The notes under the pieces: generated by a model
The model's input: the letters and a program-made list of their open reading frames with translations, nothing else
Told to the model about the DNA's origin: nothing
Database searches by the model: none
Part shown: piece after piece, positions 1-64,000 of the stretch
Numbering within the stretch: the first letter of the stretch is position 1
Layout of the letters: each line of letters begins with the position of its first letter
From: Novosphingobium sp. CECT 9465
GTDB taxonomy: Bacteria > Pseudomonadota > Alphaproteobacteria > Sphingomonadales > Sphingomonadaceae
Length of the DNA stretch: 64,000 nt
NCBI RefSeq assembly: GCF_920987055.1
Contig: NZ_CAKLBX010000001.1
Span: 2,280,501 to 2,344,500 of the forward strand
Direction of reading: 5' to 3'
Made by a program: the position numbers and the translations under genes

Positions 1-33
1 ATCATCTGTGGCAATATCAACAATACGATCCAT
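1..33 (-). CDS. cas1: Cas1, N-terminal fragment cut by window edge
   Basis: Only the first 11 codons are visible; they read MDRIVDIATDD on the minus strand. That pattern (M-x-RIV-x-IA) resembles the start of Cas1 in alphaproteobacterial type II-C loci as I recall it, and the position directly behind cas9 in the same direction fits the cas9-cas1-cas2 order. An AAAGG motif lies 11 bases before the ATG. An in-frame ATG at 72 would add 13 residues, but no ribosome site is seen there. Cas1 integrates new spacers with Cas2. The identification rests on context and a very short peptide. Confidence 0.6.
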   Translation of the reverse strand, partial: MDRIVDIATDD

Positions 34-85
34 GCTGCGCCAACCTTTCGGTAATGAAGGCTGGCACAACATGGATAACCAATGG

Positions 86-3000
86 TTAACGTGGTCCGGG
101 ATCAAAGATACGGCCAAGTTCGTCGATACGAATCTGCCGCGCTTTTGCCTTCTGCAAGCCGCCAGCAGAAGAATAGAAGTATTTAAAAGGATCAATATCG
201 GGCGAAGTCGCGTCTCGCGCTTTCAGCGGCCCTGCTTCCTGATGTTCTGCCAATGTAATCTGTCCACCACCGGAAAATTTCACTACCCGCATAATCTTGC
301 GCGGCTGGCCTTGCGGCTCAACCGCAACCAGATCGTTCTGGCGCAGACTTAAAACACGCTTGGCTGCCGGATGGGGGCGCTGTTCGGGCTGGCCGGTCTG
401 GTGCGCGTCAAACATGGATACGATGCCAGAGTGCGATTTGCCGTCCCTGTCCTTCCAGCTTGATACCCACTTTCCATCGGGCATCCGCCACACGTCAAAC
501 CGGGCATTGGCATCGCCTTTGTAAGCTTTGAAAGCCTTGCCGGAAGCGTCACGGATCGGGATGACTTTCAAGGCCTCCCGCACTCTCACATGACGTATGC
601 CTTTGAACACAGGGTCCGCTTTCGCAAAATTGCGTAGCGCCGCCTCAAAATCCTTGCCGGACCGGCCCTCGGTTGCCTCCCACAGTGCCCGTTGCAAGGC
701 AGCATCCGGTATGCGGATGGGATCGGTAATGTCTGCCGGTTTGAGGCTGAGCAGAGGAACACGGTGAACAACAATCGGCAAACCACTGTCGCTGGTCAGG
801 CCTGTAAGCCCATAGGCAGTGTCGTTGTGCAACCGCGCGGCGGTGGCATTCTTGCCCTTCGCGGGAACGCCCTTGCGACCATGATCGGCCTTGTGACTGA
901 TGACTACACGAGCCAGAGAATCACGCAGATCTTCGCGGAATGTGTCCCAAGGCTTGGGAAGGTCAACGAACAGCTTGTCAAGATTTTGATCCTCTGCGCG
1001 GCCTGCCGCCTTGGCGATTTGCGAAAGCATGCCGCGATCTGTTGCTGCCACGACCGCCGCGTCGATTGCATGATGCCGATGGTCCAGCCGGTTCTTCGGT
1101 GCGCCGCTGTGCGGGTTTTCGACATAATTGTGGTCGGGCAGAAGTTCGTTCAGCCCCCACAGCCGCCGCAGCATCGCGGTCATACGACCGGGGATCACAT
1201 AAACGCCCTTTACGCCTTCGCCAGGCAGGCGATCAGAGGGACGCTCTGGATAGAGGCTGGACAGATAAGTCCGTGCCATCCGCGACAGATATTGCGTGTC
1301 GGTCAATTGGCGGGCGATGAAGCCACCCTCTTGATCAAAGCGCTCCATCGCGTCAGGCGCAAAGCGCCATTGCTTCGATTTGTGGAGCCGCGACACCTGC
1401 TCGGCGATGATCGTCCAGCGTTCGGTATGTCCCCAGGCTTCCCAGGGCGTTTTGTTGCCCTTTTCCCGGTTGCAACTGCGGTGCGCGATAACCTTGTTGG
1501 CGGCGCTATCGTCGAAGGAACGAGAATAGGGGATGATGTGTTCAATCTCGGTTTCTTCCGTGAACAGGGCCAGTTGCCCGATGTGACGTCCGCAGAACGG
1601 GCAGCATCTGTCGAGCGGATTGTTTGGATTGAGATCTTCCCACAGTTTCAGGAGCGCCCGGTTGGAACCGCTATCGCGCTGTTCGCTTTCCAGCAGTTTC
1701 TTTGACCGAGCTTCCGCCGCGCGCGTATTCGCGCCGATGCGCTTGTTGTGTTCGGCCTTGTCCTTTTCACTAAGCTTCAGTTCGCGCGCCAGTTCGACGA
1801 CAATCTCATCCGGGCGGCCATGCACCTTGATGATGGCATTGAGCAGACGGCGGAGCTGGCCCAGGCCAATATGCACGGTGGGATTGGTGATCTTGCCCCA
1901 GCGCGCTTCATCACTGTCCTGCGGATCAAGCGAGCCGGGCGGAATCTCGCGCGAGAGGATTTCACCGTAATAGGGCAGCTGGTCCAGTATCTCGCCCGTC
2001 CGGAAATCGCTGTGCGACTGGCCAAGCGCAGCCTCCACAGCCTTGTCGTAAGTCACCACATCCTTCTTGAGTTCGGCGAGAATCTTTCGGCTCGCCGTTT
2101 CCCCCAGCCGCCCATGACCTTCTGGCAAGCGCACACGCCCGATGGCTTCGGCCTGTTCCGCAGTAACGCCGTGCGTGGCCATCAACCAATCGTGCAGGCG
2201 AACAGGGTCTTCCTCTTCGGCCACCGCTTCGATGATTGACCACTGCACCCCCGGATCGAAATGCGCCCAGCGATCACCGAAGCAGTTTTTGTGACTGAAA
2301 GAGGCAAAGATTTCATCGCCGACAAGACCAGTGCGGTTTTCGCTCGCCTTGTTGAAGCTTTCGCCATCGGCCAGCTTCAACATCTGCCCGCCAGCCATCT
2401 TGGAGAACAAAAGCGTTTTCTGGACTTTTAACGCCCTTATGATCTTGTCGCGCTGATCGAGCGTCAGCTTGCGCGATGGTGCGCCCGCTTTGGTGATTTC
2501 AAGCTGATTGACCTCTTCATACAGCCGCCGTTCCTGAAATAGCGGATGCGCCTTGGGCAGGCGCTCTTCTTCGTTGAAAAAGGTGCAGCCGCCTACTTTT
2601 GGTACTTTCAATGGGCGCTGAAAAAAGATGATGCGCCGAAGCCGGTCGCGGACGGAATCGGTCAGCAGCGCGGGACGATGCGCCGCCTGCGCGGTCCAGA
2701 TTGCATCGAACTCCGCTTCCAGATGGCGGCGTTCGGGGTAAAAGTCATAGCCATCCCCTTCTGCACGCATCCGCACACGTTTGGCGGGGATCGCATTTTG
2801 GTCGGTCGCGGTATTGGCATGTTTGAACAGGAACTCGCCGAAAGTGCGTGCGCCTGCTTCATGCATCGCCAGATCGAGCGCCTTTGCACCGCCCGCGATT
2901 TTGCCACCTTCCTTGTCATCCCCCGCTTTGCGTTCGGCCTTGCGGTTCGATTTGAACCCGCGACGCTGGTTCAGATGGAACAACGCGCGGCCCAGCAGAT

Positions 3001-3340
3001 GCGGACTCAATGCTTCATCCAGCGCTGCTGAGCGCAGAGCATAGGGATCACATCCGACCAGTGCCTTGGCGTCCTGAGAATCGGCGGGCATCAGGCCGGT
3101 ATCGATCAGAGCTTCCAGGAGAGCCGACCGACGCCGAACATAGCGATCACGCCTCCGCCGCATCGCCCGTGCATCGCGCCGGTCAACCGCGAGCGAAGCC
3201 CCTGACTTGGGATCGCGCCCATCGGAGAAGATGCGAACACCGATGTCGCGGATGCCGACTGGCTTTCCTTGCCCATCAAGATTGAAAAGGCACCAGCCGA
3301 TGCTGTTGGTGCCGATGTCCAAGCCCAATCGAGTCGCCAC
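86..3340 (-). CDS. cas9: Cas9 endonuclease, type II-C, compact
   Basis: RNA-guided DNA endonuclease of 1084 residues, the short size typical of type II-C. RuvC-I is GLDIGTNSIGW (catalytic Asp8), followed by an arginine-rich bridge helix at about 55-75. RuvC-II is IVVELAREL (Glu516). The HNH domain lies at about 578-625, with CPFC and SC zinc-type cysteines and EIEHIIP (catalytic His601). RuvC-III is HHAIDAA (His757, Asp760). All expected catalytic residues are present, so the enzyme should be active. The start is GTG, with AGGA eight bases upstream. The gene is followed after about 50 bases by the probable cas1 start. The tracrRNA candidate lies on the opposite strand behind its 5' end. Codon use matches the chromosome. 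Confidence 0.97.
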   Translation of the reverse strand: MATRLGLDIGTNSIGWCLFNLDGQGKPVGIRDIGVRIFSDGRDPKSGASLAVDRRDARAMRRRRDRYVRRRSALLEALIDTGLMPADSQDAKALVGCDPYALRSAALDEALSPHLLGRALFHLNQRRGFKSNRKAERKAGDDKEGGKIAGGAKALDLAMHEAGARTFGEFLFKHANTATDQNAIPAKRVRMRAEGDGYDFYPERRHLEAEFDAIWTAQAAHRPALLTDSVRDRLRRIIFFQRPLKVPKVGGCTFFNEEERLPKAHPLFQERRLYEEVNQLEITKAGAPSRKLTLDQRDKIIRALKVQKTLLFSKMAGGQMLKLADGESFNKASENRTGLVGDEIFASFSHKNCFGDRWAHFDPGVQWSIIEAVAEEEDPVRLHDWLMATHGVTAEQAEAIGRVRLPEGHGRLGETASRKILAELKKDVVTYDKAVEAALGQSHSDFRTGEILDQLPYYGEILSREIPPGSLDPQDSDEARWGKITNPTVHIGLGQLRRLLNAIIKVHGRPDEIVVELARELKLSEKDKAEHNKRIGANTRAAEARSKKLLESEQRDSGSNRALLKLWEDLNPNNPLDRCCPFCGRHIGQLALFTEETEIEHIIPYSRSFDDSAANKVIAHRSCNREKGNKTPWEAWGHTERWTIIAEQVSRLHKSKQWRFAPDAMERFDQEGGFIARQLTDTQYLSRMARTYLSSLYPERPSDRLPGEGVKGVYVIPGRMTAMLRRLWGLNELLPDHNYVENPHSGAPKNRLDHRHHAIDAAVVAATDRGMLSQIAKAAGRAEDQNLDKLFVDLPKPWDTFREDLRDSLARVVISHKADHGRKGVPAKGKNATAARLHNDTAYGLTGLTSDSGLPIVVHRVPLLSLKPADITDPIRIPDAALQRALWEATEGRSGKDFEAALRNFAKADPVFKGIRHVRVREALKVIPIRDASGKAFKAYKGDANARFDVWRMPDGKWVSSWKDRDGKSHSGIVSMFDAHQTGQPEQRPHPAAKRVLSLRQNDLVAVEPQGQPRKIMRVVKFSGGGQITLAEHQEAGPLKARDATSPDIDPFKYFYSSAGGLQKAKARQIRIDELGRIFDPGPR

Positions 3341-3541
3341 TTGTCACATCCTTTCTAATATAGCTTACAGGACAGTTACTGGCGTTTAGGTCTAGTTAAC
3401 TGTGAAACTTGTGCCCGCTTCGACAAAGGACGTGACTAACATGAGCATCTGACCATCACAACCTGGCGAACATCAAAAAGCAGGTATGATTTGCAATATG
3501 AGTCAGTGAGATCATGTTCGCCCCTATTGGGAACGTGGCCA

Positions 3542-3570
3542 TTGACAGGAGGCCAAGGTTTTTGCACACT
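3542..3570 (+). promoter_or_regulatory. Promoter for the tracrRNA candidate
   Basis: A perfect TTGACA (3542-3547) is followed after 17 bases by CACACT (3565-3570), a weak -10 box. Transcription would begin near 3577, just before the putative anti-repeat. The -10 box is poor, so the start point is approximate. Confidence 0.45.
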
Positions 3571-3576
3571 GGTGCC

Positions 3577-3653
3577 TCAGAAATCGCAGGTCTGGTTGTT
3601 AACAAGCAACTTGATTGCACCAAATAAGGTGGGGGCTACGGCCCCCATTTTTT
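3577..3653 (+). ncRNA. tracrRNA candidate
   Basis: A roughly 77-nt transcript is predicted between the promoter at 3542-3570 and the strong intrinsic terminator ending at 3653. It lies in the otherwise gene-free 510-base gap beside cas9, on the opposite strand. The 5' part (about 3575-3610) would be the anti-repeat; it contains the GTTGTTAACAAGCAAC inverted repeat. It is followed by a short linker with ATAAGG and the terminal hairpin. That order of anti-repeat, linker and terminal hairpin is the usual tracrRNA layout. The CRISPR repeat is outside the window, so complementarity cannot be tested here. Confidence 0.6.
3630..3653 (+). terminator. Intrinsic terminator of the tracrRNA candidate
   Basis: A perfect 7-bp stem, TGGGGGC (3630-3636) with GCCCCCA (3641-3647), has a TACG loop and is followed by six T residues. 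It is the clearest Rho-independent terminator in the window, and no protein gene lies upstream on this strand. Confidence 0.85.
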
Positions 3654-3850
3654 ATGCATGAAGCTTTCCTGGTGACCGCTAAGGCTCATCGCAGTTCGCC
3701 CAAATTCGACCCATAGAATTATGGCGTAAACTACGGCAATCATTAATTTTGTATTTTTGTGTGTTAAATCAATGGCGATTACGTCCGTCCGTCTCCGCCA
3801 TCACAGGTATGCAAATCGATTGGCTGTGGTTTGGCTGTTGTCGACCCGTC

Positions 3851-5308
3851 TTAGCTGATTTGCAGCCCCATGTGCTGTGCGAGTTCCTTGAGATCGCGCA
3901 GGGCGGCGTCTCCGATCAGTGCTGGCTCAACGCTTTCCAGCGACAGTTTGCCAGCCTCCATGCGCAGCGCAGTGTGTTCGATCAGGGGTACGCAGCCGGC
4001 AGTCAGGCGGCGGCACAATCGCGCGGCGAGGCCTAGCGTCTGCGCTTCTCCCAGGTCCACGTTCGGGGCCAGCACTGCAAGATCGTCAGTGCTGCCGCCG
4101 CGCGAAACGCTGCTTTGCAAGGCTGCGGCAAGGATTGCGCGGCCCGATGTTTCCACGCCGATCCAGCGCTTGCGCAAGGCCCATGCGCGGGGCGTTTCGC
4201 GACGCAGGTTCGGCTCCACCCTTCCGGCGGCAAGGCACAACAGCACGGCGGCCTGCCCCAGTGGCGTACGGGCCATCGGTGCCACATCCTGCATCCAGCG
4301 CACCGCAGCATCACCCTCGGCAGCGGTAATGCCCAGTTGCGTGACGAAATCGCCAACGCCCGATACCAGGGGGTGCAATTTCTGCTCCGACGCCGAAAGT
4401 GCGCTGAACAGTACCCCTTCGCGCAGGCCCCATGAAGAAAACACGATGCGCGCCGGGGACAGTTGCCGCAACAGGATTGCAACGAGCGCCGCCGTATCGG
4501 GAATGCTGGCAAGGCGATTGGTGGATACGCCGTCGATCGGCTTGATCGCCTGCCCCCTGCGCGAAAGTAGCCGCGCCAGATCAAGCGCCTTGGCCGCATC
4601 CAGCGTGAAGCCGTGCGTGTCTTCCACTGGCCAGTTCATGCGGACCATCACCGCGCGGGCAAAGGCGCGCATCGATCCGCCGACAAGGTATAGCGTAACG
4701 CCCGGCTCTGCCGCCCAATCGGCCTTGGCCAGCATCGCGCCGACCTTGCGCGCAAAGGTACGGTCACCGCCCGCCCGCAAGGCAGGCAGGCGCAGGGACC
4801 CCAGCGGCATGCTGACGCCATGGCTGGTGCCGCCATCGGCCACATCGACCAGTTCGAGACTGCCGCCGCCCAGATCACCAACGATACCGCGCGCATCGGG
4901 AAAGGCGCCGATCACGCCGGTAGCGCTCGTTTCGGCTTCCTCGACGCCCGAAAGCAGGCGCGGAGCGAAGCCGAGCGCGCGGACGCGTTCGAGGAACTGC
5001 TGACCGTTCGAGGCATCGCGCACCGCTGCAGTTGCGACCACATCGACCGAGCCGATCCCGCCAAGGTCGATGATCGCCTTGTAGCGGGCGAGCGCCGCCA
5101 GCACATTGGCCGTGGCCTTGCCTGAAAGCTTGCCGACTTCGGCCACGCCCTTGCCCAGCTTGGCAGTGACTTTCTCGTTAAGCAGGACGACAGGTGCGCG
5201 GGGCGGACCGCCATACACGACCAGCCGGACCGTGTTCGATCCGATATCGATCACGGCGCGGGACTTGTTCCACGCGTAAGTCGGGTTGTGTTTCAGCGTC
5301 TCGATCAC
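3851..5308 (-). CDS. ppx: Exopolyphosphatase (Ppx/GppA family)
   Basis: 485 residues of the Ppx/GppA phosphatase family, which releases phosphate from polyphosphate ends or hydrolyses pppGpp. The actin-like ATPase fold shows in AVIDIGSNTVRLVV (about 18-31) and GDLGGGSLEL (about 142-151), the two phosphate-binding loops. A C-terminal HD-like helical region follows. The start is GTG, set directly after the stop of ppk1 with no gap, so the two genes form an operon and are probably translationally coupled. Pairing with the polyphosphate kinase supports exopolyphosphatase over a pure pppGpp hydrolase. Confidence 0.92.
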   Translation of the reverse strand: MIETLKHNPTYAWNKSRAVIDIGSNTVRLVVYGGPPRAPVVLLNEKVTAKLGKGVAEVGKLSGKATANVLAALARYKAIIDLGGIGSVDVVATAAVRDASNGQQFLERVRALGFAPRLLSGVEEAETSATGVIGAFPDARGIVGDLGGGSLELVDVADGGTSHGVSMPLGSLRLPALRAGGDRTFARKVGAMLAKADWAAEPGVTLYLVGGSMRAFARAVMVRMNWPVEDTHGFTLDAAKALDLARLLSRRGQAIKPIDGVSTNRLASIPDTAALVAILLRQLSPARIVFSSWGLREGVLFSALSASEQKLHPLVSGVGDFVTQLGITAAEGDAAVRWMQDVAPMARTPLGQAAVLLCLAAGRVEPNLRRETPRAWALRKRWIGVETSGRAILAAALQSSVSRGGSTDDLAVLAPNVDLGEAQTLGLAARLCRRLTAGCVPLIEHTALRMEAGKLSLESVEPALIGDAALRDLKELAQHMGLQIS

Positions 5309-7480
5309 TCAGCCACGGTGGGCCACGCCGCGCCGCAGCGCAAGCTTGGGCACTTTTCTTCCACTGGAAAGCGCCGCGCCGCGACCGGACAACGATGGGT
5401 TGGTCATGAAATAGCGATGCAGGTTGAATGGCTGCTCCCCCTTTTCGAAGCGGGTATATTCGCCATCGCTGTGCAGCGCCCAACTCTGTTCGGTATCGAG
5501 CAGGTTGGCGAGCATCACCTGATCGAGGATCTGGTCATGCACGGTGGGATTGCGCACGGGCACGAGCACTTCGACCCGGCGGCCCATGTTGCGGCTCATC
5601 CCGTCGGCCGAGGAGATGAACACCCGCGCCCGCTTGTTGGGCATGCGCGCGCCATTTCCGAAAGCCCATATGCGGCTGTGTTCGAGGAATCTCCCGATAA
5701 TCGATTTCACCTCGATCGTCTCGGACAGGCCCGGCACACCGGGTTTGAGGCAGCATATCCCGCGCACCACCAGCCGCACTTCCACGCCGGCCTGGCTGGC
5801 AAGATAGAGCCGGTCGATCAGGTCAGGATCGGTCAACTGGTTGAGCTTGGCCCATATCGTTGCGGGACGGCCCTTGCCCGCCAGGGCAATCTCGCGATCG
5901 ATGCATTCATACAACTTCTCGCGCAGGTTGATCGGCGAAATCGCCAGCAATTCCGTATGCTTCGGCTCGACATAACCGGTGACGAAATTGAACAACTGCC
6001 CGGCATCGCGCCCCATGCGCGGATCGGCGGTGAAGAACGACAGGTCGGTATAGATGCGCGCGGTGACCGGGTGGTAATTGCCGGTGCCGAAGTGGCAATA
6101 GGTGCGATAGCCACCGGCCTCGCGCCGCACGACGAGGCTGACCTTGGCGTGAGTTTTCCAGTCCACGAAGCCGTAGATCACCTGGACGCCTGCGCGCTCA
6201 AGCTGCGCAGCCCACATCAGGTTCTGCTCTTCGTCGAACCGCGCCTTCAACTCGACCACGGCAGTAACGGACTTGCCCGCTTCTGCCGCCGCGATCAGCG
6301 CGGCGATAACCGCAGATTGCTTGCCCGCGCGATAAAGCGTCTGCTTGATGGCAACCACGTCCGGGTCTGCGGCCGCCTGCCGCAGGAAATCGATCACCAC
6401 CTCGAAACTTTCGTAGGGATGGTGAATCACCAGATCCTTTTCGCGGATAGCCGAGAAGCAATCGCCGTCATGCTCCAGCACCCGCTCTGGATAGCGCGGA
6501 TTGTAGGGATCGAACTTCATGTCTTGCCGGTCTTCATCGACCACAGTGGCAAGACCGTTGATGGCAAGCAGGCCCCTGCTCTTGATGACCAGCGCATGGT
6601 CCAGCCGCAATTGGTCGCGCAGCAGCCGCTCCGCATCGGGATCAAAGTTATCCTGCAATTGCAGCATGATGACTTTTCCGCGCCGCCGCCGCTGGATGGC
6701 AGTGCGATAATAGCGCACGAGGTCTTCGGCATCTTCCTCGATCTCGATATCGCTATCGCGCAACACGCGGAAGGTGCCATGGCCAAGGATGCGGAAGCCC
6801 GGAAAAAGCAGTGTGGCATGGCGCCGCACCAGTTCCTCTATCCCGATCCATGATGCCTTTTCACCGGGCAGACGCACGAACCGTGGCAGCGCCGGCGGGA
6901 TCAGGATCATCTCGCTCACCGCCGCGCCATCGGCCACGCGGTGCATCTGGAACAGGATGCCGGTGCCCTGATTGGCGATGAACGGGAACGGGTGCGCCGG
7001 ATCAATCGCCTGTGGCGTAAGGATCGGCACGACATGCTCTTCGAAGTAATCGCGCAACCAGTCGGCCTCTGTCCGTGTGAACGGATCGTTGTCGATCAGT
7101 CGAATCCCTGCGGCGGAAAGGTCCTGCGCCAATCCAGCCAGCACGTCCTGCTGTGCATCGATCAGGTCCTTGACCGTATCGAGCAGCCCGCCGAGTTGCT
7201 GCTGCGGGGTCATCCCGTCAATCGACAGTTCGTCGATCTGGCGGCGCACCTGTCCGGCAATTCCGGCCACGCGCACCATCATGAATTCGTCAAGATTACT
7301 GCCGCTGATGGACAGGAACCGCAGCCGTTCAAGCAGCGGATAATCGGGATTGACCGCTTCGGCCAATACGCGACGATTGAACGCAAGCCAGCTCAGTTCG
7401 CGGTTGAAAAACCGTTCCTGCACTGGCGGCAAGCCGCTGGTTTCCGCGCGCTGATAATCTGCCGACATGTTTCCGTCCAT
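5309..7480 (-). CDS. ppk1: Polyphosphate kinase 1
   Basis: 723 residues, normal for PPK1, which makes polyphosphate from ATP at the inner membrane. The N-terminal domain begins FFNRELSWLAFN. The catalytic part contains KTHAKVSLVVRR (near residue 444, matching the autophosphorylated His of E. coli PPK1) and HFGTGNYH with the second conserved His. A second in-frame ATG at 7468 is an equally good start and has GGACGG just upstream. It is transcribed divergently from the TonB-dependent receptor and is the first gene of the ppk1-ppx operon. A weak minus-strand Pho-box-like pair lies at about 7493-7511, but close to the start codon. Confidence 0.96.
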   Translation of the reverse strand: MDGNMSADYQRAETSGLPPVQERFFNRELSWLAFNRRVLAEAVNPDYPLLERLRFLSISGSNLDEFMMVRVAGIAGQVRRQIDELSIDGMTPQQQLGGLLDTVKDLIDAQQDVLAGLAQDLSAAGIRLIDNDPFTRTEADWLRDYFEEHVVPILTPQAIDPAHPFPFIANQGTGILFQMHRVADGAAVSEMILIPPALPRFVRLPGEKASWIGIEELVRRHATLLFPGFRILGHGTFRVLRDSDIEIEEDAEDLVRYYRTAIQRRRRGKVIMLQLQDNFDPDAERLLRDQLRLDHALVIKSRGLLAINGLATVVDEDRQDMKFDPYNPRYPERVLEHDGDCFSAIREKDLVIHHPYESFEVVIDFLRQAAADPDVVAIKQTLYRAGKQSAVIAALIAAAEAGKSVTAVVELKARFDEEQNLMWAAQLERAGVQVIYGFVDWKTHAKVSLVVRREAGGYRTYCHFGTGNYHPVTARIYTDLSFFTADPRMGRDAGQLFNFVTGYVEPKHTELLAISPINLREKLYECIDREIALAGKGRPATIWAKLNQLTDPDLIDRLYLASQAGVEVRLVVRGICCLKPGVPGLSETIEVKSIIGRFLEHSRIWAFGNGARMPNKRARVFISSADGMSRNMGRRVEVLVPVRNPTVHDQILDQVMLANLLDTEQSWALHSDGEYTRFEKGEQPFNLHRYFMTNPSLSGRGAALSSGRKVPKLALRRGVAHRG

Positions 7481-7528
7481 TGGGCAAACCCCGTTACACT
7501 CGTGTGACAGACGTGTCGCGGATGATTG

Positions 7529-7571
7529 CTGTCAATTTTTCGTCACATTCTGTCGCCGATCTGTCGCTGAA
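7529..7571 (+). promoter_or_regulatory. Tandem Pho-box-like repeats
   Basis: Four half sites of the form (C/T)(T/C)GTC start at 7529, 7540, 7550 and 7561, so they recur every 10-11 bases; three of them read CTGTC exactly. That spacing is the known signature of PhoB binding. The block ends about 75 bases before the receptor start and lies between polyphosphate genes and a phosphatase operon, so phosphate starvation control is a reasonable inference. Confidence 0.6.
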
Positions 7572-7644
7572 CTGGCACGATGCTGCAACAGCGAAAGCCT
7601 AGCGGGGCAAGCGCCACATCAACTGGCCAATGAGGGATCACACC

Positions 7645-9951
7645 ATGCGTATCGTCGCCGTGCTGCTTGCCAGCACCTCGCTTATCGCCGCACCAGCCGT
7701 TGCCGCACCAGCCGTCGTCGATCAGGGCACTGCCCCTGCTGCCGAAACCGCGCTGCCCGCAGAAGGCGGCGATTCGGAAATCGTCGTGCTCGGCCAGGGC
7801 CAGACCCGGCAGGTGCAGGAGCTTTCCACCCGCGAACTGACCATCCTCGCTTCGGGCACCAGCCCGTTGAAGGCCGTGGAAAAGCTGCCCTCGGTCAATT
7901 TCCAGTCGGCAGACGCTTTTGGCAATTACGAATGGTCCACCCGCATCACCATCCGCGGCTTCAACCAGAACCAGCTCGGCTTCACGCTCGACGGCATTCC
8001 GCTGGGCGACATGACCTATGGCAACCATAATGGCCTGCACATCAGCCGCGCGATCACATCCGAAAACATCGGCATTACCCGCGTCAGCCAGGGTTCGGGC
8101 ACGATCAACACGCAGTCGACCAACAACCTTGGCGGCACGCTCGAATTCTTCTCGCTCGATCCCAAGGATGCGCTCGGCGTCACCGCCAGCGGATCGTACG
8201 GATCGGCCAACACGTACCGTGGCTTTGCCCGGATCGGGATCGGCACAGAAGATGGCGCGCGCGCCTATACTTCGGTCCAGTATCAGGATGGCGACAAGTG
8301 GAAGGGCGACGGCAAGCAGCGCACCTTGATGGTCAACGCCAAGGGCGTGGTGCCATTGGGCGACGCTGAACTGGATGGCTATATCAGCTATTCCGACCGC
8401 GCCGAACAGGACTACCAGGACTTCACCCTCGGCATGATCAACCGCCTGGGTTATGACTGGGACAACTTCGGCCCTGAAAACTATGCGCTGGCGGTGCAGG
8501 TTGCCGACATCGGTGCAAATCGTGGCGAAACCACCACACCGCTCAACCCGGCTGCCGGCACGACCTATCCTTCGCCGATTCAGACCGCCGACGATGCCTA
8601 TTATGACGCATCGGGCCTCCGCAAGGACACGCTGGGCGCGATTGGCCTGACCGTGCCGTTTGCCGATACCGCCGTGTTCAGGATCAAGGGCTACTACCAC
8701 GAGAACGACGGTCAGGGCACTTGGGGAACCCCATACCTCAACAGCCCTTCAGGCGTGCCGATGTCGCTGCGCACCACCGAATACGACCTGAAGCGCAAGG
8801 GTGCGTTCGCCTCGATCTCGAACACTTACGGCATGCACAACCTGACCGTGGGTGGCTGGTACGAAAAGAACGACTTCATCCAGTCGCGCAAGTTCTATGG
8901 CTATGAAAGCCGCACCAATCCGGGCCGCGATCACCTGAAGTTCCAAAGCAATCCTTTCGCCACGCAATGGTCGATCGCGTTCGAAACCGACACGATCCAG
9001 TACTACGTCACCGACGATATCGATCTGGGCGATCTGAAGGTGAACATCGGCTGGAAGGGCTTCTCGGTCGATACCAATGCCTTCGCGCTGGTCAACACCA
9101 ACAACCGGGCCACCGGCGATCTCAAGACCGAAGACTGGTTCCAGCCGCATGTCGGCCTGAACTACAAGCTGGGCGGCGGGATCGAAGCCTTTGCGGGCTT
9201 CACGCAGGTTACCCGCGCTTTCCAGGCATCGACCACCAGCGGTCCGTTCTCGTCCACGCAGGACGGGTTCAATGCGATCAAGGACACGATCAAACCCGAA
9301 AGCTCGGACACTTATGAAGCGGGCCTGCGTTACAACACTGGCGTGATCAACGCGACGCTGGCTGGCTATTACGTCGATTTCCGCGATCGTCTGCTGGTGA
9401 TCCCGACGTCGGTCGGCATCGTCGGTTCGGCCAATGCGCTGCAGAACGTCGGTTCGGTCCGTGCGCTCGGCATCGAAGCGGCGGTGGACGTGCGGCTGCC
9501 GATGGGCTTCGGAGCATTCGCCTCCTACAGCTACAACGACACGACCTATCGCGACGACGTGACCTTCACCACGGGCGGCGTCACCACCGTTATCCCGACC
9601 GCCGGCAAGACCGTCACCGACGCGCCCAAGCACTTGCTGCGCGGCGAACTTTCGTATGACAGCGCAGGCGCGTTCGGGCGGATCGGCGTGAACTACATGT
9701 CGAAGCGCTACTTCACTTACACCAACGACATGTCGGTTCCGGGCCGCGCGATCGTTGATGCCACCATCGGTTACCGCCTCGACATCGGCCAGCGCCAGCC
9801 GATCGAACTGCAAGTCAATGCGGTCAACCTGTTCGACAAGCGCTACGTATCGACCATCGGCTCGAACGGCTTCGGCTTCAGCGGCGATAACCAGACGCTG
9901 CTTCCCGCCGCACCGCGCCAGGTGTTCGTGACCCTGAAGGCGGGCTTCTGA
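7645..9951 (+). CDS. TonB-dependent outer-membrane receptor
   Basis: 768 residues from the ATG at 7645, chosen over 7630 because AGGG lies 9 bases upstream and the signal peptide MRIVAVLLASTSLIAAPAVA then begins at residue 1. A TonB-box-like stretch (EIVVLGQ) is followed by a plug domain (STRITIRGF, LDGIPLGDMTYG) and a 22-strand barrel ending in VTLKAGF with the usual terminal Phe. It imports a ligand across the outer membrane using TonB energy. The stop is two bases before the phosphodiesterase gene, so the two form an operon. Together with the Pho-box repeats upstream, this suggests uptake of a phosphorylated compound; the actual ligand is unknown. Confidence 0.93.
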   Translation: MRIVAVLLASTSLIAAPAVAAPAVVDQGTAPAAETALPAEGGDSEIVVLGQGQTRQVQELSTRELTILASGTSPLKAVEKLPSVNFQSADAFGNYEWSTRITIRGFNQNQLGFTLDGIPLGDMTYGNHNGLHISRAITSENIGITRVSQGSGTINTQSTNNLGGTLEFFSLDPKDALGVTASGSYGSANTYRGFARIGIGTEDGARAYTSVQYQDGDKWKGDGKQRTLMVNAKGVVPLGDAELDGYISYSDRAEQDYQDFTLGMINRLGYDWDNFGPENYALAVQVADIGANRGETTTPLNPAAGTTYPSPIQTADDAYYDASGLRKDTLGAIGLTVPFADTAVFRIKGYYHENDGQGTWGTPYLNSPSGVPMSLRTTEYDLKRKGAFASISNTYGMHNLTVGGWYEKNDFIQSRKFYGYESRTNPGRDHLKFQSNPFATQWSIAFETDTIQYYVTDDIDLGDLKVNIGWKGFSVDTNAFALVNTNNRATGDLKTEDWFQPHVGLNYKLGGGIEAFAGFTQVTRAFQASTTSGPFSSTQDGFNAIKDTIKPESSDTYEAGLRYNTGVINATLAGYYVDFRDRLLVIPTSVGIVGSANALQNVGSVRALGIEAAVDVRLPMGFGAFASYSYNDTTYRDDVTFTTGGVTTVIPTAGKTVTDAPKHLLRGELSYDSAGAFGRIGVNYMSKRYFTYTNDMSVPGRAIVDATIGYRLDIGQRQPIELQVNAVNLFDKRYVSTIGSNGFGFSGDNQTLLPAAPRQVFVTLKAGF

Positions 9952-9953
9952 CG

Positions 9954-11324
9954 ATGAGCGGCCTTTCCACCGCAAAGGCCATGGTAACGGGCGTCGCGCT
10001 GCTTTGCAGTGCGGCGCCCGTCGCCGTTCTGGCCCAAAGCACCACATCCAGCCCGGTCCTGCTTATCTCGATCGACGGCCTTCGCCCCGGCGACGTGCTT
10101 GAGGCCGAAAAACGCGGCCTGAAAATCCCCAACCTGCGCCGTTTCCTGAAAGAAGGCGCTTATGCCACGGGCGTGACCGGCAACCTGCCGACGGTTACCT
10201 ACCCCAGCCACACGACGCTGATTACCGGCGTGGCCCCTGCCCGCCACGGCATCGTTTCGAACAACACGTTCGATCCCAAACAGATCAACTACGGCGGTTG
10301 GTACTGGTTTGCCGAGGATATCAAGGCGCAAACCCTGTGGGACGCCGCACACCAGGCGGGCCTGTCTACCGGCAACGTGCACTGGCCGGTCAGCGTCGGC
10401 GTGAAATCGCTTACGTACAACCTGCCGCAGATATGGCGTTCGGGCCACAGCGATGATCGCAAGATGATCAAGGCCCTGTCCACGGACGGCCTCTATGATG
10501 CGCTGGAGCATGATTGCGGCGCCTATGCCGATGGCATCGATGAAGGCATCGACGGCGATGAAACCCGCGCGAAGTTCGCCGCGCGCCTGATCGAAACGAA
10601 AAGGCCCGACTTCGTGACGGTCTATCTTGCCGCACTCGACCATGAAGAACATCTGTTCGGCCCCGGTTCGGCGCAAGCCAATGCCGTGCTCGAACGGCTC
10701 GATGCAGTAGTGGGCAAGCTTACATCTGCCGAAATGGCCGCCCACCCGGATGCTGCGATAGCGGTTGTCAGCGATCACGGGTTCGTCGCGACCGACACCG
10801 AAATCAACCTGTTCCGTCCGTTCATCGACGCCGGGCTGATTACGCTGAATGCCGATGGCAAGGTAGCGTCATGGGAAGCCATGCCCTGGCCATCGGGTGG
10901 TTCCATTGCCATCGCGCTGGCCCGTCCTGACGATGCGGCGCTGACCGCCAAAGTGGCAGCCTTGCTGGACCAGCTCGCATCCAATCCTGAAGCGCGCATT
11001 GCCCACATCGCTGCCCGCGCAGAAATCGCGAAGATGGGTGGAAACCCGCAGGCAGCGTTTTTCGTCGATCTGAAGCCCGGTGCGCTTTCAGGGGGCTTTG
11101 CCGCCGGTGCACCTCTGGCACGGCCGTCCCGCTACAAGGGCATGCACGGCTATTTCCCCACCATGCCCGAAATGCGCTCGACCTTCCTGATGATGGGCAA
11201 GGGCGTGGCAAAGGGCCGCAATCTGGGCGAGATCGACATGCGCGCGATCGCACCGACGCTCGCCCTTCAACTCGGCTCCAACCTGCCCGATGCACAAGTG
11301 GCAGCGCTGCCGATAAAGCCTTGA
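9954..11324 (+). CDS. Secreted type I phosphodiesterase / nucleotide pyrophosphatase
   Basis: 456 residues of the alkaline phosphatase superfamily (ENPP-like). A signal peptide ends near AVLAQ. Metal and nucleophile motifs are visible: LLISIDGLRP (Asp ligand), TVTYPSHTTLITG (catalytic Thr), LAALDHEEH (Asp and His ligands), VVSDHGF (Asp-His) and GMHGYFP (His). It should hydrolyse phosphodiester or pyrophosphate bonds of nucleotides or similar compounds in the periplasm. It is co-transcribed with the receptor two bases upstream, and it may free phosphate during starvation. Confidence 0.9.
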   Translation: MSGLSTAKAMVTGVALLCSAAPVAVLAQSTTSSPVLLISIDGLRPGDVLEAEKRGLKIPNLRRFLKEGAYATGVTGNLPTVTYPSHTTLITGVAPARHGIVSNNTFDPKQINYGGWYWFAEDIKAQTLWDAAHQAGLSTGNVHWPVSVGVKSLTYNLPQIWRSGHSDDRKMIKALSTDGLYDALEHDCGAYADGIDEGIDGDETRAKFAARLIETKRPDFVTVYLAALDHEEHLFGPGSAQANAVLERLDAVVGKLTSAEMAAHPDAAIAVVSDHGFVATDTEINLFRPFIDAGLITLNADGKVASWEAMPWPSGGSIAIALARPDDAALTAKVAALLDQLASNPEARIAHIAARAEIAKMGGNPQAAFFVDLKPGALSGGFAAGAPLARPSRYKGMHGYFPTMPEMRSTFLMMGKGVAKGRNLGEIDMRAIAPTLALQLGSNLPDAQVAALPIKP

Positions 11325-11337
11325 GGCAGCCGACAGC

Positions 11338-11368
11338 ACCGCTCGTTCATGCAGTTCGGGCGAGCGGT
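11338..11368 (+). terminator. Possible terminator hairpin
   Basis: ACCGCTCG (11338-11345) and CGAGCGGT (11361-11368) form an 8-bp perfect stem with a 15-nt loop, 13 bases after the phosphodiesterase stop. There is no clean T run, so it may act with Rho or only stabilise the mRNA end. Confidence 0.4.
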
Positions 11369-11435
11369 GTTGCGGTTGTTTGACCAACCTGCAAATCCAT
11401 TGGCGAATCGCCTGCAGCCGGTGCACCGCATTCTT

Positions 11436-11630
11436 ATGAAACGGGGCCTCTATCGCACGATTGACAGCTTTCTGGGCGAATGCGCCAAGGTCCATGAAAG
11501 CGCAGGCGATGCGTTTCCGTTTCTTCTCCCGGAAATCTACGATGCGCTGGGATTTTCCCCCGCTTACAACGAGTTGCCGTTCCGCGATGGCGGCGCCGAT
11601 AATTCGGGCAGAAAGTTCGTCCGGGTCTGA
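11436..11630 (+). CDS. Small hypothetical protein
   Basis: 64 residues from the ATG at 11436, no family recognised. Third codon positions are mostly G or C, as in neighbouring genes, and the peptide has a mixed, soluble composition. An in-frame ATG at 11349 would place the start inside the hairpin at 11338-11368, so the shorter form is preferred. No clear ribosome site is seen. It could be a spurious frame in a 325-base gap between a plus and a minus gene. Confidence 0.35.
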   Translation: MKRGLYRTIDSFLGECAKVHESAGDAFPFLLPEIYDALGFSPAYNELPFRDGGADNSGRKFVRV

Positions 11631-11649
11631 TCGCTGTAACCGGATGACG

Positions 11650-12696
11650 TCAGTCGTCTGCCGGGCGGCGTAAACCCACCGGTTTCCACGGTTGGCCCAG
11701 TCGCCGCTCAAAACGGTCGCGCAAAGTCCACACCCAGTTGACCCGACGCTCGGCGATACCGGGCATGCTCAACAGGTCACCGCCCAGCCATGGCAGGAAC
11801 GGATTGCGCCGCGCATAAGACCAGATTTCCACGCGCTCTCCCGGTTTGACAGACGCCCCGCGCGCATGGAACCCGACGGTATCGGCAACAACGAGCGTAT
11901 TGGCGGCGACGGCCAGACCTTTCGCTGCGGGGAGTCCCATCGCATCCAGGTCTGCATCATTGACGCGTGGCGAACCCCGCGCCGATAGCCGGTCTATCGC
12001 GCGCGGGTCGGACAGGCTGCGGCGCCGCTCCCATTGCAGCCGCGCAGGCGTGAAGCGGTGCGAACCGCGCACAAAACAGAACGGGCCTTCGTCTTCAGCC
12101 ACAGGATTGAGGAACAGCCAGGATTTCAACGACGAATGGAAGCTGTCGGCGTGAAGGGTCTCCTGCGGATCGGCATCGACCGTGCCGATATGGCTGACGA
12201 TGGTCTGGATATAGTGGAGCGGCACCGTCCTGAAGCTGGCGACATAGTGCAGCAGCGCGACGATATCCGGGCGGGCGAGCAAGGCGCGCAAGGCGGGAAT
12301 CCGCGCAAGCATGGCAGGGTCCACCGCGAGCCTGCGCGTGATCGCATCCCCTTGCGTCATCTCGCGCGCATGGCCTTCGTATGAAAGGATCGCCTGACGC
12401 AATGCCGGAAAGTCTGACGGCGGCACGACATCGGGGATCACCACGAAGCCATCACGCTCGAATGCGGCGATCCAATCAGGCCGCACGTGCCGCGCCAGGC
12501 GTCGCCTGCGCCATCGGCACAAGACATCGGCCAGCCGAACCCGCGCGAGGTGAAGCCCGCGTCCGTTCAACCGACGCGATCCGATCAGCGGATTGTCGAG
12601 GAAACTCTTGTATCCGGTGAAAAGCTGCAACACCCAGACGGGCGTCAACAGTGCCCGCCCGACGGTTCTGGCCAAAGGGGTTGGAAACAAACCCAT
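11650..12696 (-). CDS. Phytanoyl-CoA dioxygenase family oxygenase
   Basis: 348 residues of the PhyH-type Fe(II)/2-oxoglutarate oxygenases. The iron facial triad is visible in ETLHADSFHSS (His-x-Asp), with the distal His probably in VGFHARG. AFERDGFVVIPDVV is the usual strand at the start of the fold. It hydroxylates an unknown substrate. It is convergent with the small gene at 11436 and lies 32 bases downstream of kdsA on the same strand, so it may belong to the capsule locus. A second PhyH protein lies at 28773-29738. Confidence 0.85.
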   Translation of the reverse strand: MGLFPTPLARTVGRALLTPVWVLQLFTGYKSFLDNPLIGSRRLNGRGLHLARVRLADVLCRWRRRRLARHVRPDWIAAFERDGFVVIPDVVPPSDFPALRQAILSYEGHAREMTQGDAITRRLAVDPAMLARIPALRALLARPDIVALLHYVASFRTVPLHYIQTIVSHIGTVDADPQETLHADSFHSSLKSWLFLNPVAEDEGPFCFVRGSHRFTPARLQWERRRSLSDPRAIDRLSARGSPRVNDADLDAMGLPAAKGLAVAANTLVVADTVGFHARGASVKPGERVEIWSYARRNPFLPWLGGDLLSMPGIAERRVNWVWTLRDRFERRLGQPWKPVGLRRPADD

Positions 12697-12728
12697 TTCT
12701 AACGCACAGTTCGCATTACTTGCTTGGA

Positions 12729-13559
12729 CTAGGCAGCCTTTACCAGCGCGTCAATTGCCTGCAATCGCGCCAGAAGCGACTCGAAGTCTTCCAGCGGCAG
12801 CGCGTTGGGACCGTCCGAATAGGCGTTATCAGGATCGGGGTGCGTTTCCATGAACACCCCTGCAACGCCAGCCGCCACAGCCGCACGGGCCAGCAAGGGC
12901 ACGAATTCGCGCTGCCCGCCCGACCGTTCGCCAAGCCCGCCCGGTTGCTGCACAGAATGCGTGGCGTCGAACACCACGGGGCACCCGGTTCGCGCCATGA
13001 TCGCAAGACCGCGCATGTCGGACACGAGCGTGTTGTATCCAAACGATACGCCCCGCTCGCACAGCATGAAGGAATCTGGTTCCACACCTGCCGCAATCGC
13101 GGCATTGCGCGCCTTGGCCACGACCTGGGTCATGTCTCCCGGTGCCATGAACTGGCCCTTCTTGATGTTGACGGGCCTGCCCGAAGCGGCAACCGCACCG
13201 ATGAAATCGGTTTGCCTCGCCAGGAACGCGGGCGTCTGCAAAACGTCCACCACATCGGCCACGGCCTTGACCTGCCCCGGTTCGTGAACGTCGGTAAGCA
13301 CCGGCAATCCGGTTTCCCGGCGGACCTTTTCGAGGATTCGCAAGCCCTCATCCATGCCAGGCCCGCGAAACGACTTGTCCGAACTGCGGTTCGCCTTGTC
13401 GAATGAACTCTTGAAAACCAGCAGGATTCCCAGTCTGTCCGCTACCCCTGCAAGATGCTCTGCAATGGAAAGCGTGTGCCGTTCATCTTCTATTACACAA
13501 GGCCCTGCAATTGCGAACAAAGGAGAGGCCGCATCGATTTTGCATCCACAAAGGAGCAT
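12729..13559 (-). CDS. kdsA: KDO-8-phosphate synthase
   Basis: 276 residues. It condenses phosphoenolpyruvate and arabinose 5-phosphate to Kdo 8-phosphate. Typical motifs are [42 protein letters not shown] and the late [14 protein letters not shown] stretch. The ATG at 13559 is preferred over the TTG at 13583 because MLLCG lines up with the usual family start. It is divergent from kdsD, which makes its substrate, across a 184-base gap. Here Kdo probably serves both lipopolysaccharide and the capsule linker. Confidence 0.95.
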
Positions 13560-13743
13560 TCCGTTCAATCCATTCCAGTTCAAATGTTATAGCGCCGACC
13601 GAACCGTCCCTCTAGGGCCGTTTTGTCATCTCGATGGTTTCTTGGCGCAGAAATAGGACGCTGGCAACGAATTGACCGTATGCGAGTTCAAGCAGCGAAG
13701 CAGCCGATATCCGGCAAGAGCTTCATGTCGGCGGTAAAAAAAT

Positions 13744-14745
13744 ATGATCAGGGTGAAAATGCATCAAAGGTCCTCCGCACCGCAATTTACGGCATCGGCC
13801 CTGAAAACGGTGGAAACGGAAATTCAGGCTCTCGAACAGCTGAGGGGCGTTCTGGAAGAATCGGGTTTTCGCCACGCGCTTGACCTCGCGATAGAAGCCA
13901 TGGCCCGCACCGAAGGACGCGTTATCGTGAGCGGCATGGGCAAGAGCGGCCATATCGGTCGCAAGATTGCCGCCACATTGCGGTCCACCGGCACACCTGC
14001 ACTGTTTCTTCATCCGGGCGAGGCAAGCCACGGCGACCTTGGCCTGATTACGGAACAGGACGTGGTGTTTGCCATCACCTGGTCGGGTGAGACCAGCGAA
14101 CTCAATGATATCTTCCATTATTGCAATCGCTTCGGCGTCACCCTGATCGTCGCCACGGCATGGCCTGACAGCACCGCAGCAAAAGCCGCCAATATATGCC
14201 TTGAACTGCCGCTGGTGCGCGAGGCCTGTCCGAACGATCTTGCGCCGACATCGTCGACCACGCTCCAGCTGGTGCTGGGCGATGTGCTTGCAGTCGCCCT
14301 GATTGAAGCGCGCGGATTCACCTCTTCTGATTTCCGGGTGTTCCATCCCGGCGGGAAACTGGGGGCGCAATTGCTGACAGTTGACCAGATCATGGGCACT
14401 GACAGCGCCATTCCCAAAGTGCGCCGCGAAGCCACACTAAGCGGTGCAACGATCGAGATGAGCCGCAAGCGTTACGGCGCAACGGCCGTTGTCGATGATG
14501 GCGACAGGCTGGTGGGCGTGTTCACCGATGGCGATCTGCGCCGCTGCATCGCCGTCCACGATCTGCAGGATCGTATCGGGCTGCACATGTCGCCGAACCC
14601 GGTCACCGTTCCGCCGGGCACTTTATGCGCCGATGCCTTGCGCATCATGAACGAGAATGCCGTTTCAGTGATTTTCGTCGAAGACAACAGCCGCCTGGTC
14701 GGCGTTGTCCATATGCACGATATCGTCAGGACCGGGATTGTCTGA
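13744..14745 (+). CDS. kdsD: Arabinose-5-phosphate isomerase (KdsD/KpsF)
   Basis: 333 residues. It converts ribulose 5-phosphate to arabinose 5-phosphate, the first committed step to Kdo. It has an N-terminal SIS sugar-isomerase domain with SGMGKSGHIG (63-72) and HPGEASHGDLG (90-100), then two CBS domains from about 215 to 330. The ATG at 13744 is given; the ATG at 13759 has AGGGTG just upstream and may be the true start. Overlap with kdsB shows an operon. In a capsule locus this copy would be the KpsF type. Confidence 0.95.
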   Translation: MIRVKMHQRSSAPQFTASALKTVETEIQALEQLRGVLEESGFRHALDLAIEAMARTEGRVIVSGMGKSGHIGRKIAATLRSTGTPALFLHPGEASHGDLGLITEQDVVFAITWSGETSELNDIFHYCNRFGVTLIVATAWPDSTAAKAANICLELPLVREACPNDLAPTSSTTLQLVLGDVLAVALIEARGFTSSDFRVFHPGGKLGAQLLTVDQIMGTDSAIPKVRREATLSGATIEMSRKRYGATAVVDDGDRLVGVFTDGDLRRCIAVHDLQDRIGLHMSPNPVTVPPGTLCADALRIMNENAVSVIFVEDNSRLVGVVHMHDIVRTGIV

Positions 14746-15574
14746 AGCTTTGGAGGCAGAGACTTTCAGCCCCGACCTGATCGTCGTTCCCGCCCGCTTC
14801 GGATCGTCGCGATTGCCGGGGAAACCCCTGCTGTCCATCGCCGGGCATACGCTGCTGGAGCGCGTTGTGGCGATTGCCCGTGCTGCCGCCGCACAGGCAA
14901 CCAACTGCGATGTCGTGGTTGCTACCGATGACACGCGAATTGCCAATCACGCCGCTGAACTCGGTATCGAAGTCGCGATGACCTCGCCCGATCTCGATTC
15001 GGGTACTGTTCGCGCCTATGCTGCTGCCTGCCAGCGCGGCGCCTTGCCCGCGCGGGTGGTCAATCTTCAGGGCGATGCACCGTTCATTCCGGCGGAAATC
15101 GTGGCCGATCTGATGCGCACCTTGCGCAAAGGCGGGGCCGATGTGGCAACGCCTGTGTTCCGGCTCGACTGGCCGCGGCTCGACCGCTTGCGCGAACACA
15201 AGCGCACTGCGCCGTTCAGCGGCACGACCTGCGTTCGCACCGCCAATGGTCATGCGTTATGGTTTTCCAAATCAATCCTGCCTGCACTTCGCGATGAGGC
15301 AAGGCTGCGCGCTGAACCGCTCTCGCCGGTATGGCAGCATCTGGGGCTTTACGGATACACCATGCCCGCGCTGGCATGGTTCGCTTCGGCTCCGCCAGGT
15401 GCTTACGAAGTGCTCGAAGGCCTTGAACAACTGCGCTTTCTTGAGCATGGCTGGACGATCGACACAGTCGAAGTCGAAGTGCCCGCGCATCTGCTTTCCG
15501 GTATCGATACACCGGAAGACCTTGCCAAGGCCGAAGAAGCGATTACCCGGTTCGGCGATCCCTATCCGGCGTAA
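14738..15574 (+). CDS. kdsB: CMP-Kdo synthetase
   Basis: About 278 residues; it activates Kdo with CTP to CMP-Kdo. Typical features are VVPARFGSSRLPGKPL near the start, VNLQGDAPFI and the C-terminal IDTPEDLAKAEE. The frame is open from 14705, but the TTG at 14738 is the likely start: AGGA lies six bases upstream, and it overlaps the kdsD stop, as expected for coupled genes. The family usually begins close to the PARFGSSR motif, which agrees. Confidence 0.92.
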   Translation: MSEALEAETFSPDLIVVPARFGSSRLPGKPLLSIAGHTLLERVVAIARAAAAQATNCDVVVATDDTRIANHAAELGIEVAMTSPDLDSGTVRAYAAACQRGALPARVVNLQGDAPFIPAEIVADLMRTLRKGGADVATPVFRLDWPRLDRLREHKRTAPFSGTTCVRTANGHALWFSKSILPALRDEARLRAEPLSPVWQHLGLYGYTMPALAWFASAPPGAYEVLEGLEQLRFLEHGWTIDTVEVEVPAHLLSGIDTPEDLAKAEEAITRFGDPYPA

Positions 15575-15583
15575 AAAGCTTCG

Positions 15584-16195
15584 ATGTTCGTCATAGTCCG
15601 CCACGGCAACACGTTCGCCGCCGGGGAAACCCCGCGCCGGATCGGTGCACGCACCAACCTGCCGCTGACCGAAGCAGGCGTGGCGCAGGCACGGGCGCTG
15701 GGCTTGCATTTTTCGGCGCTTGGCTGGCAGTTTGAAAAAGCGTTTGTCTCGCCGCTCTTGCGCACATGCCAGACGGCAGAGGCCATTCTCGCAGCGCAAA
15801 CCGACCCTGCAACGCCGGAACATGCCGACTTTCTGCGCGAGGTCGATCACGGACCCGATGAAGACCAAACGGAAGATGCCGTCATCGCGCGCGTCGGCCC
15901 GGAAGCGATTGCCGCATGGGATGCACACGCGGTGCCACCGCCGGGCTGGTCGGTAAATGCGGACCAGCGTATCGCCGCCTGGAAGCGCCTGTTCTCCGCC
16001 CGCCCCGCCTGTGAAGACCCCATTTTGCTGGTTACCAGCAACGGCGCTGCACGGTTTGCCCTGCTGGCTGACGCGGCGTTGCAGCACTGCCTCGCCAGCC
16101 TGCCTTCGCTGAAACTGCCGACCGGGAGCTATGGCGTGATCCGCAGATCGGCCGATGGCACACTGGACATTGCGGTCTGGGGGCAGCGCCCGTGA
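15584..16195 (+). CDS. Histidine phosphatase family protein
   Basis: 203 residues of the phosphoglycerate-mutase-like branch. FVIVRHGNT holds the catalytic His at the start, with SPLLRTCQTAEAI and a later Asn/Gly-rich loop. It starts 9 bases after kdsB and overlaps the next gene by four bases, so it belongs to the Kdo operon. A role as phosphatase for a sugar phosphate such as Kdo 8-phosphate is possible, because no KdsC is seen nearby, but this is inference only. Confidence 0.85.
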   Translation: MFVIVRHGNTFAAGETPRRIGARTNLPLTEAGVAQARALGLHFSALGWQFEKAFVSPLLRTCQTAEAILAAQTDPATPEHADFLREVDHGPDEDQTEDAVIARVGPEAIAAWDAHAVPPPGWSVNADQRIAAWKRLFSARPACEDPILLVTSNGAARFALLADAALQHCLASLPSLKLPTGSYGVIRRSADGTLDIAVWGQRP

Positions 16196-17721
16196 CCAAG
16201 CTCTGCCTGCTACGCGCGCCTCCGTTTCACGCCCGGACCGTCAGGTTGTCCACCCCTGCACCTGCCACCGAAACGATTGGCGAAGACATGCTGGAGCGGA
16301 TCAGCCAGGCCCGCGTTGGCGGCGCTTTCTGGGCTGAAGCCGCACCGCCGGCTATCCCGGCGAGCGTGGTCGATCGACGCTCAGCCACCGCCTTGGTCGA
16401 TCCCTGGTCGGCGCTGGAAGGCGCTGGCAAACTCGTCGCCCATGGCGATGATGAATGGGTTGCGATTGCGCGCTGCTGCACAGTGCCGGTTGACGTGCTG
16501 TCCACAGGCCGCTTTGGCGCCCCCGGCGATGACGCGGCCACGCTTGATCGCAAAGCCGTCGAGGCGCTTGCCGCCGCGCATTACACCAACCCTTTCACCG
16601 GCCAACCAGCGACCATTGCCGATACAATTGCGCTGCTGGCTGAATGGCGTCGCCTGATCGAAGCCAATCGCCAGATCGTGGCTGCCAGCGGCATGGCCTG
16701 GTGGAAACGGCACGAAATACGCCGTTTCCTGTGGGTTCCCGGCCGCAAGCTGCCTATCGTGGCAGGCGCTTCGCGCGCGCTGAAGATCGCGCGGAAATCA
16801 GGCGGCGCGGTGGCCATCTGGCCATCGCGCGTGTCGCCAGCCCTGCTTGAATCAGCCGCGGCGCAAGGCACGGGACTGATCCGGGTAGAGGACGGTTTCG
16901 TGCGTTCGGTCGGCCTTGGCAGCAATCTTGTCCCGCCCTCTTCCATCGTGGTGGACCAGCGCGGCATTCATTTCGATCCGTCGTCGCCCAGTGATCTTGA
17001 ACATATTCTGGCGACAACCGAATTTACCCCGGCGCTGGTCGACCGGGCTATGGCCTTGCGGCAGACCATCGTTGCGGCGGGCATCAGCAAGTACGCCGCA
17101 GGGGCAGCAGCGCCGGCGCCGCCGCGCTCAGCGGGCCGCCGCGTCGTGCTGGTGCCGGCGCAAGTCGAGGACGACATGTCGGTGATTGCAGGCGGCGGGG
17201 GGCTGCGCTCAAACCTCGAACTGCTGCGCCGCGTCCGCGCGCTCGAACCGGACGCCGAAATCTGGTTCCGCCCCCACCCTGATGTCGATGCCGGGCACCG
17301 CAAGGGCGCCGTGCCTGATGAAGATGTGCTGGTGGTAGCTGACCGCATCGTGCGCGGCGGCGGCATGGCGCCGCTGCTCGATGTGGTCGATGCGGTACAT
17401 GTCCTGACCTCGCTAACCGGGTTCGAAGCCCTGATGCGCCGGCTGGAGGTGACCTGCCATGGTACACCGTTCTACGCCGGGTGGGGCCTTACCCGCGATC
17501 TCGGCACCGTGCCGGACCGTCGCGGGCGAGCGCTCACGCTTGACCAGCTGGTGGCCGGGGTCCTGATCCTTTATCCGCGATACCTCGATCCGGTCAGCGG
17601 GTTGCCCTGCCCGCCCGAAGTTCTGATCGGCCGCATGGCGCAGGCCCGTGCGCCCAACCGCCTCGGCTGGATCGCGCCCTTGCGCCACTGGCAGGGACGG
17701 CTCATGGCAAGGCTGCGATGA
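16192..17721 (+). CDS. kpsC: Capsule Kdo transferase, KpsC family, single module
   Basis: 509 residues. The capsule_synth region from about 190 to 480 shows IRVEDGFVRSVGLGS and CHGTPFYAGWGLT, hallmarks of KpsC, which builds the poly-Kdo linker on phosphatidylglycerol. E. coli KpsC carries two transferase modules in about 675 residues; only one complete module is visible here, with a divergent 190-residue N-terminal part. It may therefore add only one type of Kdo linkage. The start overlaps the phosphatase stop and the end overlaps the next glycosyltransferase. Confidence 0.82.
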   Translation: MTKLCLLRAPPFHARTVRLSTPAPATETIGEDMLERISQARVGGAFWAEAAPPAIPASVVDRRSATALVDPWSALEGAGKLVAHGDDEWVAIARCCTVPVDVLSTGRFGAPGDDAATLDRKAVEALAAAHYTNPFTGQPATIADTIALLAEWRRLIEANRQIVAASGMAWWKRHEIRRFLWVPGRKLPIVAGASRALKIARKSGGAVAIWPSRVSPALLESAAAQGTGLIRVEDGFVRSVGLGSNLVPPSSIVVDQRGIHFDPSSPSDLEHILATTEFTPALVDRAMALRQTIVAAGISKYAAGAAAPAPPRSAGRRVVLVPAQVEDDMSVIAGGGGLRSNLELLRRVRALEPDAEIWFRPHPDVDAGHRKGAVPDEDVLVVADRIVRGGGMAPLLDVVDAVHVLTSLTGFEALMRRLEVTCHGTPFYAGWGLTRDLGTVPDRRGRALTLDQLVAGVLILYPRYLDPVSGLPCPPEVLIGRMAQARAPNRLGWIAPLRHWQGRLMARLR

Positions 17722-18926
17722 GCGAAGTCATTCTCGACATTTCCCGCCTGATTTCGCGGGTGCGCTATGCCACCCCATCGGGCGTGGACCGGGTGGAGAT
17801 GGCTTACGCGCGCGGCCTCCATCGCCTGTATGGCGATGCGCTGTCCTTCGCGGCCGTTCATCCAACAGGCCTGTACGGACGGATCGCCAGAGCCAATGCG
17901 CTGGCCTATCTCGACGAACTTGAGCGACGCTGGGCGAGCGAGCATGATGGGCCACCGCAGCGCTCGATCGCTTCGATCCTGCCATGGATGGCCCGGCTAC
18001 TGCCGCGCCGCCCGCCGACGGCGTCCAAGGGGAAACAGCGTTCAATATACGTGCAGGTATCGCCTCATCACCTGACCAACAGGCGCAAGGTGAAATGCAT
18101 CCTTGCACGGGAACAGGCACGGTTCGTGTGCATGGTGCATGACCTGATCCCCATCGAGTTTCCAGAGTATGCCCGGCCAAGCGGCGCGGCGCGGCATCAC
18201 CGCCGGATGGAAACGCTGGCGGCCCATGCCGACGCCGTGATTGTCAATTCGGCAGCCACCGGCCGTTCGTTCCAGCCTTGGATCGACCGTAGCGGACGGG
18301 AAATAGCGGTGCACATCGCGCTGCTCGGCACGGAACCGCTGGCAGCTTCGGCCCACACCCCCATCGCGGATGATAGACCCTATTTCGTCTGCCTCGGCAC
18401 GATCGAGCCTCGCAAGAATCACCTGCTCCTGCTCAACCTGTGGCGGCACCTGGCCGATGTCCTGCCCGCCAGCGACGTGCCCCGCCTTGTCATCGTCGGC
18501 AAGCGGGGATGGGAAAATGAGCAGGTCCTCGACATGCTCGACCGCTGCCTCGCGCTGCGGCATCATGTGGAGGAAGTGAACGGTTGCCCGGATAGCCACC
18601 TCGCAGCATTGCTACGCGGCGCGCGCGGGTTGCTGATGCCGTCCTTTGCCGAAGGATTCGGCATGCCGGTAGCCGAAGCGCTATCTGCCGGGGTGCCGGT
18701 GATCTGCAGCGACATTCCCGCCCATCGCGAAGTCGGCGGGACGACACCGCACTATGCCGACCCGCTCGACGGGCCGCGCTGGAAGGAACTGGTACTGGAT
18801 TTCGCGAATTGCGGGCCGGTCTGGGCCGCGCAACATCAGCGGTTGCCGCAGTGGCATGCGCCCACCTGGGGCGAGCATATGCACATCGCCGCGCAGGCTA
18901 TTGAAGCGTTACGGCAGGAAAACTGA
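17718..18926 (+). CDS. GT4-family glycosyltransferase
   Basis: 402 residues, GT-B fold. The C-terminal nucleotide-sugar half shows VCLGTIEPRKNHLLLL, LVIVGKRGWE, MPSFAEGFGMPVAEAL and PVICSDIPAHREVGG, all typical of GT4 retaining transferases. The N-terminal half begins ILDISRLISRV and contains MVHDLIPIEFPEY. It likely adds a sugar to the capsule repeat or linker. ATGA overlap with kpsC shows tight coupling. The donor sugar cannot be read from sequence. Confidence 0.88.
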   Translation: MSEVILDISRLISRVRYATPSGVDRVEMAYARGLHRLYGDALSFAAVHPTGLYGRIARANALAYLDELERRWASEHDGPPQRSIASILPWMARLLPRRPPTASKGKQRSIYVQVSPHHLTNRRKVKCILAREQARFVCMVHDLIPIEFPEYARPSGAARHHRRMETLAAHADAVIVNSAATGRSFQPWIDRSGREIAVHIALLGTEPLAASAHTPIADDRPYFVCLGTIEPRKNHLLLLNLWRHLADVLPASDVPRLVIVGKRGWENEQVLDMLDRCLALRHHVEEVNGCPDSHLAALLRGARGLLMPSFAEGFGMPVAEALSAGVPVICSDIPAHREVGGTTPHYADPLDGPRWKELVLDFANCGPVWAAQHQRLPQWHAPTWGEHMHIAAQAIEALRQEN

Positions 18927-18930
18927 TCGG

Positions 18931-19548
18931 TTAGTCGCGCGGCTTCAATGATCGAATGCCGGTGCCGAAAACGCTATCCCAGAACAACGCGGTAATCGCG
19001 TAATTGCCTTCGTGGCGGGCGTGATGATGGCGCATGTGATGGCGCTTGAGCATATATGCCAGCCGCCCCTTCATCGGCCACTGGTGGCAGGCATAATGCG
19101 TGAAATCGTAGGCCACGTAGCCCGTGATCCAGCCCAGAAACATCCAGGTTCCGGCAGGACCAAGCAGCAGGACCCCAAGCGCCCAGACCGAACCGGCTAT
19201 CGGGATGCTGACAATCGGAGGCATCAGGTTGCGCAGGCGATCGTTCGGGTCCGCATGGTGATTGCCATGCATCAGGAACACGAACTTTTCGAACAGCGGT
19301 ATGCGCGCGTTCCAGTGGAACAGATAGCGATGCATCGCATATTCGAACAGCGTCCAGAACACGAGGCCTGCGGCAAACAAACCGAGCGCGGGAACCACCC
19401 CGGTCGTGCCCCACCCCACCCACGCGATGCACGGCAGCGCCGCGCCCCATATCGCTGCGAATCCAGCGGGGGAAATCACGGTAAGTTGTTCAAGCCGTTC
19501 GTTACGGAACAACCGGATCTGCTGCGAGTGCGACTTGGGGCTGGGCAT
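18931..19548 (-). CDS. Fatty acid hydroxylase / sterol desaturase family membrane protein
   Basis: 205 residues from the ATG at 19548 (the frame is open to 19632). The four histidine clusters of the non-haem di-iron membrane oxygenases are present: HRYLFHW, HGNHH, HYACHQ and KRHHMRHHH. About four membrane segments are seen. It hydroxylates a lipid chain at the inner membrane, perhaps making 2-hydroxy acyl groups of sphingolipids. It is convergent with the glycosyltransferase, with only 4 bases between stops. It may be a guest in the capsule locus rather than part of it. Confidence 0.85.
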   Translation of the reverse strand: MPSPKSHSQQIRLFRNERLEQLTVISPAGFAAIWGAALPCIAWVGWGTTGVVPALGLFAAGLVFWTLFEYAMHRYLFHWNARIPLFEKFVFLMHGNHHADPNDRLRNLMPPIVSIPIAGSVWALGVLLLGPAGTWMFLGWITGYVAYDFTHYACHQWPMKGRLAYMLKRHHMRHHHARHEGNYAITALFWDSVFGTGIRSLKPRD

Positions 19549-19758
19549 TGGGTGAATTCTGGACAGGACATGCGCTTGACTGTCAAGGATTAAACAATCC
19601 GGCACGACGGGTGAAGCCATCAGCGCGACCACTGGTGCATCGCGACCACAATGCTTGCCCGGCTCGGTATTGCCGCAACCGCCGCTTCCCCTGCCCCGCT
19701 GCCCAAGCTAGTCTCCTGCGGCATGCCGAACAATTCAATCCGTTATGGAACTATATCA

Positions 19759-20526
19759 ATGTCTTCGCATGTGCTCATCATCGGTGCGTCGGGCGAATTG
19801 GGCGCAGCGCTGGCCCGGCACTACGCCGAATCGGGTGCGGCCCTTTCGCTGTGGGGGCGCAACACGGCGCGCCTCCAAGCCATTGCCCAGGCATGCCGGA
19901 CAGCCGGTGCTGCAAGTATTCAAACCCGCTCGCTCGATTTGACCGAGGTGGAAGCCGCCGTTGCCGCACTTTCGCAGGAAGACGATGCCGCGCCGTTCAC
20001 GCTGGCTGTCATCGTATCGGGCCTTGGTGATATCCGGGCGGAAGGACACCTGTTCGAAGACCCGGCGCTCGTTGCAAACCTTGGCATGGTCAACTTCGTC
20101 GCACCGGCCGCGCTTGCTGCAACGCTGGGATCACGCATGGCCGCACGCAAAGGCGGTGCGATCGTGCTGATCGGATCAGCGGCCGCGTTTCACGCCCTGC
20201 CCTTCGCCGCCGCCTATGCCGGATCGAAGGCGGGCCTTGCGCGCTTTACCGATGCCCTGCGCATCGCCATGCGTCCCCACGGTGTCAGCGTGACGCTGGT
20301 TTCGCCCGGCTTTATCGATACTGCTGCGGCGCGCGCGGTGCCCGGTCCGAAACCGCTTATCCTCTCTCCTGCTCAAGCGGCCCGAAAGATCGCGAAGGCT
20401 GCGGCGCAGGGCAAGGCGCACCTTGTCATGCCCTGGCCATTCAAGCTGCTGCGCATCATCGATCGTGCCCTGCCCCGGCCGTTGCGTGACAAACTTCTGC
20501 GCGCGCTTGCGCCTCCGGGTCGGTGA
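19759..20526 (+). CDS. Short-chain dehydrogenase/reductase
   Basis: 255 residues from MSSHVLIIG at 19759. The Rossmann motif IIGASGELGAALA, SGLGD in place of NNAG, and catalytic AAYAGSKAG (Tyr-x3-Lys) are visible. An upstream in-frame ATG at 19651 would add 36 residues unlike the family. Substrate unknown; similar enzymes occur in capsule loci. The last 71 bases overlap the 3' end of the convergent LTA-synthase-like gene. Confidence 0.85.
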   Translation: MSSHVLIIGASGELGAALARHYAESGAALSLWGRNTARLQAIAQACRTAGAASIQTRSLDLTEVEAAVAALSQEDDAAPFTLAVIVSGLGDIRAEGHLFEDPALVANLGMVNFVAPAALAATLGSRMAARKGGAIVLIGSAAAFHALPFAAAYAGSKAGLARFTDALRIAMRPHGVSVTLVSPGFIDTAAARAVPGPKPLILSPAQAARKIAKAAAQGKAHLVMPWPFKLLRIIDRALPRPLRDKLLRALAPPGR

Positions 20527-21961
20527 TTGCGCCCAGCAAGGCATGATGCAATTGCGCGGGCGTGAGGTCCACTCGTGTTCCTTCGCCGCGAACGATCCGT
20601 CCTTCAGCGTCAAAACGCAGGATCACATAAGGTGTGTGCCGCGCTTTGCCCGGCATCGACGCGCCGGGAATGCTTGGCCGATGATCGCCAAAGAACGCCA
20701 GCGTGGCCGGGCGCTTCAGCCTTGCCAATTCATCGCACAAGCCCGTCAGCATCGCGTCGCTGTTCCGCACCAGTCGCATATAGCCTTCGGTCAGGCTCCC
20801 CGCATTTGCGCGACCCTCCCAGGGTCCGTGATTCTCGATCGTAACGGCATAAATCAGCGTGGGATCCTCTGCCATTCGTGAAAGTGAGACAATTTCGGCT
20901 GTCATCGCGGCATCGGTTACATAGCGCCCTTCATCCGGTGCCGGCGGCGCAAAGCGATCTTCGCCCACCAATTCAGCGAAACCCGCTGCCAGCATGATTT
21001 CTTCGCGATTGTAAAAGCGCATATCGTGGGGATGCAGGAACAGGCTGCGCCATCCCGCCGCCGCCAGTCGTGAAGGCAGGGCATAGCCTGCCTCCCCCAG
21101 CGCCGTCAGGAAAGGGTCGAATCGCCGAAAACCAAGGTCTTCCTCGCTCCGCCCGAACAGGACGCCATATTCGGTGCGCATGGTATAGGCGCCGAAACCG
21201 CTGACCAGCAGATCGCCCCACTGCCACGCCTGCGCGCGGGCCGCTTTCAACCCCGGCAGTTCCAAAGCCGGATCGCCGAACAGTTCCAACGGATCGGCAA
21301 ACGATTCGCACTGAATTACCACCGCCAGTTCACCGTCACGCGGCCTTGACTGCATCGGCGCGCAAGCCGCCGGATCGCGCGTTTCACGCCAGCGCGCATG
21401 ATGCAGGGCAAGTGTGGCCAGCAAACCGTGCCGCTGGACGTCAGCCTCAACATCCGGCGTACAGGCAAGACGCGACCAGGGCGAACGGAGCACCGCGCGC
21501 CGGATCAACCATGGCCCGGCCAGCGCCAGTGCCAGCCCGGCCAGATGCGCGGTCAGCGAAGGTACGAACACGTACCACAGCAATGCCGGAACCAATGGCA
21601 AGGCCAGCACCAGCGCGGTCTTTTGCCCCGCCTTCAGGGCCGACAGATAAAATTGCGGATGGCGGAACACCGCCCCCACCAGCGCAAGGTCTGTAAATAC
21701 CAGTGGTTCGCCCAGCACCGCCCGCTTGGCGTTCGAAACCATGGTGAAAAGCGCGACAGCGGCAAGCGCTATCAGCGCCGCTGCGGGCACATCGCCGCTG
21801 ATTGTCAGGAACAGCCCGAAGACCGCCAGAACAATCAGGCAATGCAGCGCCATTCCTGCCCGGCTGCGCAGCAATCCAGCAGCAGCGCGCGGGCGCACGA
21901 AGGCATCCAGGATCAGCGACCCTGCCAGCAATGCCAGAATTGTCAGAATGTTGGCCGTCAC
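20456..21961 (-). CDS. LTA-synthase-like phosphotransferase / sulfatase
   Basis: 501 residues. About five membrane helices (residues 1-165) are followed by a periplasmic alkaline-phosphatase-fold domain. GAYTMRTEYGVLFG carries the likely catalytic Thr and GDHRPSIPG the metal ligands; HPHDMRFYNR fits the LtaS pattern. Relatives transfer glycerol phosphate or phosphoethanolamine from phospholipid to glycans, so decoration of capsule or lipopolysaccharide is likely. It overlaps the SDR gene tail to tail and diverges from kpsS. Confidence 0.82.
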   Translation of the reverse strand: MTANILTILALLAGSLILDAFVRPRAAAGLLRSRAGMALHCLIVLAVFGLFLTISGDVPAAALIALAAVALFTMVSNAKRAVLGEPLVFTDLALVGAVFRHPQFYLSALKAGQKTALVLALPLVPALLWYVFVPSLTAHLAGLALALAGPWLIRRAVLRSPWSRLACTPDVEADVQRHGLLATLALHHARWRETRDPAACAPMQSRPRDGELAVVIQCESFADPLELFGDPALELPGLKAARAQAWQWGDLLVSGFGAYTMRTEYGVLFGRSEEDLGFRRFDPFLTALGEAGYALPSRLAAAGWRSLFLHPHDMRFYNREEIMLAAGFAELVGEDRFAPPAPDEGRYVTDAAMTAEIVSLSRMAEDPTLIYAVTIENHGPWEGRANAGSLTEGYMRLVRNSDAMLTGLCDELARLKRPATLAFFGDHRPSIPGASMPGKARHTPYVILRFDAEGRIVRGEGTRVDLTPAQLHHALLGAITDPEAQARAEVCHATAGAGHDR

Positions 21962-22131
21962 AACCCTCTAGACCACAGGCCGCACAGGGTTGGCGGACAC
22001 GACGGCAGGCGAATACCAATTACAGGTGCGGCTGTCACCGCCGAACCTTGCCCATGTGGATGCAATTGCCCGGTGGAAAGCAGTACGTGATGCATCGACC
22101 GGAAGCCTTCTTGGGATTAGGGCAAACGGAT

Positions 22132-23433
22132 ATGTCGTACCCGATGCAATCGTCGACCCTCCCGATTCCTGTTTCGGAAGATGTCCAGGCTCCGGCGGCC
22201 AGCCTTCCGCCACGGCGTGAAAAACGCAGCGTACTCCTTCTTCAGGGCCTGATGGGACCGCTGTTCCGGCGGTTGGGGCAAGGGCTGATCGAAGCCGGGC
22301 ACCGCGTCCACAAGATCAACTTCAACGGCGGGGACCGGTTCTTCTGGCGGCTTCCCGGCGGCATCGATTATCGCGGAACGCTGGCCGACTGGCCGCAGGC
22401 GCTTAAAGGCATCGTTGCAGACAAGCAGATCACCGATGTCGTGCTGTTTGGCGATTGCCGCGATCACCACATGATCGCCACGCAAGTGTGCCGGGAGTTG
22501 CGCATCCCGGTCCATGTCTTCGAAGAAGGCTATATCCGGCCTGACTGGGTTACCTTCGAACGCGATGGCGTGAACGGCCACTCGACCCTGCCGCGCGATC
22601 CGCAATGGTATCGCGATACTGCCGCCGCGCTGCCCCCTGTGCCCGAACACCGGCAAGTCCCTTCATCGTTCCGCCGACGTGCGATCGAAGGGCTGGCATA
22701 CAATGTGGCCGACGTGCTGACACGCTGGCACTATTCCAACTGGAACAACCACCGCCCCTGGCACCCGCTGGTCGAAGGCATGGGCTGGATGCGCAAGCTG
22801 CGTCGCCGCAAGGAACGCGATGCCGAAGCTGCTGCGCTGATCGCTCGGCTGGAAACATCGCCCACGCCGTACTTTCTGTTTCCGCTGCAACTCGATTCCG
22901 ACGCGCAAATCCGGCTCCATTCGCCTTTCGCAGGCATTGCCGAAGCGCTGAAAGTCGTCATCGCATCGTTTGCCGCCCATGCTCCGGCAAACACGCGCCT
23001 TGTGGTGAAGGAACACCCGCTGGATAACGGTGTACGCGACTGGCAACAGATTACAGCGGATATGGCCGCGCGGTTCGGCATCGCCGACCGGGTCGACTAC
23101 CTGCCAAGTGGAGACATCGTGCCGGTCGCGCGCCGATCACAGGGCATGGTCACGATCAACAGCACCAGCGGTACACTGGGTCTGTCGATGGGCATCCCGG
23201 CTGTAGTGCTGGGAACTGCGGTCTACGACATCGAGGGGATCACCTGCCAGAAAGGCATCGATGCATTCTGGACCGCGCCCGATGCACCCGACGAGACCAC
23301 CTTCAAGGCATTTCGCCGCGTATTGATCGACAGATGCTTGATCCCCGGCGGATTTTTCTCGGAAAAGGCTCTCGCGGTTGTCGTCAGACACGCAATAGCA
23401 AGATTCGAAGGGCGGTTGTTGCCGCCCGAATGA
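22132..23433 (+). CDS. kpsS: Capsule Kdo transferase, KpsS family
   Basis: 433 residues from ATG 22132; the frame is open from 21802, but the upstream part lacks family resemblance and overlaps the divergent gene. Motifs include VLLLQGLMGPLFRRLG, VHKINFNGGD, FEEGYIRPDW, VVKEHPLD and TINSTSGTLGLSMGIPA. KpsS adds the first Kdo to lysophosphatidylglycerol, starting the capsule linker that KpsC extends. The start is uncertain because no strong ribosome site is visible. Confidence 0.88.
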   Translation: MSYPMQSSTLPIPVSEDVQAPAASLPPRREKRSVLLLQGLMGPLFRRLGQGLIEAGHRVHKINFNGGDRFFWRLPGGIDYRGTLADWPQALKGIVADKQITDVVLFGDCRDHHMIATQVCRELRIPVHVFEEGYIRPDWVTFERDGVNGHSTLPRDPQWYRDTAAALPPVPEHRQVPSSFRRRAIEGLAYNVADVLTRWHYSNWNNHRPWHPLVEGMGWMRKLRRRKERDAEAAALIARLETSPTPYFLFPLQLDSDAQIRLHSPFAGIAEALKVVIASFAAHAPANTRLVVKEHPLDNGVRDWQQITADMAARFGIADRVDYLPSGDIVPVARRSQGMVTINSTSGTLGLSMGIPAVVLGTAVYDIEGITCQKGIDAFWTAPDAPDETTFKAFRRVLIDRCLIPGGFFSEKALAVVVRHAIARFEGRLLPPE

Positions 23434-23590
23434 ACACCCTTTTCCCCATGAGAACCTTGGCGAAATGCATCGGCCAGACACGAAGCCGCAGATCACATGG
23501 CGACGTGCGTATCTTGCGTCCCGACACAACATGTCCTAGCGCAAAAGCCTCTACGATTTCTGTTTTTCAAGGCCCTGCGAAGATTTTCCT

Positions 23591-24754
23591 ATGACAATTG
23601 AACACTCTTTGCCGGCCGAAACACCGCCCGTCTCAAGGTTTTCACCGCTCCTTGCGTGGATCAGAAAACGGCGCTGGTTTTTGATTGTCGTCATCGCCCC
23701 AACTTTGCTGGCAGCGATCTATTACGGGTTCATCGCATCCGACGTGTACATTTCGGAGTCCCGCTTTGTCATAAAGAGTCCGGGACAGAAGCGCGCTCAA
23801 TCATCGACGCTGGCCAGCTTGATCCAGACCACCGGCCTTTCGGGCGGTCAGGAGCAAACCAATGAAATCCTTGGCTACGTCCATTCGCGTGATGCACTCA
23901 AGAGCCTCGTTCGGGACATTGATTTCAAATCAAGGTACACTGCTGACGGCGTCGATTTTGCCTCGCGCTTTCCCAAGCCTTTTCAGGATAACACCTTCGA
24001 AGATTTGTACGATTACTACGGCAATATCGTCGATGCCCGGCTTGAAAGTGACACCGGCCTTGCAGTGATCAAGGTCAAGGCGTTCAAACCGGAAGACGCC
24101 TATGCAATCAATCGGCGGCTGCTTGATCTGAGCGAAGGCTTGGTCAATCGCCTGAACGAACGCGCCCAGACCCGCGGTGTTGCCGAAGCACAAAAGCAGG
24201 TGGAACTGGCGACCGCCAGAGCACTGAACGCCCGCGTGGCGTTATCCCGTTTCCGCAATTCCCAAGAGGTTATCGATCCCGGCAAGCAGGCCGTCGGAGT
24301 GTTGGAAATCGCGAACAATCTCGTTGCACAACGAGCGGCGCTGTTGGCCCAGCTTGATCAGATGCAACGCGTGACCCCGAACAACCCTTCAATCCCGGCG
24401 TTGCAGAACCGAATTAGCGCCATTTCGGTACAAATCGCTTCGCAGGACAGCCGGGTGGTTGGAAGCAGCGACGGCATCGCCTCCAAATTGGGCGGATACG
24501 AAAACCTGGTTGTCGAACAGGAATTTGCCACGGAAAGCCTCAACGTGGCCCAGGCCGCCCTTGTCCAGGCCCGCGCCGAAGCGCAACAACAGCAATTCTA
24601 TCTTGAACGCGTGGTTGATCCCAACCTGCCCGATACGCCACTGCTTCCTCACAGGTTCCTCAGCCTGCTCGCCGTAGCGGCCGGTGCGCTATGCCTTTAC
24701 TTCATCGGGTGGATGCTGGTCGTGGGTATTCTAGAACACGCACCGGACGAGTAG
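23591..24754 (+). CDS. kpsE: Capsule export inner-membrane protein KpsE
   Basis: 387 residues of the KpsE/BexC/CtrB family. A membrane helix near 28-48, a long periplasmic part with coiled coil about 190-330, and a C-terminal helix near 355-378 are seen. It bridges the ABC transporter with the outer-membrane channel. It starts the kpsE-kpsM-kpsT operon; kpsM begins two bases after its stop. A 157-base gap upstream may carry the promoter. Confidence 0.93.
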   Translation: MTIEHSLPAETPPVSRFSPLLAWIRKRRWFLIVVIAPTLLAAIYYGFIASDVYISESRFVIKSPGQKRAQSSTLASLIQTTGLSGGQEQTNEILGYVHSRDALKSLVRDIDFKSRYTADGVDFASRFPKPFQDNTFEDLYDYYGNIVDARLESDTGLAVIKVKAFKPEDAYAINRRLLDLSEGLVNRLNERAQTRGVAEAQKQVELATARALNARVALSRFRNSQEVIDPGKQAVGVLEIANNLVAQRAALLAQLDQMQRVTPNNPSIPALQNRISAISVQIASQDSRVVGSSDGIASKLGGYENLVVEQEFATESLNVAQAALVQARAEAQQQQFYLERVVDPNLPDTPLLPHRFLSLLAVAAGALCLYFIGWMLVVGILEHAPDE

Positions 24755-24756
24755 AC

Positions 24757-25554
24757 ATGCCTCAACTGAACCTTCGGAACCTCAAGGCAGGCTGGCGTCG
24801 GCAAACGCAGGTCATCCACGCCCTGATGATCCGTGAACTCAACACACGGTACGGTCGGGAAAACATCGGCTTCCTGTGGATCATGGCGGAACCGCTTCTC
24901 TTCGCGGGACTGGTGGCGCTGATCTGGCGCCTGTGGCGTGGCCCGGAGGAACACGGCATCAGCATTGTCGCGTTCGTCGTCAGCGGTTATATTCCCATTA
25001 CGCTGTTCCGCCATGGCGTGATGCGCTCCGCCAGCATCTTCACGGCAAACAGCAGCTTGATGTACCATCGGCAAATCAAGATTCTCGACTTCGTTCTGGT
25101 GCGCTTCATCATCGAATTCATCGGCGGCATGATGGCGTATCTCTTTATCGGCACCCTGTTGATCGCAGTCGGCGAATTTCCGGTCCCGGCCAATCCCGGT
25201 CTGCTGATTGCCGGATGGGTGCTGTATGCGCTGTTCTCGTTCTCCTTGTGCCTCATCATCGCCCCGATCTCGGAAATGTCCGAGGTGGTCGAAAAACTGA
25301 TTCCGGTGACGACCTATGTGATGATCCCCGTATCGGGCCTGTTCACGCTTGCCGCGTGGCTTGCTCCGGGGCCGCGTGAGTATCTTCTGATGTCGCCGTT
25401 CGTGAACGGCATGGAGATGATGCGCAAGGGCATCTGGGGCGATGATATCACAGCATATTACAATATCTGGAACCCCATCATCTGTTCGGCAGTAGCAGCG
25501 ATCATTGGCTTGATACTGATCCGCCGGATCCGCAGGACCCTGACCGTCGAATGA
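24757..25554 (+). CDS. kpsM: Capsule ABC transporter permease KpsM
   Basis: 265 residues from ATG 24757, two bases after kpsE. About six membrane helices, with the ABC-2 type N-terminus ALMIRELNTRYGRENIGFLW typical of polysaccharide exporters. It forms the channel through the inner membrane with KpsT. The 3' end overlaps kpsT by four bases. Confidence 0.94.
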   Translation: MPQLNLRNLKAGWRRQTQVIHALMIRELNTRYGRENIGFLWIMAEPLLFAGLVALIWRLWRGPEEHGISIVAFVVSGYIPITLFRHGVMRSASIFTANSSLMYHRQIKILDFVLVRFIIEFIGGMMAYLFIGTLLIAVGEFPVPANPGLLIAGWVLYALFSFSLCLIIAPISEMSEVVEKLIPVTTYVMIPVSGLFTLAAWLAPGPREYLLMSPFVNGMEMMRKGIWGDDITAYYNIWNPIICSAVAAIIGLILIRRIRRTLTVE

Positions 25555-26198
25555 TTGCCTGCGAAAACCTCTGCAAGACCTACAAGCACGGTGCGGGTCG
25601 CAAGCTTGTGCTCGACAATGTCAATTTCTCCATGAATCCGGGAGACCGCCTCGCCCTGCTCGGACGCAATGGGGCTGGCAAGACCACGCTGATAAAGCTG
25701 ATCGGCGGCGTCGAAATGCCGACATCGGGCAAGGTGGTGCGGAAAATGTCACTGTCCTGGCCGCTCGGCTTTGCCGGTGGATTCCAAGGCAGCCTGACAG
25801 GTTATGATAACGCCCGCTTCATCGCCCGCATCTATGACCGCAATTACGACGATCTGCGCGATTACGTTGAAGAATTCACCGAGCTTGGCAAACAGCTCAA
25901 GATGCCGGTCAAAACATATTCGTCAGGAATGCGTGCGCGACTGGCGTTTGCGTTGTCCCTGGCCATCGAATTTGATTGCTACCTGATCGATGAAATCATT
26001 CTGGTCGGCGATCAGAACTTTCAGCGCAAGTGCCATTATGAATTGTTTGAGAAGCGTGGCGACCGCTCGATGATATTGGCATCACACAGTAACGATTTCG
26101 TGAAGAATTATTGCAACCGTGCATTGGTTATTAATGGTGGTCGAGCGATGGCATACGATGACGTCGCAGAAGCCATCGGTATATATGACAGTCTTTAA
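25551..26198 (+). CDS. kpsT: Capsule ABC transporter ATPase KpsT
   Basis: 215 residues. Walker A GRNGAGKTTLIKL, signature TYSSGMRARLAFA and Walker B DCYLIDEI are present, followed by an H-loop ASHSND. It powers export of the Kdo-linked capsule through KpsM. The start overlaps kpsM by four bases. Confidence 0.95.
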   Translation: MIACENLCKTYKHGAGRKLVLDNVNFSMNPGDRLALLGRNGAGKTTLIKLIGGVEMPTSGKVVRKMSLSWPLGFAGGFQGSLTGYDNARFIARIYDRNYDDLRDYVEEFTELGKQLKMPVKTYSSGMRARLAFALSLAIEFDCYLIDEIILVGDQNFQRKCHYELFEKRGDRSMILASHSNDFVKNYCNRALVINGGRAMAYDDVAEAIGIYDSL

Positions 26199-26258
26199 TG
26201 CTGTATCATCCAGCCTCTCCACATTTCAGGCCGCCGTGGTGATGCCAACCCGGAATAA

Positions 26259-27905
26259 GTGACAAGCACAACTTTGACCGACGCTTGCGAAAAGACCGGC
26301 AGACTGGCCGAACGGTGCGCGCGCAAGGCTCTGGGCGTTTGGTTGGGCATACGTGTACATTGCGATGCGCTGTTCGCCCATCCGCGGGCTTATCTGGTCG
26401 CCCTGTGGTGGCGCATCTGCCGCAAGCGCGTTCGCGCGCGCGCGCAACTGGCACCGTTGCTGGGGCATTCTGCCAGCGCTTACCGGCTCTGGTTGCTGCG
26501 TAACGGCGCAGTTTCAGCGCAGCCAGTCACGGCTTCGCCAATCGTCGTGCTGGTCGACATGACCACGGGGCAGCACTTGCCCGGCCATCTGGAACTAACG
26601 CTGCGCTCCATTGCCGAACAAGGCCTGAGCGCGCATTTGATAGGGGCTGACGAAGACACGTCGCTCGCATCGAAAATCCCTTTGATCGATTGGCAAAGTG
26701 ATCCGTGGCTGATGCCCATTGCCCCAGGTGACCGGTTGCAAGCGGGAGCGGCAGACGCCTATGGCAAGGCAATCCACGATGGGCGCAGGTTGATCTATGC
26801 CGATGACGACCTGCTGGACCAGCAGGGAAAGCGCACCGCCCCGCATTTCAAGCCAGCCTGGAATTCCGAACTTTTCGCGCATTTCGATTTCCTGACCGGT
26901 GCGTGCATCATCCGGGCGACTCAGGCGGATCTTGCTGCCTGTTCCGGCCCGGATTGGGCTGCCCGGCTGACCGCGCACGTAGCGGGCACACCGCCGCCCC
27001 CGGCCCACCTGCCCATTATCCTCCATCACCGGCGAACGCGCCCCGCACCAAGCATTCCTGCAACGCCTGCACACGTCGACCAGGAATTGCCGCCGGTCAC
27101 CGTAATCATCCCGACCCGCAATCGCGCCGATCTTCTCAAAACCTGTCTGGCTGGAATCGACCGCACCGACTATCCGGCGCTCGACATAATCATCGTGGAC
27201 AACGATAGCGACGAGCCGGAATCGCTCGCTTATCTGGATGCCCTGCCTGCACGGATCAAGGTACTGCGTCACCCCGGCCCGTTCAACTTTTCGGCCATGA
27301 ACAACCGCGCCGCGCAGCTTGGCCAAGGGCGGTTGCTGTGCCTGCTGAACAACGACATCGAAGTGACCGAGCCGAAATGGCTCATGACCATGGCTGCACA
27401 GGCCATGCGTGATGAAGTCGGCGCCGTCGGCGCTCATCTGCTCTACCCCGATGGAAGAACCCAGCATGCCGGAGTGGTGACCGGAATTGGTGGAGGGGCG
27501 GCTCATGCACACCGCCTGCTCCGGCCAGACGAGCAGGGTTATTTCCAGCGCCACGTCCTTCCCCAGTTCGTCTCGGCAGTGACGGCCGCATGCCTTGTCG
27601 TCAGGCGCGACAGATTTATGGCTGTGGGCGGACTCGACGAGGCAAACTTCGCGGTAGCGTTTAACGACGTCGACCTTTGCCTGCGTTTGAACCAGCGCGG
27701 ATGGCAATCTTTCTATGAACCGCGAGCGCGGCTGATCCACCATGAATCGGTTTCACGCGGGTTGGATCGCGATCCTGTGGGCGCCCGCCGCCTTGCCCGT
27801 GAACTGGCCGCTCTCAAGGCGAACTGGAGCACTGACATGATGCCGGACCCGTTTCATCACCCAAATCTCAGCCGTTTCAGTGAACGCTTTGTCGTGCGAT
27901 TGTAG
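26259..27905 (+). CDS. GT2 glycosyltransferase with degenerate N-terminal domain
   Basis: 548 residues, GTG start. The C-terminal GT-A domain (from about 278) has VTVIIPTRNRADLLK, IVDNDSDE, LCLLNNDIEV and FNDVDLCLRL. The first 250 residues look like a second, degenerate transferase-like domain (SLRSIAEQG-type strand, YADDDLLD). The same layout recurs in the gene at 29773-31551, so the pair may be paralogues. Donor and acceptor unknown; it probably builds the capsule repeat. Confidence 0.87.
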   Translation: MTSTTLTDACEKTGRLAERCARKALGVWLGIRVHCDALFAHPRAYLVALWWRICRKRVRARAQLAPLLGHSASAYRLWLLRNGAVSAQPVTASPIVVLVDMTTGQHLPGHLELTLRSIAEQGLSAHLIGADEDTSLASKIPLIDWQSDPWLMPIAPGDRLQAGAADAYGKAIHDGRRLIYADDDLLDQQGKRTAPHFKPAWNSELFAHFDFLTGACIIRATQADLAACSGPDWAARLTAHVAGTPPPPAHLPIILHHRRTRPAPSIPATPAHVDQELPPVTVIIPTRNRADLLKTCLAGIDRTDYPALDIIIVDNDSDEPESLAYLDALPARIKVLRHPGPFNFSAMNNRAAQLGQGRLLCLLNNDIEVTEPKWLMTMAAQAMRDEVGAVGAHLLYPDGRTQHAGVVTGIGGGAAHAHRLLRPDEQGYFQRHVLPQFVSAVTAACLVVRRDRFMAVGGLDEANFAVAFNDVDLCLRLNQRGWQSFYEPRARLIHHESVSRGLDRDPVGARRLARELAALKANWSTDMMPDPFHHPNLSRFSERFVVRL

Positions 27906-27957
27906 AGCCAGTGTCTTGACCCCGCCCCCATCCGATCCCGGTGACACACCACTGCAC

Positions 27958-28731
27958 ATGCCAGATGTGACTTTGTGTGCGGTAAGTTGCGTCAACATCG
28001 AAGCCACTTTCAAGGCGATGGAAGCATCGATGCGGAATATCCGTTTCGGCGCATGCAAGCTGCTGACGGATGTGCCGGTCGTGTCGAGCAATCCTGCCAT
28101 AGAGATCGTATCGATTGCACCTCTGCGTTCTTCCCAGGATTATTCGGCATTCGTGCTTCAGCAGCTACCGGATCATGTTTCCACCAGTCATTGCCTTATA
28201 GTGCAATGGGATGGCCATGTGCTGGATGCGCGCCGCTGGCGGCCTGAATTCCTGGAATACGATTACATTGGCGCGCCATGGCCGCAATTCGGCGATGGTC
28301 ATGACGTGGGCAATGGCGGATTTTCATTGCGAAGCCGTCGTTTGATGGAAGCCTGCCGCGCGCCCGGTTTCCATACCATGCATCCTGAGGATGTCGCCAT
28401 CTGCCGACGAAACCGAAGCTGGCTCGAAGCGCGCGGCATGCGATTTGCAGGATCGGATCTTGCCGGACGATTTGCAACCGAGCGCAGTGGGAACCTGAAC
28501 CTCAGTTTTGGTTATCACGGCGTTTTCAACATGCCCAAGGCAGTCGGACAAGCAGATTTCTGGAAAATCTATCTGTCTCTTGACGATCGCAAGACGGTCT
28601 ATCACGATTTCGCAATCATCGTCCGGGATATTTTGCCAGCCAGAGGCGGTGTCCCGCGAGCAGCATTGATGGCCGCCCACATGGCCTGGGATTTCGCGGC
28701 TCGGCTTTCCGCTCGCATCCTGCTGCGCTAG
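27958..28731 (+). CDS. DUF5672-like putative glycosyltransferase
   Basis: 257 residues from ATG 27958; an ATG at 27880 inside the previous gene would add 26 residues. DVTLCAVSCVNIEATFKAM, IVQWDGHVLD, YDYIGAPWP, VGNGGFSLRSRRLME and EDVAICRRNRSWLEARGMRFA match the DUF5672 pattern as I recall it, a family found among surface polysaccharide genes with GT-A-like features (DGHV in place of DxD). It lies between two GT2 genes. Confidence 0.75.
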   Translation: MPDVTLCAVSCVNIEATFKAMEASMRNIRFGACKLLTDVPVVSSNPAIEIVSIAPLRSSQDYSAFVLQQLPDHVSTSHCLIVQWDGHVLDARRWRPEFLEYDYIGAPWPQFGDGHDVGNGGFSLRSRRLMEACRAPGFHTMHPEDVAICRRNRSWLEARGMRFAGSDLAGRFATERSGNLNLSFGYHGVFNMPKAVGQADFWKIYLSLDDRKTVYHDFAIIVRDILPARGGVPRAALMAAHMAWDFAARLSARILLR

Positions 28732-28772
28732 AGCAGTCCCTGATCGGCTTTAACCCACAAGGCATTTGTCCC

Positions 28773-29738
28773 GTGAACAACCCCCTCCCCGGCGTACCCT
28801 TGATCGAGTCTCCCCTGTTTCCATCGCTTGCCCCGTCGTTGGGTTTGACTGCCGAGGAATGGCGCATCGCGACCGACCTGCACCGCGATGGCTTTGCCGT
28901 ACTCGATTTCCCGGACGATCAGATCGGTGCGCGGATCGAACGGATCAGGCGCAATCTTGCGCCACGGTTCGGCGTGGACCTGGACAATCCAGAAGCAGAC
29001 AAGACAACTGGCGAACGTCGTATTCAGGACGCATGGAAATTCGATGATGATGTCCGCGCGATCGCTGCCAACGATGGTATCCTGGACTTGCTGGGAAAAT
29101 TGTATGGGCGCAGATCGTTTCCGTTCCAGACGCTGAATTTTCCGGTCGGAACACAGCAGGACGCTCACGCGGATACTGCACATTTTTCCAGCATCCCTGA
29201 ACGTTTCATGTGCGGGGTCTGGCTGGCGATGGAAGATATATCGGCACAGGCAGGCCCTCTTTTCTATTTGGCGGGATCGCATCGCTGGCCGATCGTGAAC
29301 AATACGATGGTGGGAAGGCGCGGTTTCGGCAACGCGCTGAATTCGGCACAAGATCCTTACGGCCCGGCCTGGGCAGCACTTCAAAACGCCCATGGTGCAG
29401 AAGCCGGAACCTTTCTTGCAAGGAAGGGGCAGGCACTGATCTGGTGTGCCAATCTTCTCCACGGAGGAAGTCTCCAGACAGATCCGCGCCTTACGCGCTG
29501 GTCACAGGTAACGCATTACTACTTCGATGATTGCATCTATTATACGCCAGCATTTTCGGACGAACCGCTTGGCAGGCTGGATTTGCGCAACCTCATCGCG
29601 ATCAATGACGAGCGCGCCCGGCCGAATATGTATCTTGGAGAACCGGTTGAACGGCACGCCCCTGTGTCTAACACTGGGCATGCCGAAAAACCACGCGGAG
29701 GGATAGCACGCTGGCTGGCCAAGCGCCTGTCGCGATGA
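28773..29738 (+). CDS. Phytanoyl-CoA dioxygenase family oxygenase
   Basis: 321 residues, GTG start. AHADTAHFSS gives the iron-binding His-x-Asp and LLHGGS the distal His; PLFYLAGSHRWPI is a family hallmark. Fe(II)/2-oxoglutarate-dependent hydroxylation of a sugar or lipid intermediate is likely. It is flanked by glycosyltransferases in the same direction with gaps of about 40 bases, so it is probably part of capsule assembly. Confidence 0.88.
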   Translation: MNNPLPGVPLIESPLFPSLAPSLGLTAEEWRIATDLHRDGFAVLDFPDDQIGARIERIRRNLAPRFGVDLDNPEADKTTGERRIQDAWKFDDDVRAIAANDGILDLLGKLYGRRSFPFQTLNFPVGTQQDAHADTAHFSSIPERFMCGVWLAMEDISAQAGPLFYLAGSHRWPIVNNTMVGRRGFGNALNSAQDPYGPAWAALQNAHGAEAGTFLARKGQALIWCANLLHGGSLQTDPRLTRWSQVTHYYFDDCIYYTPAFSDEPLGRLDLRNLIAINDERARPNMYLGEPVERHAPVSNTGHAEKPRGGIARWLAKRLSR

Positions 29739-29772
29739 TCGCCAAAGCTCCTGCGACCAAGTCCTTCGCCCC

Positions 29773-31551
29773 ATGAACAATACAATTCGGCAGTGGTTTC
29801 AACTGGCCTTGCGCCGCCCGGTCCGGGCGGCGATGATTGCGTTCTGGCATGTTGCGGGAAAGCGGGTGCGCGCGCGAGGGCAATTGGCCGATGCCATCCT
29901 TCGATTGCCCTTCCGATACGACGAATGGGTAAATGACTGTGCCGCCGATGATGCTGCAACAATCGGTGCCTTGCCATCCATCGTTGATCATCGCAGCCCA
30001 ATCACCGTTCATCTGCATATCGGAGCCTTCGCCACCGATCAATTCCGGTCAGCAATCGGCTCCGTGCTCAACCAGACGTGGCCGCATTGGCGGATGATCA
30101 TCACAACCACAGCGCAGAGCGTGGAAAGCGCCGGTAACGGTTTTTCACACGACCCTCGTGTGCGGACAGTATCCGGCTACTCCAGCCAAAGCGCTGCGCT
30201 TGCTGCGGCGCTCGATCAGGCAGACACGGCCTATATCGTCCCGCTGGATGGGGATTGCCGACTGCCGCCGCATGCTCTGCTGGCTTTCGCTGCCGCAATC
30301 GGTGAGCAATCAGAACAAGACCCGCCCGTTCTGTACGGCGATCAGGATGAATTTTCCGCCGCAGGACGGCGATTCAACCCCTGGTTCAAGCCCGGCTGGG
30401 ATCGTGATATGTTCCTTGCCCAGGACTATCTGTCTGCGGCGTGTGCCATTCCGGTCATGGCTGCGCGGCAGGCGATGCCGAAGATTATGACGTCAGATGA
30501 GGGAAGCAGCCCGGTCTATGCCCTGCTTTTGCAGATGGTCGCATCGCCAAGCCAACCTGTCTCGCATCTCAACCGGGTCACGATATCGACCCCTGTCGGC
30601 TACTGGCAGCGAAAGTGCCCGGAACGGCTGGCTACATTGCAGCGACACCTGACCGCGACATCTGATGCAAAAGTGCTGGAGGGTTCATTCGGAACCGCCA
30701 TTGTGCAATGGCAACTGCCGGTCAGGGAGCCGCTCGTCAGTATCGTCATCCCCACGCGCGACCGTCTGGACCTGCTTCAACCCTGCGTGGAAGGTGTGCT
30801 CAATCAGACCTCTTACCGGAACTTCGAGATTATAATCGCGGATAACGGCAGCATCGAGCCTGATACACTGGCCTTTCTCGACCGTGTCAGCGCAGATCCG
30901 CGCGTCAGGGTCGTGTCGTGGCCGTTCCCCTACAATTATTCTGCCATCAACAATTTTGCGGTCAGAGAAGCGACCGGAGAGTTTCTCTGCCTGCTCAACA
31001 ACGACATCGAGATCATCGACAGCACCTGGCTGACCGAACTGATGCGTCATGCCTGCCGGGACGGCGTCGGCGCGGTCGGCGCGCGATTGCTGTACCCTGA
31101 CAGGTCAATACAGCATGCAGGTGTGGTGGTGGGTATGGGCAATGCGGCCGGCCATGCCCACCGTGGTCTGCCACACGGGGAGGCAGGATATTTTGCCCAT
31201 GCTTTGATCGCGCGTGAAGCGACCGCGGTGACGGCTGCATGCCTCGTCGTTTCGCGCCACTTGTTCGACGCCGTGGGAGGGCTGGACGAAACCGATCTGC
31301 GTATCGCCTACAATGATGTCGACTTCTGCCTGAAATTGCGGGCAGCAGGTGCGCGAAATATCTATGCGCCCGAAGCCGTGCTGATCCACCATGAAAGTAA
31401 ATCACGTGGCCTCGACATGGCGACCGAACATCTCGACCGGTACATGAAGGAGCTTGCCGTGTTGCAGAAACGCTGGGACACAACGCTATTCATGGACATG
31501 ACGCATCATCGCGTACTGGACCGGTCGAGCGAAATCTACAGAACCCCGTAA
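29773..31551 (+). CDS. GT2 glycosyltransferase, two-domain
   Basis: 592 residues. The N-terminal degenerate transferase-like part (VLNQTWPHWRMIITT, YGDQDEFS) is followed by an active-looking GT-A domain from about 316: VSIVIPTRDRLDLLQPC, IADNGSIEPD, LCLLNNDIEI and YNDVDFCLKL. It matches the domain order of the gene at 26259-27905. It is last in the plus-strand run and convergent with the acyltransferase gene. Confidence 0.88.
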   Translation: MNNTIRQWFQLALRRPVRAAMIAFWHVAGKRVRARGQLADAILRLPFRYDEWVNDCAADDAATIGALPSIVDHRSPITVHLHIGAFATDQFRSAIGSVLNQTWPHWRMIITTTAQSVESAGNGFSHDPRVRTVSGYSSQSAALAAALDQADTAYIVPLDGDCRLPPHALLAFAAAIGEQSEQDPPVLYGDQDEFSAAGRRFNPWFKPGWDRDMFLAQDYLSAACAIPVMAARQAMPKIMTSDEGSSPVYALLLQMVASPSQPVSHLNRVTISTPVGYWQRKCPERLATLQRHLTATSDAKVLEGSFGTAIVQWQLPVREPLVSIVIPTRDRLDLLQPCVEGVLNQTSYRNFEIIIADNGSIEPDTLAFLDRVSADPRVRVVSWPFPYNYSAINNFAVREATGEFLCLLNNDIEIIDSTWLTELMRHACRDGVGAVGARLLYPDRSIQHAGVVVGMGNAAGHAHRGLPHGEAGYFAHALIAREATAVTAACLVVSRHLFDAVGGLDETDLRIAYNDVDFCLKLRAAGARNIYAPEAVLIHHESKSRGLDMATEHLDRYMKELAVLQKRWDTTLFMDMTHHRVLDRSSEIYRTP

Positions 31552-31594
31552 CGCCGGACAATCATTTCACGTCGTACCGACGATGTCAGGCGGA

Positions 31595-32167
31595 TCATTG
31601 AATATCGGTATCAAAGAATGGGAAATACCGCGTCTTGTAGCGCAGATCCCGCGTCCGTTCCCCGACGACTTGCGCGGGATTGCCGCTGACGATGGCATAT
31701 GGCGGAACGTCACGACTGACGACTGCCCCGGCCGCGACGACGGCACCCTGGCCAATCGTGACCCCTGGCAGAATGATGGCCCTCGCCCCGATCCAGGCAT
31801 CGTCCATTATCGCAACCGGCCTTTGCTGGGCATGAAAGTAGGGCGAATTGACGATGTGCGTCAGCGTGTGGATCAACGTGTAATGGGACACGTTGACATT
31901 GTTTCCGATATACAGCGGTCCCCGTCCATCAAGATAGCAAAACCGGTTTATCGCGGTGTTATTGCCGATCCTGATATCGTTGCCGGTCACGAAACAAGAC
32001 ATCGCAACACTCGAATCCTTCCCCAGACCAATACCGATCACCTTGCGCAAATAGGCATGGCGCATCCAGTACGGGGTGAACTTGAAGAACACGTTGTTCA
32101 GGAGAAAGAACAGCAGCGCGTCCCACCACCTAGCCAGATAGGTGCCCTGACCAATTATTTTCGGCAT
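31595..32167 (-). CDS. Hexapeptide-repeat acyltransferase
   Basis: 190 residues of the WcaF/NodL-like left-handed beta-helix acetyltransferases. Hexapeptide repeats run through IRIGNNTAINRFCYL, LYIGNNVNVSHY and WIGARAIILPGVTIGQGAVV; the conserved catalytic His is probably in IHTLTHI. It adds an acetyl group to a sugar of the capsule. It overlaps the preceding fusion gene by 13 bases, so it is the last gene of a minus-strand operon. Confidence 0.88.
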   Translation of the reverse strand: MPKIIGQGTYLARWWDALLFFLLNNVFFKFTPYWMRHAYLRKVIGIGLGKDSSVAMSCFVTGNDIRIGNNTAINRFCYLDGRGPLYIGNNVNVSHYTLIHTLTHIVNSPYFHAQQRPVAIMDDAWIGARAIILPGVTIGQGAVVAAGAVVSRDVPPYAIVSGNPAQVVGERTRDLRYKTRYFPFFDTDIQ

Positions 32168-34308
32168 CGCAGCACTTCTCGGCAGAGTGCGACGTAACGG
32201 TCGGTAACTTGGGAAAAATCATAGCTGGCCATGATCTTGTCATGGCCACGCTTGCCGCGCTCTTTCCATTGGTCACGATTGTCCGCAAATCGGGTCATTG
32301 CGTGGGCAAGGTAAGGAGCCGTCTGGAACTTTCGCTGCTCGTAACCGATGCGATCAAGAACATGAGAATCAAGATTGGTCACCGCACCATATTCGTTCGG
32401 TACAAGAATGCCGATGTCTTCATCTTCGATGACTTCGGGTGCGCCTCCGGTTCGGCTGAGAATCATCGGTTTTCCGTAATACATCGCCTCGTTCATCGCT
32501 ATGCTCCAGCCCTCGATCAATGACGGCAGCAGGAATGCATCGGCAGCCTTGTGCAATGGGGCAACGTCGTCGAAATAACCCGGCATCAGCATATGATCCG
32601 ACAGCCCCCACTCTTCGATATCTGCACGCAAGCGATCAATGTGGGGGGGATAAATCACATTGCCAACACACAGTATCTTGATGTCGTTCCGCTTGCGCAG
32701 AATAAGGCGCATCGCCTCAGCCATCAGATAATGCGCTTTATGCAGGTTGTATGATGCAACATTGAGGAACAGATAATCGTTACCGTTTACACCGAACTGC
32801 GCCCGATCGGCAGGTTGCTGATCGCGCCGCGTCCGGTGTTCGTCGACGATAAGGCCATTGGGGATCGTTTCGATCTTTTGCCGATCAATCCCATATTTTT
32901 GAACTACATAGTCTGTCGCCAGTCCCGAAACGGAAATGTATCGGTCAACGAATTTGTCGGCGATAAGAAAATCCTCAAGCGCCTTGTCGCGAAGCATGGC
33001 GTAGACGTTGTGAATGAATGTGATGTTCGGGACATTCATGTCTCTGAATACCGGGTATCCGACGTTCGAGAAATGCGACATCGCGATATCGATATTGCGG
33101 TCCCGGATTATCGATTTATAGAAACTTTCCCGATCTTCCTTTGGCAGTGCAATGACTTCTATACCATTCTTGCGTGCGATCGCACCAAGATGGCCCACAT
33201 CGCCACATGAAATGATGGTAGGTTCGACATTGCAGCGACGGAAATCCACCGCGCAATCCAGCACGACCTTTTCAAGCCCGCCGCGATCGAAATTAGAAAG
33301 CTCGACGGCAACCCGGATGGGCTGCATTGGCACGGCAGGCACTGCTGCGGGCCGTTCGCGCCGCGCAGTTTCAGGCTGCGTAGCGTTGCGCTCACGGTTG
33401 CCCGAAATCCCCGCGTAGAATTCGCCGCGCTGCTCAAACGGGCGGCGAAACGGAACCAGCGAGGCAACCAGCGATGCCAGGCCCTTGCGCTCAATCATGT
33501 CCCGAAGGACACGCTGTTCCATGCCTTGAATATTCGTTGACGCCAGACCCAGTGTTTCCCTGTCGAGCGCGGTCACGATGACTGCGGCGATTTCGAGATG
33601 TACTTTTTCGAGCGTCTCCTTGATCGTGTTGGTCGGATGCACCCGATACGAAATATGGGTTCCGCCCCGCGCATCGTACAGCAACCTGCCATAGCGCGCG
33701 GCAGCCATCAGGAAATCCAGATCATGGCAATACCGCAAGTTGGAAAACCCGCCGGCCTGTTCCCACAGCCTGCGCGTGAACACGAAGTTCGACGTCGTCA
33801 CACCGAAGTTCTCATTGAGCAGCGCGAGCGGAAGATTACCGCACTGACGATAGAACGCCGCCGCTCTTGCCAGCCAATCGGTCGTCTCGTTGCGCTCGAC
33901 GAAGGCGCCATCCGTATCGATGATCTCCACTCGCCCAAAAATGAGGTCGATGTCTGGATTTGCCCGAAACAGCCTGGCGCAACGCTCAAGCTTGTACGGC
34001 TTGAGCAGGTCATCCGAGTTAAGCACCGCGACGTGAGAGCCGCGGGACAGCGAAATCGCCTTGTTGATCGCGTTGTGCGCACCCTGATTGTCCTGCCTGA
34101 CGACGATGGCGTCAGGGAAATCGGCGAGCAACTGCCGCGCAAGTGAAAGGCCGTTGTCGGTCGAACCGTCATCCACAAGCACGATATCGATTGGCTGCAC
34201 GGTCTGCGCAAACACGCTCTGCAATGCGCTTTCGATGTACGGTTCGTGATTGTACAGCGGAATTACGACCGAGAATGTAGCTTCGGGCGACACTGCCTGC
34301 TCGCTCAC
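32155..34308 (-). CDS. GT2-GT4 fusion glycosyltransferase
   Basis: 717 residues carrying two complete glycosyltransferases. Residues 1-300 form a GT-A domain (FSVVIPLYNHEPYIE, LVDDGSTDN, LNSDDLLKP as DxD equivalent). From about 330, VAVELSNFDRGGLEKVV opens a GT-B domain with PNGLIVDEH, LPSLIEGWSIAMNEAM and SRTGGAPEVIED. One protein thus may add two successive sugars. It overlaps its neighbours on both sides by 4 and 13 bases. Confidence 0.88.
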   Translation of the reverse strand: MSEQAVSPEATFSVVIPLYNHEPYIESALQSVFAQTVQPIDIVLVDDGSTDNGLSLARQLLADFPDAIVVRQDNQGAHNAINKAISLSRGSHVAVLNSDDLLKPYKLERCARLFRANPDIDLIFGRVEIIDTDGAFVERNETTDWLARAAAFYRQCGNLPLALLNENFGVTTSNFVFTRRLWEQAGGFSNLRYCHDLDFLMAAARYGRLLYDARGGTHISYRVHPTNTIKETLEKVHLEIAAVIVTALDRETLGLASTNIQGMEQRVLRDMIERKGLASLVASLVPFRRPFEQRGEFYAGISGNRERNATQPETARRERPAAVPAVPMQPIRVAVELSNFDRGGLEKVVLDCAVDFRRCNVEPTIISCGDVGHLGAIARKNGIEVIALPKEDRESFYKSIIRDRNIDIAMSHFSNVGYPVFRDMNVPNITFIHNVYAMLRDKALEDFLIADKFVDRYISVSGLATDYVVQKYGIDRQKIETIPNGLIVDEHRTRRDQQPADRAQFGVNGNDYLFLNVASYNLHKAHYLMAEAMRLILRKRNDIKILCVGNVIYPPHIDRLRADIEEWGLSDHMLMPGYFDDVAPLHKAADAFLLPSLIEGWSIAMNEAMYYGKPMILSRTGGAPEVIEDEDIGILVPNEYGAVTNLDSHVLDRIGYEQRKFQTAPYLAHAMTRFADNRDQWKERGKRGHDKIMASYDFSQVTDRYVALCREVLRCRK

Positions 34309-37300
34309 TTGGCTTCCATCCGTGGTAAAATCCCGGCAACGATCTCGATACCTTTCTCGATGGAATAAGCCGCGTTTACGGCTTCAAAACCGCGCTTGGA
34401 TGTTTGCGCCCACAATTCTGGATCGTCTGCCAGGGCCATGATCCTGCTGGCAAATTCGTCTGGCGAACGCGCCGCTATAACACCGTGGCCATCGGGAATT
34501 CCCATGCCTTCGAATGCGATCTCGCTCGCCACGCAGGGTACTGCGTTAAGCAGGCTGCTGACGACCTTGCCTTTTGCACCCGCACCGAAACGTAGCGGCG
34601 CGACTGTCGCCAGTACACGGTCGAGATGGGGTTCGAGTTCGGGGACGTAGCCTACCCATTCGACGTTGGGGTCTTTCCGTTCAGCCAGTTCGGGCGGCAG
34701 GTGCGAACCGATGACATGGAAAATCATGTCTGGGCGAGCCTTGTGCAGGAGCGGCCAGACCTCGTCTAGGAAAGTTTCAACGGCATCGATATTGGGTGCG
34801 TGCTGAAAACCACCTATGAACGCAATACCAGATCGCGCTTCGAATCCGGGCAATATGCGCTTCGGGATATCCCGGATAAGCGGCACAACTCTCACATCCG
34901 CGCCCGGCGCTTCCCTTTCGAGAATGGCCTTCTCGGAATGCGAAACGACAATCGTGACATCTGCGGCATCGACCGTTGCAAGTTCGTCGGTCCGCATCTG
35001 CGCTGCCGATTCGAGCGCCTTTTCGTCCTGCGTCAGGCGCGCGTGGCGCTCTTCCCTGACATGATGCAGGTCGACTGTATTGAATATTACCTGCGCATCA
35101 GGGCAGAACATCCGCGCCCGTTCGATCCAGCTCCCGCCAAAATTGTAACGCGATAGGAAAAACGCACTGATCCGCTCTGCATTGAGGAACACGAACTCTT
35201 CGATATTCACATACCTTTCCGAGGTTATGCACTCGGCCCCGGCGTCATCGACCGGCTTGCGCTTTGCGGCATCGGCAGAAAAATCCAGCAGCGCAGCAAA
35301 TGCCACGTCATAGCCTAGTGCCCTGAATATCCGCACGAAATTGACCTGGTCGAGAGAACCTGAGTCTTGATCGGGCCGCGGACAAAAGGCATCGATCATC
35401 ACCACGAGCGGCCGCATGGCAGCTGCATTCACGATCTGCGAGTTGGCGTTTGCCGCAATCGGCATGGCAGGCGCTTCGGAGATTCCGCCTTGTATCGATG
35501 CCTCGGTCCGATGCCCGGACAACGGCTGCCGGTTCACCTGTGGCTGATGCGGCGTGGGCCGCGCAGGGCGCCCTTCTTCGCGGCCATAGGCCAGGTAATG
35601 AATCAGGGGGTTGAAACCACCGCGCACCACATCAAGATTCGAAGTCCGGTAGAAATGGGAATCGAACAATGCATGGGGCTGGCAATCCGGGTGGCGCAAG
35701 TAATGGATCAGCGGGTTGAGGCCCGCTGCCTTGACGTCGGGATAGCGGTCAAGATAGCCACGCGTGTCAAACATTTCACAGGGGTTATAGCCCTTTGCCA
35801 CGCCGAACCGCAGGTAATGTTCAAGGCACGATTGTTCGAACCTTGCTGCTTCGGGATAGCTGGCAACGTAAAAGTCATAATCCATCAAAGGACTGGGCGA
35901 CCGGCCATCGCGCTGGCCATGCTGCAGATAGTGGATGAACGGATCAAGGCCGACTTCGCCCACATCGGGATTTCTGGCGTAGTAATGATTACGGTCGATA
36001 AGCGGGAAGTCAGCAACACATGAAGTTGCCCCTTCAAGGTAGGCGATGACGCGCTCCTCGCGCCCTTCGGAGGACATTCCGAGCTGATGGTCGGGAAACT
36101 TCGCAAGGAATTGCAGGATCAAATCGGTATTTGCGGCCACCTGGCGATCATGCCTGCTGGCAGCCCGCAATTTAAGGACCGCAGGACCAACACGTCGCGA
36201 TTGCACACTTTTCACGATAGTCCCCAGCCGTCCGGCAGCCTGCAGCTTTGCCGCACGTTCCAGGGCCACTTCCTCTTGCGCAACTGCCAGATTCAGTCTT
36301 GTGTCATGTACCAGCGCATTCTGCCGGTCCAGTTCAGCCTCCAACGCAGCTGTCGCATGGGACAGGCGTTCCTCTACCTCACGCATGCCGTTCAACTCGT
36401 GGCGAAGTGCGTCGTGCTGCGTCCTTTGCTGCGCCAACTCTTCAGTGAGTTTGCGCAAATTCTCCCGCCCCGCATCGACTTCGGCGACAAGCGCTTGCTT
36501 GTCCGCGTTCAGTTCCGATGTCAGCGTCGAAAGCCTGACGACCTGCTCGATGACTTCCGCCGACTGCGCGGTAACGTCCGCCGACTGGCGTACAGCCTGC
36601 TGCCTGAGTTCTTCCAGTTCCGCAGCAAGGCGCTGATTTTCAGCGTGGGCCAGCCGGGCATCAATCCGGGCTTCCAGAAACTCCGCAGATCGCTGCGCGG
36701 CCTGCTCGCGCGCGGAAGCAAGTTCGGCACTCAACCGTTCGTTCTCGATTCGGACAACTTGGGCGTCCATACGCGCCCCGGCCGCTTCATTCGCCTTTTC
36801 GGTGACATGAAGCACGAAATCCTTTTCGATAACCATCAACTCCTCGTGCATCGCATCGTTTGAAGCGGTGAGCGTTTGAACGACCTGAGCAAGGTCGGCG
36901 CAGCGATGCCGTTCTGCATCCAATGCGGCCCGCAGATTGTCAAGTTCGTGATTATCCTTTGAAATTTCATCCAAATTGGAAGTTAACGTGGCTGCGTCGC
37001 GCTGTGCTGCAACACCAGGCAGAATGTCGTTGGCGATCCGGCATGCCAGCTTGTCCAGCCGTTCGGTTCGCTGACGAGAAGACCGCATGACAGCGATGTA
37101 GGGATCGAGCGCGTGGGCTGCATCCCCTCCCCCTGACCTGGAAAGTTCGTACTTCAGGACATTGAGCAAGCCTTCTGGCCGAATGAATGTTGGCGCACGG
37201 CAAAGTAGCGGCCACATCGACGGCAGTATTATCTGTGGCGCGATTTCCCTTTGATAATGCTCCACTGCTTCGGTCAGCGTCTGGTGAAAGGCGCAAGGTA

Positions 37301-38039
37301 TCCCCACAGATGCAGAGAAATCGGCCCATTTGAAAGGGCAATCCACCTCATCACTGGCCAGATAGCCGAACGGTACACTGTAGGCGGCAGCGACGATCGC
37401 TCCGTGCATTGCACCGGCGAGGACGAATTTTGCTGAGGCAAGTGCATCGATGATCCGCAAGAGATCATCATTGCTGTGTGCTGCGATTAATGGCCGCAGC
37501 ACCTCGTCGCACCCAGTCAGGGCGAGCAGTTCGATATCGGACCTGCTATCCGAGAAATGCGGCATGCACACCGATTTTCCCACAAACCGGGCACTGCTTT
37601 CCGGCGTGTAGAGCGCCGACAGGAAAAGGGCCGGATCGCCGATCGGTATGTCCGTACCCAGATTGAGGTCCGATGCGGTCAGCGGCCCGCGCACACCCAG
37701 AAAAACGCTGGCCTGCGCGTTATCGGGTGCAAGCGATCCTGCGGCTCTCGCTCCACACCCCCAGAACACCGACTGGCTTTCCATTTGATCCGAATATGGC
37801 GGAAGCAGTCTGTTGTCGGTTTCAGCGTCGCACAACGGAGCGCCGTCGAAAATCATGCTGCCTATTACCCACGGCGCCGGATAGTAAGGCGTGAATTTGA
37901 ACAGCAGCCTATCATAAATCAGCTCGGCGATGGCATCTCCGAAATTCCAGATATTTGACGAAAACTTCCAGAAACGCGAGCTTTCGGCCACCTTGCCCAT
38001 GACAACATTACCCTGTTTGTCGCCGTGTGGCCCTGCCAA
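34305..38039 (-). CDS. Giant fusion: pyruvyltransferase-like, coiled coil, repeats, GT4
   Basis: 1244 residues in four parts. Residues 1-300 resemble polysaccharide pyruvyl transferase (NIWNFGDAIAELIYDRLL, FWGCGARA, LGVRGPLTASD, GAMHGAIVAA). Residues 350-610 are a charged coiled coil rich in Glu, Ala and Gln. Residues 680-825 hold four copies of a YL-x4-PDV-x3-GL-x-PLIHYL type repeat. Residues 876-1240 form a GT-B transferase (FIGGFQHAPNIDA, APLRFGAGAKGK, PCVASEIAFEGMG). ATG 38000 is an alternative start. It could act as a modifying transferase measured or tethered by its coiled coil; that role is inference. Confidence 0.85.
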   Translation of the reverse strand: MAGPHGDKQGNVVMGKVAESSRFWKFSSNIWNFGDAIAELIYDRLLFKFTPYYPAPWVIGSMIFDGAPLCDAETDNRLLPPYSDQMESQSVFWGCGARAAGSLAPDNAQASVFLGVRGPLTASDLNLGTDIPIGDPALFLSALYTPESSARFVGKSVCMPHFSDSRSDIELLALTGCDEVLRPLIAAHSNDDLLRIIDALASAKFVLAGAMHGAIVAAAYSVPFGYLASDEVDCPFKWADFSASVGIPCAFHQTLTEAVEHYQREIAPQIILPSMWPLLCRAPTFIRPEGLLNVLKYELSRSGGGDAAHALDPYIAVMRSSRQRTERLDKLACRIANDILPGVAAQRDAATLTSNLDEISKDNHELDNLRAALDAERHRCADLAQVVQTLTASNDAMHEELMVIEKDFVLHVTEKANEAAGARMDAQVVRIENERLSAELASAREQAAQRSAEFLEARIDARLAHAENQRLAAELEELRQQAVRQSADVTAQSAEVIEQVVRLSTLTSELNADKQALVAEVDAGRENLRKLTEELAQQRTQHDALRHELNGMREVEERLSHATAALEAELDRQNALVHDTRLNLAVAQEEVALERAAKLQAAGRLGTIVKSVQSRRVGPAVLKLRAASRHDRQVAANTDLILQFLAKFPDHQLGMSSEGREERVIAYLEGATSCVADFPLIDRNHYYARNPDVGEVGLDPFIHYLQHGQRDGRSPSPLMDYDFYVASYPEAARFEQSCLEHYLRFGVAKGYNPCEMFDTRGYLDRYPDVKAAGLNPLIHYLRHPDCQPHALFDSHFYRTSNLDVVRGGFNPLIHYLAYGREEGRPARPTPHQPQVNRQPLSGHRTEASIQGGISEAPAMPIAANANSQIVNAAAMRPLVVMIDAFCPRPDQDSGSLDQVNFVRIFRALGYDVAFAALLDFSADAAKRKPVDDAGAECITSERYVNIEEFVFLNAERISAFFLSRYNFGGSWIERARMFCPDAQVIFNTVDLHHVREERHARLTQDEKALESAAQMRTDELATVDAADVTIVVSHSEKAILEREAPGADVRVVPLIRDIPKRILPGFEARSGIAFIGGFQHAPNIDAVETFLDEVWPLLHKARPDMIFHVIGSHLPPELAERKDPNVEWVGYVPELEPHLDRVLATVAPLRFGAGAKGKVVSSLLNAVPCVASEIAFEGMGIPDGHGVIAARSPDEFASRIMALADDPELWAQTSKRGFEAVNAAYSIEKGIEIVAGILPRMEAK

Positions 38040-38055
38040 CGTTCAGCGAAAAATC

Positions 38056-38187
38056 TCAGGCTCCGGCATAGGCTTTGGAGGTTCTGTTCAGCAAGGCGGC
38101 GCCTACGGTTTCTCTGGAAAATTCTTCGATCAACGCAAATCGCCGATGTCCTTCGGTATGATCAAGCCATGTCTTCGTAGCCGTAAC
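38056..38187 (-). pseudogene. Possible glycosyltransferase C-terminal remnant
   Basis: The minus frame ends in a 43-codon stretch, WLDHTEGHRRFALIEEFSRE and following residues, resembling the last helix of GT4 transferases. The frame further upstream (to 38343) is AT-rich and unlike coding sequence. It may be a deletion scar upstream of the giant fusion gene. The 319-base gap 38040-38358 shows nothing else clear. Confidence 0.3.
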
Positions 38188-38358
38188 CTGAAGATTGATC
38201 AAAAGGGTGAGAAGGAATTTTTTGTTATAAATCAATACTGTACATCTTATCCAGGCGAGCGTTGGCAAACTCTGGAACTTTAGGCTCCTGTTTCGAGTTT
38301 CAAGGCAAGGGACGATTAGGCCGAGCATCGGCAGGTTCCGCAATGGAGGTTTCGTCCC

Positions 38359-38991
38359 ATGCAGCCCACAATTGCCGAAGCGCGGTCAATTCTCAAGAAC
38401 GACTGGGCTGTCTCTCATTACTATGAACTGGCTGAAGATCAGACCTCTATTTTCTGGAGCCATGACTATCCGTTTCTGACAATGTTCGAGCAACTCGATC
38501 TCGCCAATTGCCTGGAATTGGCATGCGGCCATGGGCGGCATACCGCCCAAGTGATTGCGCCGAAACGGAGATTTACCCTGATTGATATCAATCAGTCCAA
38601 CATTGATTTTTGCGCAGACCGTTTTGCCGGACTTCCAAATGTATCGGTCATGAAGAATGACGGTTCGACGCTTCCCGTGCAAAGCGACAGCTTCACATCG
38701 CTGTTCTGTTATGATGCCATGGTTCATTTCGAGCTTCAGGACATTATTGTGTATATGGACGAGATTTTCCGGGTGCTTATGGCGGGCGGCAAAGCACTGT
38801 TGCACTTCTCGAATTACCAGGGTGCCCCCGGCGGCCTTTATCACGACAATCCACACTGGCGAAATTTCAATTCGGTAAATATCTTCCATCATCTCGCAGT
38901 ACGAAGCGGATTTCGCATAGTTGACACGCGCCGTGTACATTGGGGTGGGGTATTCGAACTTGATGCCGTGATGCTTCTCGAAAAGCCCTGA
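38359..38991 (+). CDS. Class I SAM-dependent methyltransferase
   Basis: 210 residues. The SAM-binding glycine loop is LELACGHGRHTAQV (motif I), with IDINQSN (acidic end of strand 2), LFCYDAMVHFE and VLMAGGKALLHF (motif III region). It methylates a small molecule or sugar, perhaps on the capsule. It is a single plus-strand gene; the Wza-like gene follows after 144 bases. Confidence 0.88.
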   Translation: MQPTIAEARSILKNDWAVSHYYELAEDQTSIFWSHDYPFLTMFEQLDLANCLELACGHGRHTAQVIAPKRRFTLIDINQSNIDFCADRFAGLPNVSVMKNDGSTLPVQSDSFTSLFCYDAMVHFELQDIIVYMDEIFRVLMAGGKALLHFSNYQGAPGGLYHDNPHWRNFNSVNIFHHLAVRSGFRIVDTRRVHWGGVFELDAVMLLEKP

Positions 38992-39135
38992 GAGGCCATT
39001 CGAAAATTCTGACGTTATCGGATCAGAAATCGGAAGAGAAAGCGAACGCGCTGGCTCACGGCTATTGTCCGCGCGTGAAAGATGGTGCTACCGGGGCGTG
39101 CTCTTCCCGAAGGAAAGTATTGAGTTCATTCCGTG

Positions 39136-40266
39136 ATGCAGGTTAAAAAATTAGCGCCCCTGTTCCTGCTTGCAGGTGTTGCCGGTTGCGCTTCGTTGCC
39201 GACAAGCGGGCCGACCGGAAAGCAGATCGGAAAGTCGCTGCAGATCGATCAGGCCAACCTTCCGATCCAGGTCGTTGAAGTGGCGAGCATTGCTGATATT
39301 CCGCCCGGCATCACCCCATCGCTGACCGCTCCCCTGCCAGCTCTTGCACCGCCACCGACCGATATGGTCGGCCCTGGCGACGTGCTCGAAGTAAGCATCT
39401 ACGAAGCAGGCGTCACGTTGTTCTCTGGTGGTGGTGCCGGCGCTGCGGCGGGGCAAGTCAACCAGGTTGGCGTTCAGGTTCAAAAGTTGCCGCCGAGCCG
39501 CGTCGACGATAATGGTGATATCTCAATACCTTACGCAGGCAAGCTGCGGGTAATTGGTAGGACGGTGGGCGAAGTCGAAGCCCAGATTCAGCGTGCTTTG
39601 CGCGGCTTGTCACAAGACCCCAAGGTCCTCGTAACGCTGACGCAATCGATCACCAACTCGGTGATCGTAAGCGGCGAGGTCAACAAACCGGGTCGCCTGG
39701 TCTTGCAGACGAACCGCGAAACCTTGTCCGATGTGGTTGCCCTGGCAGGCGGTTACCGCGGCAACGCAAGGGATCTGACATTGCGGGTGGTCCGCCAGAA
39801 CCGCAACGTGGACATACGCTTCAACGATCTGGTCGACAATCCGATGCTGGATGTTCCCGCTTATCCGGGCGACCGCTTCATGCTGATCAACAGCCCGCAG
39901 TCGTTCTCGGTTCTCGGCGCGCCCGGCCGGGTGGAACAGATCGGTTTCGCGCGCTCGACGGTATCGCTGGCCGAGGCAATGGCATCTGCGGGCGGCGTCA
40001 GTCCGGGAGCCGGCGATCCGGCGGCGATCTTCCTGTTCCGCTATGCAAGGAACGATCAGGGCGCCGAAGTGCCCGTTGTGTATCACGTCAACATGATGCG
40101 CGCGGGATCATACCTGCTGACACAGCGCTTCCTCATGCGCGACAGGGATGTGCTCTACTTTGGCAATGCGTCCGCAAACCAGCCGGGCAAGCTGCTGAAT
40201 CTGATCAGTCAGCTGTTCACCCCGCTTGTTACCGTCACGGCCGCAGTCCAGACCTTGCAGAACTAG
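39136..40266 (+). CDS. Polysaccharide export outer-membrane lipoprotein (Wza/KpsD-like)
   Basis: 376 residues. The lipobox LLAGVAGC gives a cleavage before Cys. A polysaccharide-export domain (VGPGDVLEVSIYEAG, SRVDDNGDISIPYAG) and SLBB-like domains (ITNSVIVSGEVNKPGR, VALAGGYRG, FSVLGAPGRVEQIGF) follow. It forms the outer-membrane channel that completes the KpsE-KpsM-KpsT exporter. A GTG three bases earlier (39133) is also possible. It stands 13 kb from kpsT, on the far side of the glycosyltransferases. Confidence 0.93.
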   Translation: MQVKKLAPLFLLAGVAGCASLPTSGPTGKQIGKSLQIDQANLPIQVVEVASIADIPPGITPSLTAPLPALAPPPTDMVGPGDVLEVSIYEAGVTLFSGGGAGAAAGQVNQVGVQVQKLPPSRVDDNGDISIPYAGKLRVIGRTVGEVEAQIQRALRGLSQDPKVLVTLTQSITNSVIVSGEVNKPGRLVLQTNRETLSDVVALAGGYRGNARDLTLRVVRQNRNVDIRFNDLVDNPMLDVPAYPGDRFMLINSPQSFSVLGAPGRVEQIGFARSTVSLAEAMASAGGVSPGAGDPAAIFLFRYARNDQGAEVPVVYHVNMMRAGSYLLTQRFLMRDRDVLYFGNASANQPGKLLNLISQLFTPLVTVTAAVQTLQN

Positions 40267-40352
40267 GGCTGTTTGGTGCGGGGATTTGCCGGCGTTGGGC
40301 AACGGGCGGATCGCGTGGATGACCCGCGCGATCACGTGCCTGCAACCAGCCC

Positions 40353-40763
40353 CTAAGCACCGAAGAAGATATCTTTGGCGTGCTGCGTGTCCATGTATTC
40401 GCGAACTTCGAATATCTTGTTGCCCTGTACGGTCACCAGAAAGTGATACTGCGGCAGGTAAGTCCGGCCATCGGCCAGTTCGGCAAATCCCGTCGCCTCG
40501 ACCGCCACTTTGTCGCCCTCGGCAATCATGGAAACAGGCGTGATCGTCAAGCCGCCCGATTTGTACATTGCCTTGGCGCTTTCCACCAATGGCCCGAAGC
40601 TCGCCTTGTCATAGCGGCCGGACATGCCTTCCAACCTGCCTGAAACCCACCAACTGCCATCATCCGCTATCGCATCCAGTAGTGTCGGCACGTCGCCGCT
40701 GGAGAAAAGTTCAAAAAACCGCGCCACTATTGTCTTGTTCTCATCGGACACCGATCGAGTCAT
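40353..40763 (-). CDS. SnoaL-like / nuclear transport factor 2 family protein
   Basis: 136 residues from ATG 40763, with GGGAGG eight bases upstream; the frame is open to 41240, but that extension lies over the divergent SDR and lacks support. IVARFFELFSSGDVPTLLDAI, DDGSWWVSG, FVV-type strands and KIFEVREYMDTQHA are typical of the SnoaL/ketosteroid-isomerase fold. The substrate is unknown. It is divergent from the SDR, with a long palindrome between them, suggesting joint control. Confidence 0.85.
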   Translation of the reverse strand: MTRSVSDENKTIVARFFELFSSGDVPTLLDAIADDGSWWVSGRLEGMSGRYDKASFGPLVESAKAMYKSGGLTITPVSMIAEGDKVAVEATGFAELADGRTYLPQYHFLVTVQGNKIFEVREYMDTQHAKDIFFGA

Positions 40764-40865
40764 CGTCCTGCCTCCCTCGCCTGCGCAGGCCCGGCCACAA
40801 TCTTGCCCGAACCGCTGCCGCACATTTATACTCGTCTGTGCTAGCCTGATGACGCCCCCTTTGTA

Positions 40866-40908
40866 AACGTTAGTGTTGACTGCGGCACAATCTTTCAACA
40901 ATAACGTT
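40866..40908. promoter_or_regulatory. Long inverted repeat between divergent genes
   Basis: AACGTTAGTGTTGA (40866-40879) and TCAACAATAACGTT (40895-40908) are inverted copies matching at 13 of 14 positions, 15 bases apart. TTGACT at 40875 could be a -35 box toward the SDR. It is probably the operator of a dimeric repressor for the divergent pair; no regulator gene is adjacent. Confidence 0.6.
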
Positions 40909-40971
40909 GATCGCAGGCAATGATCGATGGCCGGGAATGCTCCACGGCCCGCAAAAGCCGGAGATGCTGAA

Positions 40972-41718
40972 ATGGGTAAACTTGATGGCCGCACCGCGAT
41001 TGTAACCGGCGCATCACGTGGCATGGGAACGTCGCATGCCCGGCGCTTCATTGCCGAAGGCGCGAAAGTGGTCCTGACCGATCTGCGATCTGACACCGGC
41101 GACGCATTGGCGCGCGAGCTTGGTCCCAACGCAAAGTTCATCGAACATGACGTGACCAGCGCCGCAGACTGGGCGCGGGTCGTCACGGCTGCAGAAGATT
41201 TCTTCGGCCCGATCAACGTTCTGGTAAACAACGCGGGCATTCTGGGGGTGATGGCAAAAACTGCGGACGTGACCGAAGCCGATTATCACAAAGTTTGCGA
41301 AGTGAACCAGCATTCGGTCTATCTTGGCATGCATGCCGTCATTCCTTCGATGCTCAAGGGCGGGCGCGGCTCGATCGTCAACATTTCCTCGATTGCGGGG
41401 CTGGTCGCCAACTACGGCTTTCCCAGCCTTGCCTATGTTGCCAGCAAATTCGCCGTGCGCGGCATGACGAAGGCTGCCGCTGTGGAATATGGTCCCAGCA
41501 ACATCCGCGTGAACTCGGTCCATCCCGGTTTTATCATGACCCCGATGATGATCGAGGCGACTGACGAAGGCGGCGGCGATGCGCTGCTGCAAATCCCGTT
41601 GCGGCGCATTGCCGAACCTGAGGAAGTATCAAACCTCGTGCTGTTTCTGGCGTGTGATGAATCGAGCTACATAACCGGCGCAGAACATGTGATCGACGCC
41701 GGGATGACAGCGCAATAG
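40972..41718 (+). CDS. Short-chain dehydrogenase/reductase
   Basis: 248 residues from ATG 40972, with GGAG eight bases upstream. Classic SDR motifs: VTGASRGMGTSHA, NNAGILG, NISSIAGL, YVASKFA (Tyr-x3-Lys), VHPGFIMTPM and the C-terminal YITGAEHVIDAG. It resembles hydroxysteroid or cyclic alcohol dehydrogenases. It shares the palindromic control region with the SnoaL-like gene, so both may act in one catabolic step. Confidence 0.9.
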   Translation: MGKLDGRTAIVTGASRGMGTSHARRFIAEGAKVVLTDLRSDTGDALARELGPNAKFIEHDVTSAADWARVVTAAEDFFGPINVLVNNAGILGVMAKTADVTEADYHKVCEVNQHSVYLGMHAVIPSMLKGGRGSIVNISSIAGLVANYGFPSLAYVASKFAVRGMTKAAAVEYGPSNIRVNSVHPGFIMTPMMIEATDEGGGDALLQIPLRRIAEPEEVSNLVLFLACDESSYITGAEHVIDAGMTAQ

Positions 41719-41852
41719 CTTGCCGGGAGAGCGCCTTTTGCAAACCCGGCGCTCCACACTCGAACGCCAAGCCTGAGGATGACGAAACCCTGGAGCCGGA
41801 AACGATTCTTCGGGTAATCCATAGGCGCGCGCAACCGGGATTGGCCAGTGCC

Positions 41853-42539
41853 TCAGCCAGCCAGGCGATATCCGATACCTGGCTCATTCCTGATATGCAC
41901 GGGCCGTCCCGGTATATCCTCCAGCTTCAGCCGCAAATTGCGTGCCGCAACACGCAGGTATTCCAGATCGCTTTCATGGCCCTTACCCCAGATGGTCCGC
42001 AAGAGCTGCGCGTGGGTGACCACCCGCCCCCGGTGCTGGGCAAGCAGGGCGAGCAAGGCAAACTCCTTTGGAGTCAGGTGGATTTCAGCGCCACCCTTGC
42101 GGACGACATGCGCCGCCACGTCAATCTCGATTTCACCAACGGCGATCGGGCCGGACTCCCGGTCGACCGGCGTCTGCCGCCTCAACGCCGCGCGCAACCG
42201 CGCAAGCAGTTCGTCGCTATCAAAAGGCTTCATCACAAAATCATCAGCGCCAAGGTCAAGCGCAGCAATCTTGTCTGCGGTAGCATCGCGTGCCGAGACG
42301 ACCAGTATGGCCATGCCACCTTTCCGCGCGAGGATGTCGACTAGTTCCAGCCCATCGCGATCCGGCAAGCCAAGATCGACAAAGGCTGCAGCAGGTTGGC
42401 GCGTTTGCGCAATATGCAGCGCTGCCTTCGCGTTTTCGGCCTCAATGACAGCATAGCCCGAACGAGTGAGCGCGGCGCAGAGGAGGCGGCGAATATGCAG
42501 TTCGTCATCAACAACAAGAATCGTTGCCGGAGGCATCAT
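41853..42539 (-). CDS. kdpE: Response regulator KdpE
   Basis: 228 residues from ATG 42539, which overlaps the kdpD stop as ATGA. A receiver domain (ILVVDDELHIRR, phospho-Asp in DLGLPDRDG, Lys in MKPFDSDEL) is followed by a winged-helix OmpR-type DNA-binding domain (HLTPKEFALLALL, ENEPGIGYRL-like ending). It responds to KdpD. Its likely target here is kup, because no kdpFABC is nearby. Confidence 0.93.
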   Translation of the reverse strand: MMPPATILVVDDELHIRRLLCAALTRSGYAVIEAENAKAALHIAQTRQPAAAFVDLGLPDRDGLELVDILARKGGMAILVVSARDATADKIAALDLGADDFVMKPFDSDELLARLRAALRRQTPVDRESGPIAVGEIEIDVAAHVVRKGGAEIHLTPKEFALLALLAQHRGRVVTHAQLLRTIWGKGHESDLEYLRVAARNLRLKLEDIPGRPVHIRNEPGIGYRLAG

Positions 42540-43966
42540 GCGGTTTGACTTGCCTGGCTGATCCAAAGCGCCTGCGGAAACCTCAATGACATCACTGCTC
42601 CTTGCGTTCCGTCGGTTCGGTTTGATGCAACAAATTTTATGCCAAGCGCCGCCGCAAACCCTGACACCACTGCAAGACCAAGGCCGCTGCCGGGCACCCG
42701 CTCGGCCACATCGCGCTTCGGGAGACCGGCCGCGCTTTCGGACAGACCGCGCCCCTCGTCCGTGATGACGAGCATTGTACTGCCTTCTGTCACTTTTCCT
42801 TCGATCAGAATGCGTGTGCCCGGTTTGCTGAACTTGACGGCATTGTCGAGAAGATTAAGCAGCATGTGATGCAGCATCCGCGCGTCGGAACGCACAAGCG
42901 GCAGGTCCGTTGCCAGTCCCACATCGAGCCGATGCGACGCCAGCCTGCTTGCAAGCGCGGACATCACGGCATCGACCGCATCGGTCAGATCGATGGCCTC
43001 CCGCGCATCGGGCAAAGCATCCGAACGCAGACGGGCAAGATCAAGAATGTTGCTGACGAGTTGTTCCAGTCGCGCCGCTTCGGCGCGACTGGCTTCGACA
43101 ATCCCTTGCTTATCCAATGGCAAAGCGGCCAACCCGGCGATCACGCCTGTCAACGGCGTCCTGAGATCATGACCAATAGATGCCAAAACGGCCTCGCGCA
43201 TCGCTTCATGCTGAAGCCGCGCGTCAACATTGACACGGTGCAGCGCAACACCTGTTCGAATCAGCATCTGCCTCACCAGTTCCAGGCTGTCATTCGGGAC
43301 CGGCACAGTGCCCGTCCCGCGCCAAAGCTGCGCCACCATCGGAACGGTGCTTTCCTGGATTGGTATGTACAGCGCGTCCGCCCCAGCCATCACATCCGTT
43401 CCGCGCCCCGCTTCGACTTTGTGCGCAAGCGCCCAACGGGCCGCTGCTGCATCCAGTGGTGACAAGGCTTCGTCGTTATCAGGATCGACAAAGCATAACT
43501 CTGCCCCGGTCCATGCCCCTATCCGATCTTCGGCGATTGAGCGCACCGCCGGTTCAGTGCCACAAGCCGCCAGATCCTGCGTGAAGGTAGCAAGACGCAA
43601 GCTCATTTGCGCCAATGCCCCTGCCTGCATCGCCTGCACTTTCAATCGGGCAGAAAGCTGGCTGACCAGTGCCGCCGTCAGCGCGAGCGCCAGAAGCGTG
43701 ACCAGGTTGTCTACATCGGCAACGTGCAGCGTGTATGCGGGCGGAACGAAGAAGAAATTGAAGCCAAGCGTGGCAAACAGTGCCGTTGCCAGCCCACCTG
43801 CCAGACCACGCTTTCCCGCGACAAATATGACCGGAGCGAGAAAAACGAAGGCGAGGTTCGCCAACGATAGCCAAGGTTGGGCAAGCGTAGCGGCACCGAC
43901 CGCCAATCCCGCGCTCAGGATGCTCTCGAAAATCAGACGCAGGGCGGAGGTCTTGGAATCGGACAT
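42536..43966 (-). CDS. kdpD: Sensor histidine kinase KdpD, N-terminally short
   Basis: 476 residues against about 890 in E. coli. The N-terminal KdpD/Usp cytoplasmic domain is absent. It begins with four membrane helices (DUF4118 type, 10-105), then a GAF-like region, HisKA with SIGHDLRTPL (phospho-His near 270) and HATPase motifs LLDNAVKFS, DEGRGLS and GSGLGLAV. It overlaps kdpE by four bases and lies about 50 bases downstream of kup, so the three form one operon. The short form is clearly not a frameshift: the start has normal context. Confidence 0.92.
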   Translation of the reverse strand: MSDSKTSALRLIFESILSAGLAVGAATLAQPWLSLANLAFVFLAPVIFVAGKRGLAGGLATALFATLGFNFFFVPPAYTLHVADVDNLVTLLALALTAALVSQLSARLKVQAMQAGALAQMSLRLATFTQDLAACGTEPAVRSIAEDRIGAWTGAELCFVDPDNDEALSPLDAAAARWALAHKVEAGRGTDVMAGADALYIPIQESTVPMVAQLWRGTGTVPVPNDSLELVRQMLIRTGVALHRVNVDARLQHEAMREAVLASIGHDLRTPLTGVIAGLAALPLDKQGIVEASRAEAARLEQLVSNILDLARLRSDALPDAREAIDLTDAVDAVMSALASRLASHRLDVGLATDLPLVRSDARMLHHMLLNLLDNAVKFSKPGTRILIEGKVTEGSTMLVITDEGRGLSESAAGLPKRDVAERVPGSGLGLAVVSGFAAALGIKFVASNRTDGTQGAVMSLRFPQALWISQASQTA

Positions 43967-44012
43967 TGACGCTATTTTCGCACTCTGTTCGCCGCGCGTC
44001 GAGCAAGGACGG

Positions 44013-45935
44013 TCAAATCTCTACCCTTGTGCCCAGTTCCACCACGCGGCCCGGCGGAATCTGGAAAAACTCCGTCGGATCAGATGCATTGCGTTGCAGT
44101 ATGATGAAAATGATGTCCTGCCAGAACGGCAAACCCACCTCATGGCTGGGCGAGAGCATATGACGCCCGATAAAGAAGGATGCTCCTGCCTTATCCTGAC
44201 GGATGACGCCATTGCCGAACAGCGCCGCGGGCACATCGGGTGTTTCCATATAACCGAAGCGCAATGTCGCCCATTCGAAATTGTCGTCAATCCGCACAAC
44301 CGATAGTCGGTCCTCCTCCGCGATGCGTGGGCTTGTCGCATTTTTGACCGTGACGATGACGTTCTGCGCATGAAGCACCTTGTTGTGCTTGATGTTGTGA
44401 AGCAGCGCTACCGGCGCGACGTCCGGGTCTGCCGTCAGGAATACGGCCGTGCCGGGAATGCGCGTTGGCAGACGAGCCGATAGTGCCTGGGCAAGATCAG
44501 CCATCCGCACATGATCGCGCTGTGCCTCTGCGGCCAAATAGGCCCGCCCCTTCAGCCAGATATGAACGACAAGGCCGATCATCGCCGCAATGGCCAGCGG
44601 CACCCAGCCCCCTTCGATCACTCGCAGAAAGTTTGCACCGAAGAAAAAGACATCAAGCAGCAGGAAAGGCGCGATGAACAGCGCCGCCAGCAGGGGCTTC
44701 CATCCCCACAGCTTCCACAGCACGATGAAGGCCAGGCACGTCGTCACCACCATCGTTCCGGTCACAGCGATGCCATATGCCGCCGCCATCGACGATGAGG
44801 TGCGAAACTGGACGATGAGCATGGCCACCCCGGCCAGCAACATCCAGTTTATGACCGGAATATAGATTTGCCCCGCATGATCTTCGCTTGTCTGCTTGAT
44901 CATCATGCGCGGAAACAGGCCAAGCGCGATTCCTTGCTGAGTCAGGGAATAAGCCCCGGTGATAACCGCCTGACTGGCGATGATCGTGGCCATTGTCGCC
45001 AGAATGACCATCCCAAGCCGCAGATCCTCCGGCGTCATCAAAAAGAACCAGTCCGCGTTTTGAAAGGTCGTGCCCGCTGCCTGTGCGGCATTCAGCTGCA
45101 CAAGCGCATAGGCGGCCTGTCCAAGGTAATTGAGTGCCAGCGAGGGCATCACGATCGAAAACCAGCCGATGCGGATCGGCAGACGCCCGAAATGGCCCAT
45201 GTCTGCGGTCAACGCTTCCGCACCGGTTACCGTCAGAAACACCGCACCCAGCACGAAGAGTCCTGCCACACCGTGCTCGATCAGGAATGAGACCGCATAC
45301 CAGGGATTGAGCGCCAGAAGCACTTCGGGTGCTGCGAGGAAATTGAGAAGACCGACCCCGCCGATCGCCAGGAACCAGACGATGCATACCGGCCCGAACA
45401 ACTTTGAGACACTCGCCGTTCCACGAGACTGGATCGCGAAAAGGGCAACCAGGATCACCATCGACACGGCGATGATCCGTCCCTCTGTCATCATTGCGCC
45501 AAGACCCGGAACCGTTTTGATGCCTTCCACCGCAGACAGTACGGAAAGGGCAGGCGTGATGATGGCATCGCCGTAAAACAATGCTGCGCCAGTCGCTCCC
45601 AGCACGGTCACGCTCTTCCAGCCACTTGTCGCACGCCGCGCCAGCGCCATCAACGAAAGCACGCCGCCTTCGCCATTATTGTCCATCCGCGTCAGGAACA
45701 GGACATATTTGATCGTCACCACCAAGATCAGCGCCCACAATGCCAGGCTCAGAACACCCAGAATTTCAGAGCGGACAATGCCGCCCCCCGCCGACTGGGC
45801 CAGCGCCTCCCTGAAAGCGTAAAGCGGGCTGGTGCCGATATCGCCGTAAACAACGCCGATTGCGCCAAGGGTGAGGATTGCGGTCTGGCGCGGACTGGCG
45901 GCGGAATGGGCTGACAAGGCAATGCTCCGAAACAA
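44013..45935 (-). CDS. kup: Low-affinity potassium uptake protein Kup
   Basis: 640 residues. About twelve membrane helices (from LTLGAIGVVYGDIGTSPLYA, the family hallmark) and a hydrophilic C-terminal domain of about 150 residues ending in the usual VVELGTRVEI. It imports potassium with protons. It is the first gene of a kup-kdpD-kdpE operon. Confidence 0.96.
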   Translation of the reverse strand: MFRSIALSAHSAASPRQTAILTLGAIGVVYGDIGTSPLYAFREALAQSAGGGIVRSEILGVLSLALWALILVVTIKYVLFLTRMDNNGEGGVLSLMALARRATSGWKSVTVLGATGAALFYGDAIITPALSVLSAVEGIKTVPGLGAMMTEGRIIAVSMVILVALFAIQSRGTASVSKLFGPVCIVWFLAIGGVGLLNFLAAPEVLLALNPWYAVSFLIEHGVAGLFVLGAVFLTVTGAEALTADMGHFGRLPIRIGWFSIVMPSLALNYLGQAAYALVQLNAAQAAGTTFQNADWFFLMTPEDLRLGMVILATMATIIASQAVITGAYSLTQQGIALGLFPRMMIKQTSEDHAGQIYIPVINWMLLAGVAMLIVQFRTSSSMAAAYGIAVTGTMVVTTCLAFIVLWKLWGWKPLLAALFIAPFLLLDVFFFGANFLRVIEGGWVPLAIAAMIGLVVHIWLKGRAYLAAEAQRDHVRMADLAQALSARLPTRIPGTAVFLTADPDVAPVALLHNIKHNKVLHAQNVIVTVKNATSPRIAEEDRLSVVRIDDNFEWATLRFGYMETPDVPAALFGNGVIRQDKAGASFFIGRHMLSPSHEVGLPFWQDIIFIILQRNASDPTEFFQIPPGRVVELGTRVEI

Positions 45936-46344
45936 GATGTGTTTGGAACATCACCACAAGGGCACGTTATGCTTCCATGCGGATTGGGGGCGGCAGGAAT
46001 AAAGATTTCATAAGGAAGGCGATAATTCGAAAGATGGTTTTCGATCCAGAACAGCGAGCTCGCTTTTTACGTCCCGAAACGGCCTGAGCCGCGCCCCATC
46101 GCGGCCACAAATCCTGCTTTGCCTGTCTCCAGCATCATCCGATTGTTCCGCATCGGTGCTGACATGAGGGAAAGGTTTGGGCAAATCTCTGACCGGGAAA
46201 AGCACTTGGCGGAGCGGGTGGAATGCAAAGTAGATTGAAATATAAGTAAAATATCAAATATTTAGCGTGTTGCCATAGTTTCATTCATAATATGTTTTTG
46301 TTTGGTCTGGCATGAACGTCTGCGAACACTAACGAACGGGAAGG
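45936..46344. other. AT-richer gap with no supported gene
   Basis: This stretch probably holds the kup promoter near its left end. A small AAATAT-CAA-ATATTT inverted repeat lies near 46250, and AGCGAGCTCGCT followed by T5 at 46053-46068 is a weak terminator-like palindrome. Open frames here have no coding character. Confidence 0.4.
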
Positions 46345-46536
46345 TTATACCCTTAGGGCTTCATGTACCGCCTGAGCGGCAGTCTCGGCAAACCGGGGCT
46401 TAAGCTTTCCGCCCTTAGACAAGGCCCAAATGGTAAAGCCCTTAGGTCCAACCTTCTGAATCTGGTCGTTCCACTTTCCAGCGGAGACAAGCCGGACGAG
46501 CAACTTTCGTTTGCCGTCTCCATCCTCTGTCCGTCG
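46345..46536 (-). pseudogene. C-terminal fragment of an unknown protein
   Basis: The minus frame is open for 63 codons and ends at TAA 46345, with coding-like composition (DGKRKLLVRLVSAGKWN, VGPKGFTIWALSKGG, AETAAQAVHEAL). It has no start codon other than an internal TTG and begins right after an in-frame stop, 40 bases from the IS3-family element. It looks like the tail of a gene broken by insertion or deletion. Family not recognised. Confidence 0.45.
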
Positions 46537-46601
46537 TCAGAACATTCGGCACAACTCGCGGCGTAAATTAGCGGAGTGCGGACCTCGTCTGGGGGTTGAT
46601 G

Positions 46602-47582
46602 TTAGGCGGCGAGCTTGCGGTGTTGCAAGCGCCGATGTTCGATGGTCTGTCGCTTGATCCTTTCGCGCTGTTTGATGATGGCTGGAGCCCTGCCGAAGTA
46701 GGCATCGGCGGGCGTCACGTTGTTCAGGCTCTCGTGGTAACGCTGGTGGTTGTAGTACTCGACGAAGGCCTCGATTTGGGCTTCGAGGTCGCCGGGCAAA
46801 AAGTAGTTTTCCAGCAGGATGCGGTTTTTCAGGGTTTGGTGCCAGCGCTCGATCTTGCCCTGGGTTTGCGGGTGCATCGGGGCACCGCGCACGTGGCTCA
46901 TCTTCCGGGCCTCAATGTATTCAGCCAATTCGCCGGCGATGTAGCTGGGGCCATTATCCGACAACAGCCTGGGCTTGTGCAGCACCGTGGCGCTGTCGCA
47001 GCCCGATGCGCCAAGGGCCAGGTCGAGCGTGTCGGTCACATCCTCGGCGCGCATGTTGGTGCACAGTTTCCAGGCGATAATGTAGCGCGAGAAGTCGTCG
47101 AGCACGGTCGACAGGTACATCCAGCCCCACCCGATGATCTTGAAGTAGGTAAAATCAGTCTGCCACATCTCGTTTACCCGCGTGGTCTTGGTGTGGAACT
47201 GATCGGCGGCCTTGATCACGACATAGGCCGGGCTGGTGATCAGATCGTGGGCCTTCAACAGACGGTAAACCGTGGCTTCCGACACGAAGTAGCGCCTCTC
47301 ATCGGTAAAACGCACCGCCAGTTCCCGGGGGCTTAGCTCGGACTGCCCCAGCGCCAGCTCGATGATCTGATCATGGATGTCAGGCGGGATCCGGTTCCAC
47401 ACCCGGCTCGGTGTCGATGGCCGATCCTCCAGCGCCTCCGGGCCGCCTTCGAGGAACCGGTCGTACCAGCGGTAGAAGGTCCGACGGGCAATGCCGAGCT
47501 CGTCCAACGTGTGCTTGGCTGGTAGGTGCGATTGCTCGACGATCCGGATGATCTCGAGCTTCTCCGATGCTGGATACCTCAT
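46602..47582 (-). CDS. IS3-family transposase OrfB
   Basis: 326 residues from the ATG at 47582, which overlaps the orfA stop. HTH-like IARRTFYRWYDRFLEGG is followed by an rve integrase core with catalytic Asp in MWQTDFTYF, Asp in LLSDNGPSY and Glu in KIERWHQTLK. The product is normally made as an OrfAB fusion by a -1 frameshift; a run of seven A residues (47611-47617 as T on the plus strand) in the overlap is a good slippery site. All catalytic residues are present. Confidence 0.9.
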   Translation of the reverse strand: MRYPASEKLEIIRIVEQSHLPAKHTLDELGIARRTFYRWYDRFLEGGPEALEDRPSTPSRVWNRIPPDIHDQIIELALGQSELSPRELAVRFTDERRYFVSEATVYRLLKAHDLITSPAYVVIKAADQFHTKTTRVNEMWQTDFTYFKIIGWGWMYLSTVLDDFSRYIIAWKLCTNMRAEDVTDTLDLALGASGCDSATVLHKPRLLSDNGPSYIAGELAEYIEARKMSHVRGAPMHPQTQGKIERWHQTLKNRILLENYFLPGDLEAQIEAFVEYYNHQRYHESLNNVTPADAYFGRAPAIIKQRERIKRQTIEHRRLQHRKLAA

Positions 47583-47965
47583 TCGTCGTCGCCCCCATCC
47601 GCGATCATACTTTTTTTGAGCAGACGGTTTTCGAGCGTCAGGTCGGCAACGCATTCCTTCAGGGCACGGGCTTCGCGGCGCAGGTCCTGCACCTCGCCGG
47701 TGGTTGCGGCACGGGCAGTGTCGCCAGCCAGGCGACGCTTGCCCGCTTCCATGAACTCCTTCGACCAGGTGTAATACAGGCTTTGGGCGATGCCTTCCTT
47801 GCGGCACAGCTCGGCAATGCTGTCCTCGCCGCGCAGGCCATCCAGCACGATCCTGATCTTGTCTTCGGCCGAGAAGTGCCGACGGGTCTGCCGCCGGATG
47901 TCCTTCACCACCCGCTCGGCAGGGGCCTTCATCGGCGATTTTTTTAAGGAGTGTTGGGGCTTCAT
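47579..47965 (-). CDS. IS3-family transposase OrfA
   Basis: 128 residues from ATG 47965 (frame open to 48001). It has a helix-turn-helix (FSAEDKIRIVLDGLRGEDSI, GIAQSLYYTW) and a leucine-zipper-like end (EVQDLRREARALKECVADL) typical of OrfA. AGGA lies six bases before the ATG, inside the loop of a 21-bp inverted repeat, which may restrict translation. Confidence 0.88.
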   Translation of the reverse strand: MKPQHSLKKSPMKAPAERVVKDIRRQTRRHFSAEDKIRIVLDGLRGEDSIAELCRKEGIAQSLYYTWSKEFMEAGKRRLAGDTARAATTGEVQDLRREARALKECVADLTLENRLLKKSMIADGGDDE

Positions 47966-48009
47966 CTTCGTTCCTTCGTCACTACGACGAAGCCCCAACA
48001 CTCCTTAAA
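47943..48009. repeat. 21-bp perfect inverted repeat around the orfA start
   Basis: Arms 47943-47963 and 47989-48009 match perfectly, 25 bases apart. On the minus strand the ATG of orfA touches one arm and its AGGA ribosome site lies in the loop. Transcripts entering from outside the element would fold this hairpin; transcripts starting inside would not. Confidence 0.85.
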
Positions 48010-48103
48010 TCACAACCTCAAATCTGTGCCATTGGTGCTGACGGGGAACAGGTTCATCGTAACACGCCTTTCCTTGTTGAGCGAAAGCTGATTCAGGGAC
48101 TGG

Positions 48104-48870
48104 ATGAGCCGATATGACCTGACCGATTTCGAGTGGCGTGTGATCGAACCAATGTTGCCCAACAAGCCTAGAGGCGTGCCACGTGTCGATGACCGGCGTG
48201 TGCTGAATGGCATCTTCTGGGTGCTGCGGTCAGGGGCGCCGTGGCGAGACTTGCCGGAACGCTATGGCCCGCGCACAACCTGCTACAATCGCTTCGTGCG
48301 ATGGCGAAAAGCCGGTGTGTGGGATCGAATGATGGACGCCATCACCGCCGCCCATGATGGCGATATCCAGATGATCGACAGCACTTCCATCCGGGCGCAC
48401 CAACAGGCTGCGACGGCAAAAAGGGGGATCGAGATCATTGTCTCGGTCGCTCCCGAGGCGGGCTCACCACCAAAATCCACGCGGTCGTCGATGGGCAAGG
48501 CCTCCCGATCCGGCTCAGCCTGACTGCCGGGCAAAGCCACGACGGGCAAGCGGCTGACGATCTACTCAATCACGTTGGCGCCGGAACAATCGTGCTGGCA
48601 GACAAGGCGTATGACGCCGATCGTATCCGAGCGTCTCTCCGCGAAAAGGGATCGTTTGCCAACATTCCGCCCAAGGCAAACCGGAAGTCGAAACCGTACT
48701 TCAGCACATGGCTGTACCGCGAGCGGAACCTGATCGAACGCTATTTCTCCAAATTGAAGCACTTCCGCAGAGTAGCTACCCGCTACGACAAGTTGGCCGA
48801 AAACTTTCTGGCCATGGTCCAACTCGCCTCAATGCGCCTGTGGCTGCGCGTTTATGAGTCTACGGCCTAG
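48104..48870 (+). CDS. IS5-family (IS427-like) transposase, two frames
   Basis: Frame 1 (48104-48523) starts MSRYDLTDFEWRVIEPML and carries the first catalytic Asp in MIDSTSIR. The -1 frame continues from the A5G5 run near 48420 (GGLTTKIHAVVDGQGLPI) to 48870 and carries Asp in LADKAYD and Glu in ERNLIERYF. A -1 frameshift at the A5G5 site would join them, as is usual for this group. Element ends are unclear; the right end reads into the methyltransferase gene. Confidence 0.88.
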
Positions 48871-50580
48871 AAAATATCCCTCCCCACGACTGTTGCGCGC
48901 AAAGAGATGGGCGGCGGAGTCAGCTGGCATACGGCTTAAGTGAGCCCCAGCTCGTTCTGTTTGATCCCAATGGCTAGTGATCAGTAGATCCAGCATCTCC
49001 TCTCGTTGAAGCGAGAGTACAGCCGTCGCATCCACCTTAGACGTTAGCTTTGAAAAGCGGAAGCCGCCAGCAAGTGGCTCAGCAAGAACTACGGTTGCTC
49101 CCTGCTTGTTAACACGTTCCCCGCCTATCGCACGACGAAGTCTTTCGCAGGTCAACGTCCGAGCGTAGCTGTCACCTCGCTCTGGGCGACCTTGCTCAAT
49201 AAGCACAAACCGCCGATTGGCCCCAGCCTCGTTATTAAGTTCCAGCACGGCATGACCGGTGGTTCCAGAGCCGGCGAATGGATCAAGAACGATCCCACCA
49301 GGAGGACACCAAATCTGCATAATCTTCTTTATGAGCTTCATCGGCTTGACGGTCTCAAAGCCATGCGCGCGTCCGACGATGGCGCTTAACTCGTTAACTC
49401 CGCTTTGGCTGTGACCGGACTGTTCATGCTCCCATGACATTGCCCCTAAGATGTCAGGAGAATCAAATTCCTCGTCCCCCCAATAGGTCATCGGGACGAC
49501 GCCCTTTTTTACGTCCTTAAGATACACTTTTTCACGAAACGCACCCAAGCCACCATCGCGCCAATAGCCCACGGGCCAATTTCCGGCATCTAGTATCGCC
49601 TGCGCAGCGGACTTTGCCTTTTCAAGGGAGCCCTTAATGACCAAGCTCGGTGCACGTCCATCCTTAAGGTCTTTGCTGACGTAAGTGCACCCCCATGCCT
49701 CTAGCATCTTCTTGAGGCGCTTCCGCTCAATAGCCCAGCAGCGACCTTCAGAAGGCCACATGATTTCGCCAGTGAATGGCGATTGCACACCGTATACCTG
49801 CCCCCAGTGGGTGTCAGCACCACGACCTGTAAGGTCTCCAGGCGCCCACGGCTCATCGTCACCGTCGATGTAGCCGTAGCGGGCGTTCATCGCCTCGCTG
49901 CGTGGGAGCAAGGCAGTCTTTGCCCGATCGATGGATTTTGCGTAGACCAAGACATACTCTGTCGATGTGGAAACGTGCGTCCGCTTCCCAACATTGTTCT
50001 TTGGAGAGTAGGTCTTCTGCCAGTTGATGATCGCTATACGATTACCTTCACCGAACATGTCATCCAGCACCATCCCGAGCCTAAACAACTCCCGATGATC
50101 AATGCATATTGCAAGCACCCCGTTCGGCTTGAGCATCTCACGCATCATCCATAGCCGGGGCACCATAAATCGGAGCCATTTGCTATGACGCGAACCGTCA
50201 TCAGCAGGAACAAGCTTTCCCAAATCTGTGTCATTCGGATCGACGTCCCACCTATCGTTATACCTGAAGTCATTGCCGGTATTATAGGGTGGATCAGTCA
50301 GAACAAGGTCAACCTGCCCTCTGTACTTATAGAGAGAAACCATAGATTGCAGATTATCACCTTCAATAAGCAAGTTGTTGGCCTGATCTACTTCAGACCC
50401 GAAGCTTAGCTTTGGCTCAATCTTCTGACAGCGAGGACGCACACGCCGGACGATCTGCCAAGGTGGTGTCTGGCCGCCGTAGTGCAGGCGCAGAGCCCCT
50501 CTCTCATCAGCATCACGCTCCATAAGAATACGAAGGAGGTCTTCGCGGGACAAATCGTCATACAAGGGTTCAGGAGTCAT
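48829..50580 (-). CDS. Adenine DNA methyltransferase (type III Mod-like), truncated
   Basis: 583 residues as read. TDPPYNTGNDF (DPPY, 96-99) precedes DPFAGSGTTGHA (near 435), the beta-class order of type III Mod enzymes, which methylate N6 of adenine. Both catalytic motifs are intact. The native reading frame appears to end at about SRGEGYFL; the last 14 codons (ending QPQAH) come from the IS5-family element, so the C-terminal part is missing. No restriction subunit (Res) is in the window. It may act as an orphan enzyme or be inactive. Confidence 0.85.
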   Translation of the reverse strand: MTPEPLYDDLSREDLLRILMERDADERGALRLHYGGQTPPWQIVRRVRPRCQKIEPKLSFGSEVDQANNLLIEGDNLQSMVSLYKYRGQVDLVLTDPPYNTGNDFRYNDRWDVDPNDTDLGKLVPADDGSRHSKWLRFMVPRLWMMREMLKPNGVLAICIDHRELFRLGMVLDDMFGEGNRIAIINWQKTYSPKNNVGKRTHVSTSTEYVLVYAKSIDRAKTALLPRSEAMNARYGYIDGDDEPWAPGDLTGRGADTHWGQVYGVQSPFTGEIMWPSEGRCWAIERKRLKKMLEAWGCTYVSKDLKDGRAPSLVIKGSLEKAKSAAQAILDAGNWPVGYWRDGGLGAFREKVYLKDVKKGVVPMTYWGDEEFDSPDILGAMSWEHEQSGHSQSGVNELSAIVGRAHGFETVKPMKLIKKIMQIWCPPGGIVLDPFAGSGTTGHAVLELNNEAGANRRFVLIEQGRPERGDSYARTLTCERLRRAIGGERVNKQGATVVLAEPLAGGFRFSKLTSKVDATAVLSLQREEMLDLLITSHWDQTERAGAHLSRMPADSAAHLFARNSRGEGYFLGRRLINAQPQAH

Positions 50581-50760
50581 GCTTCATGCCTACCAGCGCT
50601 CGCAACTTCGGACAAGAACATAAAGAGAACAAACCTCGTACAAATGGAAAAAATCCTTGATTCGAGCCCAGAAAAAGAGTCCGCTGGGTATGTCGTTCAA
50701 GGTTACAAACGGCAAGGAGTCTGATGGATCGTCGCCGGGGGTTGCCATTTTTCACATTGG

Positions 50761-51342
50761 TCACATTGCAATCGCCATGGTGGCTCGCTGAATCGCTGAG
50801 CGGCTGACGCCAAACTCCTTGGATAACACACCCAACGATGTCCCCTCTTGTCGACGCTTTCGTACCGTCTCCATTTGCTCAGGCGTTAAGCTTGCTGGTC
50901 TGCCTAACTTCTTGCCTTGGGCCTTGGCTCGCGACAAACCTGCTTGCGTTCGCTCGATGAGTAAGTCGCGTTCAAATTCGGCTACGGCTGCAATCACTGC
51001 CATCGTCATCTTTCCGGCTGGGCTGGTGAGGTCCACACCGCCGAGCGCTAGGCAATGTACCCGCACTGACAATTCCGCGAGTTGCTCGACCGTGGCGCGG
51101 ACATCCATCGCATTGCGCCCTAGTCGATCGAGCTTAGTGACGACCAGCACATCGCCTGACTCGAGACGGTCCACCAACCTGCGGAAGCCCTCACGCTCCA
51201 TCGCTGCCGTCGAACCAGAAACTGTTTCGGCGATCACCCGCCTAGGTTCGAGATGAAAGCCAGCCGACTGAATTTCGAGAATCTGATTTTCGTGGGTTTG
51301 GTCAGTCGTGCTGACGCGGCAATAAGCAAATACTCGTGACAT
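50761..51342 (-). CDS. Serine resolvase/invertase
   Basis: 193 residues from ATG 51342. The catalytic domain shows [11 protein letters not shown] (Ser10 nucleophile), TKLDRLGRN and [10 protein letters not shown]; the C-terminal helix-turn-helix is [17 protein letters not shown]. It cuts and rejoins DNA at a res or inversion site; such a site lies directly upstream at 51351-51437. It likely belongs to a transposon or plasmid-derived segment that carried the methyltransferase. Confidence 0.93.
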
Positions 51343-51350
51343 GACACACC

Positions 51351-51437
51351 TGTATCGAAAACGTGTGTCGAAATTTAGCATGTATTTAAATTATGACAAG
51401 GCTATTTTTCGATACAGTGGGTGTGGATGTATCGAAA
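51351..51437. promoter_or_regulatory. res-like recombination site
   Basis: Four half sites of TGTATCGAAA type occur next to the resolvase gene: TGTATCGAAA at 51351, TGTGTCGAAA at 51364, and an inverted pair TTTCGATACA (51407-51416) and TGTATCGAAA (51428-51437) 11 bases apart. An AT-rich palindromic core, ATTTAAAT, lies between. That is the layout of a resolvase res site with several subsites. Confidence 0.7.
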
Positions 51438-51472
51438 TCGCTCGTTTTCAATGCAACTTTACGAATGATAAT

Positions 51473-52012
51473 CTATTCTTTAGTAAACCACGGCTCATGC
51501 ATTTTATTATCTTTTGCTTTTGCTGACACAGCAATTTTGCCACCCGATTGATAAATGAACCCGACAAGCAACTCAGGTTTAATGCGATGGCGAAATCCAT
51601 ATAGCATTTGCGCAGCCATTTGAGAGCGTTTTCGATTATCAGCAAGGTATCCGACACGTCCTTGTAACAAAAATAAAACAACTAGAAATAAATTTGTCTT
51701 TAAGCCTATTTCATAATATGGATAGTAATATTTGGCAAACGCCCTCATCATTCTATTGAATTTGCCCTTATCGGACTTAGATCTCATTTTTTTCGCTATG
51801 AAGCTGTAAATCTTCAACATCAATTGGTTTTCTGGACGATCGTAAGGAGTGGCGCCAGCTCCCGCTCTTTCGAGCGAATCATCTGCGTACTTCTCATCAA
51901 ACTCGGATATGAATTTCAGCCACGCATCACATTCCTCTTCGCAGCCCCTGACTTTAGGCCACTTTTCGCTGTTTTTAGTCCATTGAGATAAATCGTCTCC
52001 GCTGATCGGCAT
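51473..52012 (-). CDS. Hypothetical protein, AT-rich
   Basis: 179 residues, family not recognised. It is charged and rich in Lys and Tyr, with one hydrophobic stretch (TNLFLVVLFLLQGRVGYL, about 104-121) that could be a membrane segment or core helix. Base composition is clearly more AT-rich than its neighbours, a sign of recent transfer. It sits between the res-like site and the AlpA-like gene and is transcribed toward the resolvase. Confidence 0.6.
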   Translation of the reverse strand: MPISGDDLSQWTKNSEKWPKVRGCEEECDAWLKFISEFDEKYADDSLERAGAGATPYDRPENQLMLKIYSFIAKKMRSKSDKGKFNRMMRAFAKYYYPYYEIGLKTNLFLVVLFLLQGRVGYLADNRKRSQMAAQMLYGFRHRIKPELLVGFIYQSGGKIAVSAKAKDNKMHEPWFTKE

Positions 52013-52158
52013 GGTTAGAACCTCGCAAAATTTTCACGGCTTTGGATATCGCTCGCTGCCGATTCGACTCGACACAAACTCGCGACCGTCCGGAGTCAAT
52101 AACACAATATATGGCATCGTGATTTCAGTAGAGGTCTTGTCAAACGACCCGCGACCAT

Positions 52159-52186
52159 CGCAGATGCGTCAAACGGGCGATCTGCG
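52159..52186. repeat. Inverted CGCAGAT half sites, first pair
   Basis: CGCAGAT (52159-52165) and ATCTGCG (52180-52186) face each other 14 bases apart. The same 7-mer forms the core of the palindrome at 52278-52306, so a protein with this recognition sequence probably binds both places. Confidence 0.5.
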
Positions 52187-52277
52187 CCGATGACGGTCCT
52201 TCAAAGGCAGTGCCCCACGATTTCGAGATAGACTGGGCTCGTTCGCGGAGTTGCGCCGTCGAACATAAACCCGGCCT

Positions 52278-52306
52278 ACCTTCCGCAGATGCGATCTGCG
52301 GAAGGT
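52278..52306. repeat. 13-bp palindrome upstream of AlpA-like gene
   Basis: ACCTTCCGCAGAT and its exact complement are separated by GCG, 46 bases before the AlpA-like start. It can be an operator, an excision site or part of an origin for the replication genes that follow. Confidence 0.65.
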
Positions 52307-52351
52307 CGAACCAAGAAATCGCGCATATGCGCACATAATTCGGAGTTCGCC

Positions 52352-52636
52352 ATGATTCTGGAGATGCCTAAGTCTCGCCCGCGCTTTGAGCAGGCAATAT
52401 GCCCACAGAAAGGTTCAAATGACCCCCTGCTTCTGACAGTCGAAGATACCATGGCCAAGCTCAGTCTTGGCCGCACCACGGTTTTTGCACTGCTGGCGGC
52501 GGGCGATAAGCCAAACCCGGGCCAACATCTTAAGCGCGTGCGGATCGGTCGTGCGACGCGGGTGACAAGAGCAAGTGTTTTGGCACTTGCAGGCTTGCAA
52601 ATGCGCCCCGCTGCCATCGAACCGGGGGATATGTGA
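52352..52636 (+). CDS. AlpA/excisionase-like helix-turn-helix protein
   Basis: 94 residues from ATG 52352. LLTVEDTMAKLSLGRTTVFALLAAG is a MerR/AlpA-type winged HTH, followed by KRVRIGRATRVTRASVLAL, the usual basic wing. Such proteins control integrase or replication genes of mobile elements. It is first in a four-gene plus-strand run with overlapping starts. Confidence 0.78.
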   Translation: MILEMPKSRPRFEQAICPQKGSNDPLLLTVEDTMAKLSLGRTTVFALLAAGDKPNPGQHLKRVRIGRATRVTRASVLALAGLQMRPAAIEPGDM

Positions 52637-52872
52637 TGTGCCTGGGCCCATGTGGAGATTGGCACGATTACCAGAGCCAGATCGACGCTCGGCCGGAACT
52701 GCGCGGGAACCCGCCGGCGGTCACCATCGCCGAACTTTGCCGCCTGTACGACCTTGAGTGGGACACAGTCCTTGGAGCCATCGAGCGCGAAGAAGTCGAT
52801 GTCGTCATGAAAGAAGGTTACACCCATGTCACGCTGGAGAGCGCGCAAGTGCGCTTCGGTCCCGCGTCATGA
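52633..52872 (+). CDS. Small hypothetical protein
   Basis: 79 residues, GTG start overlapping the previous stop. VTIAELCRLYDLEWDTVLGAI resembles a helix-turn-helix, and the end fits a small DNA-binding or partner protein. Tight overlaps on both sides support that it is translated. Family not recognised. Confidence 0.65.
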   Translation: MMCLGPCGDWHDYQSQIDARPELRGNPPAVTIAELCRLYDLEWDTVLGAIEREEVDVVMKEGYTHVTLESAQVRFGPAS

Positions 52873-53735
52873 CCCGCGGCTACGACCCGCAGAAGAAGGG
52901 CATGGGGCCGGGGCAGCGCAAGCGGAACTCGCGCCATGAGCCGTGGAAACTCGAGTCTGATGAGGTCGCCAAGAAGTGGGAACTGGTATCTATCCGGCGC
53001 CTGCTCATGGCCATCCAGTCCAACGGCGACCCCGGCTTTAAGAGTCAGGCGCGGAACGTGCTTGGCAGGCTTGAGGCGGCATTGGAAGGCGACCCCGAAG
53101 CCGTAACGCTGGCATCTAGAATGGTCATGCGGAAAGTCCGGAAGCCCTGGGTCCAGCATGCCGGGAAGTTGGTTCGGGCAAGCAAGGGCCACACGATTTC
53201 GTTTGGCGCCCTGCTACCCCGACACCTTGAACTGACAGAGGAAGAGTTTGAAGCTTTCGATGCCGAAGCGGAGAAGAAGGCGTTCAAGAGCTTTCTGAAC
53301 CGTCGAGGGATTGCCAAGCATAAGGGGTGGCTGATCGCTGTCCTGCATGGCGAATACGACAGCTTCCGCAAGCTGTGGCGCGTCCACTGGCACATCCTCG
53401 CGTGTCACGAAATGATCAAGGTGATCGACGGGCTCCGGACCGAGCCCGACTTCAAGAAGAGCAAACGTGAACGGCCGAGGGTACGACGTAGCCGTGAGCC
53501 TTTGGTGAACATCCCCAGAATAGTCAGCTACCTGCTTCAGGCGTGGTGGCCAAACCGCCCTTCGGGCAAGTTCGGCGATGCGCCTAAGGAAGGTAGAACT
53601 GACCACCGGATGGGGATCGTGGGGCTTCCTCATGCACGGTGGTTGATCTGGATGGACGGGCGGAAGCTCTCCGATCTTGTGATGCTGGTGGGGCTGCGAC
53701 GGACGACCTCTGGTTTCAAGATGACCCAGCTGTGA
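52869..53735 (+). CDS. Putative replication protein with HUH-like motif
   Basis: 288 residues from MTRGYDP at 52869, overlapping the previous stop as ATGA. HWHILACHE (about 181-189) has the hydrophobic HxH pattern of rolling-circle Rep/relaxases, and IPRIVSYLLQAWWPN later supplies a Tyr in a helix, as in Rep nucleases. No named family was recognised, so this is a motif-based guess. Neighbouring AlpA and DUF927 genes fit an element replication module. Confidence 0.55.
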   Translation: MTRGYDPQKKGMGPGQRKRNSRHEPWKLESDEVAKKWELVSIRRLLMAIQSNGDPGFKSQARNVLGRLEAALEGDPEAVTLASRMVMRKVRKPWVQHAGKLVRASKGHTISFGALLPRHLELTEEEFEAFDAEAEKKAFKSFLNRRGIAKHKGWLIAVLHGEYDSFRKLWRVHWHILACHEMIKVIDGLRTEPDFKKSKRERPRVRRSREPLVNIPRIVSYLLQAWWPNRPSGKFGDAPKEGRTDHRMGIVGLPHARWLIWMDGRKLSDLVMLVGLRRTTSGFKMTQL

Positions 53736-53739
53736 GCGT

Positions 53740-53759
53740 ATTCGAACTTCCGTTCGAAT
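53740..53759 (+). terminator. Perfect hairpin after the replication gene
   Basis: ATTCGAAC and GTTCGAAT with a TTCC loop lie five bases after the stop. There is no T run, so it may be a Rho-type end or a protein site. Confidence 0.4.
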
Positions 53760-53892
53760 TGCTCAGGATGTGGGCTCTGGGGTATCTGTAGATGCGCTGG
53801 GAGGTCGGTTTGAGGGAGTGTGGTGAACAACACAGCCTTCCTCTTCAGCCACCTCCGCCCGATTAAATTTGATGGCAGCGGCAGCCGACCTC

Positions 53893-53966
53893 ACCGGTGA
53901 AAATGGTGAAAATCGGCACACCTCACCCAACCCATAAATCGATCGAAAATCACCGGTTTCACCGGT
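53893..53966. promoter_or_regulatory. 17-bp inverted repeat before the DUF927 gene
   Basis: ACCGGTGAAAATGGTGA (53893-53909) and the inverted copy at 53950-53966 match at 15 of 17 positions, 40 bases apart, ending 17 bases before the start codon. Each arm holds a doubled GGTGA. This looks like an operator flanking the promoter. Confidence 0.5.
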
Positions 53967-53983
53967 CAACAAGGACATGTGCC

Positions 53984-55624
53984 ATGTCAACGAATTCCAA
54001 GTCGAATGCGAAATCGCAGAGAATAACTATGCCGTCGGGCCGGAAGGCTACAGTTCGCGGCGTCACCTCGATCGACGGCACCAATTACGTCTATGTCAAA
54101 TACGGGAAGGCCGAGGCCTATGTGCAGCACGGCATGTTCGTCGGAGAAAAGGCAGAGGCGCGGGCACACCTCAAGAAGCAGGGTGTCCTCGTGATCAACG
54201 ATCGCGACTGGGCGACCTTCATCGACGCTGTCGACCGGATCAAAGCGTTTGGTTGCAAGGCCCTGGTCGAGCAGACTGGGTGGACCGACCCCTATTTCGC
54301 GCTACGCGACGGGACAGTCTTCGGGCCGCCAGACGTGCCGAAAGGCATCGCAATCTTCCCGAAGGTGGCGGCGTCGAACTGTGTGAAAGGCGATCTAGAT
54401 GAATGGCGCGACCTGATCGCAGTACCCATTGCGGGTCAGCACTTGCTGATGGTTGCCGTCCTTGCGGCTCTCGCTTCGCCGATGGTGGCGATTGCCAGTG
54501 AGAAGCAGAACTTTGGGTTGGAGCTCAGTGGTCCCCCCGAAATGGGCAAGACGACGTGGCTGAACCTGTTCGCGTCGACCGCGTTCAGGCCCGTCGGCAT
54601 CCCGACGTTCCACTCAACGCGGACAGGCCAAGAAGACATGTTTGGCGAATTCCGTGACATGCCGTTCCCGGTCGACGAAACCAATCTCGCCGACCCCAGC
54701 GACAAGCAGTTCGTCAAAGACTTCGCCTTCCGTATGGCGAACGGCGTGCCAAAGGTGACCCGGAACCAACCGGACCGCGCGCAATATCGCTTTGTCTTTG
54801 GCACCACCGCCAATGAACCGATCCGCGAGGCGCTGGGCAAGCTGAACGGGGACACTTCAGGTGCAGCGCTACAGCGCCTCCTGCCGTTGCGCATCGATGG
54901 CAGTCGAGCCGAGGGAGTCTTTTCCTTCGTGCCGGAGCGCTTTGCCAACCCCGGCGAGTTTGCCACCCACCTCACCGACGCCATAGAGTCGCAATATGGC
55001 ACGCCGATGCGCCGATTCTTGCAAGAACTCGTGATTGCGCGGGCGGGCAACCCAGACAAACTAGTTGCCAGGATCCGGCGGAAGATGAGCGATTTCGAGG
55101 ATCGCGTCGGCGTTTCAGGCACTGCGCGCGGCAAGACCCGAGCGACGTCGGCATTTGGCCTGCTCTACGCAGCTGGATGTTTCGCCAAGGCGAAAGGGAT
55201 TCTGCCGGAGTCCTGGGATTGCCTAGCTGCTTGCCTTGCCGCTTACCGCAATTATCAGGCCTGCTTGCCTGATCGGACGCCGCTTGCCACCCGGCTCCTA
55301 ACCATTGCGCAGCGTACCGAAACACTGGATATTCGAGATGGAGCGATACCGGTGCTGTCCAATGCGCAGCGTGATCACCACGGCGCGTTCATCAAGATGG
55401 GAAAAGGTGGGCGCGTTGAGCTTTTGCTGACCGACGGCGTCCAGCGCCAGTTTTTTCCCGATTGGAAGCCGCTCAAGCAAACCGTCGACTTCAAGGCCTT
55501 GAACCTGTCGGCCAAGGATCACGACGGCCAGCAGCGGCAGGTTCGCCAAGGCAAGACGAAGGAGCGCTTCATCTGTTTCATTTTACCGCCGGACATCGTG
55601 GCACAGCTATCGGCCAAGGCTTAG
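53984..55624 (+). CDS. DUF927 family ATPase (helicase-primase-like)
   Basis: 546 residues from ATG 53984. The DUF927 domain spans most of the protein with Walker A SGPPEMGKTTWL (near 184-194) and Walker B-like MPFPVDETNL. DUF927 proteins are typical of integrative elements and satellites, where they are thought to unwind DNA for element replication. The upstream inverted repeat and the AlpA/Rep-like genes support one replication module. Confidence 0.85.
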   Translation: MSTNSKSNAKSQRITMPSGRKATVRGVTSIDGTNYVYVKYGKAEAYVQHGMFVGEKAEARAHLKKQGVLVINDRDWATFIDAVDRIKAFGCKALVEQTGWTDPYFALRDGTVFGPPDVPKGIAIFPKVAASNCVKGDLDEWRDLIAVPIAGQHLLMVAVLAALASPMVAIASEKQNFGLELSGPPEMGKTTWLNLFASTAFRPVGIPTFHSTRTGQEDMFGEFRDMPFPVDETNLADPSDKQFVKDFAFRMANGVPKVTRNQPDRAQYRFVFGTTANEPIREALGKLNGDTSGAALQRLLPLRIDGSRAEGVFSFVPERFANPGEFATHLTDAIESQYGTPMRRFLQELVIARAGNPDKLVARIRRKMSDFEDRVGVSGTARGKTRATSAFGLLYAAGCFAKAKGILPESWDCLAACLAAYRNYQACLPDRTPLATRLLTIAQRTETLDIRDGAIPVLSNAQRDHHGAFIKMGKGGRVELLLTDGVQRQFFPDWKPLKQTVDFKALNLSAKDHDGQQRQVRQGKTKERFICFILPPDIVAQLSAKA

Positions 55625-55692
55625 TCGGCGCGGCAAGGCGCTGTTTGCGAAGCGAGTTTCGTCGTTTCTGCGAGCTGTTTGATTCGCGAAAG

Positions 55693-56646
55693 TCAGCCGA
55701 TTCCCAGCTTCCGTCCAACATGCCCGACGAGGCCATGTTTATTAGGCTCTGTTATGAGCAGAAAGTGGATGCGACCCTCCGTGGGAGCCAGATCGCAATG
55801 GTCACAGAACGTTCGCTCGACGTCGTTGGCGTCGTTAAACTTTACATATCTCTTGCGGCTCGTGCTTTCGGGGCGAACGTTGAATGGGTACACGGGATGG
55901 GGCACGGTGCCCGACCCCCAGTCCGCAATCGCCTGGTTCATTCCCGAAAGTTTGATCCAGAGTTGCTCCAGCATCGGGTCCCCCGGCAAAATTTCCTCAA
56001 TCTGCTGCCGGGTTCGCGGAATGAAAGTAAGTGACGGAAAGAGCTCGGCCCGGTGAGCCCAGATGTCAGCACCGTTGGCGAAGGGCGGACGAAGATCCGC
56101 TCGAATGCTCATATCATGAAAGTCCAAATCCGACGGTACAGACGCGTTCCGAGCTTCCACCTCGTATTCTACAGTGTCGCCATTTTCCGCCAGCTCGAGC
56201 AGATCGAGCGAGATCATCCTTGATTGCCAAGCCTCGTGCGAAGGTAAGCTTAGACCCAATCCTTTCAAGCGGTGTACGAGACCTAACGCGTTCGCCATTG
56301 CGCCTCCCCAAGTCGCCGTTCCCGCGGAAATTCTGTATTCAAACGCGTTCGGATCGACCTCTGGAGCGTCCTCCAATACCTGATGGAATGGTGCGCGGTT
56401 GTTAAGCGCCTTGAGATACTGGCTTTCCTCGGCGAACTCGCCCGTGTTCCGCAGCGCGGCGATGCTAAAGTCGCCTCCGAGCGAGAATCCATTTAGAGGT
56501 TCTTCGCAGTTCAGGATGGCTTGATCGTCGATCGCTTTCGCGGCCCGGGCGGTGCGCACCAGTCCGACTAGGAACTCGATGGCCTGCTCGCGATGGACGG
56601 CGCCTGTGGGCGTGGAAAGCCCATTAAGGAAGAGTTGGAGCGGCAT
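55693..56646 (-). CDS. Unknown third protein of the DUF262/ATPase operon
   Basis: 317 residues from ATG 56646, five bases after the ATPase stop. No named family recognised. The last 60 residues, with FCDHCDLAPTEGRIHFLL and GLVGHVGRKLG, match a pattern I recall from unnamed partners in defence loci (RIHF, then GHxGxHL). The N-terminal half has FSLGGDFS and GTATWGGAMAN and no obvious nuclease site. It could be a toxin, sensor or adaptor. Confidence 0.75.
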   Translation of the reverse strand: MPLQLFLNGLSTPTGAVHREQAIEFLVGLVRTARAAKAIDDQAILNCEEPLNGFSLGGDFSIAALRNTGEFAEESQYLKALNNRAPFHQVLEDAPEVDPNAFEYRISAGTATWGGAMANALGLVHRLKGLGLSLPSHEAWQSRMISLDLLELAENGDTVEYEVEARNASVPSDLDFHDMSIRADLRPPFANGADIWAHRAELFPSLTFIPRTRQQIEEILPGDPMLEQLWIKLSGMNQAIADWGSGTVPHPVYPFNVRPESTSRKRYVKFNDANDVERTFCDHCDLAPTEGRIHFLLITEPNKHGLVGHVGRKLGIG

Positions 56647-56651
56647 CGGGC

Positions 56652-57767
56652 TTAGTCGAGCAACTTGTCCAAGCTCTTCTCCCACTGATCGAAAAAGCCT
56701 TTAGGCCAATACGAGAGCCGGCCTTCTTCCGTCAGCGTGGGCGTCTGGTAATCACTTGGTTGTCCAGGCTCTCGTGTGAAAAAATGTAACTTGGCCTGGT
56801 TGGGCGCGAGGAGACCGTCTTTAACAGCGAGCCGGATCCCGTTAAGCACGTGATCACTATGGCTTTCGATGATAACCTGGACGCCATTGGCGGCCGCAAG
56901 AGCCAATAATCTGCCCATAGAAACCTGGCCGCGCGGATGCAGTTGTGCCTCTGGATTTTCAACGACGAGCATCGTCCCCGGCTCCGCCGCCAAGCAAGCG
57001 GTTATAACCGGAAGGGCGTGCGTTAGGCCGAAGCCAACATTGGTCGGCCGGAGCGGATCCCCATGGGCCGCACCCTCGCCCTTGTAGGTAAAAACCAGCC
57101 GGACCAGATCGGTCATCGGAACCGGCTGGGCGCCCACGCGCACGCCCGGGCTGAATTCCTGCATCCACGCATTAACTTGCGCAATAAGGCTAAAGGCCTT
57201 TTCCTCGTGCGGAGATCGTACGATCTCGGCGGTTGTGATCTGCTCCCCGAATTCAAGCAGGAAGTGTGCGGTATATTCGCCCCGCGCTCCCAAAAAGCGC
57301 TTCTGGCGGACCGCGTCCTGCGACTTCGGGAACGTGACAGAGGGAGTAATGCGATCCGCCCGTAGGAATTGGAAGCCGCGATCAAATAGGTCGAGAAGCG
57401 GAAGTTCCATTCGCTCTGGCTTGGACGTGCAGGAAAGGACGTCAGCCTCTAGGTCTGCAGGAGCCAACCAGCGATAAACGTGATCTTCGCCTTGTCGGGA
57501 TTCGCCGAGCGAGAGCGCAATCTCAGCTTTCGCGAATGCTTGATAAAGAGCATCCCGCCCAGTGCCGATTTCAACTAGCTCGCCGTTCAGAGCCAGATCC
57601 CCTTCAAGCAGAAATCTTCCGTCAAACGACTGACGCAACACCCCAATAGCCTGTAGGACTGTGCTCTTTCCGCTACCGTTCAGGCCAGAGAGAAGGGTCA
57701 AATTGCCTAGGCGAAGTTCAATATCCTCGAACGCCTTGAAGTTTTCGAGACCGATAAAATCAAGCAT
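56652..57767 (-). CDS. AAA ATPase with DUF3696 C-terminus
   Basis: 371 residues, SMC/OLD-like ATPase. Walker A SGLNGSGKST (27-36), Walker B LVVENPEAQLHP (near 265), then IIESHSDHVLNGIR with the switch His, and a C-terminal DUF3696-like YWPKGFFDQWEKSLDKL. It overlaps the upstream DUF262 gene by eight bases. Such ATPases act as sensors or activators in anti-phage systems; here it most likely regulates the two partners. Confidence 0.9.
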   Translation of the reverse strand: MLDFIGLENFKAFEDIELRLGNLTLLSGLNGSGKSTVLQAIGVLRQSFDGRFLLEGDLALNGELVEIGTGRDALYQAFAKAEIALSLGESRQGEDHVYRWLAPADLEADVLSCTSKPERMELPLLDLFDRGFQFLRADRITPSVTFPKSQDAVRQKRFLGARGEYTAHFLLEFGEQITTAEIVRSPHEEKAFSLIAQVNAWMQEFSPGVRVGAQPVPMTDLVRLVFTYKGEGAAHGDPLRPTNVGFGLTHALPVITACLAAEPGTMLVVENPEAQLHPRGQVSMGRLLALAAANGVQVIIESHSDHVLNGIRLAVKDGLLAPNQAKLHFFTREPGQPSDYQTPTLTEEGRLSYWPKGFFDQWEKSLDKLLD

Positions 57768-58920
57768 TGAGAAGAACCTTTTCGATCATCTCTTGGATCG
57801 CGGAAAATCGCCGATTGACTTTGCGGATATCACCGGTGCCTTGGGAGATCGCATTTTCGAACGAACGATCGTGACAGAGCTCGATGAAAGCCATCCGAAC
57901 GGCCTCTCCCGAACTAACCAGCTTGTTTAGATGGTCTTGGGAAAGTCTGGCGAGATTGACAGACAAGGCTTCGAACACGGCCTTGTTAATTGGCAATCGG
58001 CCTGCATCCATGGCGTACCGCTTCCGGAACGCATCCCTCCCGAAGATCGCCGACGCTGCCCGAAGCGCGCTTTCGAAATGAAGCTGCGCCGCGGCGAGAC
58101 TTTCGTTACTTGTGATGTTTATGGCTTTCATAGCGCTGGTGAGGAATCCATCCATGTCAGGCTGCCGGTACGACACTAGACCGAGAAGATAAAACGCCAG
58201 AAAGCGGAGTACGAGTTCACGGTCGTCCATCCGAATCGGTTGCACGCTACCGTCGGTCGCCTCCACGAAAGTTGGCAGGCTTGCCCAAGTTTCCAGTAGC
58301 TCTCTTGCTTTGCCCGGCGTGATCGCGTGCCGGAGCTCTTGCGCGGATAGCGCTATGCCCCCGGTGTTAATTCTGGCGAAGATGTTGAATTTAACTTCTG
58401 GGGGCGTTCCCTTGCGGATGAGATGGATGATGAGTTCCGCCTCTCGAAGGCGCATCTGAAGGCGCGGACTCAGACCATCAAAGGCTTTCCCTTCATAGTC
58501 GTGGAGATACTCGAGCCCAGAGAGTACGAGTGGCCGTTCGTCAATCACCTGCGGTTTGATGAATCGAGCGATTGTCGATAACCGCTGAATGCCGTCCACG
58601 ATCTCCCAGCGTTCATCATCATCCTCAGCGGCGTAGAGTACAGGCAGCGGTATGCGGAGCAGCAGGGATTCGATAAGCCGACTCTGTCGACGCTGGTCCC
58701 ATACCCCCCATCGCCGCTGAAAATCGGGCTGCAGATTTATCATCCCGTTGCCAGTGCGTGAAAGCAGCAGGTCCACCGTCATTGGACGTGTTACGACGTC
58801 GATGTTGTCCGGATCAAAAGGCTCGGCAATCCTTTCGCCTTCTTGGGGCGGCTCTTCCTGTTCGAGACCGGTGGTGTGACCCAGCGCATCCACTTGCTCG
58901 ACAATCTTAGCCTCTTCCAT
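57760..58920 (-). CDS. DUF262 (ParB/GmrSD-like) protein
   Basis: 386 residues from ATG 58920; a GTG at 58926 is two codons earlier. LQPDFQRRWGVW and WEIVDGIQRLSTIARF (DGxQR near 109-113) are the hallmarks of DUF262, seen in GmrS and other restriction-type defence proteins. No C-terminal HNH (DUF1524) domain is present, so nuclease activity is uncertain. It is the first gene of the three-gene operon. Confidence 0.88.
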   Translation of the reverse strand: MEEAKIVEQVDALGHTTGLEQEEPPQEGERIAEPFDPDNIDVVTRPMTVDLLLSRTGNGMINLQPDFQRRWGVWDQRRQSRLIESLLLRIPLPVLYAAEDDDERWEIVDGIQRLSTIARFIKPQVIDERPLVLSGLEYLHDYEGKAFDGLSPRLQMRLREAELIIHLIRKGTPPEVKFNIFARINTGGIALSAQELRHAITPGKARELLETWASLPTFVEATDGSVQPIRMDDRELVLRFLAFYLLGLVSYRQPDMDGFLTSAMKAINITSNESLAAAQLHFESALRAASAIFGRDAFRKRYAMDAGRLPINKAVFEALSVNLARLSQDHLNKLVSSGEAVRMAFIELCHDRSFENAISQGTGDIRKVNRRFSAIQEMIEKVLLNA

Positions 58921-59331
58921 GTCCACTCACCGACCTCCGGCTGCACCGTAGCGGGACGAAACGAATAGCGAAAGAAAAAGCGCCTCGACGCCGCTGACCC
59001 TTTCGAACGGAAGGCGATTTGGCAACGAGTACCGATTTGAGCCCAGTGCTGTTTGAAAATGGGTGAGCTGCTGGTTCCACCCTCGCGCACGGCCCCGTGG
59101 AACGCGCGAACGAACGACGGCTATCAGGATCAATATATCTATATCCCAACGGCTCAAATCAGGGCGCTTCCGGACCGTCCGCTTCGGGGCGGGCGATCGG
59201 CAGCTTCTGTTAGGAAGAGACGTTCATTGTGGGTGATGCGAACGACCGATTAGGGGTCGGATCTTGACAGGCAGATTTGGCGCAAGCAAGTAGAGAGTGG
59301 TTTTTGTTCGCGAGATGAACCAATGGCCACC
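58921..59331. other. Gap with no supported gene
   Basis: 410 bases upstream of the DUF262 gene. It likely holds the promoter of the three-gene operon. Open frames in it have no family resemblance; no repeats stand out. Confidence 0.5.
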
Positions 59332-59901
59332 TCACTCCCTCGTCAACGCCCGCACCAAGGTTTCGCACAATCGCCGGGCATCCGGCCCCGCGCGATGTGG
59401 CGGCAGCGAACTCGCAAGCGCTGCATTATAGAGGTCACATATTTCCACGTCGGTGCGCACCATCGTACCGATATCGCCAAGCCTGAATGCGGGCGCTATG
59501 CCAGCAGCAATGGCAAGCGTGCCAAGCCAGTGAGCGTCATAGTGTCCGCCGTCGCACCACACGATCTGGTTTGGTTGCACGAACGCATTCAGCTTCGCCA
59601 TCGCCTCGACGGCAGAAAGGCCATGCCGCAGGTCCCAGCGCCGAATGCCATGAACGCGCTCGGCATCTGGGTCCCACTGGTCATCAAGCGTCCATTGCGG
59701 GTCAGGCGCGATCAGGGTCGACCATGTCTCGATGGTTCCTTCGACGCCACGCGCAATCGCGATGCCAACTTCGATCGGGAAGCTTTCCAATGTCAGCGCG
59801 GACGCTTCAAAGTCGATGAAAAAGAGCGGAAAAGAGAGCTGAGGGCGGCCGCCATTCTCTGTTTGGAACGAACCGGCTGAGTGGTCAGTAGCGGTATCCA
59901 T
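59332..59901 (-). CDS. DnaQ-like 3'-5' exonuclease
   Basis: 189 residues from ATG 59901. PLFFIDFEASAL gives the Asp-Glu of Exo I, WCDGGHYDAHWL the Exo II Asp, and HRAGPDARRL the Exo III His and Asp, so the DEDDh site is complete. It degrades single-stranded DNA or RNA ends. It stands alone on the minus strand inside the element; similar genes are common on integrative elements. Confidence 0.85.
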   Translation of the reverse strand: MDTATDHSAGSFQTENGGRPQLSFPLFFIDFEASALTLESFPIEVGIAIARGVEGTIETWSTLIAPDPQWTLDDQWDPDAERVHGIRRWDLRHGLSAVEAMAKLNAFVQPNQIVWCDGGHYDAHWLGTLAIAAGIAPAFRLGDIGTMVRTDVEICDLYNAALASSLPPHRAGPDARRLCETLVRALTRE

Positions 59902-60091
59902 TCGTGGTGACTCTCTCGCGAGGCCGCGGTCAATAATGAACACAGACGCGCCATGCCTGCGCGTGCGAAACAGATATCGTGCGTCTACATCGGGCAAAAA
60001 GGCTGTCCCAGTCGGAAGAAGCCATCAGCTTGGTACCTCTCGGGACAGCAATTTCATAAATTCGTCTGCAACGGTGTATCGAGTGAATTGT

Positions 60092-60505
60092 TCAAATCTT
60101 TGTTTGGCTGCGGTCCTCGGTGATACATGATTCGTTCGGATTATGACCTTCTGGGATAATTGTCTGATCATAGGACATGGCATAAGCTCCCGCTTTGTAT
60201 TTTCGCGGCTTTGCAAGGCAGATCAACAGTCCGGTCTTGGCGTCATAATCGTGACCGTGCGCGTCCTGGCGAGTGACGAGCCGATTTGCAACCGACGGGG
60301 CTGGAGACGGTACAACCGGCGCAGCAGATGGAGTGCTCTGAGGAGATGTCGGCGAGGAAGATGAAACAGACGCGGGTTGCGGTTCTTGCTTGGGAAGAGC
60401 TTCGATAGCCTGCTTGATTTGCTTCTTAATGAAACTGCCGACCCCCGCTTGGGCTTGAGTTGCCACGACGGCCGCGACAGTGGCGATGATGAACGACTTG
60501 CGCAT
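60092..60505 (-). CDS. Secreted hypothetical protein
   Basis: 137 residues with a signal peptide (MRKSFIIATVAAVVATQAQA). A Ser/Pro-rich linker (about 45-75) leads to a C-terminal part with two Cys (LLICLAKP, NESCITED) that may form a disulfide. It follows the larger secreted gene by 27 bases in the same direction. Family not recognised. Confidence 0.75.
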   Translation of the reverse strand: MRKSFIIATVAAVVATQAQAGVGSFIKKQIKQAIEALPKQEPQPASVSSSSPTSPQSTPSAAPVVPSPAPSVANRLVTRQDAHGHDYDAKTGLLICLAKPRKYKAGAYAMSYDQTIIPEGHNPNESCITEDRSQTKI

Positions 60506-60532
60506 GATTGTTCTCTATATCGTATTATGTGA

Positions 60533-61744
60533 TTATTTATCGCCACGCGGGAAATAGCAACCAAGTTGTCCTGAAGTAACTCCATTGCGAGTCGGATAGC
60601 CCCATGTCCCGCCATGCTGACGACAAGGTTCTGCATATTTCCGAGTTTTTTCTTGGTCCGCAGCTTTCATTTGATCAACAGGCATGCCTTGAGCTCGCAA
60701 GTATTCCTCAGCCTGCTTGTTCGCAGCAGCTTGCTGTTGAGCCATCGCCTCAATGATATTTTTGGGGCCGCCGTCTGCTTGTTGCCTCTGTCGCCGCCGT
60801 GCCTCGGCTTGCTCAAAGGTCTGACCGTTGACAACCCACGCGCGGTTGAAGGCGTTGTTTCCGTCCTTTTGTTGTTCTTCAGTAGGCCAATTGTGGACGT
60901 CAGCGTACATCTCCGACCCATCGTCGTTGCCCCATACTTTGTAGGGCATTCCGCGAATTTGCATTGGGATATGCTTCCCGTCGAAGCCGTTGGCTATGTA
61001 AGTCACATCTGCAGAACAGATGACGCTTTGGAAGGGTATCGAAGAGACCAGTTTGAAATTACCGATCGTCCAAGCCGTAGCGGGAAGCCAAGTCGGCGTC
61101 TCCCTTGCTGTCAAGCCAGTCGCATGAACCTGACTCGTCGTTTCAGCCCAATGTATGATCCCTGCTGCCGCAATGGACACACCAATTTTGGGGCAAAACT
61201 TCTCAGGTTCCCAAGTGGCATTTTCTGTTCCTTTGGGGCGACCAGCCACTGCAGCGACAGCAGCGGCCATGGCTGGATCGTGCTCTGCCTTCTCCTCCAC
61301 CATGGACCGGTAGGAGCGATCATCGAGAAACACGCGCTCCCAAATGGCCGCGATCGATGTCCGTTCGTCGAACCCCGTCAGGGGAAGTGTAACTGGTTCG
61401 ATACTTCCAGTGGAACGGGAATATCGAAATTCCACATCGCGCAGTTCCACTCGGTGGGCGGGCACGGTGGAGGTAACGCTCGCGAAGGTGACACGGCAGA
61501 CAATGACCGAGCCCGTTGAACTCACCACAGAGCCGTGGCTAACCGAGCCGGCCTTGACAGCCTGCTCCACGAACGTCTGCCGGTAGCGCTCACCCCAATC
61601 GCGGGTCAATTGTGATGCAGCATCCGTAAAATTGCCTCGATCACAGAAATCACTATCGACGGCGCTAGACTGAGCAGCAGCCGGATTAGTAAAGATTAAC
61701 GCAAAAAATGTGGTGCAGGTAATCAATGCGACGTTGTGGCGCAT
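60533..61744 (-). CDS. Secreted hypothetical protein with structured leader
   Basis: 403 residues from ATG 61744, chosen because GGGAGG lies five bases upstream and a signal peptide (MRHNVALITCTTFFALIFTN..AAA) begins there; the frame stays open to 61993 through the structured leader. It ends with GGTWGYPTRNGVTSGQLGC. No family recognised. Paired cysteines suggest export. Translation is probably limited by the hairpin hiding the ribosome site. Confidence 0.8.
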   Translation of the reverse strand: MRHNVALITCTTFFALIFTNPAAAQSSAVDSDFCDRGNFTDAASQLTRDWGERYRQTFVEQAVKAGSVSHGSVVSSTGSVIVCRVTFASVTSTVPAHRVELRDVEFRYSRSTGSIEPVTLPLTGFDERTSIAAIWERVFLDDRSYRSMVEEKAEHDPAMAAAVAAVAGRPKGTENATWEPEKFCPKIGVSIAAAGIIHWAETTSQVHATGLTARETPTWLPATAWTIGNFKLVSSIPFQSVICSADVTYIANGFDGKHIPMQIRGMPYKVWGNDDGSEMYADVHNWPTEEQQKDGNNAFNRAWVVNGQTFEQAEARRRQRQQADGGPKNIIEAMAQQQAAANKQAEEYLRAQGMPVDQMKAADQEKTRKYAEPCRQHGGTWGYPTRNGVTSGQLGCYFPRGDK

Positions 61745-61746
61745 AC

Positions 61747-61926
61747 GTGCCTCCCTTCGTAACGGAGGCACCGGGCAAAGCCGGGTGTTCAGAACCCTGA
61801 GCAGACCCAAGGCGTCGCCGCCTTTAGGCGAGCCTTGGACATGCGCGACGACCACCCGGCCGAGGAATCTCGACCGGCGTCTGCTGTTTGAGGTTCTGAC
61901 GCCTCCCCAACGGGACGGACCGTTGG
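61747..61926 (-). ncRNA. Structured 5' leader, candidate cis-regulatory RNA
   Basis: Six perfect or near-perfect helices nest in 180 bases. Outer pair 61789-61796 with 61892-61899 (8 bp) and 61800-61806 with 61879-61885 (7 bp) enclose two hairpins, 61807-61838 (7 bp plus inner 4 bp) and 61856-61877. Beyond lie hairpins 61907-61926 (7 bp) and 61769-61787. The last helix, 61747-61754 with 61764-61771 (8 bp), sequesters the GGAGG ribosome site and shares three bases with hairpin 61769-61787, so the two exclude each other. That is riboswitch-like architecture; no known class was recognised. Confidence 0.65.
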
Positions 61927-62001
61927 TGACGCTTCTATGCGGGTTGTGTTTGTCCTGAGCAAGGCGTGACTCTGGAAAAGTGAAATTGATCATGGGCTAT
62001 C

Positions 62002-62352
62002 CTACCAATCTGAAGCGAGCATCACGGTGAGCACTCGGCGCGTGACATTGGGGTTGGCAGGATCGTGCGAACCGTATGTGAGGCTCTTGTCGTAATAATC
62101 GATCTTCCAGATCAGATCGTATCCCCACAACGTCAGGTCGCCGAAATCTCGTTCACCGTGCGGGTCGTTGTCGGCATCGAAGCCGCCGTAGTTGGCCAAG
62201 GCCGCAGCCAACACCGTCGCGTCAAAACCGGTGACGCGCCTGAGGTTCTGGGTACTCATCACACTTCCACCGGTGCCGGTCTTGCGAAGGTGATCGTTGA
62301 GCCGAGCAATCGCCTCGGCTCTTGGCACGTCGATACATTTGGGTTTGGGCAT
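62002..62352 (-). CDS. DUF3768 domain protein
   Basis: 116 residues from ATG 62352. AIARLNDHLRKTGTGGSVM, DNDPHGERDFGDL, WKIDYYDKSLTYGS and RRVLTVMLAS match DUF3768, a small family of alphaproteobacterial mobile elements with unknown function. It lies upstream of the structured leader on the same strand. Confidence 0.85.
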   Translation of the reverse strand: MPKPKCIDVPRAEAIARLNDHLRKTGTGGSVMSTQNLRRVTGFDATVLAAALANYGGFDADNDPHGERDFGDLTLWGYDLIWKIDYYDKSLTYGSHDPANPNVTRRVLTVMLASDW

Positions 62353-62496
62353 GGCAGGGATCCTGTTTGCCGTTCGCAGCCGCCATCGCGACGCGAAGAG
62401 ATCGCATCGAGTTAGCTTGCGAATGTTTGGGGAACTGCTTCGCGCAGCCACGTCTTCAACTGTGAAGGCAGGACAGCTGCGCGAAGCGTTTGTGTG

Positions 62497-63135
62497 CTAC
62501 TTGCGCTTGGCGGCTTCGCGAACCTGTTCGAGCAGCTTGTCCAGAAGCGGCCTTGCCGCCATGGCTTGCGCCATCGCCTTGCCGAAAGGTGCGACGACTG
62601 CCGTCAAATCGTTTTGCTCGAAACCCTGCGCCAGTTTTTCGGCAGGGATTTGGAACGGCAGATACATCGCGAAGCTCTCGTCCTCACGAGCAAACCCTTG
62701 CTTCAACAGCGCGGCAACCGCCTTGTCATCGCGGACAATGGCTTCCGCATGGTCCTGAAGCCCTTTGCGAAATACCACTTCGATGCACAGGAATGACGGT
62801 CCGGTTTTGGTGGCGGCTGCAATCCAGGTATGTTCGTTCTCGTCTTCGTCGTGCGAGATTTCCGAAAGCTGCAGCCACATATCGCCGGTGCCAACACCTC
62901 GGGTCATTTTCCATTCGGGGCATACGACCTGCGGCATCCACTCGTTCTCGACGAGAATCCAAGGTGGTGTGACGACCTTCTCGATCGCCAGAAGCGCCTC
63001 GGCCATCATCCGTTCGCTAAGGTGACCAGCCGCATGAAAGAAATCGGCTTCCACCACGCCAATGTTGCGCACCACTCGGGCAGCCCATTCTGGATTCAAT
63101 TGTTCGGAAACCTTGGTGCGTTGTTCGTGATCCAT
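62497..63135 (-). CDS. Hypothetical protein
   Basis: 212 residues from ATG 63135. Family not recognised. It is acidic, with SEISHDEDENEHTW and a basic C-terminal helix (LDKLLEQVREAAKRK). Composition matches the element. It may be an element-specific accessory protein. Confidence 0.65.
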   Translation of the reverse strand: MDHEQRTKVSEQLNPEWAARVVRNIGVVEADFFHAAGHLSERMMAEALLAIEKVVTPPWILVENEWMPQVVCPEWKMTRGVGTGDMWLQLSEISHDEDENEHTWIAAATKTGPSFLCIEVVFRKGLQDHAEAIVRDDKAVAALLKQGFAREDESFAMYLPFQIPAEKLAQGFEQNDLTAVVAPFGKAMAQAMAARPLLDKLLEQVREAAKRK

Positions 63136-63412
63136 TGCAACAATCCTTCTGCAGGTATGGAGGCCCACAAAGGGAACCTCGTCCGGCACGACGCCGGTCT
63201 TGCAGCGGGTTGCGCACGACGTGGGGTTAAAGCTTTCCCCAAGCTATCGACGCGAACAATCACCCGGTCAGGGTCGTCCTGACCATTCCCTTTGCGTAAC
63301 TCATTTTGGGATTGCGCCAGCCGAAAATCGAACCTGCTTTTGCCAGTCGGCGAAGCAGCAACTCGTATTCGTGACGCTTGGCAAATATACTGGATTCGGC
63401 CGAAAATGTCAA

Positions 63413-63472
63413 AAATGGCCATTTTACTGGCGTTTGAACGGATATAGCCAATTCAGTATTTTACGTAAAATT
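63413..63472. repeat. Two perfect 14-bp palindromes
   Basis: AAAATGGCCATTTT (63413-63426) and ATTTTACGTAAAAT (63459-63472) lie 32 bases apart in an AT-rich gap just downstream of the integrase stop. They may be binding sites for integrase, an Xis protein or a repressor. The rest of the gap 63136-63501 shows nothing clear. Confidence 0.55.
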
Positions 63473-63501
63473 TCGCCCGCACAGCACTGATTCACGGGGC
63501 A

Positions 63502-64000
63502 CTAATTGATGCCAAATCGGCGACCGCAATATGTCGCCCAAGCGGTCATAAGTTCGCGCCGTTTTTCCAGCGCTCGTCCGCGCCGATAGGCCCGCTCGAC
63601 CGAAGATGCGACGGTATGCGCCAGGGCCATTTCGACTTCCTCACGGCCAAACTGGGTCTTTTCGCCTGCCCAGTCGCGGAAGGTTGAGCGAAATCCATGC
63701 ACGGTGATGTCGGCGTGTTTCATGCGCTTGAGCAATTGAGATAGCGCCATGTCGGAAAGCGAACCACCGCGCGGAGCGGGAAAAACAAAGTCCGTCGGCT
63801 TCAGGCCGTCCTCGTTCACGGATTCGAGGATTGCAACAGCGGCGTCGCTCAGCGGCACCTCATGTTCCACTTGCGCTTTCATGCGGTCGGCTGGGACAGT
63901 CCAAAGTTTATCCTCAAGATTGACTTCGCCCCACGTCATGCCCCGTACTTCGCCGGAGCGAGCAGCTGTCAGGATTGCAAACTCCAAGGCACGCGCTGCA
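63502..64000 (-). CDS. int: Tyrosine integrase, C-terminal half, cut by window edge
   Basis: 166 residues of the catalytic domain are visible. TAARSGEVRG supplies the first catalytic Arg, HGFRSTFRDW the His-x-x-Arg, ALAHTV the second His and ERAYRRGR the Tyr nucleophile, so the active site is complete. It resembles P4-type integrases that insert at tRNA genes. The N-terminal arm-binding domain lies beyond 64000. It marks the end of the integrative element whose cargo runs leftward. Confidence 0.93.
   Translation of the reverse strand, partial: AARALEFAILTAARSGEVRGMTWGEVNLEDKLWTVPADRMKAQVEHEVPLSDAAVAILESVNEDGLKPTDFVFPAPRGGSLSDMALSQLLKRMKHADITVHGFRSTFRDWAGEKTQFGREEVEMALAHTVASSVERAYRRGRALEKRRELMTAWATYCGRRFGIN

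Follow-up and report, generated by a model that had tools for sequence, protein, structure and literature searches.

A candidate cis-acting pseudoknotted leader RNA ahead of secreted-protein genes in Novosphingobium, with relatives on plasmids and phages

The locus and its structured leader

The window discussed in this article, a stretch of 64,000 nucleotides from Novosphingobium sp. CECT 9465, carries near its end, on the minus strand, a leader of some 180 nucleotides that stands just ahead of two genes. The initial annotation, made from the letters of the sequence, saw there a riboswitch-like structured RNA with the ribosome site held in its last hairpin, followed by two secreted proteins of unknown function. 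As far as the proteins are concerned this description stood: both begin with what looks by eye like a signal peptide, and neither belongs to a Pfam or NCBIfam family. Upstream of the leader, TTGCTC separated by 17 nucleotides from CATAGA (61962-61934) makes a putative promoter, with transcription predicted to start around 61927. The neighbourhood deserves a word of its own. Between 62002 and 64000 lie a DUF3768 gene, a gene whose 212-residue product has no Pfam family, and the end of a phage-type integrase, as one would expect of an integrated mobile element; at 56652-58926, two neighbouring genes, whose products have GmrSD_N and AAA_15/AAA_21/DUF3696 domains, perhaps form a defence module. 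The features of the locus are the following.

61957-61962, minus strand: -35-like TTGCTC, 17 nt from the -10-like sequence; CTTG columns invariant in 10 aligned leaders
61934-61939, minus strand: -10-like CATAGA; CGCATA columns invariant in 10 aligned leaders
61907-61926, minus strand: P0 hairpin, 61926-61920 with 61913-61907, loop TCCGTC, 7/7 pairs
61890-61905, minus strand: P1 hairpin, GAGG-CGTCAGAA-CCTC
61789-61899, minus strand: long-range pairing of the P1 loop with J, 61899-61892 with 61796-61789
61800-61885, minus strand: P2 pairing, 61885-61879 with the P6 loop at 61806-61800
61856-61877, minus strand: P3 hairpin in its long form, 61877-61869 with 61864-61856, 9/9 pairs
61781-61859, minus strand: PK helix, which closes the core, 61859-61853 with 61787-61781, crossing P1 and P2
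61814-61852, minus strand: P4 helix, 61852-61845 with 61821-61814, internal loop GCATGTCCA / AAAG
within the P4 element, minus strand: P5, 61835-61833 with 61828-61826
61795-61812, minus strand: P6 hairpin, 61812-61808 with 61799-61795, hypervariable loop 61807-61800
61747-61771, minus strand: ribosome-site hairpin, 61771-61764 with 61754-61747, 8/8 pairs, enclosing GGGAGG at 61755-61750
60533-61744, minus strand: downstream gene, 403 aa, ATG at 61744-61742
60092-60505, minus strand: second downstream gene, 137 aa

The leader is a structured, control-like RNA, well beyond what chance would produce. On the minus strand, the stretch 61740-61960 has a folding energy of -106.5 kcal/mol (z -5.17, none of 200 shuffles being as good), and the stretch 61740-61930 reaches z -4.75 against shuffles. 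Checked base by base, P0 (7/7), P1 (8/8), P2 (7/7), P3 (9/9), P4 (8/8) and the ribosome-site hairpin are all fully paired, as the description of perfect nested helices had it. The minimum-energy fold omits PK, an additional conserved helix; as P1 and P2 cross it, the RNA forms a pseudoknot. In its long form P3 shares four bases with the 5' strand of PK, hence the two compete. The placing of the ribosome site proved exact, the eight pairs of the final hairpin enclosing GGGAGG, and so did the three bases said to be shared by the last two hairpins (61771-61769), the preceding one being formed, by eye, from CACC at 61787-61784 and GGUG at 61772-61769.

Covariation among the relatives

A blastn search with the window leader retrieved relatives from 38 of 195 Novosphingobium genomes (E <= 1e-5) and from 17 plasmid records, all Sphingomonadales except one Caulobacter. 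The pattern drawn from these relatives, CCGGGTSGY...RYATGTCCAR...AAAG, matched at least 119 stretches of a genome collection, 73 of 80 being Sphingomonadales by title among the matches listed, and nine times in viral contigs; a looser form matched at least 120 viral stretches, many probably by chance. A filter on P4 complementarity passed 38 viral rows, those with a closing helix being kept by eye. The 156 places of the pattern came down to 141 once identical sequences were removed, and four blastn relatives and 15 viral sequences brought the number to 160. After 14 sequences without a recognisable closing strand (located by a tolerant expression) and two that were too short had been dropped, dereplication at 90% left 97, referred to as A1, of which 16 are viral. 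Since A1 was gathered with a fixed pattern, CCGGGTSG, ATGTCCA and AAAG owe part of their constancy to the way the set was built; pairing of P4, P5 and P6 was unselected in the genome set, some viral members having been filtered on P4.

In A1 the core, made of PK, P4 with its internal loop, P5 and P6, has 96.2% of its cells paired as against 77.4% in shuffles, and 17 of its 23 pairs change on both sides, in 408 cells where shuffling gives 137.5. Slid controls bring the pairing down to 32-45%, and RNAalifold, run without guidance, arrives at a nearly identical core structure. Helix by helix, P4 is paired in 97.6% of cells with both-side changes in 7/8 pairs, P5 in 88.3% (2/3) and P6 in 93.5% (5/5); PK reaches 99.9%, with both-side changes in 3/7 pairs, its 5' strand being mostly fixed by the search pattern. 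The 5' hairpins were followed in 41 window-like sequences (A3). P1 is paired there in 100% of cells, a single pair covarying (6 GC, 1 GU), in a set whose search expression itself prescribes most of the hairpin. P0 has 76% of its cells paired and both-side changes in all seven pairs. The five inner pairs of P3 are paired at 92%, four of them changing on both sides, and the four outer ones, nearly constant, can form in 36-41 of the 41 relatives.

Covariation also shows the 5' domain (the P1 hairpin and the P2 strand) to be joined to the 3' core through two predicted long-range pairings. These lie outside the covariance model presented below, and thus constitute an independent test of that model. 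The 5' hairpin was sought as [GA]GG..T-NNN-AA[CA]C and the J strand as TT-NNN followed by AA or similar: among 137 loci the first motif occurs in 100, the second in 123 and both in 97, one being missing in 40. The P1 and J triplets are fully complementary in 88 of the 97 loci with two motifs (shuffled mean 11.3, maximum 21), complementary triplet pairs being of more than 20 different kinds, and several of the nine misses resemble register shifts. In A3, 97.9% of the P1-J cells are paired, and P2 has 79.3% of its cells paired with both-side changes in 7/7 pairs. Taken jointly, the two pairings have 145 cells changed on both sides against 48.8 in shuffles and a covariation score of 0.541 against 0.151; two of the five measures do not clearly exceed shuffles in A3, namely the number of pairs with a both-side change (10 against 9.8) and that of pair types (36 against 32). 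A complement of at least 7 nt between the P6 region and the second 5' strand, that of P2, is found in 70% of the 81 non-viral loci (control 13%).

The compensatory changes by which the annotation wished its leader to be judged are therefore present in the core, in the P1-J triplets and in P2. Coding conservation of the long frame, which would have spoken for a protein, shows no sign of itself: of 81 leaders, 40 lack any frame that stays open across 170 nt, and the other 41 have one or more. We accordingly set aside the reading of the leader as a coding frame; the window leader does have one open frame, but those 40 leaders lack any, and locus L010 has a 1-nt insertion.

Distribution, downstream genes and kinship with sRNA-Xcc1

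A covariance model of the core, R1, which counts the window leader among its training sequences, matches 96 of 296 genomes of the order Sphingomonadales (E <= 1e-4), 30 of 289 genomes of the class (E <= 1e-3) and 38 of 299 of the phylum (E <= 1e-4), searches over more than 40 genomes having used stricter filters, which lose weak matches. In these model searches the genome of the window yields one copy. In direct comparison, blastn left the phage-type leader L158 without match in E. coli genomes and phages, and L209, L215 and L351 without match in phages, and L285 matched four records of three phages; two matches of the window leader to phages at E 0.7 were taken as chance. In loci L039 (near 5656; L029 shares its junction; Novosphingobium aerophilum) and L139 (near 2751), the RNA is broken right after CCTAAAG by the same sequence. 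The second half of the RNA lies about 1.6 kb further in L039, and the intervening open reading frame resembles, by eye, a transposase of the IS110 family, so that elements of this kind may insert preferentially into the conserved core.

The position of the RNA with respect to genes is regular. An open reading frame of at least 50 codons starts on the same strand within 300 nt in 120 of 126 loci, 89 of them with a Shine-Dalgarno match of at least 4; 75 of 123 loci have a Shine-Dalgarno match with a frame of at least 60 codons starting within 120 nt, a situation met in 16 of 121 cases on the other strand and in 25 of 112 at places 700 nt further on. What follows is mixed: secreted proteins of unknown function, ECF sigma factors, phage antirepressors, a GGDEF protein. 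Clustering of 138 frames chosen by length left many singletons and a few small groups beside one cluster of 27, which opens with ECF sigma factors; since the longest frame was taken, some of these assignments are wrong. The downstream proteins are unrelated (mean column identity 5%, n=83). In 83 of the 85 proteins preceded by a Shine-Dalgarno match, the largest Pfam groups are sigma-70 region 4 (7), P22_AR_N (3), Bro-N (3), HTH (3), Rha (2) and DUF805 (2), to which a PHROGs search adds antirepressor and regulator families. The same RNA also recurs, a point which the annotation proposed to check, before other genes whose products have signal peptides by eye. In loci L017, L021, L030, L033 and L035 a short frame and the beginning of the main gene overlap in the form ATGA (by eye). 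On plasmid pF1 of Sphingobium yanoikuyae the leader (L355, 4001-4126) is flanked by a sigma factor gene and a GGDEF gene, and the plasmid also has an IS110 family transposase. That the genes downstream are unrelated suggests that the RNA moves as a unit. Its recurrence, with changes that preserve the shape, before unrelated genes of alphaproteobacteria, plasmids and phages points to a widespread on/off control element.

No known RNA class had been recognised at the start, and with respect to Rfam this holds: scanning the whole 64-kb window gave no match above threshold, RF02221 (cut-off 53 bits) included, and even at E up to 5 no family was listed near the element on its own strand. RF02940 at 61798-61833 (13.7 bits, E 1.7) lies on the plus, hence the wrong, strand and is attributed to chance. 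Subthreshold names on relatives (mir-228, P10, PyrR208, WsnRNA46, whalefall-1, ryfA) all fall away from the core, and SgrS, which overlaps the core of L314 with 20.7 bits for a cut-off of 37, was also taken as chance. The RNA is not an isolated one, however, for its architecture is common with sRNA-Xcc1 (RF02221). Both have an outer helix, a helix with an internal loop bearing an inner hairpin, a second hairpin and J, in the same order and with similar size. The internal loop is AAUACAA / GAAUA in sRNA-Xcc1 and GCATGTCCA / AAAG in the window, the latter being the same throughout A1, where the pattern fixed its letters. The Rfam model, 87 nt long, is without the 5' domain of the window class.

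The two models recover each other in part. RF02221 gives 34.7 bits with one viral member, and is present in 36 of 150 genomes of the phylum, 25 above cut-off, and in none of 14 control genomes. R1 recovers 11 of 30 RF02221 loci at full length and in register (E up to 0.69; the best 6.4e-5, nine at or below 0.022) and does not find 19; conversely, RF02221 recovers in register six of 20 class-level R1 loci, at 31.7-37.2 bits, all below the cut-off of 53, and does not find 14 (E up to 0.5). Upstream of the RF02221 loci a strand complementary to J over at least 6 nt is found in 30/30 (control 32%), and over at least 7 nt in 26/30 (control 12%). It lies 69-137 nt before the model start in 28/30, at 32 and 60 in the others, usually within a GGGG..CCCC-like hairpin (by eye). 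With J-pairing strands upstream, it seems that the 87-nt model is limited to the 3' core and that sRNA-Xcc1 makes up the 3' half of a leader of greater length. Between 5' strand and core of these loci (L282-L311), a run of at least five T within 75 nt is seen in 24/30 and a strict terminator-like hairpin in 17/30, its loop often resembling CCCGTCAG (by eye); attenuation inside the RF02221-type leader is possible.

Chen and colleagues reportedly named sRNA-Xcc1 a trans-acting sRNA in the title of their 2011 paper. In the published sources, it is placed upstream of symE in Xanthomonas integron cassettes (PMC12444791), mapped by RACE as an 88-nt RNA (PMC2996969), counted seven times in Xylella, five copies being close together in one island (PMC12189769), counted 15 times in one Aeromonas salmonicida strain (PMC8780938), and listed with many reads in a table for a strain of E. 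coli O157:H7 (PMC5331693). We found no description of it as a leader or riboswitch in the excerpts available from the open-licence literature, and no paper of that literature on an RNA of the window class in sphingomonads. In two named phages, Rac-SA53 (KU052037) and Aaphi23 (AJ560763), the RF02221 element stands just before ant, with 78.1 and 86.1 bits; the antirepressor genes of these phages (loci L353 and L354) are thereby headed by an RF02221 leader, and in Aaphi23 the leader lies between the antitermination gene q and ant.

A proposed switch before the ribosome site and its rivals

We can now consider the whole as a cis-acting pseudoknotted leader of about 180 nt, belonging to a large class often carried by plasmids, phages and islands, which would control the next gene, and to this reading we give roughly two chances in three. 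In the sequences compared, the end of the core lies shortly before the start of the next gene, and the leader RNA would set the translation start there. In the phage and RF02221 types, the P6 loop bound to the 5' strand would leave the ribosome site free, and bound to the ribosome site would block it. In the window type, formation of the ribosome-site hairpin would depend on PK and on the local hairpin before it, and in a few other alphaproteobacterial members, where the core is followed by a terminator-like hairpin, it may be transcription that is controlled. The trigger, be it a metabolite, a protein or RNA processing, would probably act at the conserved internal loop. Against the cis reading, the mapping of sRNA-Xcc1 by RACE as an 88-nt RNA (PMC2996969) leaves room for a trans role.

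How far do the strands themselves agree with a switch? In the viral and RF02221 types, the P6 region finds a complement of at least 7 nt upstream in 69% and 73% of loci (controls 10%) and in the downstream flank in 50% of 16 and 53% of 30 (controls 14% and 9%), and a single k-mer of at least 6, complementary to the P6 region, is present on both sides in 44% of the 16 and 50% of the 30 (controls 8% and 3.6%). This three-strand pattern is what a switch between upstream partner and ribosome site would leave. A complement of the P6 region downstream is not in excess in the window type (11% against 12% in the control). A complement to the ribosome site of at least 8 nt is found in 20% of the 81 non-viral loci against 3% in a swapped control, and the ribosome-site hairpin is paired in 68% of the cells of A3, at an end that aligns poorly. 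A GGAGGC decoy facing the anti-Shine-Dalgarno strand of the window type was not retained: its k-mer excess is weak (at least 7 nt, 23.5% against 14%), and covariation does not support it (80.8% of cells against 79.4% shuffled, 29 of 500 shuffles being as high). In the window type, where only the upstream partner of P6 is supported and the decoy is without covariation, how the core would act on the ribosome site is therefore inferred. Terminators past the core looked common by eye; under a strict rule, a terminator-like hairpin within 45 nt of it occurs in 4 of 29 class-level loci, and it was dropped as a general trait. The label of riboswitch-like leader consequently stands for a structured, covarying leader before a gene; as for the on/off layout, the last two hairpins are a candidate for it, and two further alternatives are conspicuous: PK and the long P3 exclude each other, and among phage-type relatives the P6 loop can pair either with the upstream strand or with the ribosome site.

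A sharper form of the same reading is a classical riboswitch, where the P4/P5 internal loop (GYAUGUCCA with YAAAG) would bind a small molecule and the long-range pairings would signal to the ribosome site or a terminator. A conserved loop inside covarying helices ahead of a gene, a 5' domain that is widespread (its motif in 100 of 137 loci) with varied expression platforms, and the many unrelated genes under one RNA are all to its credit, for second-messenger riboswitches form single RNA classes that govern many unrelated genes. Gene content indicates no pathway, however, the largest Pfam group being 7 of 83, and the loop itself differs, AUGUCCA/AAAG here, AAUACAA/GAAUA in RF02221. A riboswitch in the strict sense we hold to be possible, if on balance rather unlikely.

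The C4 antisense RNA of phages P1 and P7 is a leader that heads an antirepressor gene and has a loop able to pair with the ribosome site, and one may imagine, by analogy, a leader excised from an ant-type message whose freed core would act as antisense, through its P6 loop, on the ribosome site of its own gene, with a private loop code per copy. The downstream complements of P6 (53% of RF02221 and 50% of viral loci), the place of the RF02221 element in Rac-SA53 and Aaphi23, directly ahead of ant, and the mapping of sRNA-Xcc1 as an 88-nt RNA (PMC2996969) all fit this picture, as does ACCA just past PK in 11 of 29 class-level loci (L313-L341) where 0.86 would be expected, a possible mark of RNase P. 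This ACCA resembles the acceptor end of a tRNA, and the RNA could be a substrate of RNase P. Yet the window type is without the downstream complement, ACCA is rare elsewhere (2/30 RF02221, 1/81 non-viral, 1/16 viral loci) and as a general mark had to be given up, being confined to part of the class, and no C4 match is among the hits listed by any cmscan of the window or of the relatives scanned. We find this reading doubtful. A free-standing trans-acting sRNA gene that merely sits beside genes, as the classification of RF02221 in Rfam as an sRNA gene and the strict terminator-like hairpin past the core in 4/29 class-level loci might suggest, is very improbable, the orientation of the RNA and its distance to the next start codon being non-random and its core complementing its own downstream flank in the phage and RF02221 types. 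An RNA thermometer whose ribosome-site hairpin melts with heat would account for the sequestered Shine-Dalgarno, but thermometers are not known to need a conserved internal loop or a long-range pseudoknot, and the best conserved part is here the core, not that hairpin, so that it is hardly credible.

With 96 matches among the 296 genomes sampled from the order and 30 among the 289 from the class, we have a common, uncharacterised RNA class without an Rfam family of its own, which offers a shared, testable control of plasmid, island and phage genes, antirepressors included. It also suggests that sRNA-Xcc1, studied as a trans-acting sRNA, would be half of a cis leader.

It remains to situate this RNA among known systems. 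As in translation-type riboswitches, a conserved folded domain is followed by a Shine-Dalgarno hairpin; the window class differs in having no coherent pathway downstream. The likeness to C4 RNA is limited to the phage-type members, with their leader before an antirepressor gene and their loop complementary to the ribosome site, whereas the fold of the window class is larger and pseudoknotted, and precedes many genes foreign to phages. As for sRNA-Xcc1, where the downstream flank is a target of P6 in RF02221 and not in the window type, we think that it is a sister branch within one broad class of pseudoknotted leaders. More tentatively still, and with less than even confidence, the window RNA and sRNA-Xcc1 could form one superfamily of control leaders, travelling on phages, plasmids, integron cassettes and islands before any accessory genes, where the internal loop would respond to one signal of the cell shared by all, while each copy would address its own message through the private code of its hypervariable P6 loop.
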